Shown here piece after piece: positions 1 to 64,000 of a stretch of 64,000 nucleotides of DNA. The DNA is from Parahoeflea halophila (GTDB lineage Bacteria > Pseudomonadota > Alphaproteobacteria > Rhizobiales > Rhizobiaceae). A program made the translations under genes and the position numbers. The stretch spans positions 124,001-188,000 of the forward strand of contig NZ_OCPC01000002.1 in NCBI RefSeq assembly GCF_900220985.1, read 5' to 3'. Below the pieces are notes generated by a model that saw only the letters and a program-made list of their open reading frames with translations, made no database searches and was not told the DNA's origin. Each line of letters opens with the position of its first letter. The first letter of the stretch is position 1.

Positions 1-313
1 CCGCGTTAATCGATGTTGATGCCGGACCCGTCAAACGCGATTTTCAGGGGCCCAGAAATCAGCTTGTGACCCGAACAAATTGCCAACGAAATCAGAGGCT
101 TTTTACGGTTCCTGTTAACTTCCGGAACAGCGCTGGAACGAATCGGCGACGAATCAGCTTCAGGCAAAATTTCCCGGTTTGTTCCCCACAAGATCTTGTG
201 CCGCGAGCCGCATCGCCACCTAAACTTCTGTGCGCAAGGGCCTGAAATGACAGGTTGACAGCCGGTTTCGTTAACCAGTTCGGCCCAAACAAGCCTCAAC
301 CGCGCTACAACCT
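1..313. other. Intergenic region at window start, no gene seen
   Basis: I see no convincing coding region, RNA gene or repeat here. The short reading frames that cross it have no ribosome binding site or recognisable protein pattern. The base composition is slightly more AT-rich than that of the neighbouring genes. It lies downstream of the minus-strand glutathione transferase gene, and no hairpin followed by a T-run is evident. Confidence 0.5.
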
Positions 314-1009
314 TTACAGCACTTGCCGTAACGATGCCTCGATCTGTCCGCCGCACCAGGCGTCGCCAAAGGCCTCATCGCTCCAGACCCTGAGGCCGCT
401 CTGGCACGGAAGCGCAGCGATCCTGTCCGATAGCCCGGTGATGACCGGCGCCTGACGCTCAAGCACGGGTCTGAGCGCCGGCAGCTTTGCGGTCATCGTG
501 CCCCAAAGCGTCGACGTCACCAGATCGGCCATCCCGGGCGCATCGCCACCGAGCATGAACCCGGCGTCAGCCGTCACGCCGTGGCGCAACGCTGTCTCCT
601 CGAAAACCGCCATCCAGCGATGCAGCCGCGGCTCGAACTCCGACCAGGCCGCAGCGGTCCACATCTGGGCGCCGTTGTACCGGGTCATCTCGTAGAGCAC
701 GTCATTGGCGTCACAGATCAGTTTGAGACACATCGCGCGTGCCCCCGGCTTGCCTCCCGTCAGTCCGTGCTTGTCACCGAGATAGGTCAGAATCGCTGGC
801 ATCTGGGAAATGTGGATATTGCCCTGGTGATCCGTAAGTACCGGCGGCCCCATATGCGCAATCAGCTGTTTGTTCGGGGGCGAGGATTTTTGGACAAGTG
901 TGGCTTCGTATCCTGCCTCTTCCCAGGCACAGCCGATGTGCGCAAGCGCAGACCTGACGAACTGGCCACGGAACTGGATGGGCCAATAATACAGTGTGTA
1001 ATCAGTCAC
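314..1009 (-). CDS. Glutathione S-transferase family protein
   Basis: The 231-residue product has the two-domain layout of a cytosolic glutathione transferase. The N-terminal thioredoxin-like part opens with YTLYYWPIQFRGQF, and the GPPVLTD and SQMPAILTYLG segments match the family's cis-Pro and Ser-containing glutathione-binding region. An all-helical C-terminal half contains MADLVTSTLWG. Family members conjugate glutathione to electrophiles or act as glutathione-dependent reductases or isomerases in the cytoplasm; the substrate cannot be read here. I start at GTG 1007-1009 because an AGGGAG ribosome binding site sits about nine bases upstream. An ATG 24 codons further upstream would add a tail with no family similarity. 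It is the last gene before a gene-free stretch and is not tightly linked to the polyhydroxybutyrate genes. Confidence 0.85.
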   Translation of the reverse strand: MTDYTLYYWPIQFRGQFVRSALAHIGCAWEEAGYEATLVQKSSPPNKQLIAHMGPPVLTDHQGNIHISQMPAILTYLGDKHGLTGGKPGARAMCLKLICDANDVLYEMTRYNGAQMWTAAAWSEFEPRLHRWMAVFEETALRHGVTADAGFMLGGDAPGMADLVTSTLWGTMTAKLPALRPVLERQAPVITGLSDRIAALPCQSGLRVWSDEAFGDAWCGGQIEASLRQVL

Positions 1010-1148
1010 TGCGGATATCTCCCTGCATCGCGCCTGCCCCGATGCCGTATCCTCGGCAGTAGATGCGGCCGGCCGGAACAATGATGCCCAAATGATAACG
1101 CCCGGCAGTTATCCGCCGGGCGTAGATCCTTCGGTTCAGCCACCGTGA

Positions 1149-1874
1149 TCAGCTGAAATACTGACCACCATTGGCCGAGATCGTCGAGCCGGTGATGAAA
1201 CCCGCATCTTCCGACGCAAGAAACACCACGCAGCGGGCAATTTCCTCAGGCTCCCCAAGGCGCCCGACCGGGATCTGCGGAATGATGCGCTCGTTGAGCA
1301 CCTTCTCGTCGATCGCCTTGACCATGTCAGTGCCGATATAGCCCGGGCAGATCGCATTGACGGTGATGCCCGCACGCGCGCCTTCCTGCGCCAGCGCCTT
1401 GGTAAAGCCGATATCGCCGGCCTTTGCGGCTGAATAGTTGACCTGCCCCGCCTGGCCCTTCTGGCCGTTGATCGAGGAGATGTTGATGATGCGGCCGTAT
1501 TTGCGTGTCCGCATGCCGCTCCACACCGGATTGGTCATGTTGAACAGGCCGGTGAGGTTGGTGTTGATCACCTCGCTCCACATCTGCGGCGTCATCTTGT
1601 GGAACATGCCATCGCGGGTAATGCCGGCATTGTTGACCAGCACATCCACCGGTCCAAGCTCTTCCTCCACCTGCTTGATCCCGGCTACGCAGACATCGTA
1701 ATCGGCCACCGACCATTTGTAGGTCTTGATCCCGGTTTCATCGGTAAACTTCGCCGCCGCCTCGTCATTGCCCGCATAGTTGGCGGCGACCGTGTAGCCC
1801 GCCTCCTTCAACGCGATCGAGATCGCTGCACCGATCCCGCGGGATCCTCCCGTCACGATTGCTACCTTGCTCAT
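1149..1874 (-). CDS. phbB: Acetoacetyl-CoA reductase (PhbB)
   Basis: This 241-residue short-chain dehydrogenase reduces acetoacetyl-CoA to (R)-3-hydroxybutyryl-CoA with NADPH, the second step of polyhydroxybutyrate synthesis. Visible motifs are the nucleotide-binding TGGSRGIG near the N-terminus, NNAG, the catalytic Ser in INISSINGQKGQAGQVNYS with the YSAAK Tyr/Lys pair, and CPGYIGTDMV. The GQ-rich loop around the catalytic Ser is typical of PhbB rather than FabG. The start at 1874 has a GAGGAG ribosome binding site; an ATG five codons upstream is less well placed. It follows phbA on the same strand after about 110 bases, so the two are probably one phbAB transcript. FabG is the alternative but less likely given the neighbours. 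Confidence 0.93.
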   Translation of the reverse strand: MSKVAIVTGGSRGIGAAISIALKEAGYTVAANYAGNDEAAAKFTDETGIKTYKWSVADYDVCVAGIKQVEEELGPVDVLVNNAGITRDGMFHKMTPQMWSEVINTNLTGLFNMTNPVWSGMRTRKYGRIINISSINGQKGQAGQVNYSAAKAGDIGFTKALAQEGARAGITVNAICPGYIGTDMVKAIDEKVLNERIIPQIPVGRLGEPEEIARCVVFLASEDAGFITGSTISANGGQYFS

Positions 1875-1985
1875 GCTGCTCCTCCTCAAAGAACACTTTT
1901 CATACGTTGCCGTCCGTCTTGAGCAGACTAGATCAACCGGCGCGCTGATTCATCCGGGACCAGCGCGCCCTCTTCTCTTTTGTTG

Positions 1986-3161
1986 TCAGTCGCGCTCGAC
2001 GCAGAGCGCCACGCCCATGCCACCGCCGATGCACAGCGTCGCAAGCCCCTTCTTGGCGTCGCGGCGGGCCATTTCGAACAGCAGCGTGTTGAGAATGCGT
2101 GCACCCGATGCGCCGACCGGGTGACCAATGGCAATCGCTCCGCCATTGACGTTGACGATCGACGGATCCCAGCCCATGTCCTTGTTGACCGCGCAGGCCT
2201 GTGCGGCAAATGCCTCGTTGGCTTCCACCAGGTCGAGATCACCGACGCTCCAGCCGGCCTTTTCCAGCGCCTTGCGCGAGGCCGGGATTGGACCGGTGCC
2301 CATGATCTGTGGATCGACGCCGGCAGTCGCCCAGGAGACAATCCGCGCCATCGGGGTAATGCCGCGCCTGGAAGCTTCGGCTTCGCTCATCAGCACGGTG
2401 GCGGCAGCCCCGTCATTGATCCCGGACGCGTTGGCGGCGGTCACCGTGCCTTCCTTGTCGAAGGCCGGGCGCAGTTTCGAGATGCCTTCGATGGTCACGC
2501 CGTGCTTGATGTATTCGTCTTCCTCGACCACCGTGTCGCCCTTGCGACCCTTGACGGTCACGGCTGCGATCTCGTCCTTGAACTTGCCGGCCTTCTGCGC
2601 CGCTTCCGCCTTGTTCTGCGAATTGACCGCAAAGGCGTCCTGCTCATCGCGCGAAAGTTGCCACTGCCTGGCGACGTTCTCCGCAGTGTTGCCCATCAGG
2701 TAGTTGTAAAAGGCGTCGGTTAGCGCATCGAGCATCATGGTGTCGACCATTCCGGCCGGTCCCATTTTCACGCCATTGCGCAGATGCATCGCATGCGGCG
2801 CCATCGACATGGATTCCTGGCCGCCGGCGACGATGATGTTCGCGTCGCCCGAAGTGATCTGCTGCATGCCGAGTGCGACGGCGCGCAGACCCGATCCGCA
2901 GAGCTGGTTCAGGCCCCAGGCCGTGGCTTCCTGTGGAATGCCGGCCTTCATTGCCGCCTGGCGCGCAGGGTTCTGGCCCTGGCCTGCCGACAGGATCTGG
3001 CCAAGAATGACTTCGTCAACCTCTTGCGGTGCAACACCGGCGCGCTCGAGCGCAGCCTTGATGGCGACCGCACCCAGATCATGGGCCGGAAGGGAGGACA
3101 GAGCACCGTTGAATGAGCCGACGGGAGTACGGGCAGCGCTGGCGATAACAATTGAGTTCAT
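1986..3161 (-). CDS. phbA: Acetyl-CoA acetyltransferase (beta-ketothiolase, PhbA)
   Basis: This is a 391-residue biosynthetic thiolase that condenses two acetyl-CoA into acetoacetyl-CoA. The active-site Cys lies in [11 protein letters not shown]. The [10 protein letters not shown] segment, the [11 protein letters not shown] His and the C-terminal CIGGGMG Cys are all present and in family order. Length is normal for the family, which runs at about 390 residues. I start at ATG 3159-3161, giving the usual [15 protein letters not shown] opening, with AGGGA upstream. It is transcribed with phbB downstream. The repressor gene phaR is divergent, 247 bases away, so the shared intergenic region is the likely control point for the polymer pathway. 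Confidence 0.95.
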
Positions 3162-3408
3162 GATGGATTTCCCTGTCATGTTACGATGTGATGAGTTGCT
3201 GTGAACGTGACGGAGCTTGCTGTTCCTGTCAAATCCCGGAAGACGGAATTATCGGTGCAATCGGTTTAATCGGCCCCATAATCTGAGGATTTCGGCCCCT
3301 CTTCGCCGCAATGCACAAAGGATTTGTCTTTATCAGCGGTTTTCGCCTACAGTCTGCAACATCAAGGCGAGGCTGTGGTCGGGGGAGACCAATTGAGGAG
3401 AGTGAAGA

Positions 3409-4002
3409 ATGGCGAAAAACAGCGGCACCATCACCATCAAGAAATACGCCAATCGCCGACTCTACAATACCGGCACCAGCACCTATGTGACGCTGGACGA
3501 TCTGGCAGTCATGGTAAAGAAAGGTGAAGACTTTGTCGTTCTCGACGCCAAGAGCGGCGACGACATCACCCACTCGGTTCTCACCCAGATCATTTTCGAG
3601 CAGGAATCCAAGACCGGCAACACGCTTCTGCCGGTTTCCTTCCTGAGGCAACTGATCGCGATTTACGGCGACCAACTGCAGATGGTGGTTCCCAGCTACC
3701 TTGAGCACTCGATGGCGGCCTTGACCGGACAGCAGGAAGAGCTGCGCGCACAAATCACAAAATCCTTCGGCGACAACCCGGTTACACGCAACATGCAGCT
3801 GCCGATGCAGCTGGTGGAGGAGCAGGTCCGTCGCAACACCGAGATGTTTCAGAAGGCGATGCAGATGTTCTCGCCTTTTGCGCTGGGGCATTCCACCACG
3901 ACGGAGGAAGCCCCCAGGAAGCAGGACAATTCCAAGGATATCGACGAGCTCAAGACCCAGTTGAAGCAGCTGCAGGACAAGATCAACTCGATCGACAGCT
4001 GA
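3409..4002 (+). CDS. phaR: Polyhydroxyalkanoate synthesis repressor PhaR
   Basis: The 197-residue protein has the PhaR N-terminal DNA-binding/accumulation-regulator domain (IKKYANRRLYNT, TYVTLDDLA, FVVLDAKSG) at residues 8-70. The conserved middle region (LLPVSFLRQLIAIYGDQL) and a C-terminal coiled coil rich in Gln/Lys follow. In this family the protein senses polymer and represses phasin and synthesis genes. A strong ribosome binding site, GAGGAG, precedes the ATG. It is divergent from phbA. In the gap two TTGCTGT heptamers at 3196-3202 and 3217-3223 are spaced by two helical turns, a weak candidate for a regulator site. No polymerase (phaC) gene is in the window. Confidence 0.93.
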   Translation: MAKNSGTITIKKYANRRLYNTGTSTYVTLDDLAVMVKKGEDFVVLDAKSGDDITHSVLTQIIFEQESKTGNTLLPVSFLRQLIAIYGDQLQMVVPSYLEHSMAALTGQQEELRAQITKSFGDNPVTRNMQLPMQLVEEQVRRNTEMFQKAMQMFSPFALGHSTTTEEAPRKQDNSKDIDELKTQLKQLQDKINSIDS

Positions 4003-4250
4003 GCAGCCCGGCCTTCACCAGCCAGCCGCTGACTGCGCCGTAATCCCCGCACGCGCCGCGGACAGTAAAACTGTGTAACTGGTGTGAAAAGCTCTGTCTC
4101 GACACAAACGGCATGAATGCAGCCTGATTGTTTCCATTTTGGAAAAACAGCTTGCCGCGTGCAACCACGCTGAAGCCTGTGGTGCGGTGCGCGGTTGTGG
4201 GCCTATAAGGATCCGATACGTTTCTGATATCGACCTGAAAGGCACTCAGC

Positions 4251-4682
4251 ATGACCGATCTAACCCTGTCCAAGGCTCTCAAGATCATCACCTCCGCGCT
4301 CGCGAAGGGCAAGGAACTCGGCCTAAAGCCCCTGGCGGTGGTCGTGCTCGATGCCGGTGGCCACGTCAAAGCCTTCCAGCGTCAGGATGGTGCATCGATG
4401 ATGCGGTTCGAAATTGCCAGCGGCAAGGCCTATGGCGCGCTTGCCGTCGGCGTCGGATCCCGCTGGCTCAACGCCCAGGCCGAAAGCCGGCCGCATTTCC
4501 TCGAAGGCCTTTCGGCTGTTTCCGGCGGTAAGATCGTCCCAGTCCCCGGAGGCGTGCTGGTCAAGGACCGCAAGGGCGCCATCATCGGCGCTGTCGGCAT
4601 CACTGGCGATACTTCCGACAATGACGAGCTTGCGGCAATTGCCGGAATCGAGGCTGCCGGCTTTACAGCGGACGCGGGCTGA
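4251..4682 (+). CDS. Haem-binding-like protein, GlcG/HbpS family
   Basis: The 143-residue protein matches the GlcG/HbpS/DUF336 fold. It has LKPLAVVVLDAGGHVKAFQRQDGA near residues 24-43, the G(K)AYGAL helix, then FPxxGGxxVxxxGxxIGAVGxSG-like segments ending in VPGGVLVKD and IIGAVGITGDTSDNDE. Family members bind haem or cobalamin-type ligands or accompany oxidases; a catalytic role is not established. There is no signal peptide, so it should be cytoplasmic. It stands alone between phaR and a convergent membrane protein gene. A copy of the interspersed palindromic element lies directly after its stop. Confidence 0.8.
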   Translation: MTDLTLSKALKIITSALAKGKELGLKPLAVVVLDAGGHVKAFQRQDGASMMRFEIASGKAYGALAVGVGSRWLNAQAESRPHFLEGLSAVSGGKIVPVPGGVLVKDRKGAIIGAVGITGDTSDNDELAAIAGIEAAGFTADAG

Positions 4683-4691
4683 ACAGGCCTA

Positions 4692-4802
4692 ATGCATGTC
4701 GCGTTCAAATGGATTGAACTGAACGATAACGTACATGCATCATTTTCAACGTGTTACAGCGACCTTGCTCATCCGATTGGATGCGCGGCGCTTTCGGCGC
4801 CT
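4692..4802 (+). repeat. Interspersed palindromic element, copy A
   Basis: The element starts with ATGCATGT at 4692-4699 and closes with the inverted copy ACATGCAT at 4733-4740. Inside is a second inverted pair, GTTCAA (4703-4708) and TTGAAC (4714-4719). A second module follows with GTGTTACAGCG and a GC-rich hairpin-forming tail to about 4802. Near-identical blocks occur at 27777 and 44461. It lies between two convergent genes. The TTACAGCG tail recalls intergenic repeats seen in other rhizobia, from memory only. Confidence 0.75.
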
Positions 4803-4817
4803 CTCTGATCGCGGGGT

Positions 4818-5222
4818 TCAGAGCCCGATCGACACATCCCGGCCAGCCGAGCGGATCGAGACCGAAAAACCGGCGATCACATCGACAAACGCGATCACCA
4901 TCAGGATGAAGAACACCTGTGTCGCGGCATCGCGGACCAGCAGGAATTCCACCAGGAAGGCCACGAACACCAGCAACGAGAACATGTGATCGATCACCGA
5001 CCAGGGACCGGTGCGGGTGGCTTTCAGAACTTCAATGAACAGCAGCACCAGCGACACCACGATCAGCAGGTCGCCGAGACTCATGGTCCATGTCGCCCCC
5101 GACATCATCGACAGCGATATGACCGTCAACCCGAGTCCGGAAACGCCACCGCCAAACAATCCGATCAGGACCAGATTGTAGGCAATCAGCGGGACGATCA
5201 TCAGCGGCAGGGCGGCGAGCAT
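4818..5222 (-). CDS. Small integral membrane protein, function unknown
   Basis: The 134-residue product is almost entirely hydrophobic, with about four membrane-spanning segments (LAALPLMIVPLIAYNLVLI, LGLTVISLSMMSGATWTM, LLIVVSLVLLFIEVL, MFSLLVFVAFLVEFLLV) and a fifth near the C-terminus (VFFILMVIAFVDVIAGF). No catalytic motif is visible. I chose ATG 5220-5222 because GAGGAA lies upstream and the protein then begins in the first membrane helix. The next ATG upstream adds 17 polar residues. It is downstream of pyruvate carboxylase on the same strand after a gap of 154 bases, so cotranscription is possible but not shown. Confidence 0.6.
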   Translation of the reverse strand: MLAALPLMIVPLIAYNLVLIGLFGGGVSGLGLTVISLSMMSGATWTMSLGDLLIVVSLVLLFIEVLKATRTGPWSVIDHMFSLLVFVAFLVEFLLVRDAATQVFFILMVIAFVDVIAGFSVSIRSAGRDVSIGL

Positions 5223-5376
5223 GGCAAGTTCCTCGTGGATGGAAGGGGCAGCGCAGCCTTGCGGAACACGCACCGGCTGCGCTGTCTCTGGCGGAGCGAC
5301 CGCCAGAGACCATGCGAAATCAATGCGCCAGGCGCAAGGCCTGCAAACGCTGTTTAGTCAGGCGATCCGGTTCCGC

Positions 5377-8300
5377 TCAATCTTCCGATGCATAGACAAC
5401 AAGAAGATCTTTGGCGTCGATCTGGTCGCCGGCCTTGACCAGCACTTCCGCCACAACACCGTTGCGCTCGGCGTGAATCGCCGTTTCCATCTTCATTGCC
5501 TCGATAGACACCAGCACGTCGCCTGCGGTCACCTCCTGCCCCGCAGCCACCGCAACGGTCGAGACGACACCCGGCATCGGCGCGCCGACATGGGCTTCAT
5601 TGCCTGCCTCTGCCTTGCGCCGCGCGGCTGATCCGGACGCGCCGTGGGCCCGGTCAGGCACCTTGACCCGCCGCGGCTGGCCGTTGAGCTCGAAGAACAC
5701 GGTGACCATGCCCTTGTCGTCCGGTTCGCCCTGGGCCAGGTTCTGCACCACCAGCGTCTTGCCCTTTTCGATCTCGACGAACAGCTCGTCTCCCACCGGG
5801 ATACCGTAGAAATAGGCCGGCGTCGGCAGCATCGACACCGGTCCATAGGTCTCGCTCGCCAGTGCGAAATCAGTAAACACCTTCGGATACATCAGGTAGG
5901 AGGCAAACTCGTTCTCGCTGACCTCGCGCTCGAGCTTGGTCTCGATCGCCTTGCGCTCGACGTCGAGATCCGCATCTGGAAGCAAGGAACCCGGGCGCGC
6001 CGTGTAGGCATCTTCGCCCTTGAGCACCTTCTTCTGCAAGGCTTTCGGCCAGCCGGCCGGCGGTTGTCCGAGGTCACCGCGCATCATCGACACCACCGAA
6101 TCGGGGAACGAGACATCCTTGGCCGGATTTTCGACATCAGCGACGCTGAGGTCCTGGCTCACCATCATCAGCGCCATGTCGCCCACCACCTTCGAAGACG
6201 GCGTCACCTTGACGATGTCACCGAACATCTCATTGGCGTCGGCATAGGCCTGCGCCACCTCGTGCCAGCGGGTCTCGAGCCCCAGCGAGCGCGCCTGTTC
6301 CTTAAGATTGGTGAACTGACCGCCCGGCATCTCGTGCAGATAGACTTCCGAGGCCGGCCCCTTGAGGTCACTCTCGAACGCCGCATACTGGTTGCGCACG
6401 GCTTCCCAGTAGAACGAGATCCGCCGGATCCACTCGGTATCGAGACCCGGATCGCGCTCATGGCCCTTCAGGGCTTCGACTATCGAACCAAGGCACGGCT
6501 GCGAGGTGTTGCCCGACAGCGCATCCATCGCCGCATCGACAGCGTCGACACCGCTGTCGACCGCAGCCAGCACCGTCGCCGCCGAAATGCCCGAAGTGTC
6601 ATGGGTGTGGAAATGAATCGGCAGGTCGGTGGCCTCGCGCAGCGCCGTAAACAGCTGTCTTGCCGCTGCCGGTTTCAGCAAGCCGGCCATATCCTTGACC
6701 GCGATGATGTGGGCGCCGCCCTTTTCCAGTTCAGCGGCAAGGCCGGTGTAGTATTTCAGGTCATATTTCGGCCGTGCGGAATTGAGGATATCGCCGGTGT
6801 AGCAGATCGTCGCTTCACACAGCTTGTTTTCCTCGCCCACCGCATCCATCGAGACACGCATGTTTTCGACCCAGTTGAGGCAGTCGAACACACGGAACAG
6901 ATCGACACCGCCCTGTGCTGCCTGGCGGACAAAATGTTTGACCACATTGTCGGGATAGTTCTTGTAGCCAACGCCGTTGGCGCCGCGCAGCAACATCTGC
7001 AGCAAGAGGTTCGGCGCCCCTTCCCGCACCCTTTCGAGCCGCTCCCACGGGTCTTCGGTCAGGAACCGCATGGAGACATCAAAGGTTGCCCCGCCCCAGC
7101 ATTCCAGCGACAGCAGGTCCGGCAGGGCTCGTGCATAGGTCCCCGCAATGGCGGCAATATCATAGGTCCGCATCCGCGTCGCGAGCAGCGACTGGTGGCC
7201 GTCACGCATGGTCGTGTCGGTCATCAACACGCGCTTCTGCTCGCGCATCCAGCTCCCGAATTTTGTCGGCCCCAGCTCTTCGAGCAGCTGCCGTGTGCCT
7301 GGCTTCACATCGCCTTCGACATGCGGAACCCGGGGCGGGGCGGCGTCAGCCAGCGGCAACGGGCGGCCCTTTGTCTCCGGGTGGCCGTTCACCGTCACAT
7401 CGGCGAGATAGGTCAGCAGCTTGGTCGCACGGTCCTGTCGCTTGACCTGTTCGAACAGCTCGGGCGTGCTGTCGATAAAGCGCGTTGTGTAGGTGTTGTT
7501 GCGGAATTCGGGGTGACCAATGATCGCCTCGAGAAATGTCAGGTTGGTGGCGACACCTCGGATACGGAATTCCCGCAGCGCCCGGTCCATCCGGTGGATT
7601 GTCTCTTCCGGTGTTGGCGCCCAGGCGGTCACCTTCTCGAGCAGCGGATCATAGAACCGGGTGATCACCGCGCCCGAATAGGCCGTGCCGCCATCGAGCC
7701 TTATGCCAAAACCGGTCGCACCGCGATAGGCGGTGATGCGACCGTAATCCGGAATGAAATTCTGCTCCGGATCCTCGGTGGTGATGCGGCACTGCAACGC
7801 ATGTCCGTTGAGCCGGATCTCGGACTGCGGCGGCACGCCCGACTCCGGCGTGCCTATGACCTCGCCTTCCAGAATGCGGATCTGCGCCTTGACGATATCG
7901 ATGCCAGTGACTTCCTCGGTCACAGTGTGCTCGACCTGGATACGCGGATTGACCTCGATGAAGTAAAACGCGCCGGTATCGATATCCATCAGATACTCGA
8001 TCGTGCCGGCACCGACATAGCCGGTCGCGTTGGCGATCTTGAGCGAGTAATCCGCCAGTTGTTGACGCTGTTCTTCGCTCAGATAGGGGGCTGGCGCGCG
8101 TTCCACGACCTTTTGGTTGCGGCGCTGCACCGAGCAGTCGCGCTCAAAAAGATGCACAGCATTGCCATGGGTGTCACCCAGGATCTGGCTTTCGACATGG
8201 CGCGCCCTCTCGACCAGCTTCTCGAGATAGACCTCATCCTTGCCGAATGCTGCCTTGGCTTCGCGCTTGGCTTCCGTTACTTCGCGGGCCAGGTCCTTCG

Positions 8301-8844
8301 GGTCGCGGATTGCGCGCATGCCGCGCCCCCCACCTCCCCAGGAAGCCTTGAGCATGATTGGATAGCCGATCCCGTCGGCCATCCGGGCCACTTCATCCAT
8401 GTCGTCGGGCAGCGGATCAGTCGCCGGCACCACCGGGACACCGATTTCGATGGCCAGGTTGCGCGCCGCCACCTTGTTGCCCAGCCGCCGCATGGTTTCC
8501 GGCTTCGGACCGATGAATATGATGCCGTTCTCGGCGCAGGCATCGGCAAATTCCGGGCTTTCCGACAGCAAACCGTAGCCTGGGTGAATGGCGTCCGCGC
8601 CTGACAGCTTGGCGACCCGGATCACTTCCTCGATCGACAGATAGCTTTCGATCGGGCCCAGATCGCGAGCCAGATGCGGCCCGCGTCCGACCTGATAGGA
8701 TTCGTCAGCCTTGAACCGGTGCAATGCAAGCTTGTCTTCCTCGGCCCAGATTGCGACGGTCTTCATGCCCAGCTCGTTGGCTGCGCGAAACACGCGAATT
8801 GCAATTTCCGAACGGTTGGCAACAAGGATTTTGGAAATCGGCAC
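5377..8844 (-). CDS. pyc: Pyruvate carboxylase
   Basis: The 1155-residue enzyme carboxylates pyruvate to oxaloacetate using ATP and bicarbonate, replenishing the citric acid cycle. An N-terminal biotin carboxylase domain (KILVANRSEIAIR; glycine-rich GGGGRGMR; FIEVNPRIQVEHTVTE) covers about residues 1-450. The carboxyltransferase domain (DTTMRDGHQSLLATR; CWGGATFDV; VAVKDMAGLLKP; HFHTHDTSG) spans about 540-850. The C-terminal biotinyl domain carries EAMKMETA, with the biotinylated Lys at about residue 1118. Length matches rhizobial single-chain enzymes. I start at GTG 8842-8844, giving PISKILVANR, because GGGAG lies upstream; the ATG 20 codons earlier adds a tail unlike the family. A LuxR regulator lies 86 bases upstream on the same strand. 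Confidence 0.97.
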   Translation of the reverse strand: MPISKILVANRSEIAIRVFRAANELGMKTVAIWAEEDKLALHRFKADESYQVGRGPHLARDLGPIESYLSIEEVIRVAKLSGADAIHPGYGLLSESPEFADACAENGIIFIGPKPETMRRLGNKVAARNLAIEIGVPVVPATDPLPDDMDEVARMADGIGYPIMLKASWGGGGRGMRAIRDPKDLAREVTEAKREAKAAFGKDEVYLEKLVERARHVESQILGDTHGNAVHLFERDCSVQRRNQKVVERAPAPYLSEEQRQQLADYSLKIANATGYVGAGTIEYLMDIDTGAFYFIEVNPRIQVEHTVTEEVTGIDIVKAQIRILEGEVIGTPESGVPPQSEIRLNGHALQCRITTEDPEQNFIPDYGRITAYRGATGFGIRLDGGTAYSGAVITRFYDPLLEKVTAWAPTPEETIHRMDRALREFRIRGVATNLTFLEAIIGHPEFRNNTYTTRFIDSTPELFEQVKRQDRATKLLTYLADVTVNGHPETKGRPLPLADAAPPRVPHVEGDVKPGTRQLLEELGPTKFGSWMREQKRVLMTDTTMRDGHQSLLATRMRTYDIAAIAGTYARALPDLLSLECWGGATFDVSMRFLTEDPWERLERVREGAPNLLLQMLLRGANGVGYKNYPDNVVKHFVRQAAQGGVDLFRVFDCLNWVENMRVSMDAVGEENKLCEATICYTGDILNSARPKYDLKYYTGLAAELEKGGAHIIAVKDMAGLLKPAAARQLFTALREATDLPIHFHTHDTSGISAATVLAAVDSGVDAVDAAMDALSGNTSQPCLGSIVEALKGHERDPGLDTEWIRRISFYWEAVRNQYAAFESDLKGPASEVYLHEMPGGQFTNLKEQARSLGLETRWHEVAQAYADANEMFGDIVKVTPSSKVVGDMALMMVSQDLSVADVENPAKDVSFPDSVVSMMRGDLGQPPAGWPKALQKKVLKGEDAYTARPGSLLPDADLDVERKAIETKLEREVSENEFASYLMYPKVFTDFALASETYGPVSMLPTPAYFYGIPVGDELFVEIEKGKTLVVQNLAQGEPDDKGMVTVFFELNGQPRRVKVPDRAHGASGSAARRKAEAGNEAHVGAPMPGVVSTVAVAAGQEVTAGDVLVSIEAMKMETAIHAERNGVVAEVLVKAGDQIDAKDLLVVYASED

Positions 8845-8930
8845 TGGCAGGCTCCCGGTTTGAGCGAAGAAGACAGGACAAGAAAATGTCCTGTCTTCAC
8901 TCATTAGCGCCTGTTTTGTTGCAGTGCAAA

Positions 8931-9671
8931 TTAGGAAATGAGGCCAAGCCGGAAAGCGATTGCCACCACATGATGGCGGTTTTTCGCATTCAGTTTGTCC
9001 TGGATGCCGTTCATGTACCAGTCGACGGTATGCGCCGAGAGCCCGAGCGTGGCTCCCATCTCGTTCGAGGTCATGCCGTATCCCAGATATTCCAGTGTTT
9101 CCATTTCGCGGCGGGTCAACGCCACCGAAACCGGGCGGCTCAGGCGCTCGTGCGCGTCCGGATCAAGGGCTTCGAGCAGCTCCCAGAAAGCCTTCTTGGA
9201 CAGCGCATCCATCATCGCCATCTGCGAAGGAGAAAGCTCGACCGGGCGGCCGGCGACCGTCAACACTCCGACGAGCCCGCGACGCCCGTGGACGGGAAAC
9301 ACATAGCCGTCCTCAAGCCCGAATCGCCGCGCATCAACCATCATCCGTTCCATGCGCTTGTAGTGCGAATCCTCCTGGAAAGCCTCCATCGCGTCGCGCC
9401 AGCGGTAGCCGCGCTGGCTGTGACCGAGATAGCGAACAATGGGGTCTACGGCCGCATATTTGCGTTTGACATACAGTTCGGGCCAGCCCTTCGGCCATTT
9501 CCCTTCAAGCATGATATCCCATGCCTGGCTCTCGGGTCCGGGCTGCCTGACAAGTGTGAAATAGTCAAACCCGAGCTCGTTGATGACATTGCTGATTCGG
9601 TTGCGGATGCTCTCTGCGCCTTCCTCTTCGTTTCTCTTCGTTTCAAGAAACTGCAGAACGGCGTTCATCAT
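8931..9671 (-). CDS. LuxR-type transcriptional regulator with acyl-homoserine-lactone-binding domain
   Basis: The 246-residue protein has an N-terminal autoinducer-binding domain and a C-terminal LuxR helix-turn-helix (LTRREMETLEYL; SNEMGATLGLSAHTVDWY). Residues corresponding to the ligand-pocket set of TraR are all visible: Trp63, Tyr67, Asp76-Pro77, Trp91 and Gly122. Lactone binding is therefore plausible. Start at ATG 9669-9671, with GGAGGG seven bases upstream; a longer frame adds 24 residues of no family character. No luxI-like synthase is present in the window, so it is either an orphan receptor or its synthase lies elsewhere. It reads towards pyc on the same strand with an 86-base gap. 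Whether it regulates pyc is inference. Confidence 0.88.
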   Translation of the reverse strand: MMNAVLQFLETKRNEEEGAESIRNRISNVINELGFDYFTLVRQPGPESQAWDIMLEGKWPKGWPELYVKRKYAAVDPIVRYLGHSQRGYRWRDAMEAFQEDSHYKRMERMMVDARRFGLEDGYVFPVHGRRGLVGVLTVAGRPVELSPSQMAMMDALSKKAFWELLEALDPDAHERLSRPVSVALTRREMETLEYLGYGMTSNEMGATLGLSAHTVDWYMNGIQDKLNAKNRHHVVAIAFRLGLIS

Positions 9672-9818
9672 CGTGGTTCCCTCCAAAAGATCTAATTCAG
9701 CATTCGAAATCAAAAAAGTATTGAGCAGCAAAAACAGGTTCACCTTGATATTGTAATCCTAAATCTTGCAGTTGCGCCACATTTTCTTTGCAATCCTCCC
9801 ACGAGAGAAACTCGCACA

Positions 9819-9856
9819 GCAAAAAGCCGGCCCGCACAAGTGGTGTGGGCCGGCTT
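9819..9856 (-). terminator. Rho-independent terminator of the adh operon
   Basis: A 14-bp stem (9824-9837 with 9843-9856, one G-U pair) and a five-base loop are followed on the minus strand by five T. It lies about 30 bases past the stop of the iron alcohol dehydrogenase, the last gene of the TRAP/ligase operon. Confidence 0.85.
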
Positions 9857-9885
9857 GACTTGAGTGACCAAAGCGGTTCCGGGAT

Positions 9886-11031
9886 CTAGATGCAGGCTTC
9901 GAACAGCTCCTTGGTGTTTTCGCTCGTCAGCGTAACCGGGTTACCGCCGGCACTCGGGTCTTCCAGTGCCATCGCGGTCATCTCGTCAATACGGTCGCGA
10001 CCGACGCCCAGTTCGGCCAGTTTGTCGGGCACACCGAGGTCGGCCCTGAGCTTCATCACGTAATCGTAAAACCCGTCAAAACCGCCGTCGATTCCCATAT
10101 AGGATGCCGCGCGGGCGATACGGTCCTCGATCGCCGGGCGGTTCATCTTGAGAACCGGGGGCATCACCACCGCATTGGTCATGCCGTGGTGGGTGTTGTA
10201 GACAGCGCCGATTGGATGCGACAGCGCATGAATGGCGCCGAGGCCTTTCTGAAACGCGACCGCACCCATGGCAGCGGCGCTCATCATTTCCGCGCGGGCA
10301 TCGAGATTCGAGCCGTCGGCAATGACGAGTGGCAGGTTTTCCTTGACCAGCCGCATGCCTTCGAGCGCGATGCCCTGGCTCATCGGGTGATAGAAGGGCG
10401 AGGAATAGGCTTCCAGGCAATGCGCGAACGCATCCATGCCGGTGCCCACCGTGATGATCTTCGGCATGCCGACCGTCAGTTCCGGGTCGCAGATTGTGAC
10501 CGCCGGAAGCAGCTTCGGGTGGAAGATGATCTTCTTGACATGGGTAACCGAGTTGGTCAGCACGCCGGCCCGGCCGACCTCGGATCCCGTCCCGGCTGTT
10601 GTCGGCACGGCAATGATCGGAGCAATGGCGCTGGCGTCGGCCCGGGTCCACCAGTCACCGATATCCTCGAAGTCCCACACCGGACGGGCCTGCCCGGCTT
10701 GGAACGCGATCAGCTTGCCGAGATCGAGGCCCGAGCCGCCGCCGAAAGCGATCACGCCGTCATGGCCGCCGCTCTTGAACATGGCGACGCCGGCTTCCAG
10801 GTTCTTCTCGTTCGGATTGGGATCGACTTCCGAGAACATCGCACGGCCCAGACCGGCAGCTTCAAGCAGTTCAAGCGCATTGATCGTGATCGGCAGCGAA
10901 GCGAGCCCGCGGTCTGTCACCAGCAGCGGCCTCTTCATGCCCGCCGCAGCGCAGGCTTCGGCAAGTTCGGAAATGCGACCGGCACCGAAACGGATTGCGG
11001 TGGGATAGGACCAGTTGGCGCGGGGGCTCAT
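9886..11031 (-). CDS. Iron-containing alcohol dehydrogenase
   Basis: The 381-residue protein is a group III (Fe-dependent) alcohol dehydrogenase that interconverts an alcohol and an aldehyde with NAD(P). The nucleotide-binding GGGSGLDLGK, the TTAGTGSEV loop, MDAFAHCLEAYSS and the metal-ligand stretch ALSHPIGAVYNTHHGMTNA are present in order. Start is ATG 11029-11031, overlapping the stop of the aldehyde dehydrogenase gene by four bases (ATGA), which implies translational coupling. It is the last gene of the seven-gene operon. The pairing with an aldehyde dehydrogenase suggests two-step oxidation of an alcohol to an acid. The substrate is unknown; an amino alcohol already bound to glutamate is my inference from the operon. 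Confidence 0.9.
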   Translation of the reverse strand: MSPRANWSYPTAIRFGAGRISELAEACAAAGMKRPLLVTDRGLASLPITINALELLEAAGLGRAMFSEVDPNPNEKNLEAGVAMFKSGGHDGVIAFGGGSGLDLGKLIAFQAGQARPVWDFEDIGDWWTRADASAIAPIIAVPTTAGTGSEVGRAGVLTNSVTHVKKIIFHPKLLPAVTICDPELTVGMPKIITVGTGMDAFAHCLEAYSSPFYHPMSQGIALEGMRLVKENLPLVIADGSNLDARAEMMSAAAMGAVAFQKGLGAIHALSHPIGAVYNTHHGMTNAVVMPPVLKMNRPAIEDRIARAASYMGIDGGFDGFYDYVMKLRADLGVPDKLAELGVGRDRIDEMTAMALEDPSAGGNPVTLTSENTKELFEACI

Positions 11032-12416
11032 GCGGATTTCTTTCTCAGATGGTAGGATTTGGGACGGGTGAGATTGTGGAAGCCGATTTCCGACAGCGAG
11101 CCGCCGCGGCCGGTGGCCTTGCAGCCGGTCCAGCACAGCGCCGGGTCGAGATAGTCGGCCCGGTTCATGAACACGGTGCCGGTCTCGATCTCGTCGCCGA
11201 TGCGCGCGGCGCGCCCTGCATCATTGGTCCACAGCGAGGCGGTGAGGCCGAACTGGCAATCATTCATCAGCGCCAGCGCCTGCTCATCACTGTCGACCGG
11301 CATGATGCCGACAACCGGACCGAAACTCTCGTCGCGCATCACCCGCATGTCGTGGGTCACATCGACCAGCACCTGCGGCATCAGATAGGCACCGCCGTCA
11401 TCGGCCGGATAGTCTTTCGGATCGATCAGGCCACGTGCGCCCTGGGCAATCGCCTCTTCGGTCTGGGTACGGACTTCCTTGGCAAACCGTACATTCGCCA
11501 TAGGCCCGATGGTGGTTTCGGGATCGAGTGGATTGCCGAGCTTGAGACCGGAAGAGACCCAGGCCGCCGCCTTCTCGACGAAGGCATCGTAAAGCGGGCG
11601 CGCGATGTAGAGCCGCTCGATGCCGCAGCAGCACTGGCCGGCATTGAACATGGCCCCATCCATCAGCGTGTCGACGGCCCAGTCGAGATCGGCGTCCTCC
11701 ATCACATAACCGGGGTCCTTGCCGCCGAGCTCCAGCCCGAGACCGGTGAAGGTCCCGGCAGCAGCCCGCTCGATCGCCTTGCCGCCGCCCACCGAACCGG
11801 TAAAGTTGATGAAGTCGAAGCTTCCCGAGGAAATCAGTTTTTCGGTGCCCGGGTGATCCAGGAACAGGTTGATGAACACGTCCTCCGGCAGCCCGGCCTC
11901 GGTGAAGGCACGAACCATGCGCTCACCGACCAGCAGCGTCTGCGTCGCGTGTTTGAGCACCACGGTGTTGCCGGCGATCAGCGCGGGAACAACCGTGTTG
12001 ATCGCAGTCATGTAGGGATAGTTCCACGGCGCCACCACAAACACCACGCCGTGCGGGGCGCGTTCGATTCGGCGCTCGAACTGCGCCGAGTTCTCGATCT
12101 CGATCGGCGCCAGTGCCCGCTGGGCGATTTCGGCCATGTAGTTGCTGCGCTCGTTGACGCCGCCGAACTCGCCGCCATAGCGGACCGGACGGCCCATCAT
12201 CCAGGCCAGTTCCGGCACCACTTCGTCACTCATCTCGTTGAGCCGGGCAACGCCTGCGCGGACCAGCTTGATGCGCTCTTCCAGCGGCCGCCGGGCCCAG
12301 CCCTTCTGCGCCTTGCGCGACCGGGCGACAGCCGCTGCGGCGTCATCGACGCCCATGACCGGGCGTTCGGCGTAGACCGACCCGTCAACCGGCGATATCA
12401 GTTTCAAACTGCTCAT
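11028..12416 (-). CDS. NAD(P)-dependent aldehyde dehydrogenase
   Basis: The 462-residue enzyme oxidises an aldehyde to a carboxylic acid. It shows the family's VVAPWNYPY, NFTGSVGGGKAI, the general base Glu in LELGGKDP, the catalytic Cys within NAGQCCCGIER, and the ESFGPVVGI segment near the C-terminus. Three consecutive Cys at the active site are within normal variation. It follows the glutamine-synthetase-like gene by 73 bases and overlaps the alcohol dehydrogenase by four. In the gamma-glutamyl putrescine route of E. coli an enzyme of this family (PuuC) does the corresponding step, which makes the neighbourhood informative, but sequence alone does not give its substrate. Confidence 0.92.
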   Translation of the reverse strand: MSSLKLISPVDGSVYAERPVMGVDDAAAAVARSRKAQKGWARRPLEERIKLVRAGVARLNEMSDEVVPELAWMMGRPVRYGGEFGGVNERSNYMAEIAQRALAPIEIENSAQFERRIERAPHGVVFVVAPWNYPYMTAINTVVPALIAGNTVVLKHATQTLLVGERMVRAFTEAGLPEDVFINLFLDHPGTEKLISSGSFDFINFTGSVGGGKAIERAAAGTFTGLGLELGGKDPGYVMEDADLDWAVDTLMDGAMFNAGQCCCGIERLYIARPLYDAFVEKAAAWVSSGLKLGNPLDPETTIGPMANVRFAKEVRTQTEEAIAQGARGLIDPKDYPADDGGAYLMPQVLVDVTHDMRVMRDESFGPVVGIMPVDSDEQALALMNDCQFGLTASLWTNDAGRAARIGDEIETGTVFMNRADYLDPALCWTGCKATGRGGSLSEIGFHNLTRPKSYHLRKKSA

Positions 12417-12489
12417 TGCTTGGTCTCCATCTGGCGGCCCGCAAGTGTCCTGCAGCGCCGGCCGTCACTCCTATTGATGTCGTCTCCCG

Positions 12490-13854
12490 TCAGGCGCGCT
12501 CGAACCCGCGGGCTATTTCCCAGTCGGTCACGGCCTTGTCGAATTCTTCCTGTTCCCATTCGGCGCAGCGGACATAGTGATCGATGACAGCGTCACCCAT
12601 CGCTTCACGCAGCATCTTGGACTTGCGCAGGGTCTCGGTCGAGGCCCTTAGCGTCGAGGGAATGTGCTTGGCACTCTCGCTCTCGTAGATGTCGCCGGTG
12701 GTCGGCGGCGCCAGTTCGAGCTTGTCCTCGATGCCCTTGATGCCGGCAGCCAGCAGGGCCGCCTGTGCGAGATAGGGGTTCATGTCCGAGCCACCGATGC
12801 GGCACTCGACGCGAACCGCCTTGGTGCCTTCGCCGCAGAGACGGAAGCCGGCAGTGCGGTTGTCGACCGACCAGACCGTACGGGTGGGTGCGAAGCTGCC
12901 CTTCATGAAGCGCTTGTAGCTGTTGACATAGGGCGCCATGAACCAGGTGTAATCCGACGCATAGGTGATCAGCCCGGCCATGAAATGCCGCATCAGCTGC
13001 GACATTCCGTGCTCGCCGTTTTCATCGCGGAACGCCGGGGTCTTGCCCTGCCACAGCGACATGTGCACATGCGACGAGGAGCCGACCTTCTTCGGGTTCC
13101 ATTTCGGCAGGAACGTCACCGAACGGCCATGCGCCCAGGCGATCTCCTTGACCGCATGCTTGGCAATGGTGTGATGGTCGGCACAATCAAGCGCTTCCGC
13201 ATAGCGGATGTTGAGCTCTTCCTGGCCGGTTTCGGCCTCGCCCTTCGAATTCTCGACCGGAATGCCGGCCGCAAAGAGGTGGTTGCGCACCGGGCGCATG
13301 ATGCCCTCTTCCTTGGTCGTCTGCAGGATATGGTAATCCTCGTTATAGGCGCTGATTGGCGTCAGCTCGCGGTAGCCTGACCGGGCCAGATCACGGAAGC
13401 TCTGCTCGAACAGGAAGAATTCCAGCTCGGTGGCCATCATCGCGTCGTAACCGAGCGCCTTCAGCCGGGCGATCTGGGTTTTCAGGATCTGGCGCGGCGA
13501 CTGCGGCACCGGCTCGTGACTGTTATGGTCGAGCAGGTCACACAGCACCATCGCCGTACCTTCGAGCCAGGGCACGCGGCGCAGCGTCGACAGATCCGGC
13601 TTCATCACGTAGTCGCCGTAGCCCGCCCGCCAGCTGGTGGTGGCATAGCCATCCGGCGTCGCCATTTCGAGGTCGGTTGCCAGCATGTAGTTGCAGCAAT
13701 GGGTTTCCTCATGGCTCGAATCGATGAAGTTCTGAACATGGAACCGCTTGCCCATCAACCGGCCCTGCATGTCGACGCAGCACACCAGAATGGTGTCGAT
13801 GTCGCCCGACTTGGCAGCTGATTTCAACGCGTCGAAGGAAAGGTTACCGGCCAT
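12490..13854 (-). CDS. Glutamine-synthetase-family ligase (probable gamma-glutamyl-amine synthetase)
   Basis: The 454-residue protein has the glutamine synthetase fold in the PuuA-like size class. It shows metal-binding Glu residues in ATELEFFLFE, GEAETGQEELNIRYAEALD, the His in GSSSHVHMSLW, and an Arg-rich substrate and nucleotide loop NRTAGFRLCGEGTKAVRVECR. Such enzymes ligate an amine to the gamma-carboxyl of glutamate with ATP. The N-terminus lacks the regulatory features of true GlnA, and no nitrogen-regulation genes are near. The gene sits between a TRAP binding protein and two dehydrogenases, so ammonium assimilation is an unlikely role. The amine substrate cannot be read from the sequence. 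Confidence 0.88.
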   Translation of the reverse strand: MAGNLSFDALKSAAKSGDIDTILVCCVDMQGRLMGKRFHVQNFIDSSHEETHCCNYMLATDLEMATPDGYATTSWRAGYGDYVMKPDLSTLRRVPWLEGTAMVLCDLLDHNSHEPVPQSPRQILKTQIARLKALGYDAMMATELEFFLFEQSFRDLARSGYRELTPISAYNEDYHILQTTKEEGIMRPVRNHLFAAGIPVENSKGEAETGQEELNIRYAEALDCADHHTIAKHAVKEIAWAHGRSVTFLPKWNPKKVGSSSHVHMSLWQGKTPAFRDENGEHGMSQLMRHFMAGLITYASDYTWFMAPYVNSYKRFMKGSFAPTRTVWSVDNRTAGFRLCGEGTKAVRVECRIGGSDMNPYLAQAALLAAGIKGIEDKLELAPPTTGDIYESESAKHIPSTLRASTETLRKSKMLREAMGDAVIDHYVRCAEWEQEEFDKAVTDWEIARGFERA

Positions 13855-13901
13855 GTGTTCTGATCCTGATGTGATGCCCCGGGGGGCCTGGATTTCGTCA
13901 G

Positions 13902-13945
13902 GCGCTGTAGCGCCAATTCGCCCCCCGGCGCAAGCCGGGAGGCGG
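13902..13945 (-). other. Tandem hairpins between dctP and the ligase gene
   Basis: Two inverted repeats occupy the 111-base gap. One is a six-base stem at 13902-13907/13909-13914. The other is a stronger 11-base stem with one mismatch at 13919-13929/13934-13944 around a four-base loop. No T-run follows on the minus strand. This looks like an intercistronic attenuating or mRNA-protecting structure that would favour expression of the binding protein over downstream genes, rather than a full terminator. Confidence 0.45.
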
Positions 13946-13965
13946 CAGTCTCAAGCGGTTGCGGC

Positions 13966-15021
13966 TCAGCTTTCGCCGTAGGGGAAGCCGGCCGCGTTGA
14001 TCACCTTGTTGTACTCCTTGAAGATCGAGATGACCTTGGCCTTGGTTTCGCTTTCCGCGGCCACTTCATCCCAGAACTTCACCGCAGCGTCCTCGACCTG
14101 CTTCCAGTCCGATGCCGGAACCGACCGCAGCTTGAGCTTGTCGCCGGTGGCACGGAGCTTGGCTTCGCCGCCCCAGTACCACTGGTTGCGATAGGTGTGG
14201 GTTGCTTCCATGCAGGAGATATAGAGCTGCTTTAGATGCTCCGGCAGCGCGTTCCACTTTTCCTCATTGGCAAACCAGGAACCGATCCAGGCGCCCGAGA
14301 TGTTGTTGGTCAGGAAGTAGTCGGTCACATCGGCCCAGCCCACGGTGTAGTCTTCGGTAATTCCCGACCACGACATGCCGTCGAGCTCGCCGGTCTGCAC
14401 CGCAACTTCGGCATCTTCGTAAGGAATCGACACCGGAACCACGCCGAACTGTGTCAGGAAGCGACCAGCGGTCGGGAAGGTGTAGAGCTTCAGGCCGTCG
14501 AGATCGGCGACGCTGGTGATTTCCTTCTTGGTGTTGAAGTTGCACGGATCCTGACCCGCTGCCGAGAGCCAGACAACGCCGGTGCCGGAATAGGCGTCGC
14601 GCCAGATGTCGGCCAGGCCGTATTGCTGGAACAGCACCGGCACATCGAGGATCGAGCGGGTGGCAAACGGGAAGTAGCCCCCGAACAGACCCACCTCGAC
14701 CGGAGAAGCCATCGAATCATCGTCGGAATGCACCGCATCGATTGTGCCCGCCTGCATGGCGCGGAACAACTCGCCGGTGGGAACGATCTGGTCGGCAAAG
14801 AACAGCTCGATCACCATTTCGCCATTGGCTGCCTTGTTGAAGGCATCGACGAAAGGCTGGGTCACATACTGGCCGAGCGTGGCTCCCGCATAGGTCTGCA
14901 TGCGCCAGCGGATCGGTTCCTGCGCGATGGCCGCCGGAGCTGCCAGGGTCGTCCCTGCTGCTGCACCGGCTGCAACACCACCGGCCTTGGTGAGAAATTG
15001 ACGCCTCTTGAGATTGCTCAT
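13966..15021 (-). CDS. TRAP transporter solute-binding protein (DctP family, twin-arginine signal)
   Basis: The 351-residue protein begins with a Tat-type signal (LKRRQFLTKAGG, then an Ala/Gly-rich core, cleavage near AIAQ). That places it in the periplasm as the ligand-binding part of a TRAP carrier. The mature part shows the family's WRMQTYAG start, VIELFFADQIVPTGELFRAMQAGTIDAV, and DLDGLKLYTFPTAGRFLTQFG. The signal type and pattern resemble the mannitol/chloroaromatic branch of DctP. TRAP ligands are mostly organic acids, so a carboxylate-bearing ligand is likely but not proved. Start at ATG 15019-15021 is preceded by AGGAGA. It is followed by hairpins and the ligase gene. Confidence 0.92.
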   Translation of the reverse strand: MSNLKRRQFLTKAGGVAAGAAAGTTLAAPAAIAQEPIRWRMQTYAGATLGQYVTQPFVDAFNKAANGEMVIELFFADQIVPTGELFRAMQAGTIDAVHSDDDSMASPVEVGLFGGYFPFATRSILDVPVLFQQYGLADIWRDAYSGTGVVWLSAAGQDPCNFNTKKEITSVADLDGLKLYTFPTAGRFLTQFGVVPVSIPYEDAEVAVQTGELDGMSWSGITEDYTVGWADVTDYFLTNNISGAWIGSWFANEEKWNALPEHLKQLYISCMEATHTYRNQWYWGGEAKLRATGDKLKLRSVPASDWKQVEDAAVKFWDEVAAESETKAKVISIFKEYNKVINAAGFPYGES

Positions 15022-15064
15022 GCTGTTCTCCTTTTTGGTTTCGTCTTCTTCGTATCTGCTCACG

Positions 15065-16399
15065 TCAGCCCCGGAGTTTGCCGCGGAATTGCTCCGGCAG
15101 CCACAATGCGATTTCCGGGAACATCATCACGATCACCAATGTGAGCAACATGACCGCGACGAAAGGAATGACGGACTGATATATGTGACGCAGCTTGATT
15201 TCCGGCGGGGCCATGGCCCGCATCAGGAATAGATTGTAGCCGAACGGCGGCGTCATGTAGGCGATCTGGCAGGTGATCGTATAGAGAATACCGTACCAGA
15301 CCAGATCAAAGCCGAGGATCTTGACCAGCGGCACATAGAGCGGCGCGACGATCACCAGCATCGCCGTGTCATCGAGAAATGTGCCCATCAGCAGGAAGCT
15401 GAGTTGCATCAGGATCAGCACATGCCATGGATCGAGACCGAGCTGTCCGAGGAAGAAATTCTCGATCGCCCGCACCGCGCCCAACCCGTCGAACACTGCG
15501 CCAAAGCACAGCGCAGCCAGGATGATCCACATGAACATGCAGGAGATGCCAAGCGTCTTGCGCATGACATTTTCCATCACTTCGCGGTTCAGCCGGCCCT
15601 TGATGAAGGCCGCCGCCATCGAAGCCAGCGCGCCGACGGCGGAACTTTCCACCAGGCTGGTGTAGCCCATCAGGAACAGCCCGTTCATCAGGAAGAAGAT
15701 CATGAATGGCAGGAACCCGGCGCGCAGCAGGCCGATCCGCTCTTTCCAGCTGATCGCGTCGCGCTCGTCCTTGGGCAGCGGCGGGCCGAGATGCGGCTGC
15801 AGCTGGCAGCGCACGAAAATGTAGAGAATGAACAGCCCGGCCATCAACAGGCCCGGAAACACGCCCGCAAGCCACAACTGGCTCACCGGCTGCCGGGCAA
15901 TCATGCCGTATAGCACCAGCACCACCGAGGGCGGGATCAGGATCCCTAGCGACGAGCCGCCTTGGATCACCCCGGTGATCATTATCTTGTCGTAATTGCG
16001 CCGAAGCAGTTCCGGCAGCGCGATTGTGGCGCCGATCGCCATTCCCGCCACCGACAGCCCGTTCATGGCCGAGATCACCACCATCAGGAAGATCGTGCCG
16101 ATCGCCAGCCCTCCCGGCACGGGGCCGAACCAGACATGGAACATGCGGTAAAGGTCGTCGGCGATCCGGCTTTCCGACAGCATGTAGCCCATGAAGATGA
16201 ACATCGGCAGCGTCAGCAGCGGATACCATTTCATCAGCTTGATCGACTGCGCGAATGCGATCTCGACGCCACCGGTGCCCCACAAAGGAAGCGCTGCGAT
16301 CACCGCAACCGCGCCAATGACGCCGAACACCCGCTGTCCGGTCAAAAGCAGCATCATCATCGCGGCGAACATGAAAAGGGCGATAAGTTCGTAGCTCAC
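15065..16399 (-). CDS. TRAP transporter large permease (DctM)
   Basis: This 444-residue inner-membrane protein has about 12 hydrophobic helices and is the ion-coupled transport subunit. Typical segments are LPMFIFMGYMLSES, GGLAIGTIFLMVVISAMNGLS, GSSLGILIPPSVVLVLYGMI and the C-terminal TPPFGYNLFLM. I start at GTG 16397-16399 (VSYELIALFMF). This overlaps the small-permease stop by four bases, the usual dctQ-dctM coupling. The longer frame upstream only reads through dctQ in another phase. With the neighbouring dctQ and dctP it makes a complete three-part importer. Confidence 0.92.
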   Translation of the reverse strand: MSYELIALFMFAAMMMLLLTGQRVFGVIGAVAVIAALPLWGTGGVEIAFAQSIKLMKWYPLLTLPMFIFMGYMLSESRIADDLYRMFHVWFGPVPGGLAIGTIFLMVVISAMNGLSVAGMAIGATIALPELLRRNYDKIMITGVIQGGSSLGILIPPSVVLVLYGMIARQPVSQLWLAGVFPGLLMAGLFILYIFVRCQLQPHLGPPLPKDERDAISWKERIGLLRAGFLPFMIFFLMNGLFLMGYTSLVESSAVGALASMAAAFIKGRLNREVMENVMRKTLGISCMFMWIILAALCFGAVFDGLGAVRAIENFFLGQLGLDPWHVLILMQLSFLLMGTFLDDTAMLVIVAPLYVPLVKILGFDLVWYGILYTITCQIAYMTPPFGYNLFLMRAMAPPEIKLRHIYQSVIPFVAVMLLTLVIVMMFPEIALWLPEQFRGKLRG

Positions 16400-16923
16400 A
16401 GGCCAGCCTCGCTTGGATGGTTGACGCTGACGCCACGCAGAAAAAGTATGTCCCGGAACAGTTCGGCCGTGGCCTGCAACAGCATCAGCAGGACCCCGAT
16501 GACTGCGACGAGCTTGACCGGCCACATGTAAGGCCGCCACACCGAATGCGCCCGCTCGCCCCACTCGATGGCATAGGTGGTGCTCGAAATGCCGCCATAG
16601 AGCAGCACGCAGAGATAGAAGATCAGAAACAGCACGGTGACCGAATCCACCGCCGCCTTGCGCCGCGGCGACCAGGAACCGTAGATCAGATCCATCCGCA
16701 CATGGTCCCCCATCTGCATCGAATAGGCGCCGCCGAGAAGGTAGTAGCCGACCATGATGAACTGCGCGAACTCGAGCGTCCACAAGGCCGGAGTCCCGGC
16801 GTATTTGGACACCGAAGACCAGAACAGCACCCCCATCAGCGCGAAGATAAGATACATCACAAAACGTCCGACGCGCCGGTTGAAGGCGTCGACCCTGCGG
16901 ATGTAGCTTTCAAGGAACCTCAT
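16396..16923 (-). CDS. TRAP transporter small permease (DctQ)
   Basis: The 175-residue membrane protein has four predicted helices and the DctQ pattern (FVMYLIFALMGVLFWSSVSKY; FIMVGYYLLGGAYSMQMGDHVRMDL). The GDHVRMDL motif is characteristic of the family. I start at ATG 16921-16923 (MRFLESYIRR), which leaves 57 bases to the upstream amidohydrolase gene. It overlaps dctM by four bases. It pairs with DctM in the inner membrane. Confidence 0.88.
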   Translation of the reverse strand: MRFLESYIRRVDAFNRRVGRFVMYLIFALMGVLFWSSVSKYAGTPALWTLEFAQFIMVGYYLLGGAYSMQMGDHVRMDLIYGSWSPRRKAAVDSVTVLFLIFYLCVLLYGGISSTTYAIEWGERAHSVWRPYMWPVKLVAVIGVLLMLLQATAELFRDILFLRGVSVNHPSEAGL

Positions 16924-16980
16924 GCCGGAACGTCTCCCGGACAGCCGGGCTGACCCAACAGGCCGGCCGGACTGGCACAC

Positions 16981-17775
16981 TTATGTATCATCACGCCCCC
17001 CTTCCGGGATCAGCCGCTCCAGCGACATTTCAAGAAGTTCCGCGACCCGCGCGGCCCAGGCAGCCTGGCCGGTCTCGTCGAAGATGAGATCGTTGCGGAT
17101 CTCAAGCATGACGTTGGCAATTTGCCTGGTCAATCCGTGGCGTTTGAGCGTGTGGGTCACGCCATCCTGCGGCCCATAGGGGTAGTTGCGCAAGACCTGA
17201 TCGAGCTTCAGCGCTTGAGCCGCGTCCAGCATGGCGTCGGCCAACCGGCTATCCTCATCATGCAGGATGCCCAGATGCCCGTCGCGCGGCGTGCCGAAAT
17301 AGATCGGCGTGAACGAATGAACCGTCACCAGCACAACGTCGCGCCCTTCCGACAGCCGCCCGTCGACCAGCGTGTCGATGGCTTGGTGAAACGGATGATA
17401 CAGCGCCTCGGCACGACGCGCCTTGTCTTCGGCGCTGAGCCCGGCATTGCCCGGCACGTCGTAGATTTCGGAGCGCTCGGGATAGGCGCCGGCGGCTTCC
17501 GGCGGGCGGTTGCAGTCATAGGCCAGCCGCGAGAACCGTTGTGAGACCAGTGACGCATCGAGCCTGTCCGACAACATTTCGGCGACACGCTGCGCACCGA
17601 TGTCCCAGGCGATGTGGCTTTCGAGTGCGGCCTCATCGAGACCCATGGTTCCAAGGGCCTTGGGCATCGTCCTCGACGCATGCTCGCAGATCAGCACGAT
17701 ACTGCTGGTCCCCTCGGGACGGCGTACAGCAAAAGCCGGTCCTTCTGATGGTGCGATCAGCCTGTCATCATGCAT
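16981..17775 (-). CDS. N-formylglutamate amidohydrolase family protein
   Basis: The 264-residue protein belongs to the zinc-dependent N-formylglutamate deformylase family. It has ICEHASRTMPKALG near residue 29-42, AWDIGAQ, SRLAYDCNRPPEA, and VTVHSFTPIYFG with the second His. The family hydrolyses an amide on glutamate, classically N-formylglutamate in histidine breakdown. No hut gene is in this window. It is the first gene of the operon with TRAP subunits, a gamma-glutamyl ligase and two dehydrogenases, and it faces the RpiR regulator. I infer that it may release glutamate from a gamma-glutamyl amide formed by the ligase, replacing the PuuD-type hydrolase of other routes; this is untested. 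Confidence 0.85.
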   Translation of the reverse strand: MHDDRLIAPSEGPAFAVRRPEGTSSIVLICEHASRTMPKALGTMGLDEAALESHIAWDIGAQRVAEMLSDRLDASLVSQRFSRLAYDCNRPPEAAGAYPERSEIYDVPGNAGLSAEDKARRAEALYHPFHQAIDTLVDGRLSEGRDVVLVTVHSFTPIYFGTPRDGHLGILHDEDSRLADAMLDAAQALKLDQVLRNYPYGPQDGVTHTLKRHGLTRQIANVMLEIRNDLIFDETGQAAWAARVAELLEMSLERLIPEGGRDDT

Positions 17776-17831
17776 TTCGGTAACGGGTCCCTGCGAGCGG
17801 AAGCAGCGATTTCACGCTCGTAACATTGATT

Positions 17832-17872
17832 AGGATTGCCTCCATGTTGTCAATCCTGTAATTTTTATTACA
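17832..17872. promoter_or_regulatory. Palindromic operator in the RpiR/amidohydrolase divergent region
   Basis: Two overlapping inverted repeats fill the centre of this 126-base divergent region. TGTAAT-TTTT-ATTACA at 17857-17872 is a perfect 16-base palindrome of the form known for RpiR-family regulators such as HexR. AGGATTG (17832-17838) pairs with CAATCCT (17851-17857). The site lies about 30 bases before the RpiR start and about 80 before the operon start, well placed to control both. Binding by the adjacent RpiR protein is inference. Confidence 0.6.
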
Positions 17873-17901
17873 CAAACCGCCAAGCCGAACCGAGGGAAGC
17901 C

Positions 17902-18747
17902 ATGGCCATACGCGAACAGGTTCAGGCAGCGTTGGGCACATTGCCCGGCGCGGAAAAGAAGATCGCCCACGCTTTCCTCGCCAACTATCCCAGCATCGGC
18001 CTGTCGACGATCGCCGAACTTGCGGCCCTTGCCGGCACCAGCGCACCGACCGTACTGCGCTTCGTTGCCCGGCTCGGCTTTGAGTCCTATCCGGAGTTCC
18101 AGCGGGTCCTGCGCAACGACGTTCAGGCGCAATTGATGTCCCCGCTCGAACGCGCCCGCAGCACTGGCCCGGCGACAGAAAACCCGGCGCTCAAGGCCAG
18201 TTTCGCCAGCATCGCCGCCAATCTCGACGCCACCCTGAAGGCGGTTCCCGAAAGTGAGTTTGAGGCCGCCTGCGAGCTGCTGTCCGACCAGAAATCCGCC
18301 TGTCACCTCATCGGCGGGCGCTTTACCGACACCATCGCCAGCTACATGGCAGCCCATCTTCGGATCATTCGCCCCAATGTCCGGCATTTCGGTGGACAAA
18401 CCTCGACCTGGCGCGATCAGCTGCTCGATGTGCGACCCGGTGATGTGGTGGTGTTCTTCGATATTCGCCGTTACCAGTCCGACCTGGTCAGGCTCGGCGA
18501 ACTCATGGTTGAGCGCAAAGCCCGCATCGTGTTGATTACCGATCCCTGGCTGTCGCCGATTGCCCGCTCGGCGCGGGTGGTATTGCCCTGCGTGGTCGAT
18601 GCCAACCGCACCTGGGATTCGAGCATCGCGCTGATGGCGCTGGCCGAAGCGCTGATTGACCGGGTTTCCCGTTCCCTGTCCGAAAGCGCCCGCGCGCGCA
18701 TGCAGACCCTTGAGGACATCCACTGGAACAACCTGCCCGGTCGTTGA
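17902..18747 (+). CDS. RpiR-family transcriptional regulator
   Basis: The 281-residue protein has an N-terminal HTH_6 domain (EKKIAHAFLANYPSIGLSTI; SAPTVLRFVARLGF) at about residues 15-75. A C-terminal sugar-isomerase-type SIS domain follows (CHLIGGRFTD; PGDVVVFFDIRRYQSDLVRL; IVLITDPWLSPIARSA) at about 125-260. Start at ATG 17902 with GAGGGAA upstream; the frame extends 22 codons further without family character. It is divergent from the amidohydrolase/TRAP/ligase operon and is its most likely regulator, acting through the palindrome between them. SIS domains usually bind phosphosugars, which leaves the effector open. Confidence 0.9.
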   Translation: MAIREQVQAALGTLPGAEKKIAHAFLANYPSIGLSTIAELAALAGTSAPTVLRFVARLGFESYPEFQRVLRNDVQAQLMSPLERARSTGPATENPALKASFASIAANLDATLKAVPESEFEAACELLSDQKSACHLIGGRFTDTIASYMAAHLRIIRPNVRHFGGQTSTWRDQLLDVRPGDVVVFFDIRRYQSDLVRLGELMVERKARIVLITDPWLSPIARSARVVLPCVVDANRTWDSSIALMALAEALIDRVSRSLSESARARMQTLEDIHWNNLPGR

Positions 18748-18833
18748 TGCGCATTTGTCCGGTGGCGGCAGGACAGCGATCACGAAGACGTCCCATGCTT
18801 GCGCAAACCGGCGCTATCCACTACCCATCGGAT

Positions 18834-19163
18834 ATGGATCAGCAAGCCGCATTGGACGCATTTTCGGCCCTCAGTCAGGAAACCCGGCTTGCCGTGTTCC
18901 GCCTCCTGGTCGCCGCCGGCCCGGACGGCATGGCTTCGGGGGATATCGGTGAGCGCCTGAATGTCCGCCAGAACACCATGTCGACCAATCTCGGCATCCT
19001 GCTCAAGGCCGGCCTGGTCCGGCGCGAGCGTGATGGACGCAATGTCCGCTACCATGCCGATCACGCCGGCATCAGCGGCCTGCTCGGTTTTCTGCTGGAA
19101 GACTGCTGCGGCGGCAATCCCGAACTCTGCCAGCCGATCATCCGCCAGCTGTCCTGCACGTGA
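18834..19163 (+). CDS. ArsR-family transcriptional regulator
   Basis: The 109-residue protein is a winged-helix ArsR/SmtB regulator. It has DAFSALSQETRLAVFRLLV, the recognition helix RQNTMSTNLGILLKAGLV and the wing RRERDGRNVRYHAD. A C-terminal cluster DCCGGNPELC could bind a metal or metalloid. An ATG at 18795 would add 13 residues; neither start has a strong ribosome binding site. The gene begins about 85 bases after the RpiR gene on the same strand and is convergent with the next gene two bases beyond its stop. No arsenic-resistance genes are adjacent, so its target is unknown. Confidence 0.85.
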   Translation: MDQQAALDAFSALSQETRLAVFRLLVAAGPDGMASGDIGERLNVRQNTMSTNLGILLKAGLVRRERDGRNVRYHADHAGISGLLGFLLEDCCGGNPELCQPIIRQLSCT

Positions 19164-19165
19164 AT

Positions 19166-19966
19166 TCAGCCTGACGGAGAAGTTGCCCGGCGGTACAGGT
19201 GCCAGGTTGCATGCCCCATCACCGGCAGCACAAGCAACAGCCCTGCAAAGGCTGGCAGCAACGCCACCAGGGTACACGTGCCGACGATGAAGCCGAATCC
19301 CAGCATGGGCATGGGATTTTTCACCACCGTGGCAATGCTGCCGATCATCGCGGTCACGAAATCCACTTCGCGCTCGGCCAGCATCGGCAGTGCGATCACC
19401 GTGGTTGAAAACAGCACCGTCGCCAGGAATGCGCCGACCAGCGTACCGACCATCAGGAACCCCCAGCCCTCCGGCGTCGACAGCACGATCGCGACGAAAC
19501 GGTCCCAGCTCGAAAACGATTTGAAGCCCAGAAACAGCGCCAGCAGCAGCCGTACCTGGTAGACCCAGATCCAGAAGATGAACATGACGACAAAGGCCAT
19601 CCAGCCGAGCTGGCGTTCACGCTGGTAAAACACCTGCGCCAGTACGCCTTTCGGCGTGATTGGCTCGCCCATCCGCCGCCGCCGGCTGACCTCGTAGAGG
19701 CCGACAGCCACGAACGGGCCCAGCAACGGAAACCCGATGGCCAGCGGAATGATCATCCAGGGCGAGCCGATGCGTGTCAGAAACCCCAGGATCAGCAAGC
19801 CGCCGAGCATGTAGATAGCACCGAAATACAACCCGTAACCGGGATACGCCTTGAAGTCGGCCCACCCGTCCCCCAGGCTCGCGCGTACATCGCTGAATGT
19901 CAGCACCCGAATCTGCGGCGCACCGATCCCGGTGCTTGCGGGCAGTCCGTCCGTCTTGTTGGTCAT
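19166..19966 (-). CDS. DUF2189 integral membrane protein
   Basis: The 266-residue protein has six or so membrane segments. It matches the DUF2189 pattern, with the N-terminal VLTFSDVRASLGDGWADFKAYPGYGLYFG, then GFPLLGPFVAVGLYEVSRR, and the C-terminal LVLPVMGHATWHLYRR. Function is not known. Start at ATG 19964-19966 is favoured by a GGAGGAA ribosome binding site; an ATG four codons upstream lies within that site. It stands alone between ArsR (convergent) and tspO (divergent). Confidence 0.8.
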   Translation of the reverse strand: MTNKTDGLPASTGIGAPQIRVLTFSDVRASLGDGWADFKAYPGYGLYFGAIYMLGGLLILGFLTRIGSPWMIIPLAIGFPLLGPFVAVGLYEVSRRRRMGEPITPKGVLAQVFYQRERQLGWMAFVVMFIFWIWVYQVRLLLALFLGFKSFSSWDRFVAIVLSTPEGWGFLMVGTLVGAFLATVLFSTTVIALPMLAEREVDFVTAMIGSIATVVKNPMPMLGFGFIVGTCTLVALLPAFAGLLLVLPVMGHATWHLYRRATSPSG

Positions 19967-20203
19967 GATTTCCTCCATCCCCCGCGAAACAGGCTGTCAT
20001 TGTTGCCCGACAGCACGGCCTCGGCAATGATCCTGATCAACCCGATAACGCAACACGGTCCTCGCAGTACCCGTGCTCCGCCCGACAATGCAACATCGGC
20101 TCCGGCTCTGGTAAATGCGCGTCCCGCCACTACCTGTGAACAGCCGGGAATAGCGCTCATTGGGCTTGTCCGGAAACGCCCAGATCCTGACCGGGAGATT
20201 GCC

Positions 20204-20668
20204 ATGTCCGCCATCATCATTGCCCTGCTCGTGCTGGCCGTTGCCTCGACCGGCGCCATGTTCAAGCCCGGTGAATGGTATCGCGGTCTTGTGCGCCCAC
20301 CCTGGACACCACCCGACCGGGCCTTTCCCGTGGTCTGGACAATCCTCTATATCGCCATCGGAGTATCGGGTTGGCTGGTCTGGCAGGATCAGGGCGCGGG
20401 CTTCGCTATGGCGCTCTGGCTCATCCAGCTGGTTCTCAACGCGGCCTGGTCGTGGCTGTTCTTTGGCCGTCACCGCATGGATCTCGCATTTGCCGATATC
20501 TGCCTGCTGCTGCTGGCCATCGTCGCCTATATCGCCGTTGCCGGCTCAATATCTCCGCTCGCGGCCCTGCTGTTCGTCCCCTATGCCGCCTGGGTCGTTC
20601 TCGCAGCTGCGCTCAACCGGGCGGTCTGGCGGCTCAACAAGGACGCCAACGCGTCACCATCGAATTGA
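20204..20668 (+). CDS. tspO: TspO/MBR family membrane protein
   Basis: The 154-residue protein has five membrane helices and the TspO signature (WYRGLVRPPWTPPDRAFPVV; NAAWSWLFFGRHRMDLAF; PYAAWVVLAAALN). The family binds porphyrins and, in alphaproteobacteria, modulates tetrapyrrole or stress-linked gene expression from the membrane. I start at ATG 20204 because GGGAG lies upstream and the protein then opens in the first helix; the frame is open for 68 more codons without homology. No photosynthesis genes are nearby. Confidence 0.88.
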   Translation: MSAIIIALLVLAVASTGAMFKPGEWYRGLVRPPWTPPDRAFPVVWTILYIAIGVSGWLVWQDQGAGFAMALWLIQLVLNAAWSWLFFGRHRMDLAFADICLLLLAIVAYIAVAGSISPLAALLFVPYAAWVVLAAALNRAVWRLNKDANASPSN

Positions 20669-20789
20669 ACCATCAAGGGCTCCAAACCGACCGCCATCAT
20701 CAAACTGCTTTCATTTAAGGATGAACGGCACTAGGTAGTGGCCATCCTGAAGGCTCCCTGCGTTTCGCACACAGCAATCCGAGGCCCCG

Positions 20790-22031
20790 ATGTCCATGTC
20801 TCCCTTCGTTGAACCGCAAGCCCGCCGAGCCAGCGTCGCTGTCGAAGTCGGCGGCGTCATTGTCGGCGGCGGTGCGCCCGTCGTGGTGCAGTCGATGACC
20901 AATACCGATACCGCCGACATCGACGCCACCGTGGCCCAGGTCGCAGCCCTTCACAAGGCAGGGTCTGAAATCGTGCGCATTACCGTCGACCGCGATGAAA
21001 GTGCCGCCGCCGTGCCGAAGATCCGCGAGCGCCTCGAGCGTCTCGGTCTCGACGTGCCGCTGGTCGGCGATTTCCATTATATCGGCCACACCCTGCTCGC
21101 CAATCATCCGGCCTGCGCCGAGGCACTGGCCAAGTACCGGATCAATCCCGGCAATGTCGGTTTCAAGGACAAGAAGGACCGCCAGTTCATCGAGATTATC
21201 GAAAAGGCGATCCTCCACTCCAAGCCGGTGCGCATCGGTGTCAACTGGGGCTCGCTCGACCAGGTCCTGCTGACCCGGCTGATGGACGAGAACGCCGCCA
21301 ACGGCGCGCCGCTGTCGGCCCGCGACGTCACCCGCGAGGCCATCATCCAGTCGGCGCTGCATTCCGCAGCCCTCGCCGAGGAAACCGGGCTCGAACGCAA
21401 CCGCATCATCCTTTCGGCCAAGGTCAGCCAGGTGCAGGATCTGGTTGCCGTCTACTCCGAGCTTGCCCGCCGTTCCGACCATGCCCTGCATCTGGGCCTG
21501 ACCGAGGCCGGCATGGGGTCGAAAGGCATCGTCGCCTCGTCAGCCGCCATGGGCATCGTGCTGCAGGCCGGGATCGGCGACACTATCCGCGTTTCCCTGA
21601 CGCCGGAGCCCGGCGGAGACCGCACCCGTGAGGTGGTCGTTGCCCAGGAACTGCTACAGGTCATGGGGTTTCGTCAATTCGTGCCTGTGGTTGCCGCCTG
21701 TCCCGGTTGCGGCCGCACCACCTCCACCGTGTTTCAGCAACTCGCCCGCACCATCGAGGATGACTTGAGGCACAACATGCCGCTCTGGCGCGACAAATAC
21801 CCCGGGGTCGAAGGCCTGCAGGTCGCGGTCATGGGCTGCATCGTCAACGGACCCGGCGAATCAAAACATGCCGATATCGGCATCTCCCTGCCCGGAACGG
21901 GCGAAAGCCCGGCAGCACCGGTCTTCATCGATGGCAAGAAGGCCGCAACCCTGCGGGGTCCGAACATCGCCGAGGATTTCCAGGTCATGGTCGCCGATTA
22001 CATCGAGAAGCGCTTCGGCAAGGCAGGTTGA
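20790..22031 (+). CDS. ispG: 4-hydroxy-3-methylbut-2-enyl diphosphate synthase (IspG/GcpE)
   Basis: The 413-residue enzyme catalyses the penultimate step of the methylerythritol phosphate route to isoprenoids. A TIM-barrel N-terminal part shows [24 protein letters not shown] and YRINPGNVG. The C-terminal iron-sulfur part carries the cluster Cys in [11 protein letters not shown] and [10 protein letters not shown]. Length is normal. It stands alone and converges on a hybrid kinase gene 23 bases away. A prenyl synthase of the same pathway lies 2.7 kb downstream on the other strand. Confidence 0.96.
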
Positions 22032-22054
22032 GGCAGCTGCGATACCCGACCGGT

Positions 22055-24577
<2,523 letters not shown>

Positions 24578-24730
24578 GTTCCTGGCAGCACCCGTTTGCC
24601 CCGGATATTGCCGTGAGTAGGTTAATTAAAGACATACAAATCAGCGTCTTCTGCACCACGAGCGGCAGAAAACGCCCTAACTCACTGTTCCAGGGTCAGG
24701 CCCCAGGCTTGTCGTCGGAAATGATACTGC

Positions 24731-25648
24731 TCAGCGTTCCCGGCTGGCGATGAAGCCGGCAGTCTGCCGCAATATCTCCGCCTCGCTGCCAAACGGTTCG
24801 AGCAGCTCCGAAGCCTCTTCGACCAGCTGTTCCAGCCGCTGTCGGGCCGCGGCGACACCGTGAAGAGAGACCCATGTCGCCTTGCCGCGCCCGGCATCCT
24901 TGCCTGCCGCCTTGCCCAGCGTCGCAGCATCCGATGTGACATCGAGCAGATCATCGGCGAGTTGGAAGGCAAGGCCGACGATTTCGCCGAACCGGGTCAT
25001 CCGCGCCAGCACCTGGTCATCGGCCCCGGCAGCAACGGCGCCCGCGGCACAGGCATAGCGCAGCAGCGCGCCGGTCTTCATCGCCTGCAGCTCTACGATC
25101 CCGGCTTCATCCGGAGCCACCCTTTCGGCGCGGAGATCGAGCGACTGGCCACCCACCATGCCGCCAACGCCCGCGGCTCTGGCGAGCTGGTTGACCAGTC
25201 TGAGCCTTGTCTCAGCAGGCAGTTCGGTCTCCGGCGCGGAGAGAATGTCGAACGCCAGGGTCAGCAGCGCGTCACCGGCCAGGATGGCCGTTGCCTCGTC
25301 GAAGGCGACATGAACAGTCGGCTGCCCGCGCCGGAGATCATCATCATCCATTGCCGGCAAGTCATCATGGACAAGCGAATAACAGTGAATGCACTCCAGC
25401 GCCGCGGCCACGCGGGCCGCTGCTGCATCCGGCGCGCCGAGCAACCGTGCAGTCTCGATCACCAGGAACGGCCGCAGCCGCTTGCCGCCATTGAGAACGC
25501 CGTGGCGCATTGCCGCCATCAGCTCGTCCGGACGCACGATTTCGCCCTCCAGAGGCGAACCCGACAACAAGGACTTGAGCAGTGTCACCACCTGCCCTGC
25601 GGTCGCATCGAGTCTCGCGGTGAAAATATCTGCCATCTGCCTGTCCAT
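24731..25648 (-). CDS. ispA: Short-chain polyprenyl diphosphate synthase (farnesyl/geranylgeranyl type)
   Basis: The 305-residue enzyme condenses isopentenyl diphosphate with allylic diphosphates. It has GGKRLRPFLVIE, the first Asp-rich motif DDLPAMDDDDLRRG, FGEIVGLAFQLADDLLD with the second Asp-rich motif, and a normal length. The spacer before the first motif (HCYSLVHDDLPAMDDD) is typical of bacterial farnesyl diphosphate synthases, but product length cannot be fixed by eye. I start at 25648 (MDRQMADIFTARL); an alternative ATG lies four codons inside. It is divergent from mtgA. Confidence 0.9.
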   Translation of the reverse strand: MDRQMADIFTARLDATAGQVVTLLKSLLSGSPLEGEIVRPDELMAAMRHGVLNGGKRLRPFLVIETARLLGAPDAAAARVAAALECIHCYSLVHDDLPAMDDDDLRRGQPTVHVAFDEATAILAGDALLTLAFDILSAPETELPAETRLRLVNQLARAAGVGGMVGGQSLDLRAERVAPDEAGIVELQAMKTGALLRYACAAGAVAAGADDQVLARMTRFGEIVGLAFQLADDLLDVTSDAATLGKAAGKDAGRGKATWVSLHGVAAARQRLEQLVEEASELLEPFGSEAEILRQTAGFIASRER

Positions 25649-25773
25649 GCCGGTCTCTTGCCATGTCGCAATCCGGTGGGCAACGGTTTGTTTGCAGCTA
25701 TCGATGCGGGAGACCTTCGCCCCTCCGGTGCACATCCGCCGCTTGAGTCTGGCAATCGGGCGGCAAGACCGTT

Positions 25774-26574
25774 ATGCACGCAACCAGCCCCGTGTCGGAC
25801 GGCGGCAATCAATTCGGGAACAGCCAGGTGGCCAGACAGACAGACAACGGGACTTCCCGGTCACGACAGAGTTCGGGCAAACCCAGACGCCGGTCATTTC
25901 TCGGGCGGCTCTTGGCATGGAGCCTGGCGCTCGTCTTTCTGATCCTGCTTGCCCCCTATGTTCTGATCTTGATCTATGCGTCGCCGCAGGTTCAGCCGAT
26001 CTCGACCCTGATGCTCGGTGAAACCTTCAACGGCCGGGCCTATGAGCGGCAATGGGTCGATTTCGACGCCATCGCCCCGGTTCTTGTGCAGTCGGTGATG
26101 ATGTCGGAGGACGGCCAGTTTTGCGCCCATGACGGCATCGATTGGGAAGCGCTCAATCTGGTGATCGATGACGCGTTGGAAGGCGAGGCCACGCGCGGTG
26201 CCAGCACGATCCCGATGCAGACGGCAAAAAACCTTTTTCTGCCGCCCCACCGCTCGATCCTGCGCAAGGCGCTGGAGATTCCGCTGGCCATGTGGATGGA
26301 TGTGGTGTGGACGAAGAAACGGCAGATGGAGATCTATCTCAATATTGCCGAGTGGGCGCCCGGCATCTACGGTATCGAAGCCGCTTCTCAGGCCTATTTC
26401 GGCGTTCCTGCCGCCAAGCTGTCGGCCCGCCAGGCTGCCCTGCTCGCGGTTACGTTGCCCAACCCGATCATGCGCAACGCCGCCAATCCCTCAAGCGGCA
26501 TGAAGCGACTGGCCGGCATCATCGAGAAACGCGCCAGCCAGTCCGGCGCCTACATCAAATGCCTTTATGATTGA
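25774..26574 (+). CDS. mtgA: Monofunctional biosynthetic peptidoglycan transglycosylase MtgA
   Basis: The 266-residue membrane-anchored glycosyltransferase (GT51) polymerises lipid II into glycan strands at the outer face of the inner membrane. A polar N-terminal tail of about 40 residues, then one membrane helix ([19 protein letters not shown]), precede the catalytic domain with Glu in [62 protein letters not shown] and LLAVTLPNP follow. No transpeptidase domain follows, distinguishing it from class A penicillin-binding proteins. It is divergent from the prenyl synthase gene. Confidence 0.92.
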
Positions 26575-26649
26575 GTTCAACCAAATTGGCTTTTCCAGCG
26601 CCCGGCTCCGTGCGAGACAGTCACCTTCATTCAAGCTGAGGGGCGCGAT

Positions 26650-27297
26650 ATGGCCGATCCGGTACTTTACATTGGCAACAAGAACTATTCCTCCTGGTCG
26701 TTCCGGCCCTGGATCGGCATGCGCACCGCAGGCATCGCATTCGAGGAGAAGCTGGTGCCCTTCGACATGGCTGCCGGCAACCCGGCCTTCAAGACGTTCT
26801 CACCCACCGGCAAGGTCCCGGTTCTGGTTGATGGCGATGTGACTGTCTGGGAGTCCCTGGCAATCCTTGATCACGTCGCTCGTAGGCATCCCGAATCCGC
26901 TCTTTGGCCGGAGAAACCGGCCGACCGGACCATGGCCATGGCCATGAGTTCTGAGATGATGTCCTCCTTCCTGGCCTTGCGCTCGGCCTGCCCGATGAAC
27001 ATGCGCCGCGAGCGCAAGCAGATCGAGACCTCACGGGCGGTCCTCGCCGACGTGGCCCGCATCCAGGCCCTGTGGAGCCAGTGCCTCGAAAAGAGCGGTG
27101 GACCGTTCCTCTTCGGCACGTTCTCGATTGCCGATGCGATGTATGCGCCGGTGATCAATCGCCTCGATGTCTATGCCTTCGAGACCACACCCATCGTGTC
27201 CGGCTACATGGCCAGGATGAAGGAGCTGCCGGCCTGGCGTGAATGGGAAACAGCAGGCCGCGCCGAGCCGTGGATCGTCGACGAGGACGAGGCCTGA
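26650..27297 (+). CDS. Glutathione S-transferase family protein
   Basis: The 215-residue protein has a thioredoxin-like N-terminal domain (LYIGNKNYSSWSFRPWIGM; SPTGKVPVLVDGDVTVWESLAILDHVARR) with a likely Ser nucleophile in NKNYSSWS. An alpha-helical C-terminal domain contains FGTFSIADAMYAPVINRLDVY. It resembles the zeta/YfcF-like bacterial group. A GAGGGG ribosome binding site precedes the ATG. It follows mtgA by 75 bases on the same strand. Substrate unknown. Confidence 0.86.
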   Translation: MADPVLYIGNKNYSSWSFRPWIGMRTAGIAFEEKLVPFDMAAGNPAFKTFSPTGKVPVLVDGDVTVWESLAILDHVARRHPESALWPEKPADRTMAMAMSSEMMSSFLALRSACPMNMRRERKQIETSRAVLADVARIQALWSQCLEKSGGPFLFGTFSIADAMYAPVINRLDVYAFETTPIVSGYMARMKELPAWREWETAGRAEPWIVDEDEA

Positions 27298-27477
27298 CAC
27301 TTTCCACCGCCCCACGAGGCGTCATCCGCTGGCCAATGAGTCAAAAAAACGCGGCAACCGCTGGTCAAAGCTGCAAATGCCATGTATAAGCCCGGCAAAT
27401 TTCCGAAATCGGCATGTGTCAGTTTCGGCCCTTGGGTCGACCGTTGGACATGCCTGTACGCTCAATAGGAGTTTATA

Positions 27478-27663
27478 ATGGCTGTTCCGAAGCGCAAAAC
27501 CACCCCATCCAAGCGCGGCATGCGCCGCTCGGCTGATGCTCTCAAGGCCCCGACCTATGTCGAGGACAAGAATTCCGGCGAACTGCGCCGCCCGCACCAC
27601 ATCGACCTGAAGACAGGCATGTACCGCGGCCGTCAGGTTCTGACGCCGAAGGAAAGCGCATAA
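27478..27663 (+). CDS. rpmF: Ribosomal protein L32
   Basis: The 61-residue protein is the usual L32: the N-terminal [21 protein letters not shown], then the rhizobial [19 protein letters not shown] ending without the zinc-binding Cys pairs of some other L32 proteins. AGGAG lies upstream of the ATG. It is followed directly by a Rho-independent terminator, so it is probably a single-gene transcript. Confidence 0.95.
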
Positions 27664-27688
27664 GCTTTTCAAACCTGCTGAAGTTTTG

Positions 27689-27717
27689 AAAGCCGGTTCC
27701 TAGCGGGGCCGGCTTTT
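27689..27717 (+). terminator. Rho-independent terminator after rpmF
   Basis: An eight-base stem (AAAGCCGG at 27689-27696 with CCGGCTTT at 27709-27716) around a 12-base loop ends in a T-run. It lies 26 bases after the rpmF stop. Confidence 0.75.
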
Positions 27718-27776
27718 CTGCGTTAGCGGTCTGCTCCCCGGACAACTTGGTCCGACATCCGGCACCACAGCACGCC

Positions 27777-27848
27777 TGAATCGCATTGCGTTCAAATGGA
27801 TTCATTTGAACGATAACGTACATGCATCGCGATTGACCGCTTGCAACA
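27777..27848 (+). repeat. Interspersed palindromic element, copy B
   Basis: The core contains a perfect inverted pair GTTCAAATG (27790-27798) and CATTTGAAC (27803-27811), then GATAACGT and ACATGCAT (27820-27827), matching the elements at 4692 and 44461. The left outer arm differs, but AATCGC (27779-27784) pairs with GCGATT (27828-27833), a compensated change that keeps the hairpin. The TTACAGCG tail is degenerate (TTGCAACAGC). Confidence 0.75.
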
Positions 27849-27851
27849 GCC

Positions 27852-27884
27852 AAAAAAACGCCCGGGAGCGGAAGCACCCGGGCG
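27852..27884 (-). terminator. Rho-independent terminator of the cold-shock gene
   Basis: A perfect eight-base stem (CGCCCGGG at 27859-27866 with CCCGGGCG at 27877-27884) and a ten-base loop are followed on the minus strand by seven T. It lies 50 bases after the stop of the cold-shock protein gene. Confidence 0.85.
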
Positions 27885-27934
27885 AATTCAACTCAGAGTG
27901 ACCAGCCTAGCCAGCCGGTCCCTGCCGGAGCTTT

Positions 27935-28144
27935 TCAGGCAGCTTCGATGGTCGAAACGGCCATCTTGCCTGTGCGGCGGTCTTCAGCGGTGTCGAATGA
28001 CACTTTCTGGCCTTCGGCCAGACCGCGCATGCCAGCACGCTCAAGTGCAGTTGCATGGACGAAAACGTCCTTGCTGCCGTCGTCAGGTGCGATGAAGCCG
28101 AAGCCCTTTTGATCATTGTAGAATTTAACGGTACCGGTTTTCAT
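27935..28144 (-). CDS. Cold-shock domain protein (CspA family)
   Basis: The 69-residue single-domain nucleic-acid-binding protein has [21 protein letters not shown] (RNP1, broken only by the usual residues) and [10 protein letters not shown] (RNP2). The family melts RNA secondary structure and often serves as an RNA chaperone in cold or stationary phase. A long gene-free stretch of 279 bases lies upstream, where an extended 5' leader of the kind common for csp mRNAs could sit. A clear terminator follows. Confidence 0.93.
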
Positions 28145-28363
28145 GGGGGAAGTCCTTTATGTCCATGAATGTAATTTCCGGCGCCAGCGCTCCTGAAAGC
28201 GCTCGGCGCAGGCGTTCGTCATCGAGTTTAAGTGAAGTGTTGAGCGTGTCTCCGCCCCAAGGCGGTGAGCGACCAAGTCGTCCGGTCCAAAAATCGATAG
28301 GCTGGTGGTACACGGTTTTTCGCGCCAGCACAAGCAAAAGCGCGTTCACCTTGCAAGCAGCGC

Positions 28364-28397
28364 AGAATAGCCGACCGGATACCCGGCCCGCTATTCT
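28364..28397 (-). terminator. Hairpin downstream of the fatty acid desaturase
   Basis: A perfect eight-base inverted repeat, AGAATAGC (28364-28371) with GCTATTCT (28390-28397), encloses an 18-base GC-rich loop that can itself pair. It lies just past the desaturase stop, but no T-run follows on the minus strand. It may be a factor-dependent terminator or a 3' end stabiliser. Confidence 0.4.
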
Positions 28398-28423
28398 TGC
28401 CTAGTCTGCCTTTTCACCGCACA

Positions 28424-29446
28424 TCAAGCCGCTGCGGCAACGCCCGCACTCCGCCCCCGGACCGAACGGAACGGCACCAGCCGGCGGCGTTCTTCATCCC
28501 ACAGCGCCAGCGGCACGCAGCGAAGGCTCTGCCAGAAGGTCAGCCGCCCGATCTCGGCCAGCTCGGGGAAATCCTTGAGCACCTGCGGCAGACGGTAGAA
28601 CGGGATCCGGCTCGACAGATGATGAACATGGTGGATGCCGATATTGCCGGTTACCCACATCAGCGGCTTGGGCAGATCATAGAACGAGCTGCCGTGCAGT
28701 GCCGCATATTCCCGCTCCCACTCCGGCGCATGGTCCCAATGGGTCGGGTCAAACTGGTGCTGGACATAGAACATCCAGACCCCGATCGAGGCGCCGATCA
28801 GCATGATCGGCAGGTGAATGATCAGGAATGCCTTGAAGCCCACGAGCATGCCGAGCGCTACCCACATCACCAGAATCGCAAGGTTTGTCACCATGACGCT
28901 CTTCCAGGACATGATCCCGTCCTTCAGCGCCGTCACCGGCAGACGGTGCTGCAGCATGAAGATGAAGGCAGGTCCGAGGCCAAACATCACCAGCGGGTGG
29001 CGGTAGAGACGGTATTTCCAGCGCCCGACCGCCGACAGCGCCAGGTATTCCTCGACCGTCAGCGTGTCGATATCGCCGATCCCACGGCGGTCGAGATTGC
29101 CCGATCCGGCGTGATGGATCGCATGCGACCGGCGCCAGTAATCATAGGGTGTCAGCGTGATCACCCCCAGAACCCGGCCGACCCGGTCGTTCCACTTGGC
29201 CGTGGAGAACATCGAGCCATGGCCGCAATCATGCTGGATGATGAACAGGCGCACCATGAGCAGCGCGGCCGGGATCGAAAGCACGAGAGTGAGAATGATG
29301 CTGTAGGAGAGAGCTGCCCACATAAGAGCCCAGAAGGCAACCAGGAGGCCGAAGGTCAGGACCGTTTCGAATGCGCTTCGCCCGTCACTCGGCAACCTGT
29401 AGGGTTGCAGGCGGCCCACCCACTCCCGCGCTGATCCTGTTGCCAT
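28424..29446 (-). CDS. Membrane fatty acid desaturase
   Basis: The 340-residue membrane di-iron enzyme carries the three His boxes of the family: HDCGH, RRSHAIHHAGSG and HHVHHLSSRIP. Hydrophobic helices lie between them. Such enzymes introduce double bonds into acyl lipids or oxidise related substrates. Start at 29446 is supported by AGGAGA upstream. A gene of unknown partner lies divergently (MFS carrier). The cold-shock gene nearby is suggestive of a temperature link but proves nothing. Confidence 0.9.
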   Translation of the reverse strand: MATGSAREWVGRLQPYRLPSDGRSAFETVLTFGLLVAFWALMWAALSYSIILTLVLSIPAALLMVRLFIIQHDCGHGSMFSTAKWNDRVGRVLGVITLTPYDYWRRSHAIHHAGSGNLDRRGIGDIDTLTVEEYLALSAVGRWKYRLYRHPLVMFGLGPAFIFMLQHRLPVTALKDGIMSWKSVMVTNLAILVMWVALGMLVGFKAFLIIHLPIMLIGASIGVWMFYVQHQFDPTHWDHAPEWEREYAALHGSSFYDLPKPLMWVTGNIGIHHVHHLSSRIPFYRLPQVLKDFPELAEIGRLTFWQSLRCVPLALWDEERRRLVPFRSVRGRSAGVAAAA

Positions 29447-29674
29447 GCGAATTTCTCCTAAGATCCTGTTTCCTCACCGGCCGGGCAATTGTTGCTGCTC
29501 TCGGCACACATCTGCGGGGGCTTAACACGCCGATTCCCAAAACGGCATCTTTTTCTCCCCACGTCCCCAGATCACGATGTGTCACATCGTCACTCCGAGT
29601 GTTACCAGTGCCCAGATTTACCTTGCGCGAAAACGGATGTACCGATTTTCAATCGTTTTAGGACGGATCTCTTC

Positions 29675-30874
29675 ATGTCTGCCACCGCCATTGTTGCTCC
29701 CGCGTTGCTTTCGCCCCAACGCCTTGCCGTCTCGCTCATGTTTCTCGCCAATGGATTTGTCGTCGGCAGCTGGGCGCCCAAGATCCCGGAATTCGCCGCC
29801 CGGCTCAGCCTCGACGAAAGCGATCTCGGCCTGATGATCATGTGTTTCGGTATCGGCTCGCTCTGCGCCATGCCCGCGGTGGGCGTGCTGATTTCCGGAA
29901 GAGGCTCTCACGCCGTCACCCGCATCCTCGCCGCACTGACCGTCCCCTGCCTGCTCTTCGTCACCATCGCACCCTCGATCTGGACTGCGGCGCTGGCGCT
30001 GTTTCTCATTGGCGCACTCGTCGGTGGCATGGATGTCGCCATGAATGCCAACGCGGTCGAGGTGGAAAAGCGTCAGGGCCGGGCGATCATGTCTTCCTGC
30101 CACGGCTGCTGGAGCCTTGGCGGCGTTGCCGGCGCAGCACTCGGCGGTGTGCTGATCGCGCATCACGGCGTGCTTGCGCATGCCATCACCGCTTCACTCG
30201 TCACCCTGGTTATGGTCTTGATCGCCTGGCCGCGGGTGCTTGTCGACCCACCCCATGTTGAACCGGATACGACAGGCCAAGCTGGTGCGGCCAGCCGCCG
30301 CCCCAGCCTCATCGGTGCCGGCGCCGTTGTCTGGCTCACCGGCATCATCTGCCTGATCATGATGACGCCCGAGGGGGCCATTCTGGACTGGAGTGCGCTC
30401 TATCTGCGTCAGGAACTCGGTGCCAACGCCGCCCTTTCCGGCCTTGCCTTTGGTGCATTTTCAGCAGCCATGGCGCTGATGCGGTTCCTCGGCGATGTGG
30501 TCCGCGACCGGTTCGGCGCGGTCAGGACATTCCGGGTCTCCTGCATGCTCGCCATGGCCGGCCTGGGCACCGCGGGACTGGCGACGTCGCCGCAACTCGC
30601 CATCGCCGGCTTCGCCATTGCCGGTCTTGGTTTTGCCAACACCGTGCCGATCGCGTTTTCCGCTGCCGGCAATCTGCCCGGGCTACCCCAGGGACTGGCA
30701 ATCTCGGTGGTCACCTTCATGGGCTATTCGGGAATCCTGTTCGCGCCCTCGGTGATTGGCTTCATCGCCGAACACACCGGCTTTGCCGCGGTCTACATGG
30801 CCTTGCCGGTGTTCGTGACCCTTCCGCTCTTCTTTTCCGGTCTGATGCGGCATGCCGACAGGCAGCCGGGATAG
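29675..30874 (+). CDS. MFS transporter
   Basis: The 399-residue protein has 12 predicted membrane helices. Visible are the opening FLANGFVVGSWAPKIPEFAA, the loop GRGSHAVTR, ALVGGMDVAMNANAVEVEK and HGCWSLGGVAGAALGG. These match the FucP/YbjJ-like branch of the major facilitator superfamily. I start at ATG 29675 (MSATAIVAPALL), with AGGACGG upstream; a longer open frame adds 62 residues with no membrane character. It converges on the isomerase-like gene 15 bases away. Substrate unknown. Confidence 0.88.
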   Translation: MSATAIVAPALLSPQRLAVSLMFLANGFVVGSWAPKIPEFAARLSLDESDLGLMIMCFGIGSLCAMPAVGVLISGRGSHAVTRILAALTVPCLLFVTIAPSIWTAALALFLIGALVGGMDVAMNANAVEVEKRQGRAIMSSCHGCWSLGGVAGAALGGVLIAHHGVLAHAITASLVTLVMVLIAWPRVLVDPPHVEPDTTGQAGAASRRPSLIGAGAVVWLTGIICLIMMTPEGAILDWSALYLRQELGANAALSGLAFGAFSAAMALMRFLGDVVRDRFGAVRTFRVSCMLAMAGLGTAGLATSPQLAIAGFAIAGLGFANTVPIAFSAAGNLPGLPQGLAISVVTFMGYSGILFAPSVIGFIAEHTGFAAVYMALPVFVTLPLFFSGLMRHADRQPG

Positions 30875-30889
30875 AAGCGAAGCTCGCAC

Positions 30890-31666
30890 TCAGCATTCCT
30901 CGAACCAGTCGAGCCAATCGAGGCCTTCCAGCGTGGCGGCCTTTGGCCGGTACTCGCATCCCACGAAACCGCGATAGCCGAGCTCGTCCAGCGCCTCGAG
31001 CACCCGGAAATCATCCAGTTCACCAGTTCCGGGTTCGTTGCGCCCCGGCACCGAAGCAATCTGCACGTGGCCAATGATCGGCATCATCTGCTCCAGTGCC
31101 TTGAGCACGTCCCCGTGCAGGATCTGGCGGTGATAGATATCGAATTGCAGCTTCACGTTCGGGCGGCCTAGATCCGTAATCATGGCTGCCGCCTGATCGA
31201 AACTGTTGAGGAAATAGCCGGGCATATCGCGGGGATTGAGCGGCTCGATCAGCAAGGTGATATCTTTCTCGCCTGCCGCATCGGCGGCAAAGGCAAGCGC
31301 GTCTGCATAGGCGGCCCGGCGCCCCGGGTCCGCAGCATCGGCAATCCCCGCCATCATGTGCAGCCGGCGCGTGCCCAGAGCCTTGGCATAGCTCAGCGCG
31401 GTGGCCACGGATCGCCGAAACTCGTCCTCCCGGCCAGGCAGTGCCGCCAGTCCGCGTTCGCCATCCGCCCAGTCGCCCGCCGGCAGGTTGAACAGCACCT
31501 GCTCCAGCTCCGCATCAGCCAGCCGCGCGGCAACTTCAGCTGCCGGGTAATCATAGGGAAAAAGGAATTCCACCGCATCGAACCCGGCATCGGCCGCTGC
31601 CCGGAACCGGTCGAGAAATCCGTGCTCGGTAAACATCATCGAAAGATTTGCGGCAAAAAATGGCAT
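30890..31666 (-). CDS. Hydroxypyruvate isomerase family protein (Hyi/OtnI-like)
   Basis: The 258-residue TIM-barrel protein opens with PFFAANLSMMFTEHGFLDRF and carries FDAVEFLFPYDYP, LLIEPLNPRDMPGYFL, LQFDIYHRQILHGD and the metal-site region HVQIASVPGRNEPGTGELD, ending in GCEYRPK. These identify the Hyi group, which isomerises hydroxypyruvate/tartronate semialdehyde or 2-oxo-tetronates. Start at 31666 has an excellent AGGAGG. It lies downstream of the second TRAP operon on the same strand, but a strong terminator at 31763-31798 separates them, so it may have its own promoter. Glyoxylate or sugar-acid metabolism is a likely setting. Confidence 0.88.
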   Translation of the reverse strand: MPFFAANLSMMFTEHGFLDRFRAAADAGFDAVEFLFPYDYPAAEVAARLADAELEQVLFNLPAGDWADGERGLAALPGREDEFRRSVATALSYAKALGTRRLHMMAGIADAADPGRRAAYADALAFAADAAGEKDITLLIEPLNPRDMPGYFLNSFDQAAAMITDLGRPNVKLQFDIYHRQILHGDVLKALEQMMPIIGHVQIASVPGRNEPGTGELDDFRVLEALDELGYRGFVGCEYRPKAATLEGLDWLDWFEEC

Positions 31667-31762
31667 TTCGTCCTCCTGTCGCAGCCTTCCCCGTTCCAGC
31701 TTTATCAATGTTGCGCCATCTGACAACCTGCGATAGCGAATCCGCATTACGTACCGCCCATG

Positions 31763-31798
31763 AAAAAGACCGCCAGAAGCACGTGGCTTCCGGCGGTC
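31763..31798 (-). terminator. Rho-independent terminator of the aldolase/TRAP operon
   Basis: An interrupted stem of seven plus five base pairs (GACCGCC...GAAGC with GCTTC...GGCGGTC, one bulged position each side) surrounds a five-base loop at 31768-31798. On the minus strand it is followed by five T. It lies about 65 bases after the aldolase stop. Confidence 0.8.
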
Positions 31799-31862
31799 AA
31801 GTCCTTGGGGACAGAGCATGGGGTACCGCGGTTCGCGGCCGGGGGCACCCGAAGGGCGGAGT

Positions 31863-32795
31863 TCAGGCGGACCAGTTGGCGTACCAGTCCTTGAACAGCT
31901 TGAACTGGGTTTCGATATATTGCTTCTGCGAGGCCGAGAGTGCGTCCGTCTCGTTGAAATGCAGCGTGTATTCCTTGTGGCCATTGAGCACCATCAGGTG
32001 CTTGTAATAGAGAACCAGATCGGCGCCCTCGTCAAACGATGACAGCACGCCCAGCGCTTCCTCCAGTTCCTTGGCCTTGAGCCGGGCCACAACATCGCCT
32101 TCCGCCGCCTTGGTGCACAGATCCACCAGCTGCAGCACTTCCCTGGGCAACGCGTTGCCGATGCCGGTGATAGCCCCGGTGGCGCCGCAATTGACGAAGC
32201 CGTGATAGACATTGGTGTCGACGCCAACCATCAGCGTGACGCCCTCGTCTGCCGAGGTGATGTATTCGGCCGCATAGCGCAGGTCTGCCGCTCCGCCGAA
32301 TTCCTTGAAGCCGACCAGGTTCGGATGCTCCTTGCGCAGCGCGAAGAACAGGTCGGCACGGGTGGCAAACCCGTAATAGGGGCTGTTGTAGATCACCGCC
32401 GGCAGATCAGGCGCTGCTGACAGGATAGCCTTGAAGTGCGCTGCCTGTGCGCTCACCGAGGTCCCGCGCGACAGAACCCGCGGGATCACCATCAGCCCTC
32501 GCGCACCGACTTTGGCCGCATGCGCCGCATGGGCAACCGCCGAAGCGCTGTTGATCGCGCCGGTCCCGACCACGGTCGGGATTCCCGCCGCCACCAGCCG
32601 TTCGACACCCTCCATCCGCTGCTCGTCGGTCAGAAGCGGCCAGTCACCCATCGACCCGCAATAGACCACCGCCGACATGCCCGCATCGATCAGTTCCTGC
32701 CCCATCCGTACCAGCGCGTCGAAGTCAGGGGTCCGGTCGGCTTTGCAAGGCGTCATCAAGGCCGGCATGCAGCCGGTGAAAATCGAGTTGTCCAT
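31863..32795 (-). CDS. Dihydrodipicolinate synthase/N-acetylneuraminate lyase family protein
   Basis: This 310-residue TIM-barrel Schiff-base enzyme has VVYCGSMGDWPLLT in place of the GTTGE-type loop, VIYNSPYYGF with the family Tyr, and the Schiff-base Lys in LVGFKEFGG. The family includes aldolases and dehydratases for 2-oxo acids. The missing GTTGE loop argues against lysine biosynthesis. A Delta1-pyrroline-4-hydroxy-2-carboxylate deaminase (HypD-like) is one candidate from recall, but no hydroxyproline epimerase or oxidase is nearby. Start at 32795 has AAGGA upstream. It is the last gene of the second TRAP operon, 29 bases after dctM. Confidence 0.82.
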   Translation of the reverse strand: MDNSIFTGCMPALMTPCKADRTPDFDALVRMGQELIDAGMSAVVYCGSMGDWPLLTDEQRMEGVERLVAAGIPTVVGTGAINSASAVAHAAHAAKVGARGLMVIPRVLSRGTSVSAQAAHFKAILSAAPDLPAVIYNSPYYGFATRADLFFALRKEHPNLVGFKEFGGAADLRYAAEYITSADEGVTLMVGVDTNVYHGFVNCGATGAITGIGNALPREVLQLVDLCTKAAEGDVVARLKAKELEEALGVLSSFDEGADLVLYYKHLMVLNGHKEYTLHFNETDALSASQKQYIETQFKLFKDWYANWSA

Positions 32796-32824
32796 CAGGA
32801 TAGTCCTTCTTTCAATGAACGGAA

Positions 32825-34135
32825 TCAGAAGCCGACGATCTGGGACGGGAGCCAGGTCGACAAGGCCGGAAACAGAGCAACCGCGAGCAACGTTGCGATT
32901 TGCAGGAGAATGAACGGCACCACGCCACGGCACATCTGGCCATAGGTCATCCCGGGCGGCGCGATCGACTTGAGATAGAAGATCGACGACGCCATCGGCG
33001 GGGTCAGATAACTGGTCTGGATGACGATGATCATCATGGTTCCGAACCAGACCGGATCGATGCCGGCGGAGCGGATGAACGGCGTGAAGAGCGGTACGGC
33101 GATCAGCACATTTGCGGTCCAGTCGAGCACAAAGCCCAGAAGCAGCACGATCAACAGGAAGAAGATGATCATGCCGGTGTCGCCGAACCCGGCGGTGTCG
33201 ATGAAGGAGCGGATCATCCGCGAGCCGCCATTGGCCGCAAATGTGCCCATGAACATCGTGCCGGCGGCAACGATCAGCAGGATCATCGCCGAGATCCGCA
33301 CCGTGATCCTCAGCGACTCGAACAGCATGGCGAGATTGAAGCGGCGATAGAATATGCTGAGCAGCGTTGCCCCGACCGCGCCCACGGAAGCGGCTTCCGT
33401 CGGTGAGGCAATGCCTGCCAGCAGCGAGCCGAGCACCGCGAAGATCAGGGCGCAGATCGGTAGCAGCGAGGTCACAGTGATGCGCAGCTTTTCACCCAGC
33501 GGCATGTCCGGCTCGGCAAAGTCCTGCGCCGGTTGCGGCGGTACCAGCACGCCCTGGATGATCAGGTAGATGATGAACAGACCCACCATCAGAAGACCAG
33601 GCAGCATCATGCCGGCAAGCAGTTCGCCGACCGACATCTGCGCCAGCGAAGCATACATCACCGCAATCACCGAAGGTGGTATCATGGTGCCGAGCGAGCC
33701 GCCCGCGCAGATCGTGCCGGCAATCTGGCTGTTGCGGTAACCGCCGCGCTGCATCGCCGGGATTGCCATCATCCCGATCATCACCTCGACCGCACCGACC
33801 ACACCGGCAGCGGCGGCAAACACGGCACCCATTGCGATGGTGGCGACGGCAAGCCCGCCGGGCAGCCGCGACATCCAGATCTGCATCACCTTGAACAGCC
33901 GCTCCGCAATGCCCGAACGCTCAAGAATAGCGCCCATCAGCACGAACATCGGAATGGCGGCGAGAATGAAATTGGTCGAGGCAGAATAGAACGCGCCATA
34001 GAGCTGGGCAAAGGCATTTGGACCGAACTTGGCAATGCCGGCGGCGGCCGAGACGATCGCTAGCGAAAACGCGATCGGGATGCCGGTCAACACCAGCACG
34101 AACAGCGCGGGAAACATCAGGGCGGCAATGGTCAT
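32825..34135 (-). CDS. TRAP transporter large permease (DctM), second operon
   Basis: The 436-residue membrane protein has about 12 helices and DctM signatures: IPMFVLMGAILERSG, RLPGGLAVATIAMGAVFAAAAGVVGA, GTICAGGSLGTMIPPSVIAVMYASL and the C-terminal YLTPPMASSIFYL. It begins four bases after the stop of the small permease. Together with the upstream dctQ and dctP it forms a complete importer feeding the DHDPS-family enzyme. Confidence 0.93.
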   Translation of the reverse strand: MTIAALMFPALFVLVLTGIPIAFSLAIVSAAAGIAKFGPNAFAQLYGAFYSASTNFILAAIPMFVLMGAILERSGIAERLFKVMQIWMSRLPGGLAVATIAMGAVFAAAAGVVGAVEVMIGMMAIPAMQRGGYRNSQIAGTICAGGSLGTMIPPSVIAVMYASLAQMSVGELLAGMMLPGLLMVGLFIIYLIIQGVLVPPQPAQDFAEPDMPLGEKLRITVTSLLPICALIFAVLGSLLAGIASPTEAASVGAVGATLLSIFYRRFNLAMLFESLRITVRISAMILLIVAAGTMFMGTFAANGGSRMIRSFIDTAGFGDTGMIIFFLLIVLLLGFVLDWTANVLIAVPLFTPFIRSAGIDPVWFGTMMIIVIQTSYLTPPMASSIFYLKSIAPPGMTYGQMCRGVVPFILLQIATLLAVALFPALSTWLPSQIVGF

Positions 34136-34139
34136 CGGA

Positions 34140-34655
34140 TCAGGCTTCCATTTTGAACGGCTGGTCTTTATCGCCGCGGAACACCCGCAAGCCGTGAACC
34201 AGCTGCTGCAGCGTCAGCGCCACCAGCCCGATGGCCAGGATAGCGAAGAACGGCCACATCAGCGGCGCCCAGGGGCTGACATTCTCGACTTCGCCGGTTT
34301 CAAAGGCACGCCAGGCTCTCTCGATGGCAAATTTCGACAGGCCCGCGAAGATCGGCGTGATCAGAAACACGAACACGAAGCCCTCGATGCTGCGCCGGAT
34401 GCCAACCGGCATTTTCTGTGCGAGGAAATCGATCCGCACATGCGCATCCTGTTTCAGGGCGTAGGCGGCACCCAGAACAAACAGCGTGCCTGTGGACATG
34501 TAGGAAATATCGAAGGCCCAGATGGTCGGCGCGCCAAAGACATAGCGCGCCACCACTTCGTAGATCATCGAGATCACCAGAACCACCGTCACGGCTTGGG
34601 CAATCCACGACAGCAGACGGGAAAATGCGTCGACACTATTGAACAGCCTGGTCAT
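34140..34655 (-). CDS. TRAP transporter small permease (DctQ), second operon
   Basis: The 171-residue membrane protein has four helices with the DctQ core VISMIYEVVARYVFGAPTIWAFDIS and GAAYALKQDAHVRIDFL. I start at ATG 34653-34655 (MTRLFNSVDAF), giving a 22-base gap from dctP; the longer frame overlaps dctP out of phase and is not used. Confidence 0.9.
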   Translation of the reverse strand: MTRLFNSVDAFSRLLSWIAQAVTVVLVISMIYEVVARYVFGAPTIWAFDISYMSTGTLFVLGAAYALKQDAHVRIDFLAQKMPVGIRRSIEGFVFVFLITPIFAGLSKFAIERAWRAFETGEVENVSPWAPLMWPFFAILAIGLVALTLQQLVHGLRVFRGDKDQPFKMEA

Positions 34656-34677
34656 GACGGTGGTTCCGTTGTCTCGG

Positions 34678-35739
34678 TCAGTCCTGGTTGCGAACCAGGT
34701 AGCTGCTTTCGGCTGACCACAGGGCCTTGAAGGCCATGTAGTCGGCGAGGATATCGGCCATCTCCGCCTTGCCGTCAGCCTTCTGGGCTTCGGCGGTCTT
34801 GCCGATCCAGTCAGCGCCGGCATCCGACAGCTGCTTGATGAACTCGGGCGACAGCGTGATCACCTCGTTCTTGCCATTGCGGTATTTGTCCATTGCCTCG
34901 ACATCGCCGCCATAGAAATGAATCAGCGCCTGCATGGTGGTCAGTTCCGCAGCCTTTTCCAGAAGCGGCTTCAGATCGTCGGGAAGCGCATCCCAGGTTT
35001 CCTGCTTGAGCACGACTTCCCACAGGAAGGTCGGTTGGTGCACGCCCGGAACGATGATGTATTTCGCCGCTTCATGGAAGCCTTCCGGCAGATTGGCCGA
35101 CGGCGGGCCCCATTCGATCAGGTCGACACCCTTGCGCTGCAGCAGCGTGTAGATCTCGCCCGGCGGGACCACGGTCGGAACCGCACCGAAATACTCTTCC
35201 ATCACCTTGGCCCATGGACCCGAGGTGCGGTACTTCATGCCCTTGAGATCCTCCGCCTTGGTGATCGGCACGTTGGAATGGGCCATGACTTCGGACGAAC
35301 CGATGCCGACGATCAGGTTCTTGAAACCGTCCTTGGCGCGAAGCTCAGCAAGCTTTTCCTTGCCGCCCTTCTCGTAGATCCAGGTGACATAGGCTTCGGG
35401 CCCCATGCCGCCGGGGAACCCTGCAAAGATTGCATTGGTCGGGTCCTGATTGACCAGATAGCTCGGGGTCGAGTGGCCGGCCTCGACGATACCGTCGCGA
35501 ACTCCGTCATAGACTTGCAGCGCTGGCACGAGAACACCGGCGCCGAACGGCTCGATCAGCACCCGGCCATTGGTGAGCACATCGACATTCTCGGCAAAGC
35601 GCTCGAGGAAATTGACATAGAAGGGCGAACCTTCCGGTACCGAGGTCGGCACCTGCCAGGTAACTTCCTGCGCCACGGCCGGCACGGCTGCGACAGACAG
35701 CATTGATAGCAGCGCCCAGTTTCTGATTTTCTTGAACAT
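34678..35739 (-). CDS. TRAP transporter solute-binding protein (DctP), second operon
   Basis: The 353-residue periplasmic binding protein has a Sec signal peptide (KKIRNWALLSMLSVAAVPAVA) and the mature start QEVTWQVPTSVPEGSPF. Family segments are NGRVLIEPFGAGVLVP, DLKGMKYRTSGPWAKVMEEYFGAVPTVVPPGEIYTLLQRKGVDLIEWG. The Arg in KYRTSG is the usual carboxylate-binding residue, so an organic acid ligand is likely. Start at 35739 has GAGGG upstream. It opens the dctP-dctQ-dctM-aldolase operon. Confidence 0.92.
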   Translation of the reverse strand: MFKKIRNWALLSMLSVAAVPAVAQEVTWQVPTSVPEGSPFYVNFLERFAENVDVLTNGRVLIEPFGAGVLVPALQVYDGVRDGIVEAGHSTPSYLVNQDPTNAIFAGFPGGMGPEAYVTWIYEKGGKEKLAELRAKDGFKNLIVGIGSSEVMAHSNVPITKAEDLKGMKYRTSGPWAKVMEEYFGAVPTVVPPGEIYTLLQRKGVDLIEWGPPSANLPEGFHEAAKYIIVPGVHQPTFLWEVVLKQETWDALPDDLKPLLEKAAELTTMQALIHFYGGDVEAMDKYRNGKNEVITLSPEFIKQLSDAGADWIGKTAEAQKADGKAEMADILADYMAFKALWSAESSYLVRNQD

Positions 35740-35877
35740 GAAACCCTCTGTGGTTTGGCCGCGCAGCCACGCGGACGGTTGGTGGTGTTCTGACCAGCGC
35801 CAGGCCTTGCTTCCGCAACGCCCGTCGCATGCGCCTCTCTCCGGAGACACGGCAACCATAATTTATTGTATTTTCAT

Positions 35878-35885
35878 TGTCGACA
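35878..35885. promoter_or_regulatory. Candidate GntR operator upstream of dctP
   Basis: TGTCGACA is a perfect eight-base palindrome set in AT-rich DNA about 140 bases before the dctP start, flanked by TTTC and GAAA. Such short dyads occur upstream of genes governed by FadR-type GntR proteins, and the GntR gene is immediately next. The assignment rests on position and symmetry only. Confidence 0.3.
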
Positions 35886-35959
35886 CGAAATATTCACTTG
35901 CGCCGAGTCAGCAGAATCCTGCTGCAACGACAGCATGCTTCGAAAATATGCTAACAAAT

Positions 35960-36682
35960 TTATAGGCTTATGCCCGCATTCAGACGGCGGTCTTCGGTCA
36001 TCGCGTTCTGGATCTGCCGCACAATCTGTTCCGCATGCGCCTCTGCGATGCGGTCAGCAGCCTCGATGTCTTGCGCCTCGATGGCCGCCAGCATGACCTC
36101 ATGTTCCTGCAGATAGATCCGTGGCAGCTTGTCATTATAGGAGGAGTAATAGAGCCGCAGCAGGCGGCGGCCCTCGTCCAGAAGCCGGACAAACAGATCG
36201 GTGTAGTAGCGGTTCTTGCCGGCCCGCGCGATCGCCGCATGGAAATTGCGATTGACCTCGATCATCGCCGGCACGTCGCTGGCTTCCACCGCCGCGGTAT
36301 ACGTATGCTGCAGCTCCCGGATCGCCGCCAATTCATTCTCTGTCCGGTTTGCCGCTGCCAGCCGGGTGGTGACGCGGTACATCAGCGACAGCGCATCGAA
36401 GAACTGCGGCAGATTGGCAAAATCGATCGGCGCAACAATAGTGAACCGGTTGGGCAGCGTGACCACCAGCCCTTCCCCGGCCAGCTTCACCATCGCCTCG
36501 CGGATCGGCGTGCGCGAAATCCCGAACCGCTCGGCCAGCTTGACCTCGTCGATCGGACTGCCGGGCTCGAGCGTCAGGTTCAGGATTTCATGCTTGAGCG
36601 TTTCGAAGACCGCACCGACGCCCTGTCCGCGCTTGCGCTTGACCTCGGGCAATTGTGCCGGCACCGGCTCTTCAAGGCTCAT
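35960..36682 (-). CDS. GntR-family transcriptional regulator (FadR subfamily)
   Basis: The 240-residue protein has an N-terminal winged helix (LAERFGISRTPIREAMVKLAGEGLV) at about residues 48-75 and an all-helical FCD ligand domain. That domain shows the metal-binding pattern (Asp in the first helix, EVNRNFHAAIARA, then HEVMLAAIEAQDIEAADRIAEAHAEQIV). FCD domains commonly bind organic acids through a metal. It precedes the dctP-dctQ-dctM-aldolase operon on the same strand with a 220-base gap that holds a palindrome, so it is the probable local regulator. A CAGCAG/CTGCTG hairpin at 35909-35924 follows its stop. Confidence 0.9.
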   Translation of the reverse strand: MSLEEPVPAQLPEVKRKRGQGVGAVFETLKHEILNLTLEPGSPIDEVKLAERFGISRTPIREAMVKLAGEGLVVTLPNRFTIVAPIDFANLPQFFDALSLMYRVTTRLAAANRTENELAAIRELQHTYTAAVEASDVPAMIEVNRNFHAAIARAGKNRYYTDLFVRLLDEGRRLLRLYYSSYNDKLPRIYLQEHEVMLAAIEAQDIEAADRIAEAHAEQIVRQIQNAMTEDRRLNAGISL

Positions 36683-36770
36683 GATTCGCTCCAGATCTCC
36701 GCCTCCTACAGCGACCCACTACAACTCCGGTGATATGAACGCAATTGACTCGAAGGCTGATGTCAATCGG

Positions 36771-39065
36771 CTAGATGGCGACGCAATCGGCAAAATAAGC
36801 CGTCTGGCCATCGCTGCCAAGCTCCTGCACCAGGCCATGGATATCGGTCTCGAAGCCCGGACATTCGCGGGCAAACGCCCGGTTGAACTTCAGGTACTCG
36901 ACGATCTTGGTGTTGAACACCTCGCCCGGGATCAACAGCGGGATGCCCGGCGGGTAGGGCGTCACCAGGCTCGTGGTGATCCGTCCCTCGAGCTCGTCGA
37001 TCGGCACCCGCTGCGTGGTCCGCTGGGCGATATGGGCAAAGGCGTCGCTCGGCTTCATCGCCGGCGTCAGGTTGCTCAGATACATCTCTGTCGACAGGAT
37101 CGCCACGTCGTATTTGGCATAGAGCGTGTGCACGTGCTGGCAGAGATCGCGCAGACCCATCCTCTCGTAGCGTGGCTGCTTGGCGCAGAACTCGGGCATC
37201 ACCCGCCACATCGGCTGGTTCTGGTCATAATCGTCCTTGAATTGCTGCAATTCGGTCAGCAGCGAGTTCCAGCGCCCCTTGGTAATGCCGATGGTAAACA
37301 TGATGAAGAAGCTGTAGAGGCCGGTCTTCTCCACCACCACACCATGCTCGGCAAGGTACTTGGTCACGATCGAGGCGGGAATGCCGGTCTCCTCGAACCG
37401 GCCATCGAGATTGAGGCCCGGCGTGATGATCGTCGCCTTGATCGGGTCGAGCATGTTGAACCCCGGCGCCATGTCGCCGAAGCCGTGCCAGGACTCCTCG
37501 CCGTCGGATGATTGCACGCCGTCCGCATCGGTGCGCTTAAGCACCCAGTCCTTTGTCTGACCGATCCCCTCCTCCTCGAGCTCCACCGGCGGACCCCAGA
37601 CCTGGAACCACCAATCACCCTCGCCAAATTCGTCGTCGACCTTGCGCATCGCGCGCCGGAAATCGAGCGCCTCGGCAATGCTTTCTTCCACCAGCGCGGT
37701 ACCGCCCGGCGGCTCCATCATGGCGGCTGCCACGTCACAGCTGGCGATGATCGAGTATTGTGGGCTGGTCGAGGTGTGCATCAGGTAGGATTCGTTGAAC
37801 AGGTGCCGGTCCAGCTTGGTGTCCTGGCTGTCCTGCACCAGCACGTGGCTGGCTTGACTGATGCCGGCCAGGAGCTTGTGGATTGATTGCGTCGCATAGG
37901 TCATCGAATGCATCGGCCGCGCCCGCTTGCGTCCCATCGAATGATAACTCCCGTAGAAGGGATGGAACGCCGCATGCGGCAACCAGGCCTCGTCGAAATG
38001 CAGGTTCTCGACATAGCCGTCGAGCAGACCCTTGACCGTCTCCGTGTTGTAGAGCACCCCGTCATAGGTCGACTGCGTCAGCGTCATGACGCGCGGCTTG
38101 ACCGTCTCGGCATCGATCCCGTCGAGCAGCGGGTTGGCGCGGATCTTGGCCTTGATCGAACCCACCTCGAACTCACTCTGCGGGATCGGTCCGATGATGC
38201 CGTAGTGATTGCGGGTCGGCTTCAGGAACACCGGCACCGCCCCGGTCATGATGATCGAATGCAGGATCGATTTGTGGCAGTTGCGGTCGACCACCACCAC
38301 ATCGCCTGGCGCCACCGTGTGGTGCCAGACCATCTTGTTCGAGGTCGAGGTGCCGTTGGTGACGAAAAAGCAATGGTCGGCATTGAAGATTCGCGCCGCA
38401 TTGCGCTCCGACGCCCCGATGGCGCCGTTGTGATCCAAGAGCTGGCCCAGCTCTTCCACCGAGTTGCAGACATCGGCGCGCAGCATGTTCTCGCCATAAA
38501 ACTGGTGATACATCTGGCCGATCGGACTTTTCAGGAACGCCACGCCGCCGGAGTGGCCGGGGCAGTGCCAGGAATAGGACCCGTCCTCGGCATAGTCGAG
38601 CAGCGCCTTGAAGAACGGCGGCTGGATTCCCTCGAGATACTTTCTGGCCTCGCGGATGATGTGCCGGGCGACAAATTCCGGCGTGTCCTCGAACATGTGG
38701 ATGAAGCCGTGCAGCTCGCGCAGGATGTCGTTGGGCAGGTGCCGGCTGGTCTTGGTTTCGCCATAGATGTAGATCGGCACATCGGCATTCTTCCAGCGCA
38801 CTTCCTCAATGAAATTGCGCAGGTTGAGCACCGCCGGATCCAGATCCGGTCCGGGGCTGAATTCTTCGTCGTCGATCGACAGCACGAAGGCGCTGGCGCG
38901 CGACTGCTGCTGGGCAAACTGGGAAAGATCGCCATAGCCCGTCACGCCGAGAACCTCGAACCCCTCGTTCTCGATCGCCTGGGCCATGGCACGAATGCCA
39001 AGCCCCGAGGAATTCTCGGAGCGGAAATCTTCATCGATGATGATGATGGGAAAGCGGAACTTCAT
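36771..39065 (-). CDS. Orn/Lys/Arg decarboxylase class I (probable arginine decarboxylase)
   Basis: The 764-residue PLP enzyme is of the inducible acid-resistance type. It has an N-terminal receiver-like wing domain (IIIDEDFRSENSSGLGIRAMAQ...), residues 1-130, then the PLP domain with HCPGHSGGVAFLKSP, FVTNGTSTSNKMV, VDRNCHKSILH, HFDEAWLPHAAFHP and the Schiff-base Lys in ATQSIHKLLAG, and a C-terminal domain with PYPPGIPLLIPGE. Which basic amino acid it uses cannot be fixed by eye. The product would be a polyamine precursor. No antiporter lies next to it. AGGAC precedes the ATG. A decayed fragment of a related gene lies 2.9 kb away. Confidence 0.9.
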   Translation of the reverse strand: MKFRFPIIIIDEDFRSENSSGLGIRAMAQAIENEGFEVLGVTGYGDLSQFAQQQSRASAFVLSIDDEEFSPGPDLDPAVLNLRNFIEEVRWKNADVPIYIYGETKTSRHLPNDILRELHGFIHMFEDTPEFVARHIIREARKYLEGIQPPFFKALLDYAEDGSYSWHCPGHSGGVAFLKSPIGQMYHQFYGENMLRADVCNSVEELGQLLDHNGAIGASERNAARIFNADHCFFVTNGTSTSNKMVWHHTVAPGDVVVVDRNCHKSILHSIIMTGAVPVFLKPTRNHYGIIGPIPQSEFEVGSIKAKIRANPLLDGIDAETVKPRVMTLTQSTYDGVLYNTETVKGLLDGYVENLHFDEAWLPHAAFHPFYGSYHSMGRKRARPMHSMTYATQSIHKLLAGISQASHVLVQDSQDTKLDRHLFNESYLMHTSTSPQYSIIASCDVAAAMMEPPGGTALVEESIAEALDFRRAMRKVDDEFGEGDWWFQVWGPPVELEEEGIGQTKDWVLKRTDADGVQSSDGEESWHGFGDMAPGFNMLDPIKATIITPGLNLDGRFEETGIPASIVTKYLAEHGVVVEKTGLYSFFIMFTIGITKGRWNSLLTELQQFKDDYDQNQPMWRVMPEFCAKQPRYERMGLRDLCQHVHTLYAKYDVAILSTEMYLSNLTPAMKPSDAFAHIAQRTTQRVPIDELEGRITTSLVTPYPPGIPLLIPGEVFNTKIVEYLKFNRAFARECPGFETDIHGLVQELGSDGQTAYFADCVAI

Positions 39066-39110
39066 GGCAATGTCCTAACGGGAAGACCAGGGCGGGAACA
39101 TGCAGGATGC

Positions 39111-39225
39111 AGCGCACCGGCACCCGCGAGACTTCGCGAACACGGCGTATCGGCATCAAGTCCTATGCCTATAGCACACACGACAATGGCTTGAAGATGA
39201 TCACGTGCCGGGAACAGCCTTATCC
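39111..39225 (-). repeat. Upstream region of the decarboxylase, duplicated at 42106
   Basis: This leader stretch shares GCGCACCGGCACC and, further out, a block reading CACACGACAA.GGCTTGAA.ATG.TCACG.GCCGGGAACAGCC with 42106-42191, in the same orientation. The second copy lacks about 20 bases in the middle. It precedes the intact decarboxylase at 39065 and probably contains its promoter and leader. Confidence 0.65.
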
Positions 39226-39304
39226 GGACGACATGGCGCTTTACACACCGGGTCGAACCGGCAGAACTGTCGCCCCGACAGGTGATGCGACGAAGGAGCT
39301 GCGC

Positions 39305-41569
39305 ATGAAGGAGCGACCGGACGACGCCAATCGCTCCTCCGGGGAACCGGAGCTGCGTGATGCGTCGCGCGCCTTCGCGGCTGCGCTCGCCCGCGAGGCG
39401 TCGCGGCTGCGCTCGCCCGCGAGGCGTCGCGGCTCGCGGATAGGGCGGGACGACTGGCCGCCGACCGTGGGTCCACCCTGATGCGAGAGGCGAGGCAGGG
39501 CGCGTGCCGGCTGCAGTGGTGGAGCGGAGAAGCGGCCGGCCGGGCAAAAGTCGTGGCGCGAGCCTGGCGGATGCGGCGCGCCCGCAACGCCGCCGGTCCC
39601 GCGCCCGAGGCACCGACCTGGCGCCCTGCGCGCTGGGCCTTGATCGCCGGTCTTGGCCTGCCGCTCCTGGCGGTGATCGTGCTCTTGGTCTCCGTGCTGT
39701 CACAACTGCCCGATCTCGACGCCGTTCAGGAAACGGCCGACCGGCGGATCGTCTTCACCGACGCCGATGGCGGACCGCTTCTGGTGCGCGGCGGCGTCCC
39801 GTCCGAATATGCGGCCAGCGAGGCCATCCCTGACGTGGTCCGGCAGGCGGTGCTCGCCGTCGAAGACCAGCGGTTCCGCGAGCATTCCGGTTTCGACCTG
39901 CGGGATATCCTCAGGGCAGGCTGGCGCAACCTGCTCGCAGGCGAGGTGGTGGAGGGCGGGTCGACGCTCACACAGCAGCTGGTCAAGATCAGCTACCTCG
40001 AACCGGAGCGGACATTCAGCCGCAAACTGCAGGAGATCGCGCTGGCGCTGCAGCTCGAACGGGCGCAGACCAAGGACCAGATCCTCACCCGCTACCTGAA
40101 TGCCGTCTATATGGGCTCGGGGGCCACCGGCATGCCCGCCGCGGCCCGCATCTATTTTGATGTGGAGCTTTCCGAAGTAAGCACTGCGCAGGCGGCTGCC
40201 CTGGCAGCGACGATCCGGACGCCCTCCACTGTCAATCCGCGCTCCAATCCCGCCGCACTGCGTGAGCGGGCGGCGCTCGTCCTCGACCTGATGGGGCACA
40301 GGAACGGATTTCTCCCGCGGAAGCCGATGCGGCGAGCGCAGAGCTGGCCACGCTGGCGCCCGAGGCGAACGAGCGGGACGGCTATGGCGGCTGGTTCGCC
40401 GACTGGCTGGTGGAAGAGGCGGATCGCCTGGCCATCGGTTTCGACGGGGTTGTGACGCTGCGCACCTCGCTGGACGCGGAGCTGCAGAAGGCAGCCGAGG
40501 AGGCTGTCGCCGGACTGATTGGCGAGGCGGGACCCGATGCGGAAGTTGCGCTCGTCGCGATGCGTCCGAATGGTCAGGTGGTTTCGATGGTCGGCGGACG
40601 CGACTACGCGGAAAGCCAGTACAACCGCGCGACGAAGGCACTGCGGTCGCCGGGCTCGACCTTCAAGACATTTGTCTACTTCGCCGCACTGGCGCAGGGC
40701 CTTGCGCCGGAAGATGTTATCGAGGATGCGCCGCTGGAAATCGACGGCTACGCGCCGCGCAACTTTGACGATCGCTATCGCGGCCGCGTTACCGCAGCGG
40801 AAGCCTTCGCGCGATCGCTAAACACCGCGGCGGTGCGCCTTGCGCTCACTGTCGGGCTGAACGAGGTCGCGGAGACCGCCCGCGCGCTGGGCATCGAGGC
40901 GGAACTGAGCGAAACCCCGGCACTGGCGCTGGGCGCGTCCGGCGTGGCGCTGCTCGATATGGTGGAGGCCTATGCTTCGATCGCCAGCGGTATGATGCCC
41001 GTCAAAGCGCGTGGGATCTCCGGCGTCGACCCACGGGGCGACGGTACGTTGCTGGCCTTCCGCTGGCCCGAACCGCCCGTGACCGACCGCACCGCCGCGC
41101 TGCTCGCCGCGCGCGATGGACATGGCCATGCTCCTGGCGGGTGTCGTGAACGCGGGTACCGGCCAGGCGGCCGCGCTGCCCGGTGGCGCGCTCGGCAAGA
41201 CCGGCACCAGTCAGGACTTCCGCGACGCGCTGTTCATCGGCTGGACAGGCAGCCTCGTGGCCGGGGTCTGGATCGGGCGCGACGACAACGCGCCGCTCGA
41301 CGCCATTGCCGGCGGCGACTTGCCAGCCCGGATCTGGCGCGACTTCATGCTGCGCGCCGACCCACAGACGGGGGGGGGCGGCGGTGCCGGAACCCGGAGA
41401 CGAGGAGTATCCGGGCCAATCCGTGGTCGCCGGGAGTACTGGCGACAGTTCCGCTGCCACTGGTCAGGTCTGCAATGTCGAAGCCTGCAGGCGCCACTAC
41501 CGCTCGTTCCGCGCTTCCGACTGCACATTCCAGCCCTACAGGGGATCGCGCAAGCTCTGCACACGGTGA
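39305..41569 (+). pseudogene. Class A penicillin-binding protein, frameshifted
   Basis: The reconstructed protein has a membrane helix, a GT51 domain (VEDQRFREHSGFD; GGSTLTQQLVK), a transpeptidase domain with SPGSTFKTF (SxxK), SLNTA (SxN) and GKTGTSQDF (KTG), and a Cys-rich BA14K-like tail (CNVEACRRHYRSFRASDC). Four lesions break it: a 26-bp tandem duplication at 39379-39430, a net one-base loss near 40310, a net one-base gain near 41100, and a probable extra G in a run of nine at 41370-41378. The original start is ATG 39305 with AAGGAG six bases upstream. Removing one copy of the 26-bp unit restores the N-terminal frame. All catalytic motifs remain, so decay is recent, or some indels are assembly errors. 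Confidence 0.85.
39379..39430. repeat. Perfect 26-bp tandem duplication
   Basis: Two identical 26-base units occupy 39379-39404 and 39405-39430, starting GGCTGCGCTCGCC. Since 26 is not a multiple of three, the duplication shifts the frame between the ATG at 39305 and the rest of the penicillin-binding protein gene. Deleting one unit joins the N-terminal AAALAREASR to LADRAGRLAADRG. Confidence 0.9.
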
Positions 41570-41714
41570 TCAGCCGCGGCTGTCCGCCTCATGGGCCGGC
41601 GAGTTTGAGGGCACAGGCCCGACGGAACAGGTCCTGCCGGTTGCGTAAGGGTTGGAGAGCAACGGTTATTCGCGCCACGGGGTCCGATCGCATCCGGGCG
41701 CGGAGATGGCGTGA

Positions 41715-41903
41715 TCACCGCAGGGCCGCCCTGGCCAGCATCCAGATTCCCATCAGCACCATCATCAGGTTTTCGGTTAGCGAAACAAGGCCGAGCGGCA
41801 CATTCGAGCCTCCGCCGACACCGGCGCATCTGAGCTCGCGGTCTTCGATGTGGATTGCGGTGACCACGGAGTTCGCCCCGACAGTGCCGAAAAACAGCGC
41901 CAC
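41715..41903 (-). pseudogene. Remnant of an unidentified membrane protein
   Basis: A 62-residue minus-strand frame (ALFFGTVGANSVVTAIHIEDRE; LGLVSLTENLMMVLMGIWML) has two hydrophobic stretches and looks protein-like, but I do not recognise it. It has no ribosome binding site of note. It lies immediately after the in-frame stop that ends the decarboxylase remnant, so it could be debris fused to it. It may also be chance. Confidence 0.25.
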
Positions 41904-41918
41904 CGGTGCCGAATTTCA

Positions 41919-42101
41919 CACGAGTGAGCCGGCCGCTATCAGGATGCCGACAAAGAGCTTGTGGAAAGTGAGCGCCGCATGGGCCGCCGAATTCATCAGC
42001 AGCAGCGCGGGCTTGCGTCCCATCGAATGGGAACTCGCATCGAAAGGATGGAACGCCGCATGCGGCAGCCAGGCCTCATCGAAATGCAGGTTCTCGATTC
42101 T
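41919..42101 (-). pseudogene. Decayed fragment of an Orn/Lys/Arg decarboxylase
   Basis: The translated minus strand reads ENLHFDEAWLPHAAFHPF without a mismatch to the intact enzyme, followed by HSMGRK and HKLFVGI, which aligns with the Schiff-base HKLLAGI. It corresponds to about 37860-38013 of the intact gene. The roughly 1.1 kb that should precede it (N-terminal half) is missing, and the stretch is joined directly to a copy of the decarboxylase upstream region. Nothing homologous to the C-terminal half is visible past 41919. It is a relic of a second decarboxylase, not a functional gene. Confidence 0.75.
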
Positions 42102-42105
42102 GCGC

Positions 42106-42191
42106 ACCGGCACCTCGGAGCATCACGCACCTTGCCCATGGCACACACACGACAACGGCTTGAACATGTTCACGCGCCGGGAACAGCCGCA
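42106..42191 (-). repeat. Second copy of the decarboxylase upstream region
   Basis: Direct copy of 39111-39225, about 20 bases shorter, sharing the GCGCACCGGCACC start and the CACGACAACGGCTTGAA block. It adjoins the decarboxylase relic exactly where the upstream region of the intact gene should be, if 38013-39110 had been deleted. Confidence 0.65.
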
Positions 42192-42249
42192 TACACGGCC
42201 ACGGGGCGAAGGCTGTTTGATTGGATGGCAGGCAAGGCGCTGGCAAGAA

Positions 42250-42339
<90 letters not shown>

Positions 42340-42666
42340 GCGTCTTTGGTCGGCGCATCATCAGTGCGCGGTCGCCTCCATAACCAAGGAGAGCGGCTTG
42401 CACAAGGGGTAAGTTTGCCTTCTGGCCCGGAAACCGCGCCGGACAGCCAATTTGGCTTGACTCATCGACCTGTCTGACGTATCCCGCGAGCCGAATGCGG
42501 CGTGGGGCTTCCTGCGCCGTTGGCCTTTGAATGGGAAATCCGGAAACAGCCGGCCCCGCTTCGGGCTTCACCCGGTCATCCGGAAACGGACCGTCCGATC
42601 ACTCCGACTGGCAAAAAGACGGCCCACCAGAATGGTGAGAGCCGGACGAACACGAAAGGACAAAAG
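42340..42666 (+). promoter_or_regulatory. Gene-free leader upstream of rplU
   Basis: This 327-base stretch holds no gene. A possible promoter reads TTGACT (42457-42462), a 17-base spacer and TATCCC (42480-42485), on the plus strand, which would give rplU a leader of roughly 170 bases. AAGGA at about 42656 is the rplU ribosome binding site. No classical riboswitch was recognised. Confidence 0.4.
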
Positions 42667-43290
42667 ATGTTCGCAGTCATTAAAACCGGTGGCAAGCAGT
42701 ACCGCGTCGCTGCCAATGACGTTCTGACAATCGAGAAGCTCGAGGGCGCCGCCGGCGATTCCGTCGAGTTCACCGAAGTTCTCATGGTCGGCGAAGGCGC
42801 CGGCGCATCCGTTGGCGCACCTTTCGTCGAAGGCGCCATGGTTGTTGCCGAGGTTGTCGAGCAGGGCCGTGCACGCAAGGTGTTCGCGTTCAAGAAGCGC
42901 CGCCGTCAGAACTCCAAGCGCATTCGCGGTCACCGTCAGCACCAGACTGTCGTCAAGATCACCGACATCCTGACCGGTGGCGCCAAGCCGTCGAAGAAGG
43001 CCGCTCCGAAGAAGGAAGCTGCACCCAAGGCAGAAGCTCCTGCCAAGGCCGAAGCCGCCGCATCCGCAGCGCCGCTGTTCACCGCGCCGGAAGGCAAGGG
43101 CGACAACCTGACCAAGATCAAGGGCATCGGCCCGGTCGCAGCCGGTCAGCTCAACGAGCAGGGCATCACCACCTTTGCCCAAGTCGCCAAGCTGAGCGAC
43201 AAGGACATCACCCGCATGGAGGAAGCCATGCCGTTCAGCGCCGACCAGATCTCTGACTGGCGTGAGCAGGCCAAGGCACTCGCGAAGTAA
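42667..43290 (+). CDS. rplU: Ribosomal protein L21 with C-terminal extension
   Basis: The first 103 or so residues are ordinary L21 ([45 protein letters not shown]). An Ala/Lys/Pro-rich linker follows, then a helix-hairpin-helix-like domain ([32 protein letters not shown]) at about 140-207. The total of 207 residues is double the usual length. Such tails occur in L21 of other rhizobia. Start at ATG 42667 follows AAGGA; the 55 codons upstream in frame are not protein-like. rpmA follows after 78 bases. Confidence 0.95.
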
Positions 43291-43368
43291 TCAACCGCCC
43301 GTTCGGGCCCTGGCGGCACCAGGCCGCAAACAGACAATCGCCCTTGAGGCGGAAACAGGAGCAGACCC

Positions 43369-43638
43369 ATGGCACACAAAAAAGCTGGCGGTTCCACACG
43401 TAACGGTCGCGATTCGAACTCCAAGCGCCTCGGCGTCAAGAAGTTCGGCGGCGAAGCTGTGATTGCAGGCAACATCATCATTCGTCAGCGCGGAACCAAG
43501 TGGCATCCGGGCACCGGCGTCGGCATTGGCAAGGATCACACCATTTTCGCCGTACAGCCGGGCAATGTTGACTTTCGCAAGACAGCCAACGGCCGAACCT
43601 ATGTGTCCGTTGTGGCGAAAGCCGAAGCAGCGGAGTAA
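43369..43638 (+). CDS. rpmA: Ribosomal protein L27
   Basis: The 89-residue protein has the standard opening [23 protein letters not shown], then [28 protein letters not shown]. It lies in the 50S subunit near the peptidyl-transferase centre. It is cotranscribed with rplU and closed by a strong terminator at 43709. Confidence 0.97.
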
Positions 43639-43708
43639 GCCGGATCGCGTTTTGCAGGCCGGCGTCTCATCGACCCGGCCCTTGCAGGCATCCTCCGGGA
43701 AACCGGAC

Positions 43709-43746
43709 AAAAAGGGGAGATGGGGCGCCATCTCCCCTTTTTCTTT
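43709..43746 (+). terminator. Rho-independent terminator after rpmA
   Basis: A perfect 15-base stem (43709-43723 with 43728-43742), starting AAAAAGGGGAGATGG, with a four-base loop and T-rich 3' side. Because the stem begins with A5 and ends with T5, it could act in both directions. It lies 70 bases after the rpmA stop. Confidence 0.9.
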
Positions 43747-43767
43747 GTTCCAAACCGGAGAACGATC

Positions 43768-44457
43768 ATGAGACAGGACACAAGTTTGAGCCCCAGCGAC
43801 AGTGCTTGGGCCCCCAGAGACAATCTCAGCGACTGTATAAGCGCGAGCGACACTGAACGGTTCGAAGAGGCAGCATCGAGATTCGATTGCCCCGTTCTCC
43901 TGACCGAAAACCTGGTCCTGCGCGCACCCCATGCCGAGGACATCGACGCAATTGCCATTCTCGCCGATAACCCGGCCATCGCCACAATGGTGTCCCGCAT
44001 CCCGCATCCCTATACCCGCGCGGACGCCGAGACCTTTGTGCGAAACGCCGCCAAACGCGGGAATGGCAATTGCGTCTACGCGATTACCGAAGCCGAAACC
44101 GGCAAACTGCAGGGCTGCTGTTCGCTGGAGAGATCGGCGGATGGCAAGGCGCTGGAACTGGGCTACTGGGTCGGAGAGCCGTTCTGGGGCCAGGGCATCG
44201 CCACGCAAGCCGTGCATGCGCTCGTCGACATGGCCTTCCGCACCCGCGACATCGAACATATCGACGCCCGTTGCCGGGTCATCAACCCGGCATCGCGGCG
44301 GGTGCTGCAGAAAAGCGGCTTCCAGTTTCAGGGCACCGGCATGATCAACGTGCTGGCCATCAATGCCAGTGCCGCGGTCGAATGGTTCCGGCTCGACCGC
44401 AAGACCTGGGTCTCGCTGATCAGCTGGTCAAACGAGCACCGGTCTGGCCGAAGCTGA
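43768..44457 (+). CDS. GNAT-family N-acetyltransferase (RimJ/RimL-like)
   Basis: The 229-residue protein has a roughly 45-residue polar N-terminal tail, then the GNAT fold: LLTENLVLRAPHAEDIDAI, a coenzyme-A-binding region around LGYWVGEPFWGQGIATQAV, and NPASRRVLQKSGFQFQG. This is the pattern of RimJ/RimL-like protein or small-molecule acetyltransferases. GGAGA lies before ATG 43768. It follows the rpmA terminator and so has its own transcript. Substrate unknown. Confidence 0.86.
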   Translation: MRQDTSLSPSDSAWAPRDNLSDCISASDTERFEEAASRFDCPVLLTENLVLRAPHAEDIDAIAILADNPAIATMVSRIPHPYTRADAETFVRNAAKRGNGNCVYAITEAETGKLQGCCSLERSADGKALELGYWVGEPFWGQGIATQAVHALVDMAFRTRDIEHIDARCRVINPASRRVLQKSGFQFQGTGMINVLAINASAAVEWFRLDRKTWVSLISWSNEHRSGRS

Positions 44458-44460
44458 CTC

Positions 44461-44562
44461 ATGCATGTCGCGTTCAGATGGAGTCATTTGAACGAGAACC
44501 TACACGCGTCATTTCAGAGTGCTACAGCGCCGCGCATACGATTGGATCCGCGGGGCCGTAGA
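44461..44562 (+). repeat. Interspersed palindromic element, copy C
   Basis: Begins with ATGCATGT (44461-44468), then GTTCAGATG (44472-44480) pairing with CATTTGAAC (44485-44493) apart from one mismatch. TACACGCGTCATTTCAGAGT follows, and a second module with GCTACAGCG and a GC-rich tail to about 44562. It matches the elements at 4692 and 27777 in order and orientation and again lies behind a plus-strand gene. Confidence 0.75.
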
Positions 44563-44636
44563 AAACCGGCCTGCCGGAGCAATCCGCAAGCCTCCGGGCG
44601 GCGTAGAAGGGTCATGTTTCCCAAAAGGAATGAGCC

Positions 44637-45164
44637 ATGACCCTTCTGCGCCCTCTTGCACTCACAGTTTTTGCCGCACTTGTATCGGCGCCAGCCCACG
44701 CAGCCGATCTCCGGCTCGAGGACTTCTTCGAAGGCAAGACCTATGCTTATGGTTCTTTCGGCGCCATCACCGGGCTGAGCCGCAGCTTCCGTGTCGATCT
44801 GACCGGCAAAGTGCGCGGCAAGGTGCTGACATTGCGGGAGGATTTCCGCTACGACGACGGCGAGCGCGACACCAAGACCTGGATCTTCACCCGCACCGGA
44901 CCCCACACCTATTCCGGCACCCGAGAAGATGTGCTCGGCGAAACCACGGTGCGCCTGTCGGGCAACACCGCTCGCTTCACCTACCGGGTGGATCTCAATC
45001 CCGGTGGCGAGCCCAACATTGTCCGCTTCCACGACAAGCTGGTGCTCAAGGACGACGGCACCTTGCGCAACACCGCCCTGGTGACCAAGTTCGCCCTGCC
45101 GATCGCCCGTGTCCGGGTCAATTTCGCGCCGACGCTTGAGGGCGCCAAGGCCATCAAACCCTGA
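44637..45164 (+). CDS. DUF3833 family periplasmic/lipid-anchored protein
   Basis: The 175-residue protein has an N-terminal signal peptide (LLRPLALTVFAALVSAPAHA) and the DUF3833 core: LEDFFEGKTYAYGSFGAITGLSRSFRV, LREDFRYDDGERDTKTWIF and YSGTREDVLGE. Function is unknown for the family. No lipobox Cys is seen, so it is probably soluble in the periplasm. It stands alone upstream of obgE. Confidence 0.8.
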   Translation: MTLLRPLALTVFAALVSAPAHAADLRLEDFFEGKTYAYGSFGAITGLSRSFRVDLTGKVRGKVLTLREDFRYDDGERDTKTWIFTRTGPHTYSGTREDVLGETTVRLSGNTARFTYRVDLNPGGEPNIVRFHDKLVLKDDGTLRNTALVTKFALPIARVRVNFAPTLEGAKAIKP

Positions 45165-45209
45165 CAGACACGGGCCGGAACCTTCAACAATGACCGCAAT
45201 AGGCTTTGA

Positions 45210-46334
<1,125 letters not shown>

Positions 46335-46336
46335 CC

Positions 46337-47458
46337 ATGTCCGCGCACCGCAAGCCTGTTTCCGCGCACAAGCGCATTGTCATCAAGATTGGCTCGGCGC
46401 TGCTGGTCGACCGCAACAGCGGGTTGAAGGCCGCCTGGCTCGAATCACTCTGCAGCGACATCGCCGAACTGAAACAAACCGGAGCGGAAGTTCTGGCGGT
46501 GTCTTCCGGCGCCATCGCCATGGGCCGCACCGTGCTCGGCCTGCCCGGCGGCGCACTGCGCCTGGAGGAAAGCCAGGCCGCTGCAGCCGTCGGCCAGATT
46601 GCACTGGCGCGGGCCTGGTCGGCCAGCCTCTCCACGCATGGTATCGTTGCCGGACAGATTCTTCTCACCCTCGGAGACACCGAAGAGCGCCGCCGCTACC
46701 TTAATGCGCGCGCCACCATGGCCGAGCTGATGCGGCACGGCGCGGTGCCGATCATCAACGAAAACGACACCGTCGCCACCAGCGAGATCCGCTATGGCGA
46801 CAATGACCGGCTGGCTGCCCGCGTCGCCACCATGGCAGGCGCCGACCTCCTGGTGCTGATGTCCGACATCGACGGGCTCTACACCGCCCCGCCACATCTC
46901 GACCCCGATGCGCGTTTTCTCGAAACCATCGATGCCATCACCCCGGAAATCGAGGCGATGGCCGGCGATGCCGGTTCCGAGCTGTCACGCGGCGGCATGA
47001 AGACCAAGATCGAAGCCGGCAAGATCGCCACCGGCGCGGGCTGCGCCATGATCATCGCATCGGGCAAGACCGATCACCCGCTGTCGGCCATCGACAGGGG
47101 CGCGCGTTCAAGCTGGTTCCAGCCTTCGGGCACACCGCAATCGGCGCGCAAGATCTGGATCGCGGGGCAACTCGACCCTGCCGGCAGGCTGACCATCGAT
47201 GCCGGCGCTGAAAAGGCGTTGCGCTCCGGCAAGAGCCTGCTGCCGGCCGGCGTCAGGACCGTCAGTGGCGAGTTTCATCGCGGCGACCCGGTAGCGGTCT
47301 GCGATCCATCGGGCCGTGAAATCGCCCGTGGCCTGTCCGGCTATGATTCCGATGAAGCCCGGCGCATTGCCGGGCGCAAATCGGCCGAAATCGAGGCCAT
47401 CCTGGGGTATTCCGGCCGTGCCGCCATGATCCACCGCGACGACATGGTGATTGGTTGA
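46337..47458 (+). CDS. proB: Glutamate 5-kinase (ProB)
   Basis: The 373-residue enzyme phosphorylates glutamate in the first step of proline synthesis. It has the amino-acid-kinase domain ([65 protein letters not shown]) and a C-terminal PUA domain (about 275-373; [15 protein letters not shown]). It begins two bases after obgE and is followed by proA 83 bases on. Confidence 0.96.
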
Positions 47459-47541
47459 GAACGCCACAAACGCGTCGCCGCTTTACGGCGTCACCCCGAT
47501 TGCGTAAGAAACCTGCCTGATCGCAAGCCCGGAGTACCACC

Positions 47542-48825
47542 ATGCTCGACAAGACCGAGAGCAAAGCAGACATCGCAACGTTGATGGCCGAGATCGGCCG
47601 CCGGGCGAAAGCTGCCGCGCGACCGCTTGCGATTGCGTCAACCGATCGGAAGAACGCGGCGCTGAACGCCATGGCCGATGCGATTTCCGCGCGCCGCAAG
47701 GACATCCTCGACGCCAATGCGCTTGATGTCGACGCCGCGCTGAAAAGCAGCATGGCGGCATCCTTCGTGGATCGTCTCAAGCTCGATGACAGCCGCATCG
47801 ACGGTATCGTCGAAGGCATCCGCGCCATCGCCGCCCTGGCTGATCCCGTCGGCGATGTGATTGCCGCTTGGGACCGTCCAAATGGTCTCAAGATCGAACG
47901 CGTCCGCACGCCCCTGGGCGTCATCGGCGTCATCTATGAAAGCCGTCCCAATGTCACCGCCGACGCCGGCGCCTTGTGCCTGAAGGCCGGCAATGCCGTC
48001 ATCCTGCGCGGCGGGTCGGATTCGTTTCATTCCTCCCGCGCCATCCATGCCTGCCTCACCGAAGGACTGGAAAGCGCCGGCCTGCCCGCCGACGCCATCC
48101 AGATGATCCCGGTCTCTGACCGTGCCGCCGTCGGCGAACTGCTCAGCGGCCTGAACGGCACCGTCGACGTTATCGTTCCGCGCGGAGGCAAGAGCCTGGT
48201 CGCACGCGTGCAGGCCGATGCCCGGGTGCCGGTCTTCGCCCATCTCGAAGGCCTGTGCCACATCTATGTCGACAAGTCCGCCGATGCCGCGATGGCGCGG
48301 CGCATCGTGGTCAACGCCAAGATGCGCCGCACCGGCATCTGCGGCGCCGCCGAAACCCTGCTGCTCGACAGTGCCATGGACCGCATGGTGGCAGCCGCTA
48401 TCCTTGCCGATCTGGCGGCAGCCGGCTGCGCCGTTCACGGCGACAACGCGGTAATGGCGCTTTTGCCCGAGGCCACGCTTGCCAGCGAAGACGACTGGCG
48501 CACCGAATATCTCGACGCCATCATCGCCGCACGCTTTGTTGACGGCATCGACGGTGCCATTGCACATATTGCCCAGTGGTCGTCGAGCCACACCGAAGCT
48601 GTGATTGCCGAGGACCCGGCCGTCGTCGAACGCTTCTTCACGCAAGTTGATTCCGCCATCCTGTTGCACAACGCGTCGACCCAGTTTGCCGATGGCGGTG
48701 AATTCGGCATGGGTGCCGAGATCGGCATCGCCACCGGCAAGATGCATGCACGCGGACCCGTCGGTGTCGAGCAGCTGACCTCGTTCAAGTACCAGGTGCA
48801 CGGCACGGGCCAGATCCGGCCTTGA
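47542..48825 (+). CDS. proA: Gamma-glutamyl phosphate reductase (ProA)
   Basis: The 427-residue enzyme reduces glutamyl phosphate to glutamate semialdehyde for proline synthesis. Landmarks are [47 protein letters not shown], the catalytic Cys in [12 protein letters not shown], and [18 protein letters not shown] near the C-terminus. It lies between proB and nadD in the same direction; nadD begins on overlapping bases. Confidence 0.97.
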
Positions 48826-49466
48826 GCGAAAAGCCATCCCTAACCCCATCCTACCTGAAGATGCCCCATGTCGAGCGGGGCATGACGGTCGGCCTGTTTG
48901 GCGGGTCCTTCAACCCGCCGCACCAGGGTCATCAGCTGGTCGCGGAGATTGCGCTGCGCCGCCTCGGCCTTGATCAGCTCTGGTGGATGGTCACGCCGGG
49001 CAACCCGCTCAAGAGTCACAATGACCTCGCAGGCCTGGGCGAGCGTGTCGAGCTGAGCCGCCGGATGGCGCCGGGTCCGAAGGTCAAGATCACCGCCTTC
49101 GAGGCGGCGCATGACCTGCACTACACCGCCCAGACCTTGGCCTTCGTCAAGCTGCGCAATCCCGGCATTCATTTCGTCTGGATCATGGGGGCGGACAATC
49201 TGCGCCAGTTCCACAAGTGGCAGGACTGGCGCGCCATCGCCGAAACCTTCCCGATCGCGGTGATCGACAGGCCTGGTTCCACCCTTGCCTACCTGTCATC
49301 GAAGATGGCCAAGGCCTTCAGCCATGCCCGCGTCGATGAAAACCATGCGGCACTGCTGCCGTTTCTCCGAGCGCCGGCCTGGACCTTCATTCACGGCCCC
49401 CGCTCCTCGCTCTCGTCAAGCGCCATCCGCAGCGCCCGCGCCACGAATAAACCTGCCAGATCTTGA
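48822..49466 (+). CDS. nadD: Nicotinate-nucleotide adenylyltransferase (NadD)
   Basis: The 214-residue enzyme makes deamido-NAD from nicotinate mononucleotide and ATP. It has the nucleotidyltransferase [14 protein letters not shown] and [11 protein letters not shown] segments, [14 protein letters not shown] and a C-terminal SSSAIRS (ISSTxIR-like) motif. The earliest start is TTG 48822, overlapping the proA stop; ATG 48861 ([11 protein letters not shown]) and ATG 48882 are alternatives and equally plausible. Coupled translation with proA is suggested by the overlap. Confidence 0.93.
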
Positions 49467-49564
49467 AAAACCGCATGCTCCGTGACTATCTTCATGTTGC
49501 GCCGCAATCCGCTTGATGATTTGGCGCGCTTGCTGGACTGTTCAGGACACGGAAAGGAACCACT

Positions 49565-49978
49565 CTGAGAACAGAACACACGAAGAGAAACGTCAAGGAC
49601 GGTTTCTCCCGGGCGACGGGACGCGGTGAACCTTCCGCTCTGCGTCAGCTTACACTGGTCCGCGACAGCTTGGCGGACTCCAAGGCAGAAGACATCGTAG
49701 CCATCGACATTGCAGGCAAGTCGGCGCTGGGCGACCACATGGTTGTGGCCTCCGGCCGCTCGAGCCGCCATGTTGCCTCGATCTGCGATCGGCTGATCAG
49801 CGAACTCAAGGATGCCGATTTCGGCGCTCCGCGGGTCGAGGGTCTGGCGACCGGCGATTGGGTGCTGATTGATGCTGGCGATGTCATCATCCATGTTTTC
49901 CGTCCCGAAATCAGGGAGTTCTACAACATCGAAAAGATGTGGCAGACCCCCGACATCGACGACGGAAAGCTGCACTGA
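49565..49978 (+). CDS. rsfS: Ribosome silencing factor RsfS
   Basis: The protein has the RsfS fold: ADSKAEDIVAIDIAGKSALGDHMVVASGRSSRHVASI, then GDWVLIDAGDVIIHVFRPEIREFYNIEKMW. It binds L14 and blocks subunit joining in slow growth. No ATG or GTG precedes the domain in frame. A TTG at 49670 would cut off the first helix (ALRQLTLVRDSL), so I propose the CTG at 49565, with AAAGGAA six bases upstream. This gives 137 residues, normal for the family. A short 24-residue frame from ATG 49493 ends on the same bases. rlmH follows. Confidence 0.85.
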   Translation: MRTEHTKRNVKDGFSRATGRGEPSALRQLTLVRDSLADSKAEDIVAIDIAGKSALGDHMVVASGRSSRHVASICDRLISELKDADFGAPRVEGLATGDWVLIDAGDVIIHVFRPEIREFYNIEKMWQTPDIDDGKLH

Positions 49979-50112
49979 CCAACTCGGCCTGATCGCCCGC
50001 CCGGGTCTCAGGCCGGCTGGTTTTGACGATCAGGTTGGACGCCGCCCGGTGCTTTCAGGCGGGGCGGCAGGGTGTCTGTCGCGCTGATCTGAAGACAAAA
50101 GACACGGTTCCA

Positions 50113-50595
50113 ATGCGCATCACACTGTTTGCCGTCGGACGGCTCAAATCCGGTCCCGAAAGCGAGCTGTCGAGCCGCTATCTGGACCGTTTCGCCAAAT
50201 CGGGTGGCGCGCTCGGCCTCGATTTCGCGAGAACCACCGAAATCGCCGAAAGCCGTGCCGCCACCGCGGATTTGCGCAAGAAGGAAGAGGCCGCCCAGCT
50301 GATCCGCTCAATTCCCGATGGCGCGGCGCTGATCCTTCTCGATGAGCGCGGCAAGACCCCCGATTCGCCCGGTTTCGCCGACATGCTCGCACGGCTGCGC
50401 GATGATGGCCGCCGCGATCTCGTCATCGCCATCGGCGGCGCCGACGGGCTGGATCCGGAGCTTCACGCAAAAGCCGACGCGGTCATCTGTTTCGGCCGCA
50501 TGACCTGGCCGCACCAGCTGGTCCGGATCATGGCCGCAGAACAGCTCTACCGCGCGGCAACGATCCTCTCCGGTCACCCCTATCATCGCGCCTGA
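50113..50595 (+). CDS. rlmH: 23S rRNA (pseudouridine-1915-N3) methyltransferase RlmH
   Basis: The 160-residue SPOUT methyltransferase opens with MRITLFAVGRLKSGPE and carries LDERGKTPDSPGFA, the trefoil-knot IGGADGL and the C-terminal QLYRAATILSGHPYHR. Length is usual. It methylates a pseudouridine in helix 69. I start at ATG 50113. It follows rsfS after 134 bases, the conserved order of rhizobia. Confidence 0.95.
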   Translation: MRITLFAVGRLKSGPESELSSRYLDRFAKSGGALGLDFARTTEIAESRAATADLRKKEEAAQLIRSIPDGAALILLDERGKTPDSPGFADMLARLRDDGRRDLVIAIGGADGLDPELHAKADAVICFGRMTWPHQLVRIMAAEQLYRAATILSGHPYHRA

Positions 50596-50712
50596 GCGCC
50601 GCAGACTCAGGCCTTGCAAGCGGCCGGTCCGGCTCCCGCGCTCGCGGAGAATTGACCTTCGGCGACAATATGGATCATGGAGCTTTAACGCGGAATTCGA
50701 TAGGGTGATTCG

Positions 50713-52149
50713 ATGAAGAGCTCCCGAATCGTGCACCCCTGCTCCGGCGCGGCAATGGCAGCCGTCCGCATGCGCCTCGATCGGATCATTCGAGTGTCTG
50801 TTCTGGCTCTGGCGATTGCCTTTCCCTTGCTGACCTGCAACGCGGTACCCGCTCGCGCGACCGATGCGAGCGAGCCCGACTCGAGCGGCGTCGCCGCTGA
50901 ACTGGAACAGGAACAGCAAGCAAGCCAGCTGGAACTGCGTTCGGTCGCCGAACAGGCAGCTCTTGCAGCCAGGGCGCTCTCGGCTCTGGAGGCCGACATT
51001 GCAGCGCTTCGCGCCGACCAGCAGGAGCTTGATCGCAAGATCGCCGAAACCGCTGCGCGCAGGGCTGAACTCGACCAGCGGATTGCCGCCGGCGAGCAGA
51101 CCATGACCGGCCTGTCCGAACGTCAGGAAGCCGTGCGGCTTTCTCTCGTCGCGCGCAGGTCGGTGCTGGCCGAGGTTCTTGCCGCACTCCAGCGGATCGG
51201 GCGGGATCCGCCACCTGCCCTGTTGGTCAATCCCGAGGACGCGTTGTCTTCAGTTCGCAGCGCCATCCTGCTGGGCGCCGTGGTGCCGGAAATCCGGGCC
51301 GAGACCCAGGCACTGGCGGCCGACCTGAAGGAACTGACAGCCCTGCGTCAGGCGATTGCTTCCGAACGGGTGTCGCTCGCTGCCGCACTTGCCGAAAATT
51401 CCGAGGAGGAAGAGCGGCTCGCCCGCCTTGCCTCGGAAAAGGCGGCGCTTCACGAGCAGAGCCGGCGGCGGCTCGAGCGTGAACGCCAACGCGCCGAAGC
51501 GCTTTCGGTCCGCTCGAGCGAACTCGAAGCGGTCATAGCCACTTTGGCCGGAGAGATCGTCTCGCTCAGGGAGGCGGCGGAGGCTGCCCGCAAGGCCGAA
51601 GAAGAGCGGCAGCGGCAACTGGCAGAGCGCCTGGAGCGGGCCCGCGCCTTTGCCGCGGTGGCCGTGCCCGACAAAAACCGCATTATGCCCGCATATGCAT
51701 TCTCGAAGCTGACCCGGAGCCTGCCGCTCCCGGTTGAGGGCGAGACGGTACGCCATTTCGGGACCGACGACGGCACCGGGCACATGCTGGCCGGCCAAGT
51801 CCTCGCCACAGACAAGGGCGCGACGGTTGTGGCTCCAGCTGACGGTTGGATCGCCTATGCCGGACCGTTCCGCAGCTATGGCCAGATGGTAATCATCGAC
51901 ACCGGCGAAAATCACCATCTGGTGTTGGCCGGAATGGAAACCATCAAGGTCGCGGCCGGCAGCTTCGTCGTCGCCGGAGAACCTTTGGCGGCGATGGGAC
52001 AGACGAGATTTGCAGGTTCGGCGGCTTTGTCGCTGGCATCGGAGCGTCCGACGCTCTACATTGAGATCAGAAAAAACGGTCAACCGGTGGACCCGCGATC
52101 GTGGTGGAAAGACGATATGTCTTCGAGAAAGGCAAGCAATGATACGTAA
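50713..52149 (+). CDS. EnvC-like murein hydrolase activator with degenerate LytM domain
   Basis: The 478-residue exported protein has a signal sequence (about 20-50), two long coiled-coil stretches rich in Glu, Gln and Arg (about 60-140 and 205-315) and a C-terminal LytM/M23 domain. In the LytM domain the zinc ligands of active peptidases are replaced (LYIEIRKNGQPVDP in place of HLHFE). This marks an amidase activator such as EnvC rather than an endopeptidase. It probably acts in daughter-cell separation. The ctpA ATG lies 11 bases inside its end, so the two are translated together. Confidence 0.9.
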   Translation: MKSSRIVHPCSGAAMAAVRMRLDRIIRVSVLALAIAFPLLTCNAVPARATDASEPDSSGVAAELEQEQQASQLELRSVAEQAALAARALSALEADIAALRADQQELDRKIAETAARRAELDQRIAAGEQTMTGLSERQEAVRLSLVARRSVLAEVLAALQRIGRDPPPALLVNPEDALSSVRSAILLGAVVPEIRAETQALAADLKELTALRQAIASERVSLAAALAENSEEEERLARLASEKAALHEQSRRRLERERQRAEALSVRSSELEAVIATLAGEIVSLREAAEAARKAEEERQRQLAERLERARAFAAVAVPDKNRIMPAYAFSKLTRSLPLPVEGETVRHFGTDDGTGHMLAGQVLATDKGATVVAPADGWIAYAGPFRSYGQMVIIDTGENHHLVLAGMETIKVAAGSFVVAGEPLAAMGQTRFAGSAALSLASERPTLYIEIRKNGQPVDPRSWWKDDMSSRKASNDT

Positions 52150-53461
52150 GGTGACACTTCTCGCGGTTGGCGCATTGATGGGCGCAACTGCAGTGAGCGC
52201 GATCAACTCCTATGATGGCTCCGCCAATGCGGCCGGAACCGAGACCTACCGGCAGCTTGCCATCTTCGGCAACGTGTTCGAACGCGTGCGCGCGCAATAT
52301 GTGACGCCGCCTGAAGAGGACAAGCTGATCGAAAACGCCATCAACGGCATGCTGACCTCGCTCGATCCGCATTCGAGCTACCTCAACCAGGAAGCCGCCG
52401 ATGACATGCGGACCCAGACCCGTGGCGAATTCGGCGGTCTCGGCATCGAGGTCACGATGGAGGACGAGCTGGTCAAGGTCATCACCCCGATCGACGACAC
52501 ACCCGCTGCGCGCGCGGGCGTTCTGGCCGGCGACCTGATCTCCGAAATTGACGGCGAGGCCGTGCGCGGACTGTCGCTCGGCGAAGCGGTCGACAGGATG
52601 CGCGGCCCGGTCAACACCGCCATCGAACTGACGGTGCTGCGCGAGGGCGCCGACCAGCCGATCAAGATCAAGGTCGTCCGCGACATCATCTCGGTCAAGG
52701 CCGTGCGCTACCGGGTCGAGGAGGACGTCGGTTACCTGCGGGTGATTTCCTTCACCGAGAAGACCTACGACGATCTCGCCGATGCGATCGAGAAGATCAC
52801 CGATGAAGTCGGCAAGAAAAAGCTCAAGGGCTTTGTGCTTGACCTCCGCCTCAATCCCGGCGGCCTGCTCGATCAGGCAATCAGCGTCTCCGACGCCTTC
52901 CTCGACCGTGGCGAGATCGTTTCCACCCGCGGCCGCAATCCGGAAGAAACCCGCCGCTTCAACTCCCGCCCCGGAGACCTGGTCGGCGGCAAACCGGTCA
53001 TCGTGCTGATCAATGGCGGCTCCGCCTCTGCCTCGGAAATCGTCGCCGGGGCGCTGCAGGATCACAAGCGCGCCACCATCCTGGGCACACGCTCTTTCGG
53101 CAAGGGATCGGTCCAGACCATCATCCCGCTGGATGCGAAAACCGCTCTCCGCCTGACCACGGCACTCTACTACACGCCGTCAGGCACCTCGATCCAGGGC
53201 ACCGGCATCAAGCCCGATATCCGTGTCGAGGAGCCGGTGCCTGAGGAGTTGCGCGGGCGGGTGAAGCCATCCGGCGAAAGCGAACTTCGCGGCCATATCC
53301 AGGGCGAGAACGAGGATGACGAGGGCTCGGGTTCGATCGCCTATGTGCCGCCGGATCCGGAAGACGATGTCCAGCTCGGCTATGCGCTGGATCTGCTGCG
53401 CGGCAACAAGACCGATCCGGCCTTCCCGCCCAGCCCCGACCAGGCCGCCATCAAGAACTGA
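52139..53461 (+). CDS. ctpA: C-terminal processing peptidase (S41 family, CtpA)
   Basis: The 440-residue periplasmic serine protease has an N-terminal membrane/signal segment (LLAVGALMGATAVSAI), a PDZ domain (GGLGIEVTMEDELVKVITPIDDTPA; GVLAGDLISEIDG) at about 85-165, and the S41 domain with catalytic Ser in NGGSASASEI and Lys in RSFGKGSVQT. It trims or degrades proteins from their C-terminus, often cell-wall enzymes, which fits the EnvC-like gene it overlaps. Start at ATG 52139 agrees with the EnvC overlap. Confidence 0.94.
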   Translation: MIRKVTLLAVGALMGATAVSAINSYDGSANAAGTETYRQLAIFGNVFERVRAQYVTPPEEDKLIENAINGMLTSLDPHSSYLNQEAADDMRTQTRGEFGGLGIEVTMEDELVKVITPIDDTPAARAGVLAGDLISEIDGEAVRGLSLGEAVDRMRGPVNTAIELTVLREGADQPIKIKVVRDIISVKAVRYRVEEDVGYLRVISFTEKTYDDLADAIEKITDEVGKKKLKGFVLDLRLNPGGLLDQAISVSDAFLDRGEIVSTRGRNPEETRRFNSRPGDLVGGKPVIVLINGGSASASEIVAGALQDHKRATILGTRSFGKGSVQTIIPLDAKTALRLTTALYYTPSGTSIQGTGIKPDIRVEEPVPEELRGRVKPSGESELRGHIQGENEDDEGSGSIAYVPPDPEDDVQLGYALDLLRGNKTDPAFPPSPDQAAIKN

Positions 53462-53564
53462 CCGCTGCTTGGTTCCGCCGCCCGGCCTGTACCAGCTCTG
53501 CTGGCTTGCATGCGGGGCGGCGGACTGATTCAATCAGGCCGTATCGGGGTTCGGACTAGAAATC

Positions 53565-54809
53565 GTGGGCGACAAGATCCATCAACCGCTGGGACAGCAC
53601 CTGAAGCCGGGGAAAAAGCCGGGCCGCGGATCAGGCCGGCGCTGGCCAATTGCAGTGCTCGCCACGATTGCGGTTTCCACCTTGATTGGTGGAGCCGCCT
53701 GGATTGCCTATTCCGGTTCTCACATCGAGACCGGAGACACCGTGGTGATGCTTGAGCGGTCCGAAGCCACGACGCCGGCCGCGGCAGACCCGCCCTCCGA
53801 TCCTGAGATTTCCAGCGAACATTCCAGTGCTGACCCTCCCCAAGCCGGGACCGAAGGCAGCATGAAATCGCTTCATGGCCAGTCGGGTGCTGAGGTTGCG
53901 ACGACACTGGGCAATGATGGCGACGAGATCAACAAGATCACCCCGGTCAAGCGGCCCGACAACCGTCCGGTCCTGCTCACCCCGCCCGGCCGGGTCGGCC
54001 AGAGCTCCCATCTGGCCCACTTGCCGGATCCCACAATCCTTGAAGACACGCCGCAGGGCCCCTTGCCAGTGCGTGGCGCCAATGGCGAGCGTGCCTTTGA
54101 CATCTACGCCCGGCCCTGGTCCGGCGCCCGTGGCGCCCGCGTGGTGATCATCGTCGGCGGGCTCGGCCTGAGCCAGACCGGCTCGCAATATGCGATCCGG
54201 ACCCTGCCCGAAGAAATCACCTTGGCCTTCGCCTCCAATGGCAACAGCCTGCAACGCTGGATGCAGGAGGCCCGCAGGCAGGGCCACGAGATCCTGCTTC
54301 AGATCCCGTTCGAACCTTTCGATTACCCCAATAATGACCCCGGTGCGGGAACCCTCACCGTCGCAGCCGGTGCCAGCGGCAATCTCGCCGATCTGCACAC
54401 GGCCATGGCGCGGATCACCAATTACACCGGCATCACCAATTTCATGGGAGGGCGTTTTCTGGCCGATCCCGATGCGCTGGAACCAGTAATGCGTGACCTT
54501 GCCGAGCGTGGCCTCATGTTCGTCGATGACGGGACGTCCGCCCAATCGCTGACCGGCCAATTCGCCAAAACGCTGGGAATACCCTTCGCTGCCTCCGACC
54601 TGGTACTCGACGCCACCCAGGAGCGGGGCTACATTCTTTCCAAGCTGGACGAGCTGGAACGCATCGCCAGGCGAAATGGAACCGCGATGGGGGTGGCCTC
54701 GGCCTTCGAGGTGAGCGTCGACGCTATCGCCAACTGGGCCGAGGAAGCCAAGGCGCGGGGGATTGAGATAGTCTCCGCATCGGCCGTGGCCGACGACCCG
54801 GAGAGATAG
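53565..54809 (+). CDS. Divergent polysaccharide deacetylase family protein
   Basis: The 414-residue protein has one N-terminal membrane helix (IAVLATIAVSTLIGGAAWIAY), an acidic/low-complexity linker and a divergent polysaccharide deacetylase domain (VVIIVGGLGLSQTGSQYAIRTLP; HEILLQIPFEPFDYPNNDPG; FMGGRFLADPDALEPVM). The metal-binding residues of the main deacetylase family are not all evident, as usual for this group. Start is GTG 53565, weakly supported. It is downstream of ctpA and 12 bases from rppH, in the conserved rhizobial order. Confidence 0.88.
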   Translation: MGDKIHQPLGQHLKPGKKPGRGSGRRWPIAVLATIAVSTLIGGAAWIAYSGSHIETGDTVVMLERSEATTPAAADPPSDPEISSEHSSADPPQAGTEGSMKSLHGQSGAEVATTLGNDGDEINKITPVKRPDNRPVLLTPPGRVGQSSHLAHLPDPTILEDTPQGPLPVRGANGERAFDIYARPWSGARGARVVIIVGGLGLSQTGSQYAIRTLPEEITLAFASNGNSLQRWMQEARRQGHEILLQIPFEPFDYPNNDPGAGTLTVAAGASGNLADLHTAMARITNYTGITNFMGGRFLADPDALEPVMRDLAERGLMFVDDGTSAQSLTGQFAKTLGIPFAASDLVLDATQERGYILSKLDELERIARRNGTAMGVASAFEVSVDAIANWAEEAKARGIEIVSASAVADDPER

Positions 54810-54821
54810 GCAGGGACAGCC

Positions 54822-55358
54822 ATGGCCGGCAAGAATGCACGCTTTGTGGACGCAGACAGCCTTCCCTATCGTCTGTGCGTCGGGGTCATGGTGCTCAACA
54901 AGGATGGCCTGGTCTGGACCGGCCGCCGCATCTCACAGGGCAACACTGAGTATGACGGCTCGCCACAGCTTTGGCAGATGCCCCAGGGTGGCATAGATGC
55001 CGATGAAGTTCCCCAGCAGGCGGCCCTCCGCGAGCTCTACGAGGAAACCGGCATGCGCTCGGTGGACCTGCTTGCAGAAGCGCCCGACTGGATTGATTAC
55101 GACCTTCCCGGTCATCTCATCGGCATCGGCCTGAAAGGCAAATACCGGGGCCAGAGACAACGCTGGTTCGCCATGCGCTTTACCGGCGATGAGAGCGAGA
55201 TCCGCATCGACCCGCCCCCAGGCGGCCATCAGCCGGAATTTGACGCCTGGGAGTGGAAGTCGATGCACGAGCTCCCCGGCCTGATCGTGCCCTTCAAGCG
55301 CAAGGCCTACGAAAAGGTTGTCAGTGCCTTCGAGCACCTGGCGGGTGTGACGCCATGA
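54822..55358 (+). CDS. rppH: RNA pyrophosphohydrolase RppH
   Basis: The 178-residue Nudix hydrolase removes the 5' pyrophosphate from mRNAs to trigger decay. The protein shows [21 protein letters not shown], the Nudix box [22 protein letters not shown] and the family tail [21 protein letters not shown]. It is preceded by 12 bases from the deacetylase gene and its TGA overlaps the ATG of the racemase gene. Confidence 0.94.
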
Positions 55359-56059
55359 AGCTGATCGGGTTGTTGGGTGGCCTCGGCTGGGAATCCACAT
55401 CCCTTTACTACCGCATGCTCAACGAATTAACCCGCAAGGAACTGGGTGGCGATCACGCTGCGCGGATCCTGCTCCATTCCGTCAACAACGGCGCCATCAG
55501 GGAAGCCGGAAGCAAGGGCGATAGCAGTGGCGTTGTCTCCATCCTTTGCGAAGCAGGTCGCAGCCTGAAGGCGGGCGGAGCCGATTTCCTTGTCCTTGCG
55601 ACCAATTCGATGCACCGATACGCCGAACAGATCGAAGAGGCCGCCGGCATAGAGCTGTTGCACATCTCCGACGTCACCAGCGCGCAGGTCCGCCAGGCCG
55701 GTCATCGCGTCGTAGGCCTGCTTGGAACCCGCGCGACCATGGAAAGCGATTTCTATTCCCGCCACCTGGGAGCCAGTTCCGGCGCGAAGGTGATTTGCCC
55801 CGGACCGAGGGACCGTATTGAGGTCGACCGTATCATTTTTGACGAGCTTGACCGCGGCATCATGCGCAACGGATCCCGTGAATTCACGGCTCGGCTGATC
55901 GACGACCTTTGCAGGAAGGGTGCCGAGGCCATCGTTCTGGGCTGCTCGGAACTGACGACGATCATCTCGCCCGCACCCGGCGCCGTCCAGTACTACGATA
56001 CCACCAGGCTGCACGCCCAGGCAGCTGTTCATCGCGCATTGGAGGTCTCCTATGCCTGA
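55355..56059 (+). CDS. Aspartate/glutamate racemase family protein (L-Asp/Glu racemase-like)
   Basis: The 234-residue protein is in the Asp/Glu racemase superfamily: [31 protein letters not shown] and [12 protein letters not shown]. The catalytic pair is Thr83 and Cys197. Most members have two Cys; a Thr/Cys pair is the arrangement reported for the E. coli YgeA (L-aspartate/glutamate-specific) racemase. It therefore may act on L-Asp or L-Glu, but confirmation needs an assay. The ATG overlaps the rppH stop (ATGA), and its 3' end overlaps the next gene by eight bases. Confidence 0.88.
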
Positions 56060-56588
56060 AACAAGGTGTATCGCGACAAGGGCCACCTACCGCCGCAGCA
56101 CGCCGGCGGATGACGCGGCAATCCGCGAGATCGAAGCCCGCAGCTATCGCGCTGCAAACCCGGTATCATCGGAAATACGGCTGAACTCCGCGGACACGGA
56201 TACCCTCTCCCTTGTCGCTGAAATTGACGGCAAGGTAATTGGCCACATCCTTATGGTCGCAATGTCGGGCCCCGCCGGGGCGCTCGCTCTGGCGCCGTTG
56301 GCAGTATTGCCCGAATGGAGGGAAATGCAGATCGGCACAGAGCTCGTCCGGCATGCCCTTGACCTCGCCCGCCGGCAGGGCTGGCAATCGGTGTTCGTGC
56401 AAGGCCAGCCGGATTACTATGGCCGGTTCGGCTTCCGATCCGGAACCGCAGATGGCGCAGTGACAAACCTGCAGGGCGCCAGGCTGCTTGCACTGGAACT
56501 CAGCGAGGACTCGCTTTCGGGCTGGAGTGGCGAGCTCGAGTTTCCAGAGGGCTTTGGCCAGCTCGGTAACCCTGCTCAGTCAGTCTGA
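56052..56588 (+). CDS. GNAT-family N-acetyltransferase
   Basis: The 178-residue protein has the GNAT fold with YRRSTPADDAAIREIEARSY, GHILMVAM and APLAVLPEWREMQIGTELVRHAL (coenzyme A site), then QGQPDYYGRFGFRSG. It is of the YhbS-like acetyltransferase type; substrate unknown. It starts within the racemase gene and is the last gene of the rppH block. The frame continues to a stop at 56588; the atp operon then converges with a terminator between them. Confidence 0.86.
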   Translation: MPETRCIATRATYRRSTPADDAAIREIEARSYRAANPVSSEIRLNSADTDTLSLVAEIDGKVIGHILMVAMSGPAGALALAPLAVLPEWREMQIGTELVRHALDLARRQGWQSVFVQGQPDYYGRFGFRSGTADGAVTNLQGARLLALELSEDSLSGWSGELEFPEGFGQLGNPAQSV

Positions 56589-56667
56589 CAGCGGGCCTGT
56601 CGCGACTCCCGAAGACGCGGCACTCACGCGATGCCACCGCTGTCGCAGGAGGCCCGTCGTATCAAAC

Positions 56668-56694
56668 AAAAAAAGGCGGCCCGAAGACCGCCTT
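56668..56694 (-). terminator. Rho-independent terminator of the atp operon
   Basis: A seven-base stem AAGGCGG (56673-56679) with CCGCCTT (56688-56694) and an eight-base loop, followed on the minus strand by seven T. It lies about 22 bases after the atpC stop. Confidence 0.8.
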
Positions 56695-56716
56695 GTCGTT
56701 GAACCGGCTGATCTAA

Positions 56717-57124
56717 TCAGGCCGGCAGGATGGCACCGTTCAGCGTGGTGAGCTGATCGAGATATTCCTGAGCCTTCTGCTTGTCCGCATCGGTCGTAGC
56801 ATCGGCGACGTCTTCGCGCGCATCCTGCAGCCGCTGAGCAAGGTCGTCCCGGTCGATGTCGGACACCGCCACGGCTGATTCTGCCAGCAGGGTGCAGCCT
56901 TCTGGCAGGATGTCGGCAAAGCCGCCAAACACCACAAACCGGTCGCTCTTGCCTTCGGCCGTCACCACGGTGACGACACCGGGCTTGATCGTGGTCATGG
57001 TCGGCGCGTGATGTGCCATCACCGTCATTTCACCGTCCATGCCCGGAAGCACGACTTCGGTCACGGATGCCGACAAGAGCAGCCGCTCGGGAGATACGAG
57101 TTCGAAATTGAAGCTGTCAGCCAT
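56717..57124 (-). CDS. atpC: ATP synthase F1 epsilon subunit
   Basis: The 135-residue subunit has the N-terminal beta-sandwich (FELVSPERLLLSASVTEVVLPGMDGEMTVMAHHAPTMTTI; VFGGFADI) and a C-terminal helical hairpin. It is part of the central stalk and regulates hydrolysis. Start at 57124 (MADSFNFELVSP). It follows atpD by 78 bases at the end of the operon. Confidence 0.95.
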   Translation of the reverse strand: MADSFNFELVSPERLLLSASVTEVVLPGMDGEMTVMAHHAPTMTTIKPGVVTVVTAEGKSDRFVVFGGFADILPEGCTLLAESAVAVSDIDRDDLAQRLQDAREDVADATTDADKQKAQEYLDQLTTLNGAILPA

Positions 57125-57202
57125 GACGTTCACTTTATCGCAGTGCTGTTCGGGTGCGCCGCGCAAGCCGGTCCAGACCGGTTTGCGCGGGCAGTTACAT
57201 GA

Positions 57203-58765
<1,563 letters not shown>

Positions 58766-59644
58766 TTAGAGCGCTTCCGCGCCCGAAATGATTTCAATGA
58801 GTTCCTTGGTGATCTGTGCCTGCCGCTGGCGGTTGTAGCTCATCGACAACTTGTCGATCATCTCGCCAGCATTGCGGGTGGCGTTGTCCATTGCGGACAT
58901 TTTCGCGCCCATCTCACCTGCAACATTCTCAAGCAGCGCTCTGAAGATCTGTACCTTGATCGAACGCGGCGCCAGATCCTCGAGGATTTCCTCCGCACTC
59001 GGCTCGTAGTCGTAGATTGCCGAAGTGCTTGCGTCTGCATCAGCCGCACCGGTTGTCGCCGGGATCAGCTGCTGCGCCGTCGGAACCTGGCTGATGACCG
59101 ATTTGAACTCCGAATAGAACAGAGTGCAGACATCGAAGCCGCCCTGATCAAACAGACCCATAACCTTTTCGGCAACCAGTTCGGCCTGCGCGAAGCTCAT
59201 CTGCTTGACGTCCCGGAAATCGATACGCTCGATGATGAGCGATGCGTATTCGCGGCGCAGAATGTCATAGCCCTTCTTGCCCACGCACAGGATCTTGACT
59301 GACTTGCCGTCAGCCAGAAGCTTGCGCACGTGAACACGCGCATGGCGTGCAATCTGGCTGTTGAAGCCGCCGCACATGCCGCGCTCGGCCGTGCAGACCA
59401 CCAGCAGATGCGTATCGTCCTTGCCGGTACCGGTCATCAGCTTCGGTGCATCATCACCATCGCCGACGGCTTCGGCGATGTTCGACATCACCGCTGCCAT
59501 CCGCTGCGAATACGGTCGTGCGGCCTCGGCCGCCTCCTGCGCGCGCCGAAGCTTCGCCGCGGCGACCATCTGCATCGCCTTGGTGATCTTCTGCGTCGCC
59601 TTGACGGAGGCGATCCGGTTTTTCAGATCCTTGAGTGAAGGCAT
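58766..59644 (-). CDS. atpG: ATP synthase F1 gamma subunit
   Basis: The 292-residue rotor subunit opens with [28 protein letters not shown] and ends with [35 protein letters not shown]. The two coiled-coil ends and the middle Rossmann-like domain match family layout. It lies between atpA and atpD. Confidence 0.97.
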
Positions 59645-59671
59645 CCGTTATCCGTCCTCGGTCTGTTGCCG

Positions 59672-61200
<1,529 letters not shown>

Positions 61201-61201
<1 letters not shown>

Positions 61202-61761
61202 CAGCCAACCTCTTTCAGTGCATGCTTAAGGGTGGAAAGTTTAGTGCGAAGTGATGTGTCGACCTGGCGCGATCCGATCTTGACGATCAGCCCGCCCAGC
61301 AGCGACGCATCGACTGTGACGTTGAGCGTCACGGTTTTCCCGGTTACGCCCGACAGCGCAGCCTTGAGTTCCTTTTCCTGCGCGGCCGACAGCGCATGCG
61401 CTGTCTTGACGTCGGCAGTGACTTCGCCGCGCTCCCGCGCAACGGTCTCATTGTAGGACTGGACAATCGCGGGCACGGCAAACACCCGGCGGTTGCTGGC
61501 GACGACCTTGAGGAAGTTGCCGACCAGGCCGGAAATGCCGGCCTTGTCGATCAGCGCCATAATCGCGCGCGATTGGTCTTCAGCCGAAAATACCGGGCTG
61601 GTAACAAGGCGCTGCAGATCAGGGCTACCGTCGATCATTGCCTGAAACTGGTTCAGATCCTTGGCGACAGCATCGACCGACTTGGTTTCCGCCGCCAGCT
61701 CATAAAGCGACGAAGCATACCGTTCAGCGACACCGGAAATTTGATGGGAGTTATCTGCCAC
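61201..61761 (-). CDS. atpH: ATP synthase F1 delta subunit
   Basis: The 186-residue stator subunit has the OSCP/delta pattern: [46 protein letters not shown] and [28 protein letters not shown]. It is the first gene of atpHAGDC and starts at GTG 61759-61761. F0 genes are not in the window, as usual in alphaproteobacteria, where they lie elsewhere. Confidence 0.95.
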
Positions 61762-61965
61762 GGGCGGGATTGTCTCTCATTGCCATTCAGACCCCTGCGC
61801 ATGACCGAAAGCCGGAAAGGCAAGTCTCTGAATTTGTTACGGTAAATTTCAGGTCGTCCAAGCTCGAAAGTTTGTTTTTCCCGAAATGCGCGGTCCGTCT
61901 AGCATAGAGCGCCGGGACTCGCAACACGCCGGGAGTGCCATTCCGCACCTGCTTTAGGATGAGAA

Positions 61966-61980
61966 ACCGGCTCTGCCGGT
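61966..61980 (-). terminator. Short hairpin downstream of the DUF4345-like gene
   Basis: ACCGGC (61966-61971) pairs perfectly with GCCGGT (61975-61980) around a three-base loop; on the minus strand it is followed by TTTCTC. It lies 32 bases beyond the gene's stop. The stem is short, so this is only a possible terminator. Confidence 0.35.
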
Positions 61981-62011
61981 GTTGGCCAGCTTCAAATCGC
62001 AGCCGGAATCG

Positions 62012-62401
62012 TCAAATCCAGCCCAGCGCGTAGAGCAGCGGCCCCGCCGCCAGCAGCACCTCCATCACCACCGAGACCAGATTGAAACCTGTCACACCCC
62101 TGTCCGAGAGCATCGAGATGATTCGCCCAAATGCCGTAAAGGCCCACCCGGAGCCCAGCGCCAGATAGATCAGCGGCTGGGCAAACAGCATCGCGCAGAT
62201 TCCGATCCCGAGGTAGAACCCGGCCATGGTAGCGCGTGCTTCCGACACCGCCTCGGGATGGTCCGGTGCCGTCTGCAGCCTGAGGATCTTTAGCGAGATC
62301 CGCGGCGCGAACAGCAGCATCAGGCCAAACAGGATCGTCACCAGTGCGGCCGACCAGGCCAGCCACTCGCCCTGACTTGTCGGCCAGTAAAACTCAATCA
62401 T
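62012..62401 (-). CDS. DUF4345-like integral membrane protein
   Basis: The 129-residue protein has four membrane helices (WLAWSAALVTILFGLMLLF; GFYLGIGICAMLFAQPLIYLAL; IISMLSDRGVTGFNLVSVVMEVLLAAGPLLYALGW). Its size and GFYLGIGI/RIISMLSDRG pattern resemble the DUF4345 group. Function unknown. Start at 62401 (MIEFYWPTSQ); another ATG lies 13 codons upstream. Confidence 0.65.
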   Translation of the reverse strand: MIEFYWPTSQGEWLAWSAALVTILFGLMLLFAPRISLKILRLQTAPDHPEAVSEARATMAGFYLGIGICAMLFAQPLIYLALGSGWAFTAFGRIISMLSDRGVTGFNLVSVVMEVLLAAGPLLYALGWI

Positions 62402-62557
62402 CCCGGTATCTCCATTTCTGATCCGCCTATGGCGCGACACCGTGATTTATCGCCCCGGGGCATCCGCCACATCGCCAAACCGCCACATCGGTCGGGATCC
62501 GTAATCCTCCATGCAGGCATAGCATTAAGCGCGCACGCGCCAAAGCCCCGGACGGTG

Positions 62558-63442
62558 TCAGCTCGAACCGGTCTTCTGTCCGTCCCGGCGCGCGATCAGC
62601 CGTTCCCGGTTCATGATGTAGATGCCGCTCAGGCAGATGATCGCCGCCCCCAGCATGGTCCAGCCATCCGGCACGTCGCCAAACACGATGTAGCCGAGCG
62701 CCGTCATCCACAACAGCTGGCTGTAGACAAACGGCGCCACCTTCGACGCGCTGGCCAGCCGGCTGGCCTTGACCAGCAGCGCGTGACCGCCCATGCCGAG
62801 CACGCCGAGACTTGCCAGCAATGCGAAATCGAACACCGAGCCGGGCATCTGGCCATAGATCAGCGCCGGCGGTGCCATCAGGATGGCGGCAAAGATGCAG
62901 GAATAGAACACCAGGCTGGACTGGCTTTCCACCATCGCCAGGTGGCGGGTCAGGATCGAGTAGAGCGAATAGGTGAGCGTCGCCAGGATCGACCACACGA
63001 TCGACAGCGAGAACACATCGGTTCCCGGCCGCACCACGATCAGCACGCCGACGAAACCGACCATGATGGCCGCCCAGCGCCGTGGCCCGGCCCATTCACC
63101 CAACAGCGGCCCGGCCATTGCCGTCACCAGCATCGGCACGCTTAGGAAGATGCTGATGGTCTGCGCCAACTGCAATTCGCGCAGCGCGAGGAAGTTGAAC
63201 AGCGTGGTGGCCGGCAGCAGCAACCCGCGCAGGATCTGCAGCGGCGCGCTGTTCATCCGGTACATGTCGGCCCGCCGCCAGCCCTGGAACGCGACGAAGG
63301 AAATCACCGCATGGCTCAGGAACCGGCACCAGACCACGAAGATTGCCGCATAACCGGCGGTGACCAGGTATTTGGCCCCGGTGTCGAGCACCGCGAAACA
63401 CATGAAAGTACACAGCGCGATGATCATCGCCGCAGGCGGCAT
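62558..63442 (-). CDS. EamA/DMT-family transporter
   Basis: The 294-residue membrane protein has ten predicted helices in two EamA repeats. Key segments are FAVLDTGAKYLVTAGYAAIFVVWCRFLSHA, LQLAQTISIFLSVPMLVTAMAGPLLGEW, VGFVGVLIVVRPG, and LLWMTALGYIVFGDVPDGWTMLGAAIICLSGIYIMNRER. Such proteins export or import small metabolites; the substrate cannot be read. I start at 63442 (MPPAAMII); the frame is open for 74 more codons with no membrane character. The start is weakly supported. Confidence 0.87.
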   Translation of the reverse strand: MPPAAMIIALCTFMCFAVLDTGAKYLVTAGYAAIFVVWCRFLSHAVISFVAFQGWRRADMYRMNSAPLQILRGLLLPATTLFNFLALRELQLAQTISIFLSVPMLVTAMAGPLLGEWAGPRRWAAIMVGFVGVLIVVRPGTDVFSLSIVWSILATLTYSLYSILTRHLAMVESQSSLVFYSCIFAAILMAPPALIYGQMPGSVFDFALLASLGVLGMGGHALLVKASRLASASKVAPFVYSQLLWMTALGYIVFGDVPDGWTMLGAAIICLSGIYIMNRERLIARRDGQKTGSS

Positions 63443-63617
63443 GGCCTCACGGTCAACATCGTGCCGCGCCGGGCGGTGATTGGGGATGTGGTCCAAGCTG
63501 AGGCTTTCCAAAGAGTAGGGCGCCGGAACCGGCGCATCCGCGACCCTCAAGACATGCACCGCATCTCCGCTCGTGTCAAAACCTGCCACGCCTGCCGGAA
63601 GATCGGGGTGGGCAGCA

Positions 63618-64000
63618 TCACGACCCGTCCCCGTCGAACATCTCGCGGATCGCCCGCCCCGCATTGCGCGCCTCGACCTCCGATTCGCGCACCAGCGTGT
63701 CGAAATGCTCGGTCAGTGCCGAGACCTGGCGGCTGTCGCGGTAGACCAGGTAGAACTGCCCGACATAGACCGCCGCCAGGAGCCGCCCGAAGATCGACAC
63801 CGGCGCCGAAAACACCTTCTTCGCATCATAGAGATAGAGCCTTAGCGAGGGGTAGAGCCGGGCACAGCGCTCGGCCATGAAGTCGACCTGTTCGGCACGG
63901 GCCGCGCGATCGAGCCCCTGCCAGTAGCCCTCGCCACGGGCCAGCGCGCGGACCTTGTCGATCGGGACGCAGATCTCGTAATCCGAGCCCGGTGCGTGCA
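63618..64000 (-). CDS. Partial protein at window edge, probably C-terminal part of a transcriptional regulator
   Basis: The minus-strand frame is open from the window end to a stop at 63618, giving at least 126 residues; the N-terminus lies outside. Visible are SDYEICVPIDKVRALARGEGYWQG, LYPSLRLYLYDAKKVFSAPVSIFG and LAAVYVGQFYLVYRDSRQVSALTEHFDTLVRESEV. The SLYLYDARKVFS-type and VYxGQxYxV patterns recall the C-terminal half of rhizobial helix-turn-helix regulators, but the DNA-binding part is not in the window. I am not sure of the family. Confidence 0.5.
   Translation of the reverse strand, partial: HAPGSDYEICVPIDKVRALARGEGYWQGLDRAARAEQVDFMAERCARLYPSLRLYLYDAKKVFSAPVSIFGRLLAAVYVGQFYLVYRDSRQVSALTEHFDTLVRESEVEARNAGRAIREMFDGDGS

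Follow-up and report, generated by a model that had tools for sequence, protein, structure and literature searches.

The window, a stretch of 64,000 nucleotides from the genome of Parahoeflea halophila, contains a minus-strand operon of seven genes at positions 9886-17775 and, divergent from it, a gene for an RpiR-family regulator. All eight genes are present with open reading frames and match named Pfam families above the respective cut-offs. The operon starts with an FGase-family hydrolase (PF05013; 16981..17775, 142.6 bits), followed by the three components of a TRAP transporter: the small permease DctQ (EtoV; 16396..16980, 70.3 bits), the large permease DctM (EtoW; 15065..16399, 219.4 bits) and the substrate-binding protein (EtoX; 13966..15063, DctP 78.5 bits), which has an RR-containing leader. 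Downstream are a ligase with the glutamine synthetase (GS) fold (12490..13854, Gln-synt_C 332.2 bits), an aldehyde dehydrogenase (ALDH; 11028..12416, Aldedh 373.4 bits) and an iron-containing alcohol dehydrogenase (ADH; 9886..11031, Fe-ADH 156.7 bits). The regulator gene lies on the plus strand (17902..18747) and was assigned by its Pfam domains (HTH_6, 42.7 bits; SIS, 68.2 bits) and by its neighbourhood in relatives. A sequence-only reading of this DNA had described a seven-gene minus-strand operon with a complete TRAP importer, a divergent RpiR gene and a strong terminator at its end, and all of these elements were recovered.

Several genes of the operon abut or overlap: the inferred GTG start codon of DctM (16399) overlaps the stop codon of DctQ (GTGA), and the ATG of the ADH (11031) overlaps the stop codon of the ALDH (ATGA). 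For DctQ and DctP, the internal ATG codons at 16923 and 15021, respectively, are likelier starts than the first codons of the open frames. The intrinsic terminator has its stem at 9856-9824 of the minus strand, followed by a T tract. The minimum free energy is -32.3 kcal/mol in comparison to a mean of -20.0 kcal/mol for shuffled sequences (z -3.9; one of 200 shuffles was equally good), calculated for a 71-nucleotide stretch that also includes a second, small hairpin. A simple terminator scan did not list this hairpin, and a simple promoter scan returned two sites (3.2 expected by chance), none of them in the gap between the RpiR and hydrolase genes.

This gap contains a palindrome of 16 base pairs, TGTAAT-TTTT-ATTACA (17857..17872), which is the sole exact match to TGTAATNNNNATTACA in the host genome and probably the RpiR operator. 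RpiR most likely starts at the ATG at 17902 and not at the TTG at 17836, because the latter would place the palindrome within the gene. We infer that RpiR is probably a local repressor of the operon.

Among the 80 closest relatives fetched, 64 match the window in the order and orientation of the full set of eight genes, indicating that the arrangement is not due to chance, and the divergent RpiR gene adjoins the FGase-family gene in 73. Six relatives have the TRAP genes with no orthologous ligase and neither dehydrogenase nearby; in four of these six, neither the FGase-family nor the RpiR gene was detected either. In two further relatives only the ALDH is missing. The most diverged part seen is RpiR, with 75-92% identity in 12 Hoeflea loci and a median of 37% in 61 others.

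The same eight genes are found in Phaeobacter sp. MED193 (MED193_10021-10056), where they are named RpiR, GGAH, EtoV, EtoW, EtoX, ETAGA, GAADDH and GETADH (PMC10132767). Judged by locus tags and figure legend, their order is identical to that of the window, where RpiR is divergent, and the legend reveals no difference in gene content. Names and functions were transferred accordingly: the hydrolase is a predicted gamma-glutamylglycine amidohydrolase (GGAH, from MED193_10026), the ALDH would convert gamma-glutamyl-aminoacetaldehyde to gamma-glutamylglycine (from MED193_10051) and the ADH is a predicted gamma-glutamylethanolamide dehydrogenase (from MED193_10056).

The substrate is indicated by the binding protein. 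Its sequence is identical to PDB entry 4UAB at 202 of 316 residues (64%); the E-value to this sequence, which is common to 4UAB and 4XF5, is 1.7e-142, and the next match has 4.6e-17. According to the text available, 4UAB is Csal_0678 of Chromohalobacter salexigens with ethanolamine bound, and the residue holding the ligand is Glu220 (PMC12410723). By numbering offset, this residue would correspond to Glu237 of the window protein. Glu237 is invariant in all 79 rows of an alignment of the window protein, 4UAB and 77 of the 80 loci, as are both glutamates of that stretch. Tyr194 (tyrosine in 78 of the 79 rows, phenylalanine in 4UAB) apparently stands at the position of the carboxylate-binding arginine of typical TRAP proteins, a change that is expected for a substrate with no carboxylate. 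Thus, as judged by sequence, the protein is an orthologue of the ethanolamine-binding Csal_0678 that has retained the ligand-holding glutamate. In the sources as far as available, ethanolamine binding has been demonstrated for two EtoX orthologues, Csal_0678 and EtoX of Phaeobacter MED193.

Any primary amino alcohol would suit the enzyme set, and 4XF5, the entry that has its sequence in common with 4UAB, is a complex with 2-amino-1-propanol; given this ligand, related amino alcohols may be taken up too. That another small amino alcohol is the main substrate of the same chemistry (for example 2-amino-1-propanol, yielding alanine), with ethanolamine being secondary, is nevertheless improbable: five of the Phaeobacter MED193 proteins increase during growth on phosphorylethanolamine, and MED193 EtoX binds ethanolamine with a Kd of 7.9 uM (PMC10132767). 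The available passage reports no binding of PE, glycerol phosphates or PC to MED193 EtoX and names no other amino alcohol (PMC10132767).

The families of the ligase and the hydrolase are commonly annotated as glutamine synthetase and N-formylglutamate deformylase. The best solved relative of the ligase is 5dm3 (E 9.2e-218), which is also from C. salexigens. The ligase scores 253.3 bits with the GlnA model TIGR00653, below the cut-off of 429.15. The six catalytic-site positions tested are invariant in the 71 operonic rows, but the flap glutamate of GS, Glu327, is replaced by a phenylalanine (Phe321; phenylalanine in 70 of the 71 rows and tryptophan in one). Glu327 and Asp50 are ammonia-site positions of GlnA. 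The column aligned with Asp50 lies in a poorly alignable stretch and has aspartate in the window ligase, as in GlnA, but varies in relatives (aspartate 27, glutamate 23, proline 16 and others 5 of the 71 rows). GlnA was rejected as the identity of the ligase on the grounds of the score and the lost glutamate. The sequence-only reading had called the ligase PuuA-like, which is appropriate in a loose sense, but PuuA itself was rejected: the score with model NF045547 is 214.7 bits, below the cut-off of 650. HutG was equally rejected for the hydrolase, which reaches 25 bits with TIGR02017 (cut-off 278.75). A chance grouping of parts that do not form one pathway, with a glutamine synthetase as the ligase and HutG as the FGase-family protein, is highly improbable and already contradicted, despite the retained aspartate and the common annotations, by the GlnA and HutG scores, by the loss of the flap glutamate, by the presence of three other GS-family and three other PF05013 genes in the host genome and by the conservation of the set in relatives.

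The operon is thus very probably the known set for ethanolamine uptake and gamma-glutamylation (RpiR/GGAH/EtoVWX/ETAGA/GAADDH/GETADH), turning ethanolamine into glycine and glutamate. Ethanolamine would be imported by EtoXVW and joined to glutamate by the ligase, a predicted gamma-glutamylethanolamide synthetase, at the expense of ATP. The iron alcohol dehydrogenase and then the ALDH would oxidise gamma-glutamylethanolamide to gamma-glutamylglycine, from which the FGase-family hydrolase would release glycine and regenerate glutamate. RpiR, bound to the intergenic palindrome, would probably keep the operon repressed as long as neither ethanolamine nor an intermediate is present. The support shown here consists of orthology, synteny and active-site features; the exact substrate of each operon enzyme we infer. 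The canonical EutBC route was rejected for this organism: a search for EutB (PF06751) in the host genome, which is 99.99% complete, gave no match at E <= 0.001, and in the control of this search E. coli was the only one of 14 with a match.

The original paper on the C. salexigens pathway is reportedly that of Vetting et al. 2015, the content of which we know through citing papers. In the parts available, the pathway is termed 'demonstrated' by one of these (PMC10132767) and 'predicted in an in silico approach' by another (PMC6529630). A 2022 review, as far as available, lists PF00120, PF00465, PF00171 and PF05013 for C. salexigens, with PF05013 being the gamma-glutamylglycine amidohydrolase. 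The C. salexigens cluster has the same four enzyme families as the window operon and a TRAP binding protein with the identity given above, although C. salexigens is a Gammaproteobacterium and the host of the window a Hoeflea-like alphaproteobacterium. Hydrolysis of gamma-glutamylglycine by the FGase-family protein is, in the published text available, a prediction backed by co-induction. The same chemistry is proposed for the GlnA4 ethanolamine pathway of Streptomyces coelicolor, and the discussion of that paper assigns the last step to the formylglutamate-amidohydrolase family; the cluster legend names a putative transporter, a short-chain dehydrogenase, another regulator and a glutamine amidotransferase, but no TRAP importer (PMC6529630).

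The logic of glutamylation, oxidation and release is common to the operon and the putrescine (Puu) route of E. coli, but the substrate differs and so does the hydrolase family, PuuD being a hydrolase of the class-I-amidotransferase type. The sequence-only reading had proposed glutamylation of an amino alcohol, two oxidations and release by the FGase-family protein, with TRAP uptake. The same steps, with ethanolamine as the substrate, are in print for C. salexigens and Phaeobacter and, as far as the enzymes are concerned, are proposed for Streptomyces. The reconstruction from raw sequence was sound, but the sequence-only reading had left the substrate unnamed and had not recognised the pathway as a known one; the operon chemistry is already described and not new.

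There is little new biology beyond the candidate operator. On balance, we favour the view that RpiR is a repressor of the ethanolamine pathway and recognises TGTAAT-N4-ATTACA, a site that would be the hallmark of a conserved ethanolamine regulon in alphaproteobacteria. No description of the operator was found in the literature covered, which excludes most subscription journals, and it may already be in print elsewhere; in the portion available of one paper that joins RpiR, ethanolamine and a TRAP transporter, RpiR is named only in a figure legend. According to this analysis, the genome of Parahoeflea halophila has a named ethanolamine pathway, one that has been reported as a marine trait of phospholipid recycling.

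The operon is compact and lies on the minus strand, with a divergent RpiR gene upstream. In the order of transcription it encodes an FGase-family (PF05013) hydrolase (17775-16981), the TRAP subunits DctQ (16980-16396), DctM (about 16399 to 15065) and DctP (15063-13966), a GS-fold ligase (13854-12490), an aldehyde dehydrogenase (12416-11028) and an iron alcohol dehydrogenase (11031-9886), and it ends with a strong hairpin that leads into a T tract. Apart from corrected start sites, this is the anatomy given by the sequence-only reading, and every product matches the family named there. By eye, the gene between pyruvate carboxylase and the operon (8931-9743, minus strand) codes for a LuxR-type regulator, its HTH being C-terminal and its N-terminal part resembling an autoinducer-binding domain, and the gene immediately 3' of RpiR (18744-19163, plus strand) for a small ArsR-like regulator.

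The substrate of the operon is, with high probability, ethanolamine, and the binding protein is the deciding evidence on its identity. Among 177,635 distinct PDB sequences, the best match to DctP is one sequence common to 4UAB and 4XF5 (E 1.7e-142), the next-best reaching only E 4.6e-17; 202 of the 316 residues aligned with 4UAB are identical. 4UAB is Chromohalobacter salexigens Csal_0678 with ethanolamine, which is held by Glu220 with aromatic side chains around it (PMC12410723). In the printed chain numbering of 4UAB there are only two glutamates between 205 and 245, at 206 and 217, both invariant in all 79 aligned rows (window, 4UAB and 77 loci); by the numbering offset, chain Glu217 (Glu237 in the window DctP) is probably Glu220. 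The position of the carboxylate arginine of TRAP proteins, which from the motif we take to be Tyr194 of the window DctP, is Tyr in 78 of the 79 rows and Phe in 4UAB. Csal_0678 is described as lacking the arginine with which most TRAP proteins bind carboxylates, the commonest replacement being Phe (PMC4646407), and a review regards ethanolamine as a surprising TRAP ligand, owing to its positive charge (PMC5812351).

The best solved relative of the ligase is 5dm3 (E 9.2e-218). Six positions, presumably the GlnA catalytic-site residues Glu129, Glu131, His269, Arg339, Glu357 and Arg359, are invariant in all 71 rows (window and 70 loci). The presumed position of the flap residue Glu327 is Phe in 70 rows and Trp in one, and Glu in the GlnA-like protein of the same genome (L004); loss of the flap Glu fits an amine, not ammonia, as acceptor. 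The Asp50 column has Asp in the window ligase and is variable among relatives. The hydrolase resembles 2ODF (Atu2144; E 1.1e-78); its assignment as HutG was rejected, as it falls far below the cut-off of that model with 25 of 278.75 bits. Three further PF05013 genes in this genome (G000) all outscore it on the Pfam model; one of these paralogues, in locus L088, shares 34% identity with the hydrolase of the operon. No match to EutB was found in this genome.

All eight genes occur in the same order in 64 of 80 loci, these being the best 80 of at least 579 confirmed binding-protein relatives, a sample that favours close relatives. Contig ends cut eight of the 80, judging from their ranges (L017, L026, L035, L054, L055, L057, L070 and L074). 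No aldehyde dehydrogenase was detected within two loci (L076 and L081; tblastn E <= 1e-8), where an enzyme from elsewhere may serve; these Sulfitobacter copies of the operon (L076:7517-10015 and L081:11096-13677) keep ligase and iron alcohol dehydrogenase. Six of the 80 (L028, L043, L071, L078, L079 and L084) have the TRAP genes without orthologous ligase or dehydrogenases nearby; RpiR and FGase genes were seen in L078 and L079 only, and L084 may be cut upstream. For these six loci there are two readings: enzymes encoded at another place in the genome, or a different route for ethanolamine. An ORF just 3' of the EtoX-type TRAP genes of L079 (11232-11903) is transposase-like by eye. The binding protein, counted as presence of this protein alone, was found at E <= 1e-100 in 74 of 151 genomes of the family sample, own genome included.

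Between the divergent RpiR and hydrolase (GGAH) genes lies the palindrome TGTAATTTTTATTACA (17857-17872), likely the RpiR operator as predicted from sequence. TGTAATNNNNATTACA matches the genome exactly only at the TGTAATTTTTATTACA site, and at two more places with one mismatch. Sites with at least 10 of the 12 fixed bases are present in 31 of 73 RpiR/GGAH regions, a count inflated by common descent and based on a consensus derived from the window itself, and in about 0.6% of 3650 mononucleotide-shuffled regions. Grouped by record title, they occur in 12/12 Hoeflea loci and 19/61 others; outside Hoeflea RpiR has diverged (median 37% identity, range 32-76%, 61 loci). No such site is found in 42 of the 73 regions, several of which have other palindromes.

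Phaeobacter sp. MED193 has the same eight genes, arranged identically by locus tag (PMC10132767). A table in that paper marks the amidohydrolase, the binding protein, the ligase and the two dehydrogenases, five of the eight, as raised on phosphorylethanolamine, and EtoX of MED193 binds ethanolamine at a Kd of 7.9 uM (PMC10132767). For C. salexigens and Agrobacterium tumefaciens C58 the same paper treats the pathway as demonstrated, crediting Vetting et al. (PMC10132767), whereas elsewhere the C. salexigens pathway is described as an in silico prediction (PMC6529630). The latter paper proposes the same chemistry with GlnA4 for Streptomyces and assigns the last step to a formylglutamate-amidohydrolase-family protein, unlike its cluster legend, where orf5 is a glutamine amidotransferase (PMC6529630). 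For C. salexigens, a table lists PF00120, PF00465, PF00171 and PF05013 (PMC9397018). The chemistry proposed from sequence, gamma-glutamylation of an amine or amino alcohol with release of the product by the FGase-family enzyme, is supported by a route published for ethanolamine (PMC10132767, PMC6529630). The last step had seemed unfamiliar in the sequence-only reading; since the same genes, chemistry and families have been published, the pathway, last step included, is already in print (PMC10132767, PMC6529630, PMC9397018) and the system is a known one.
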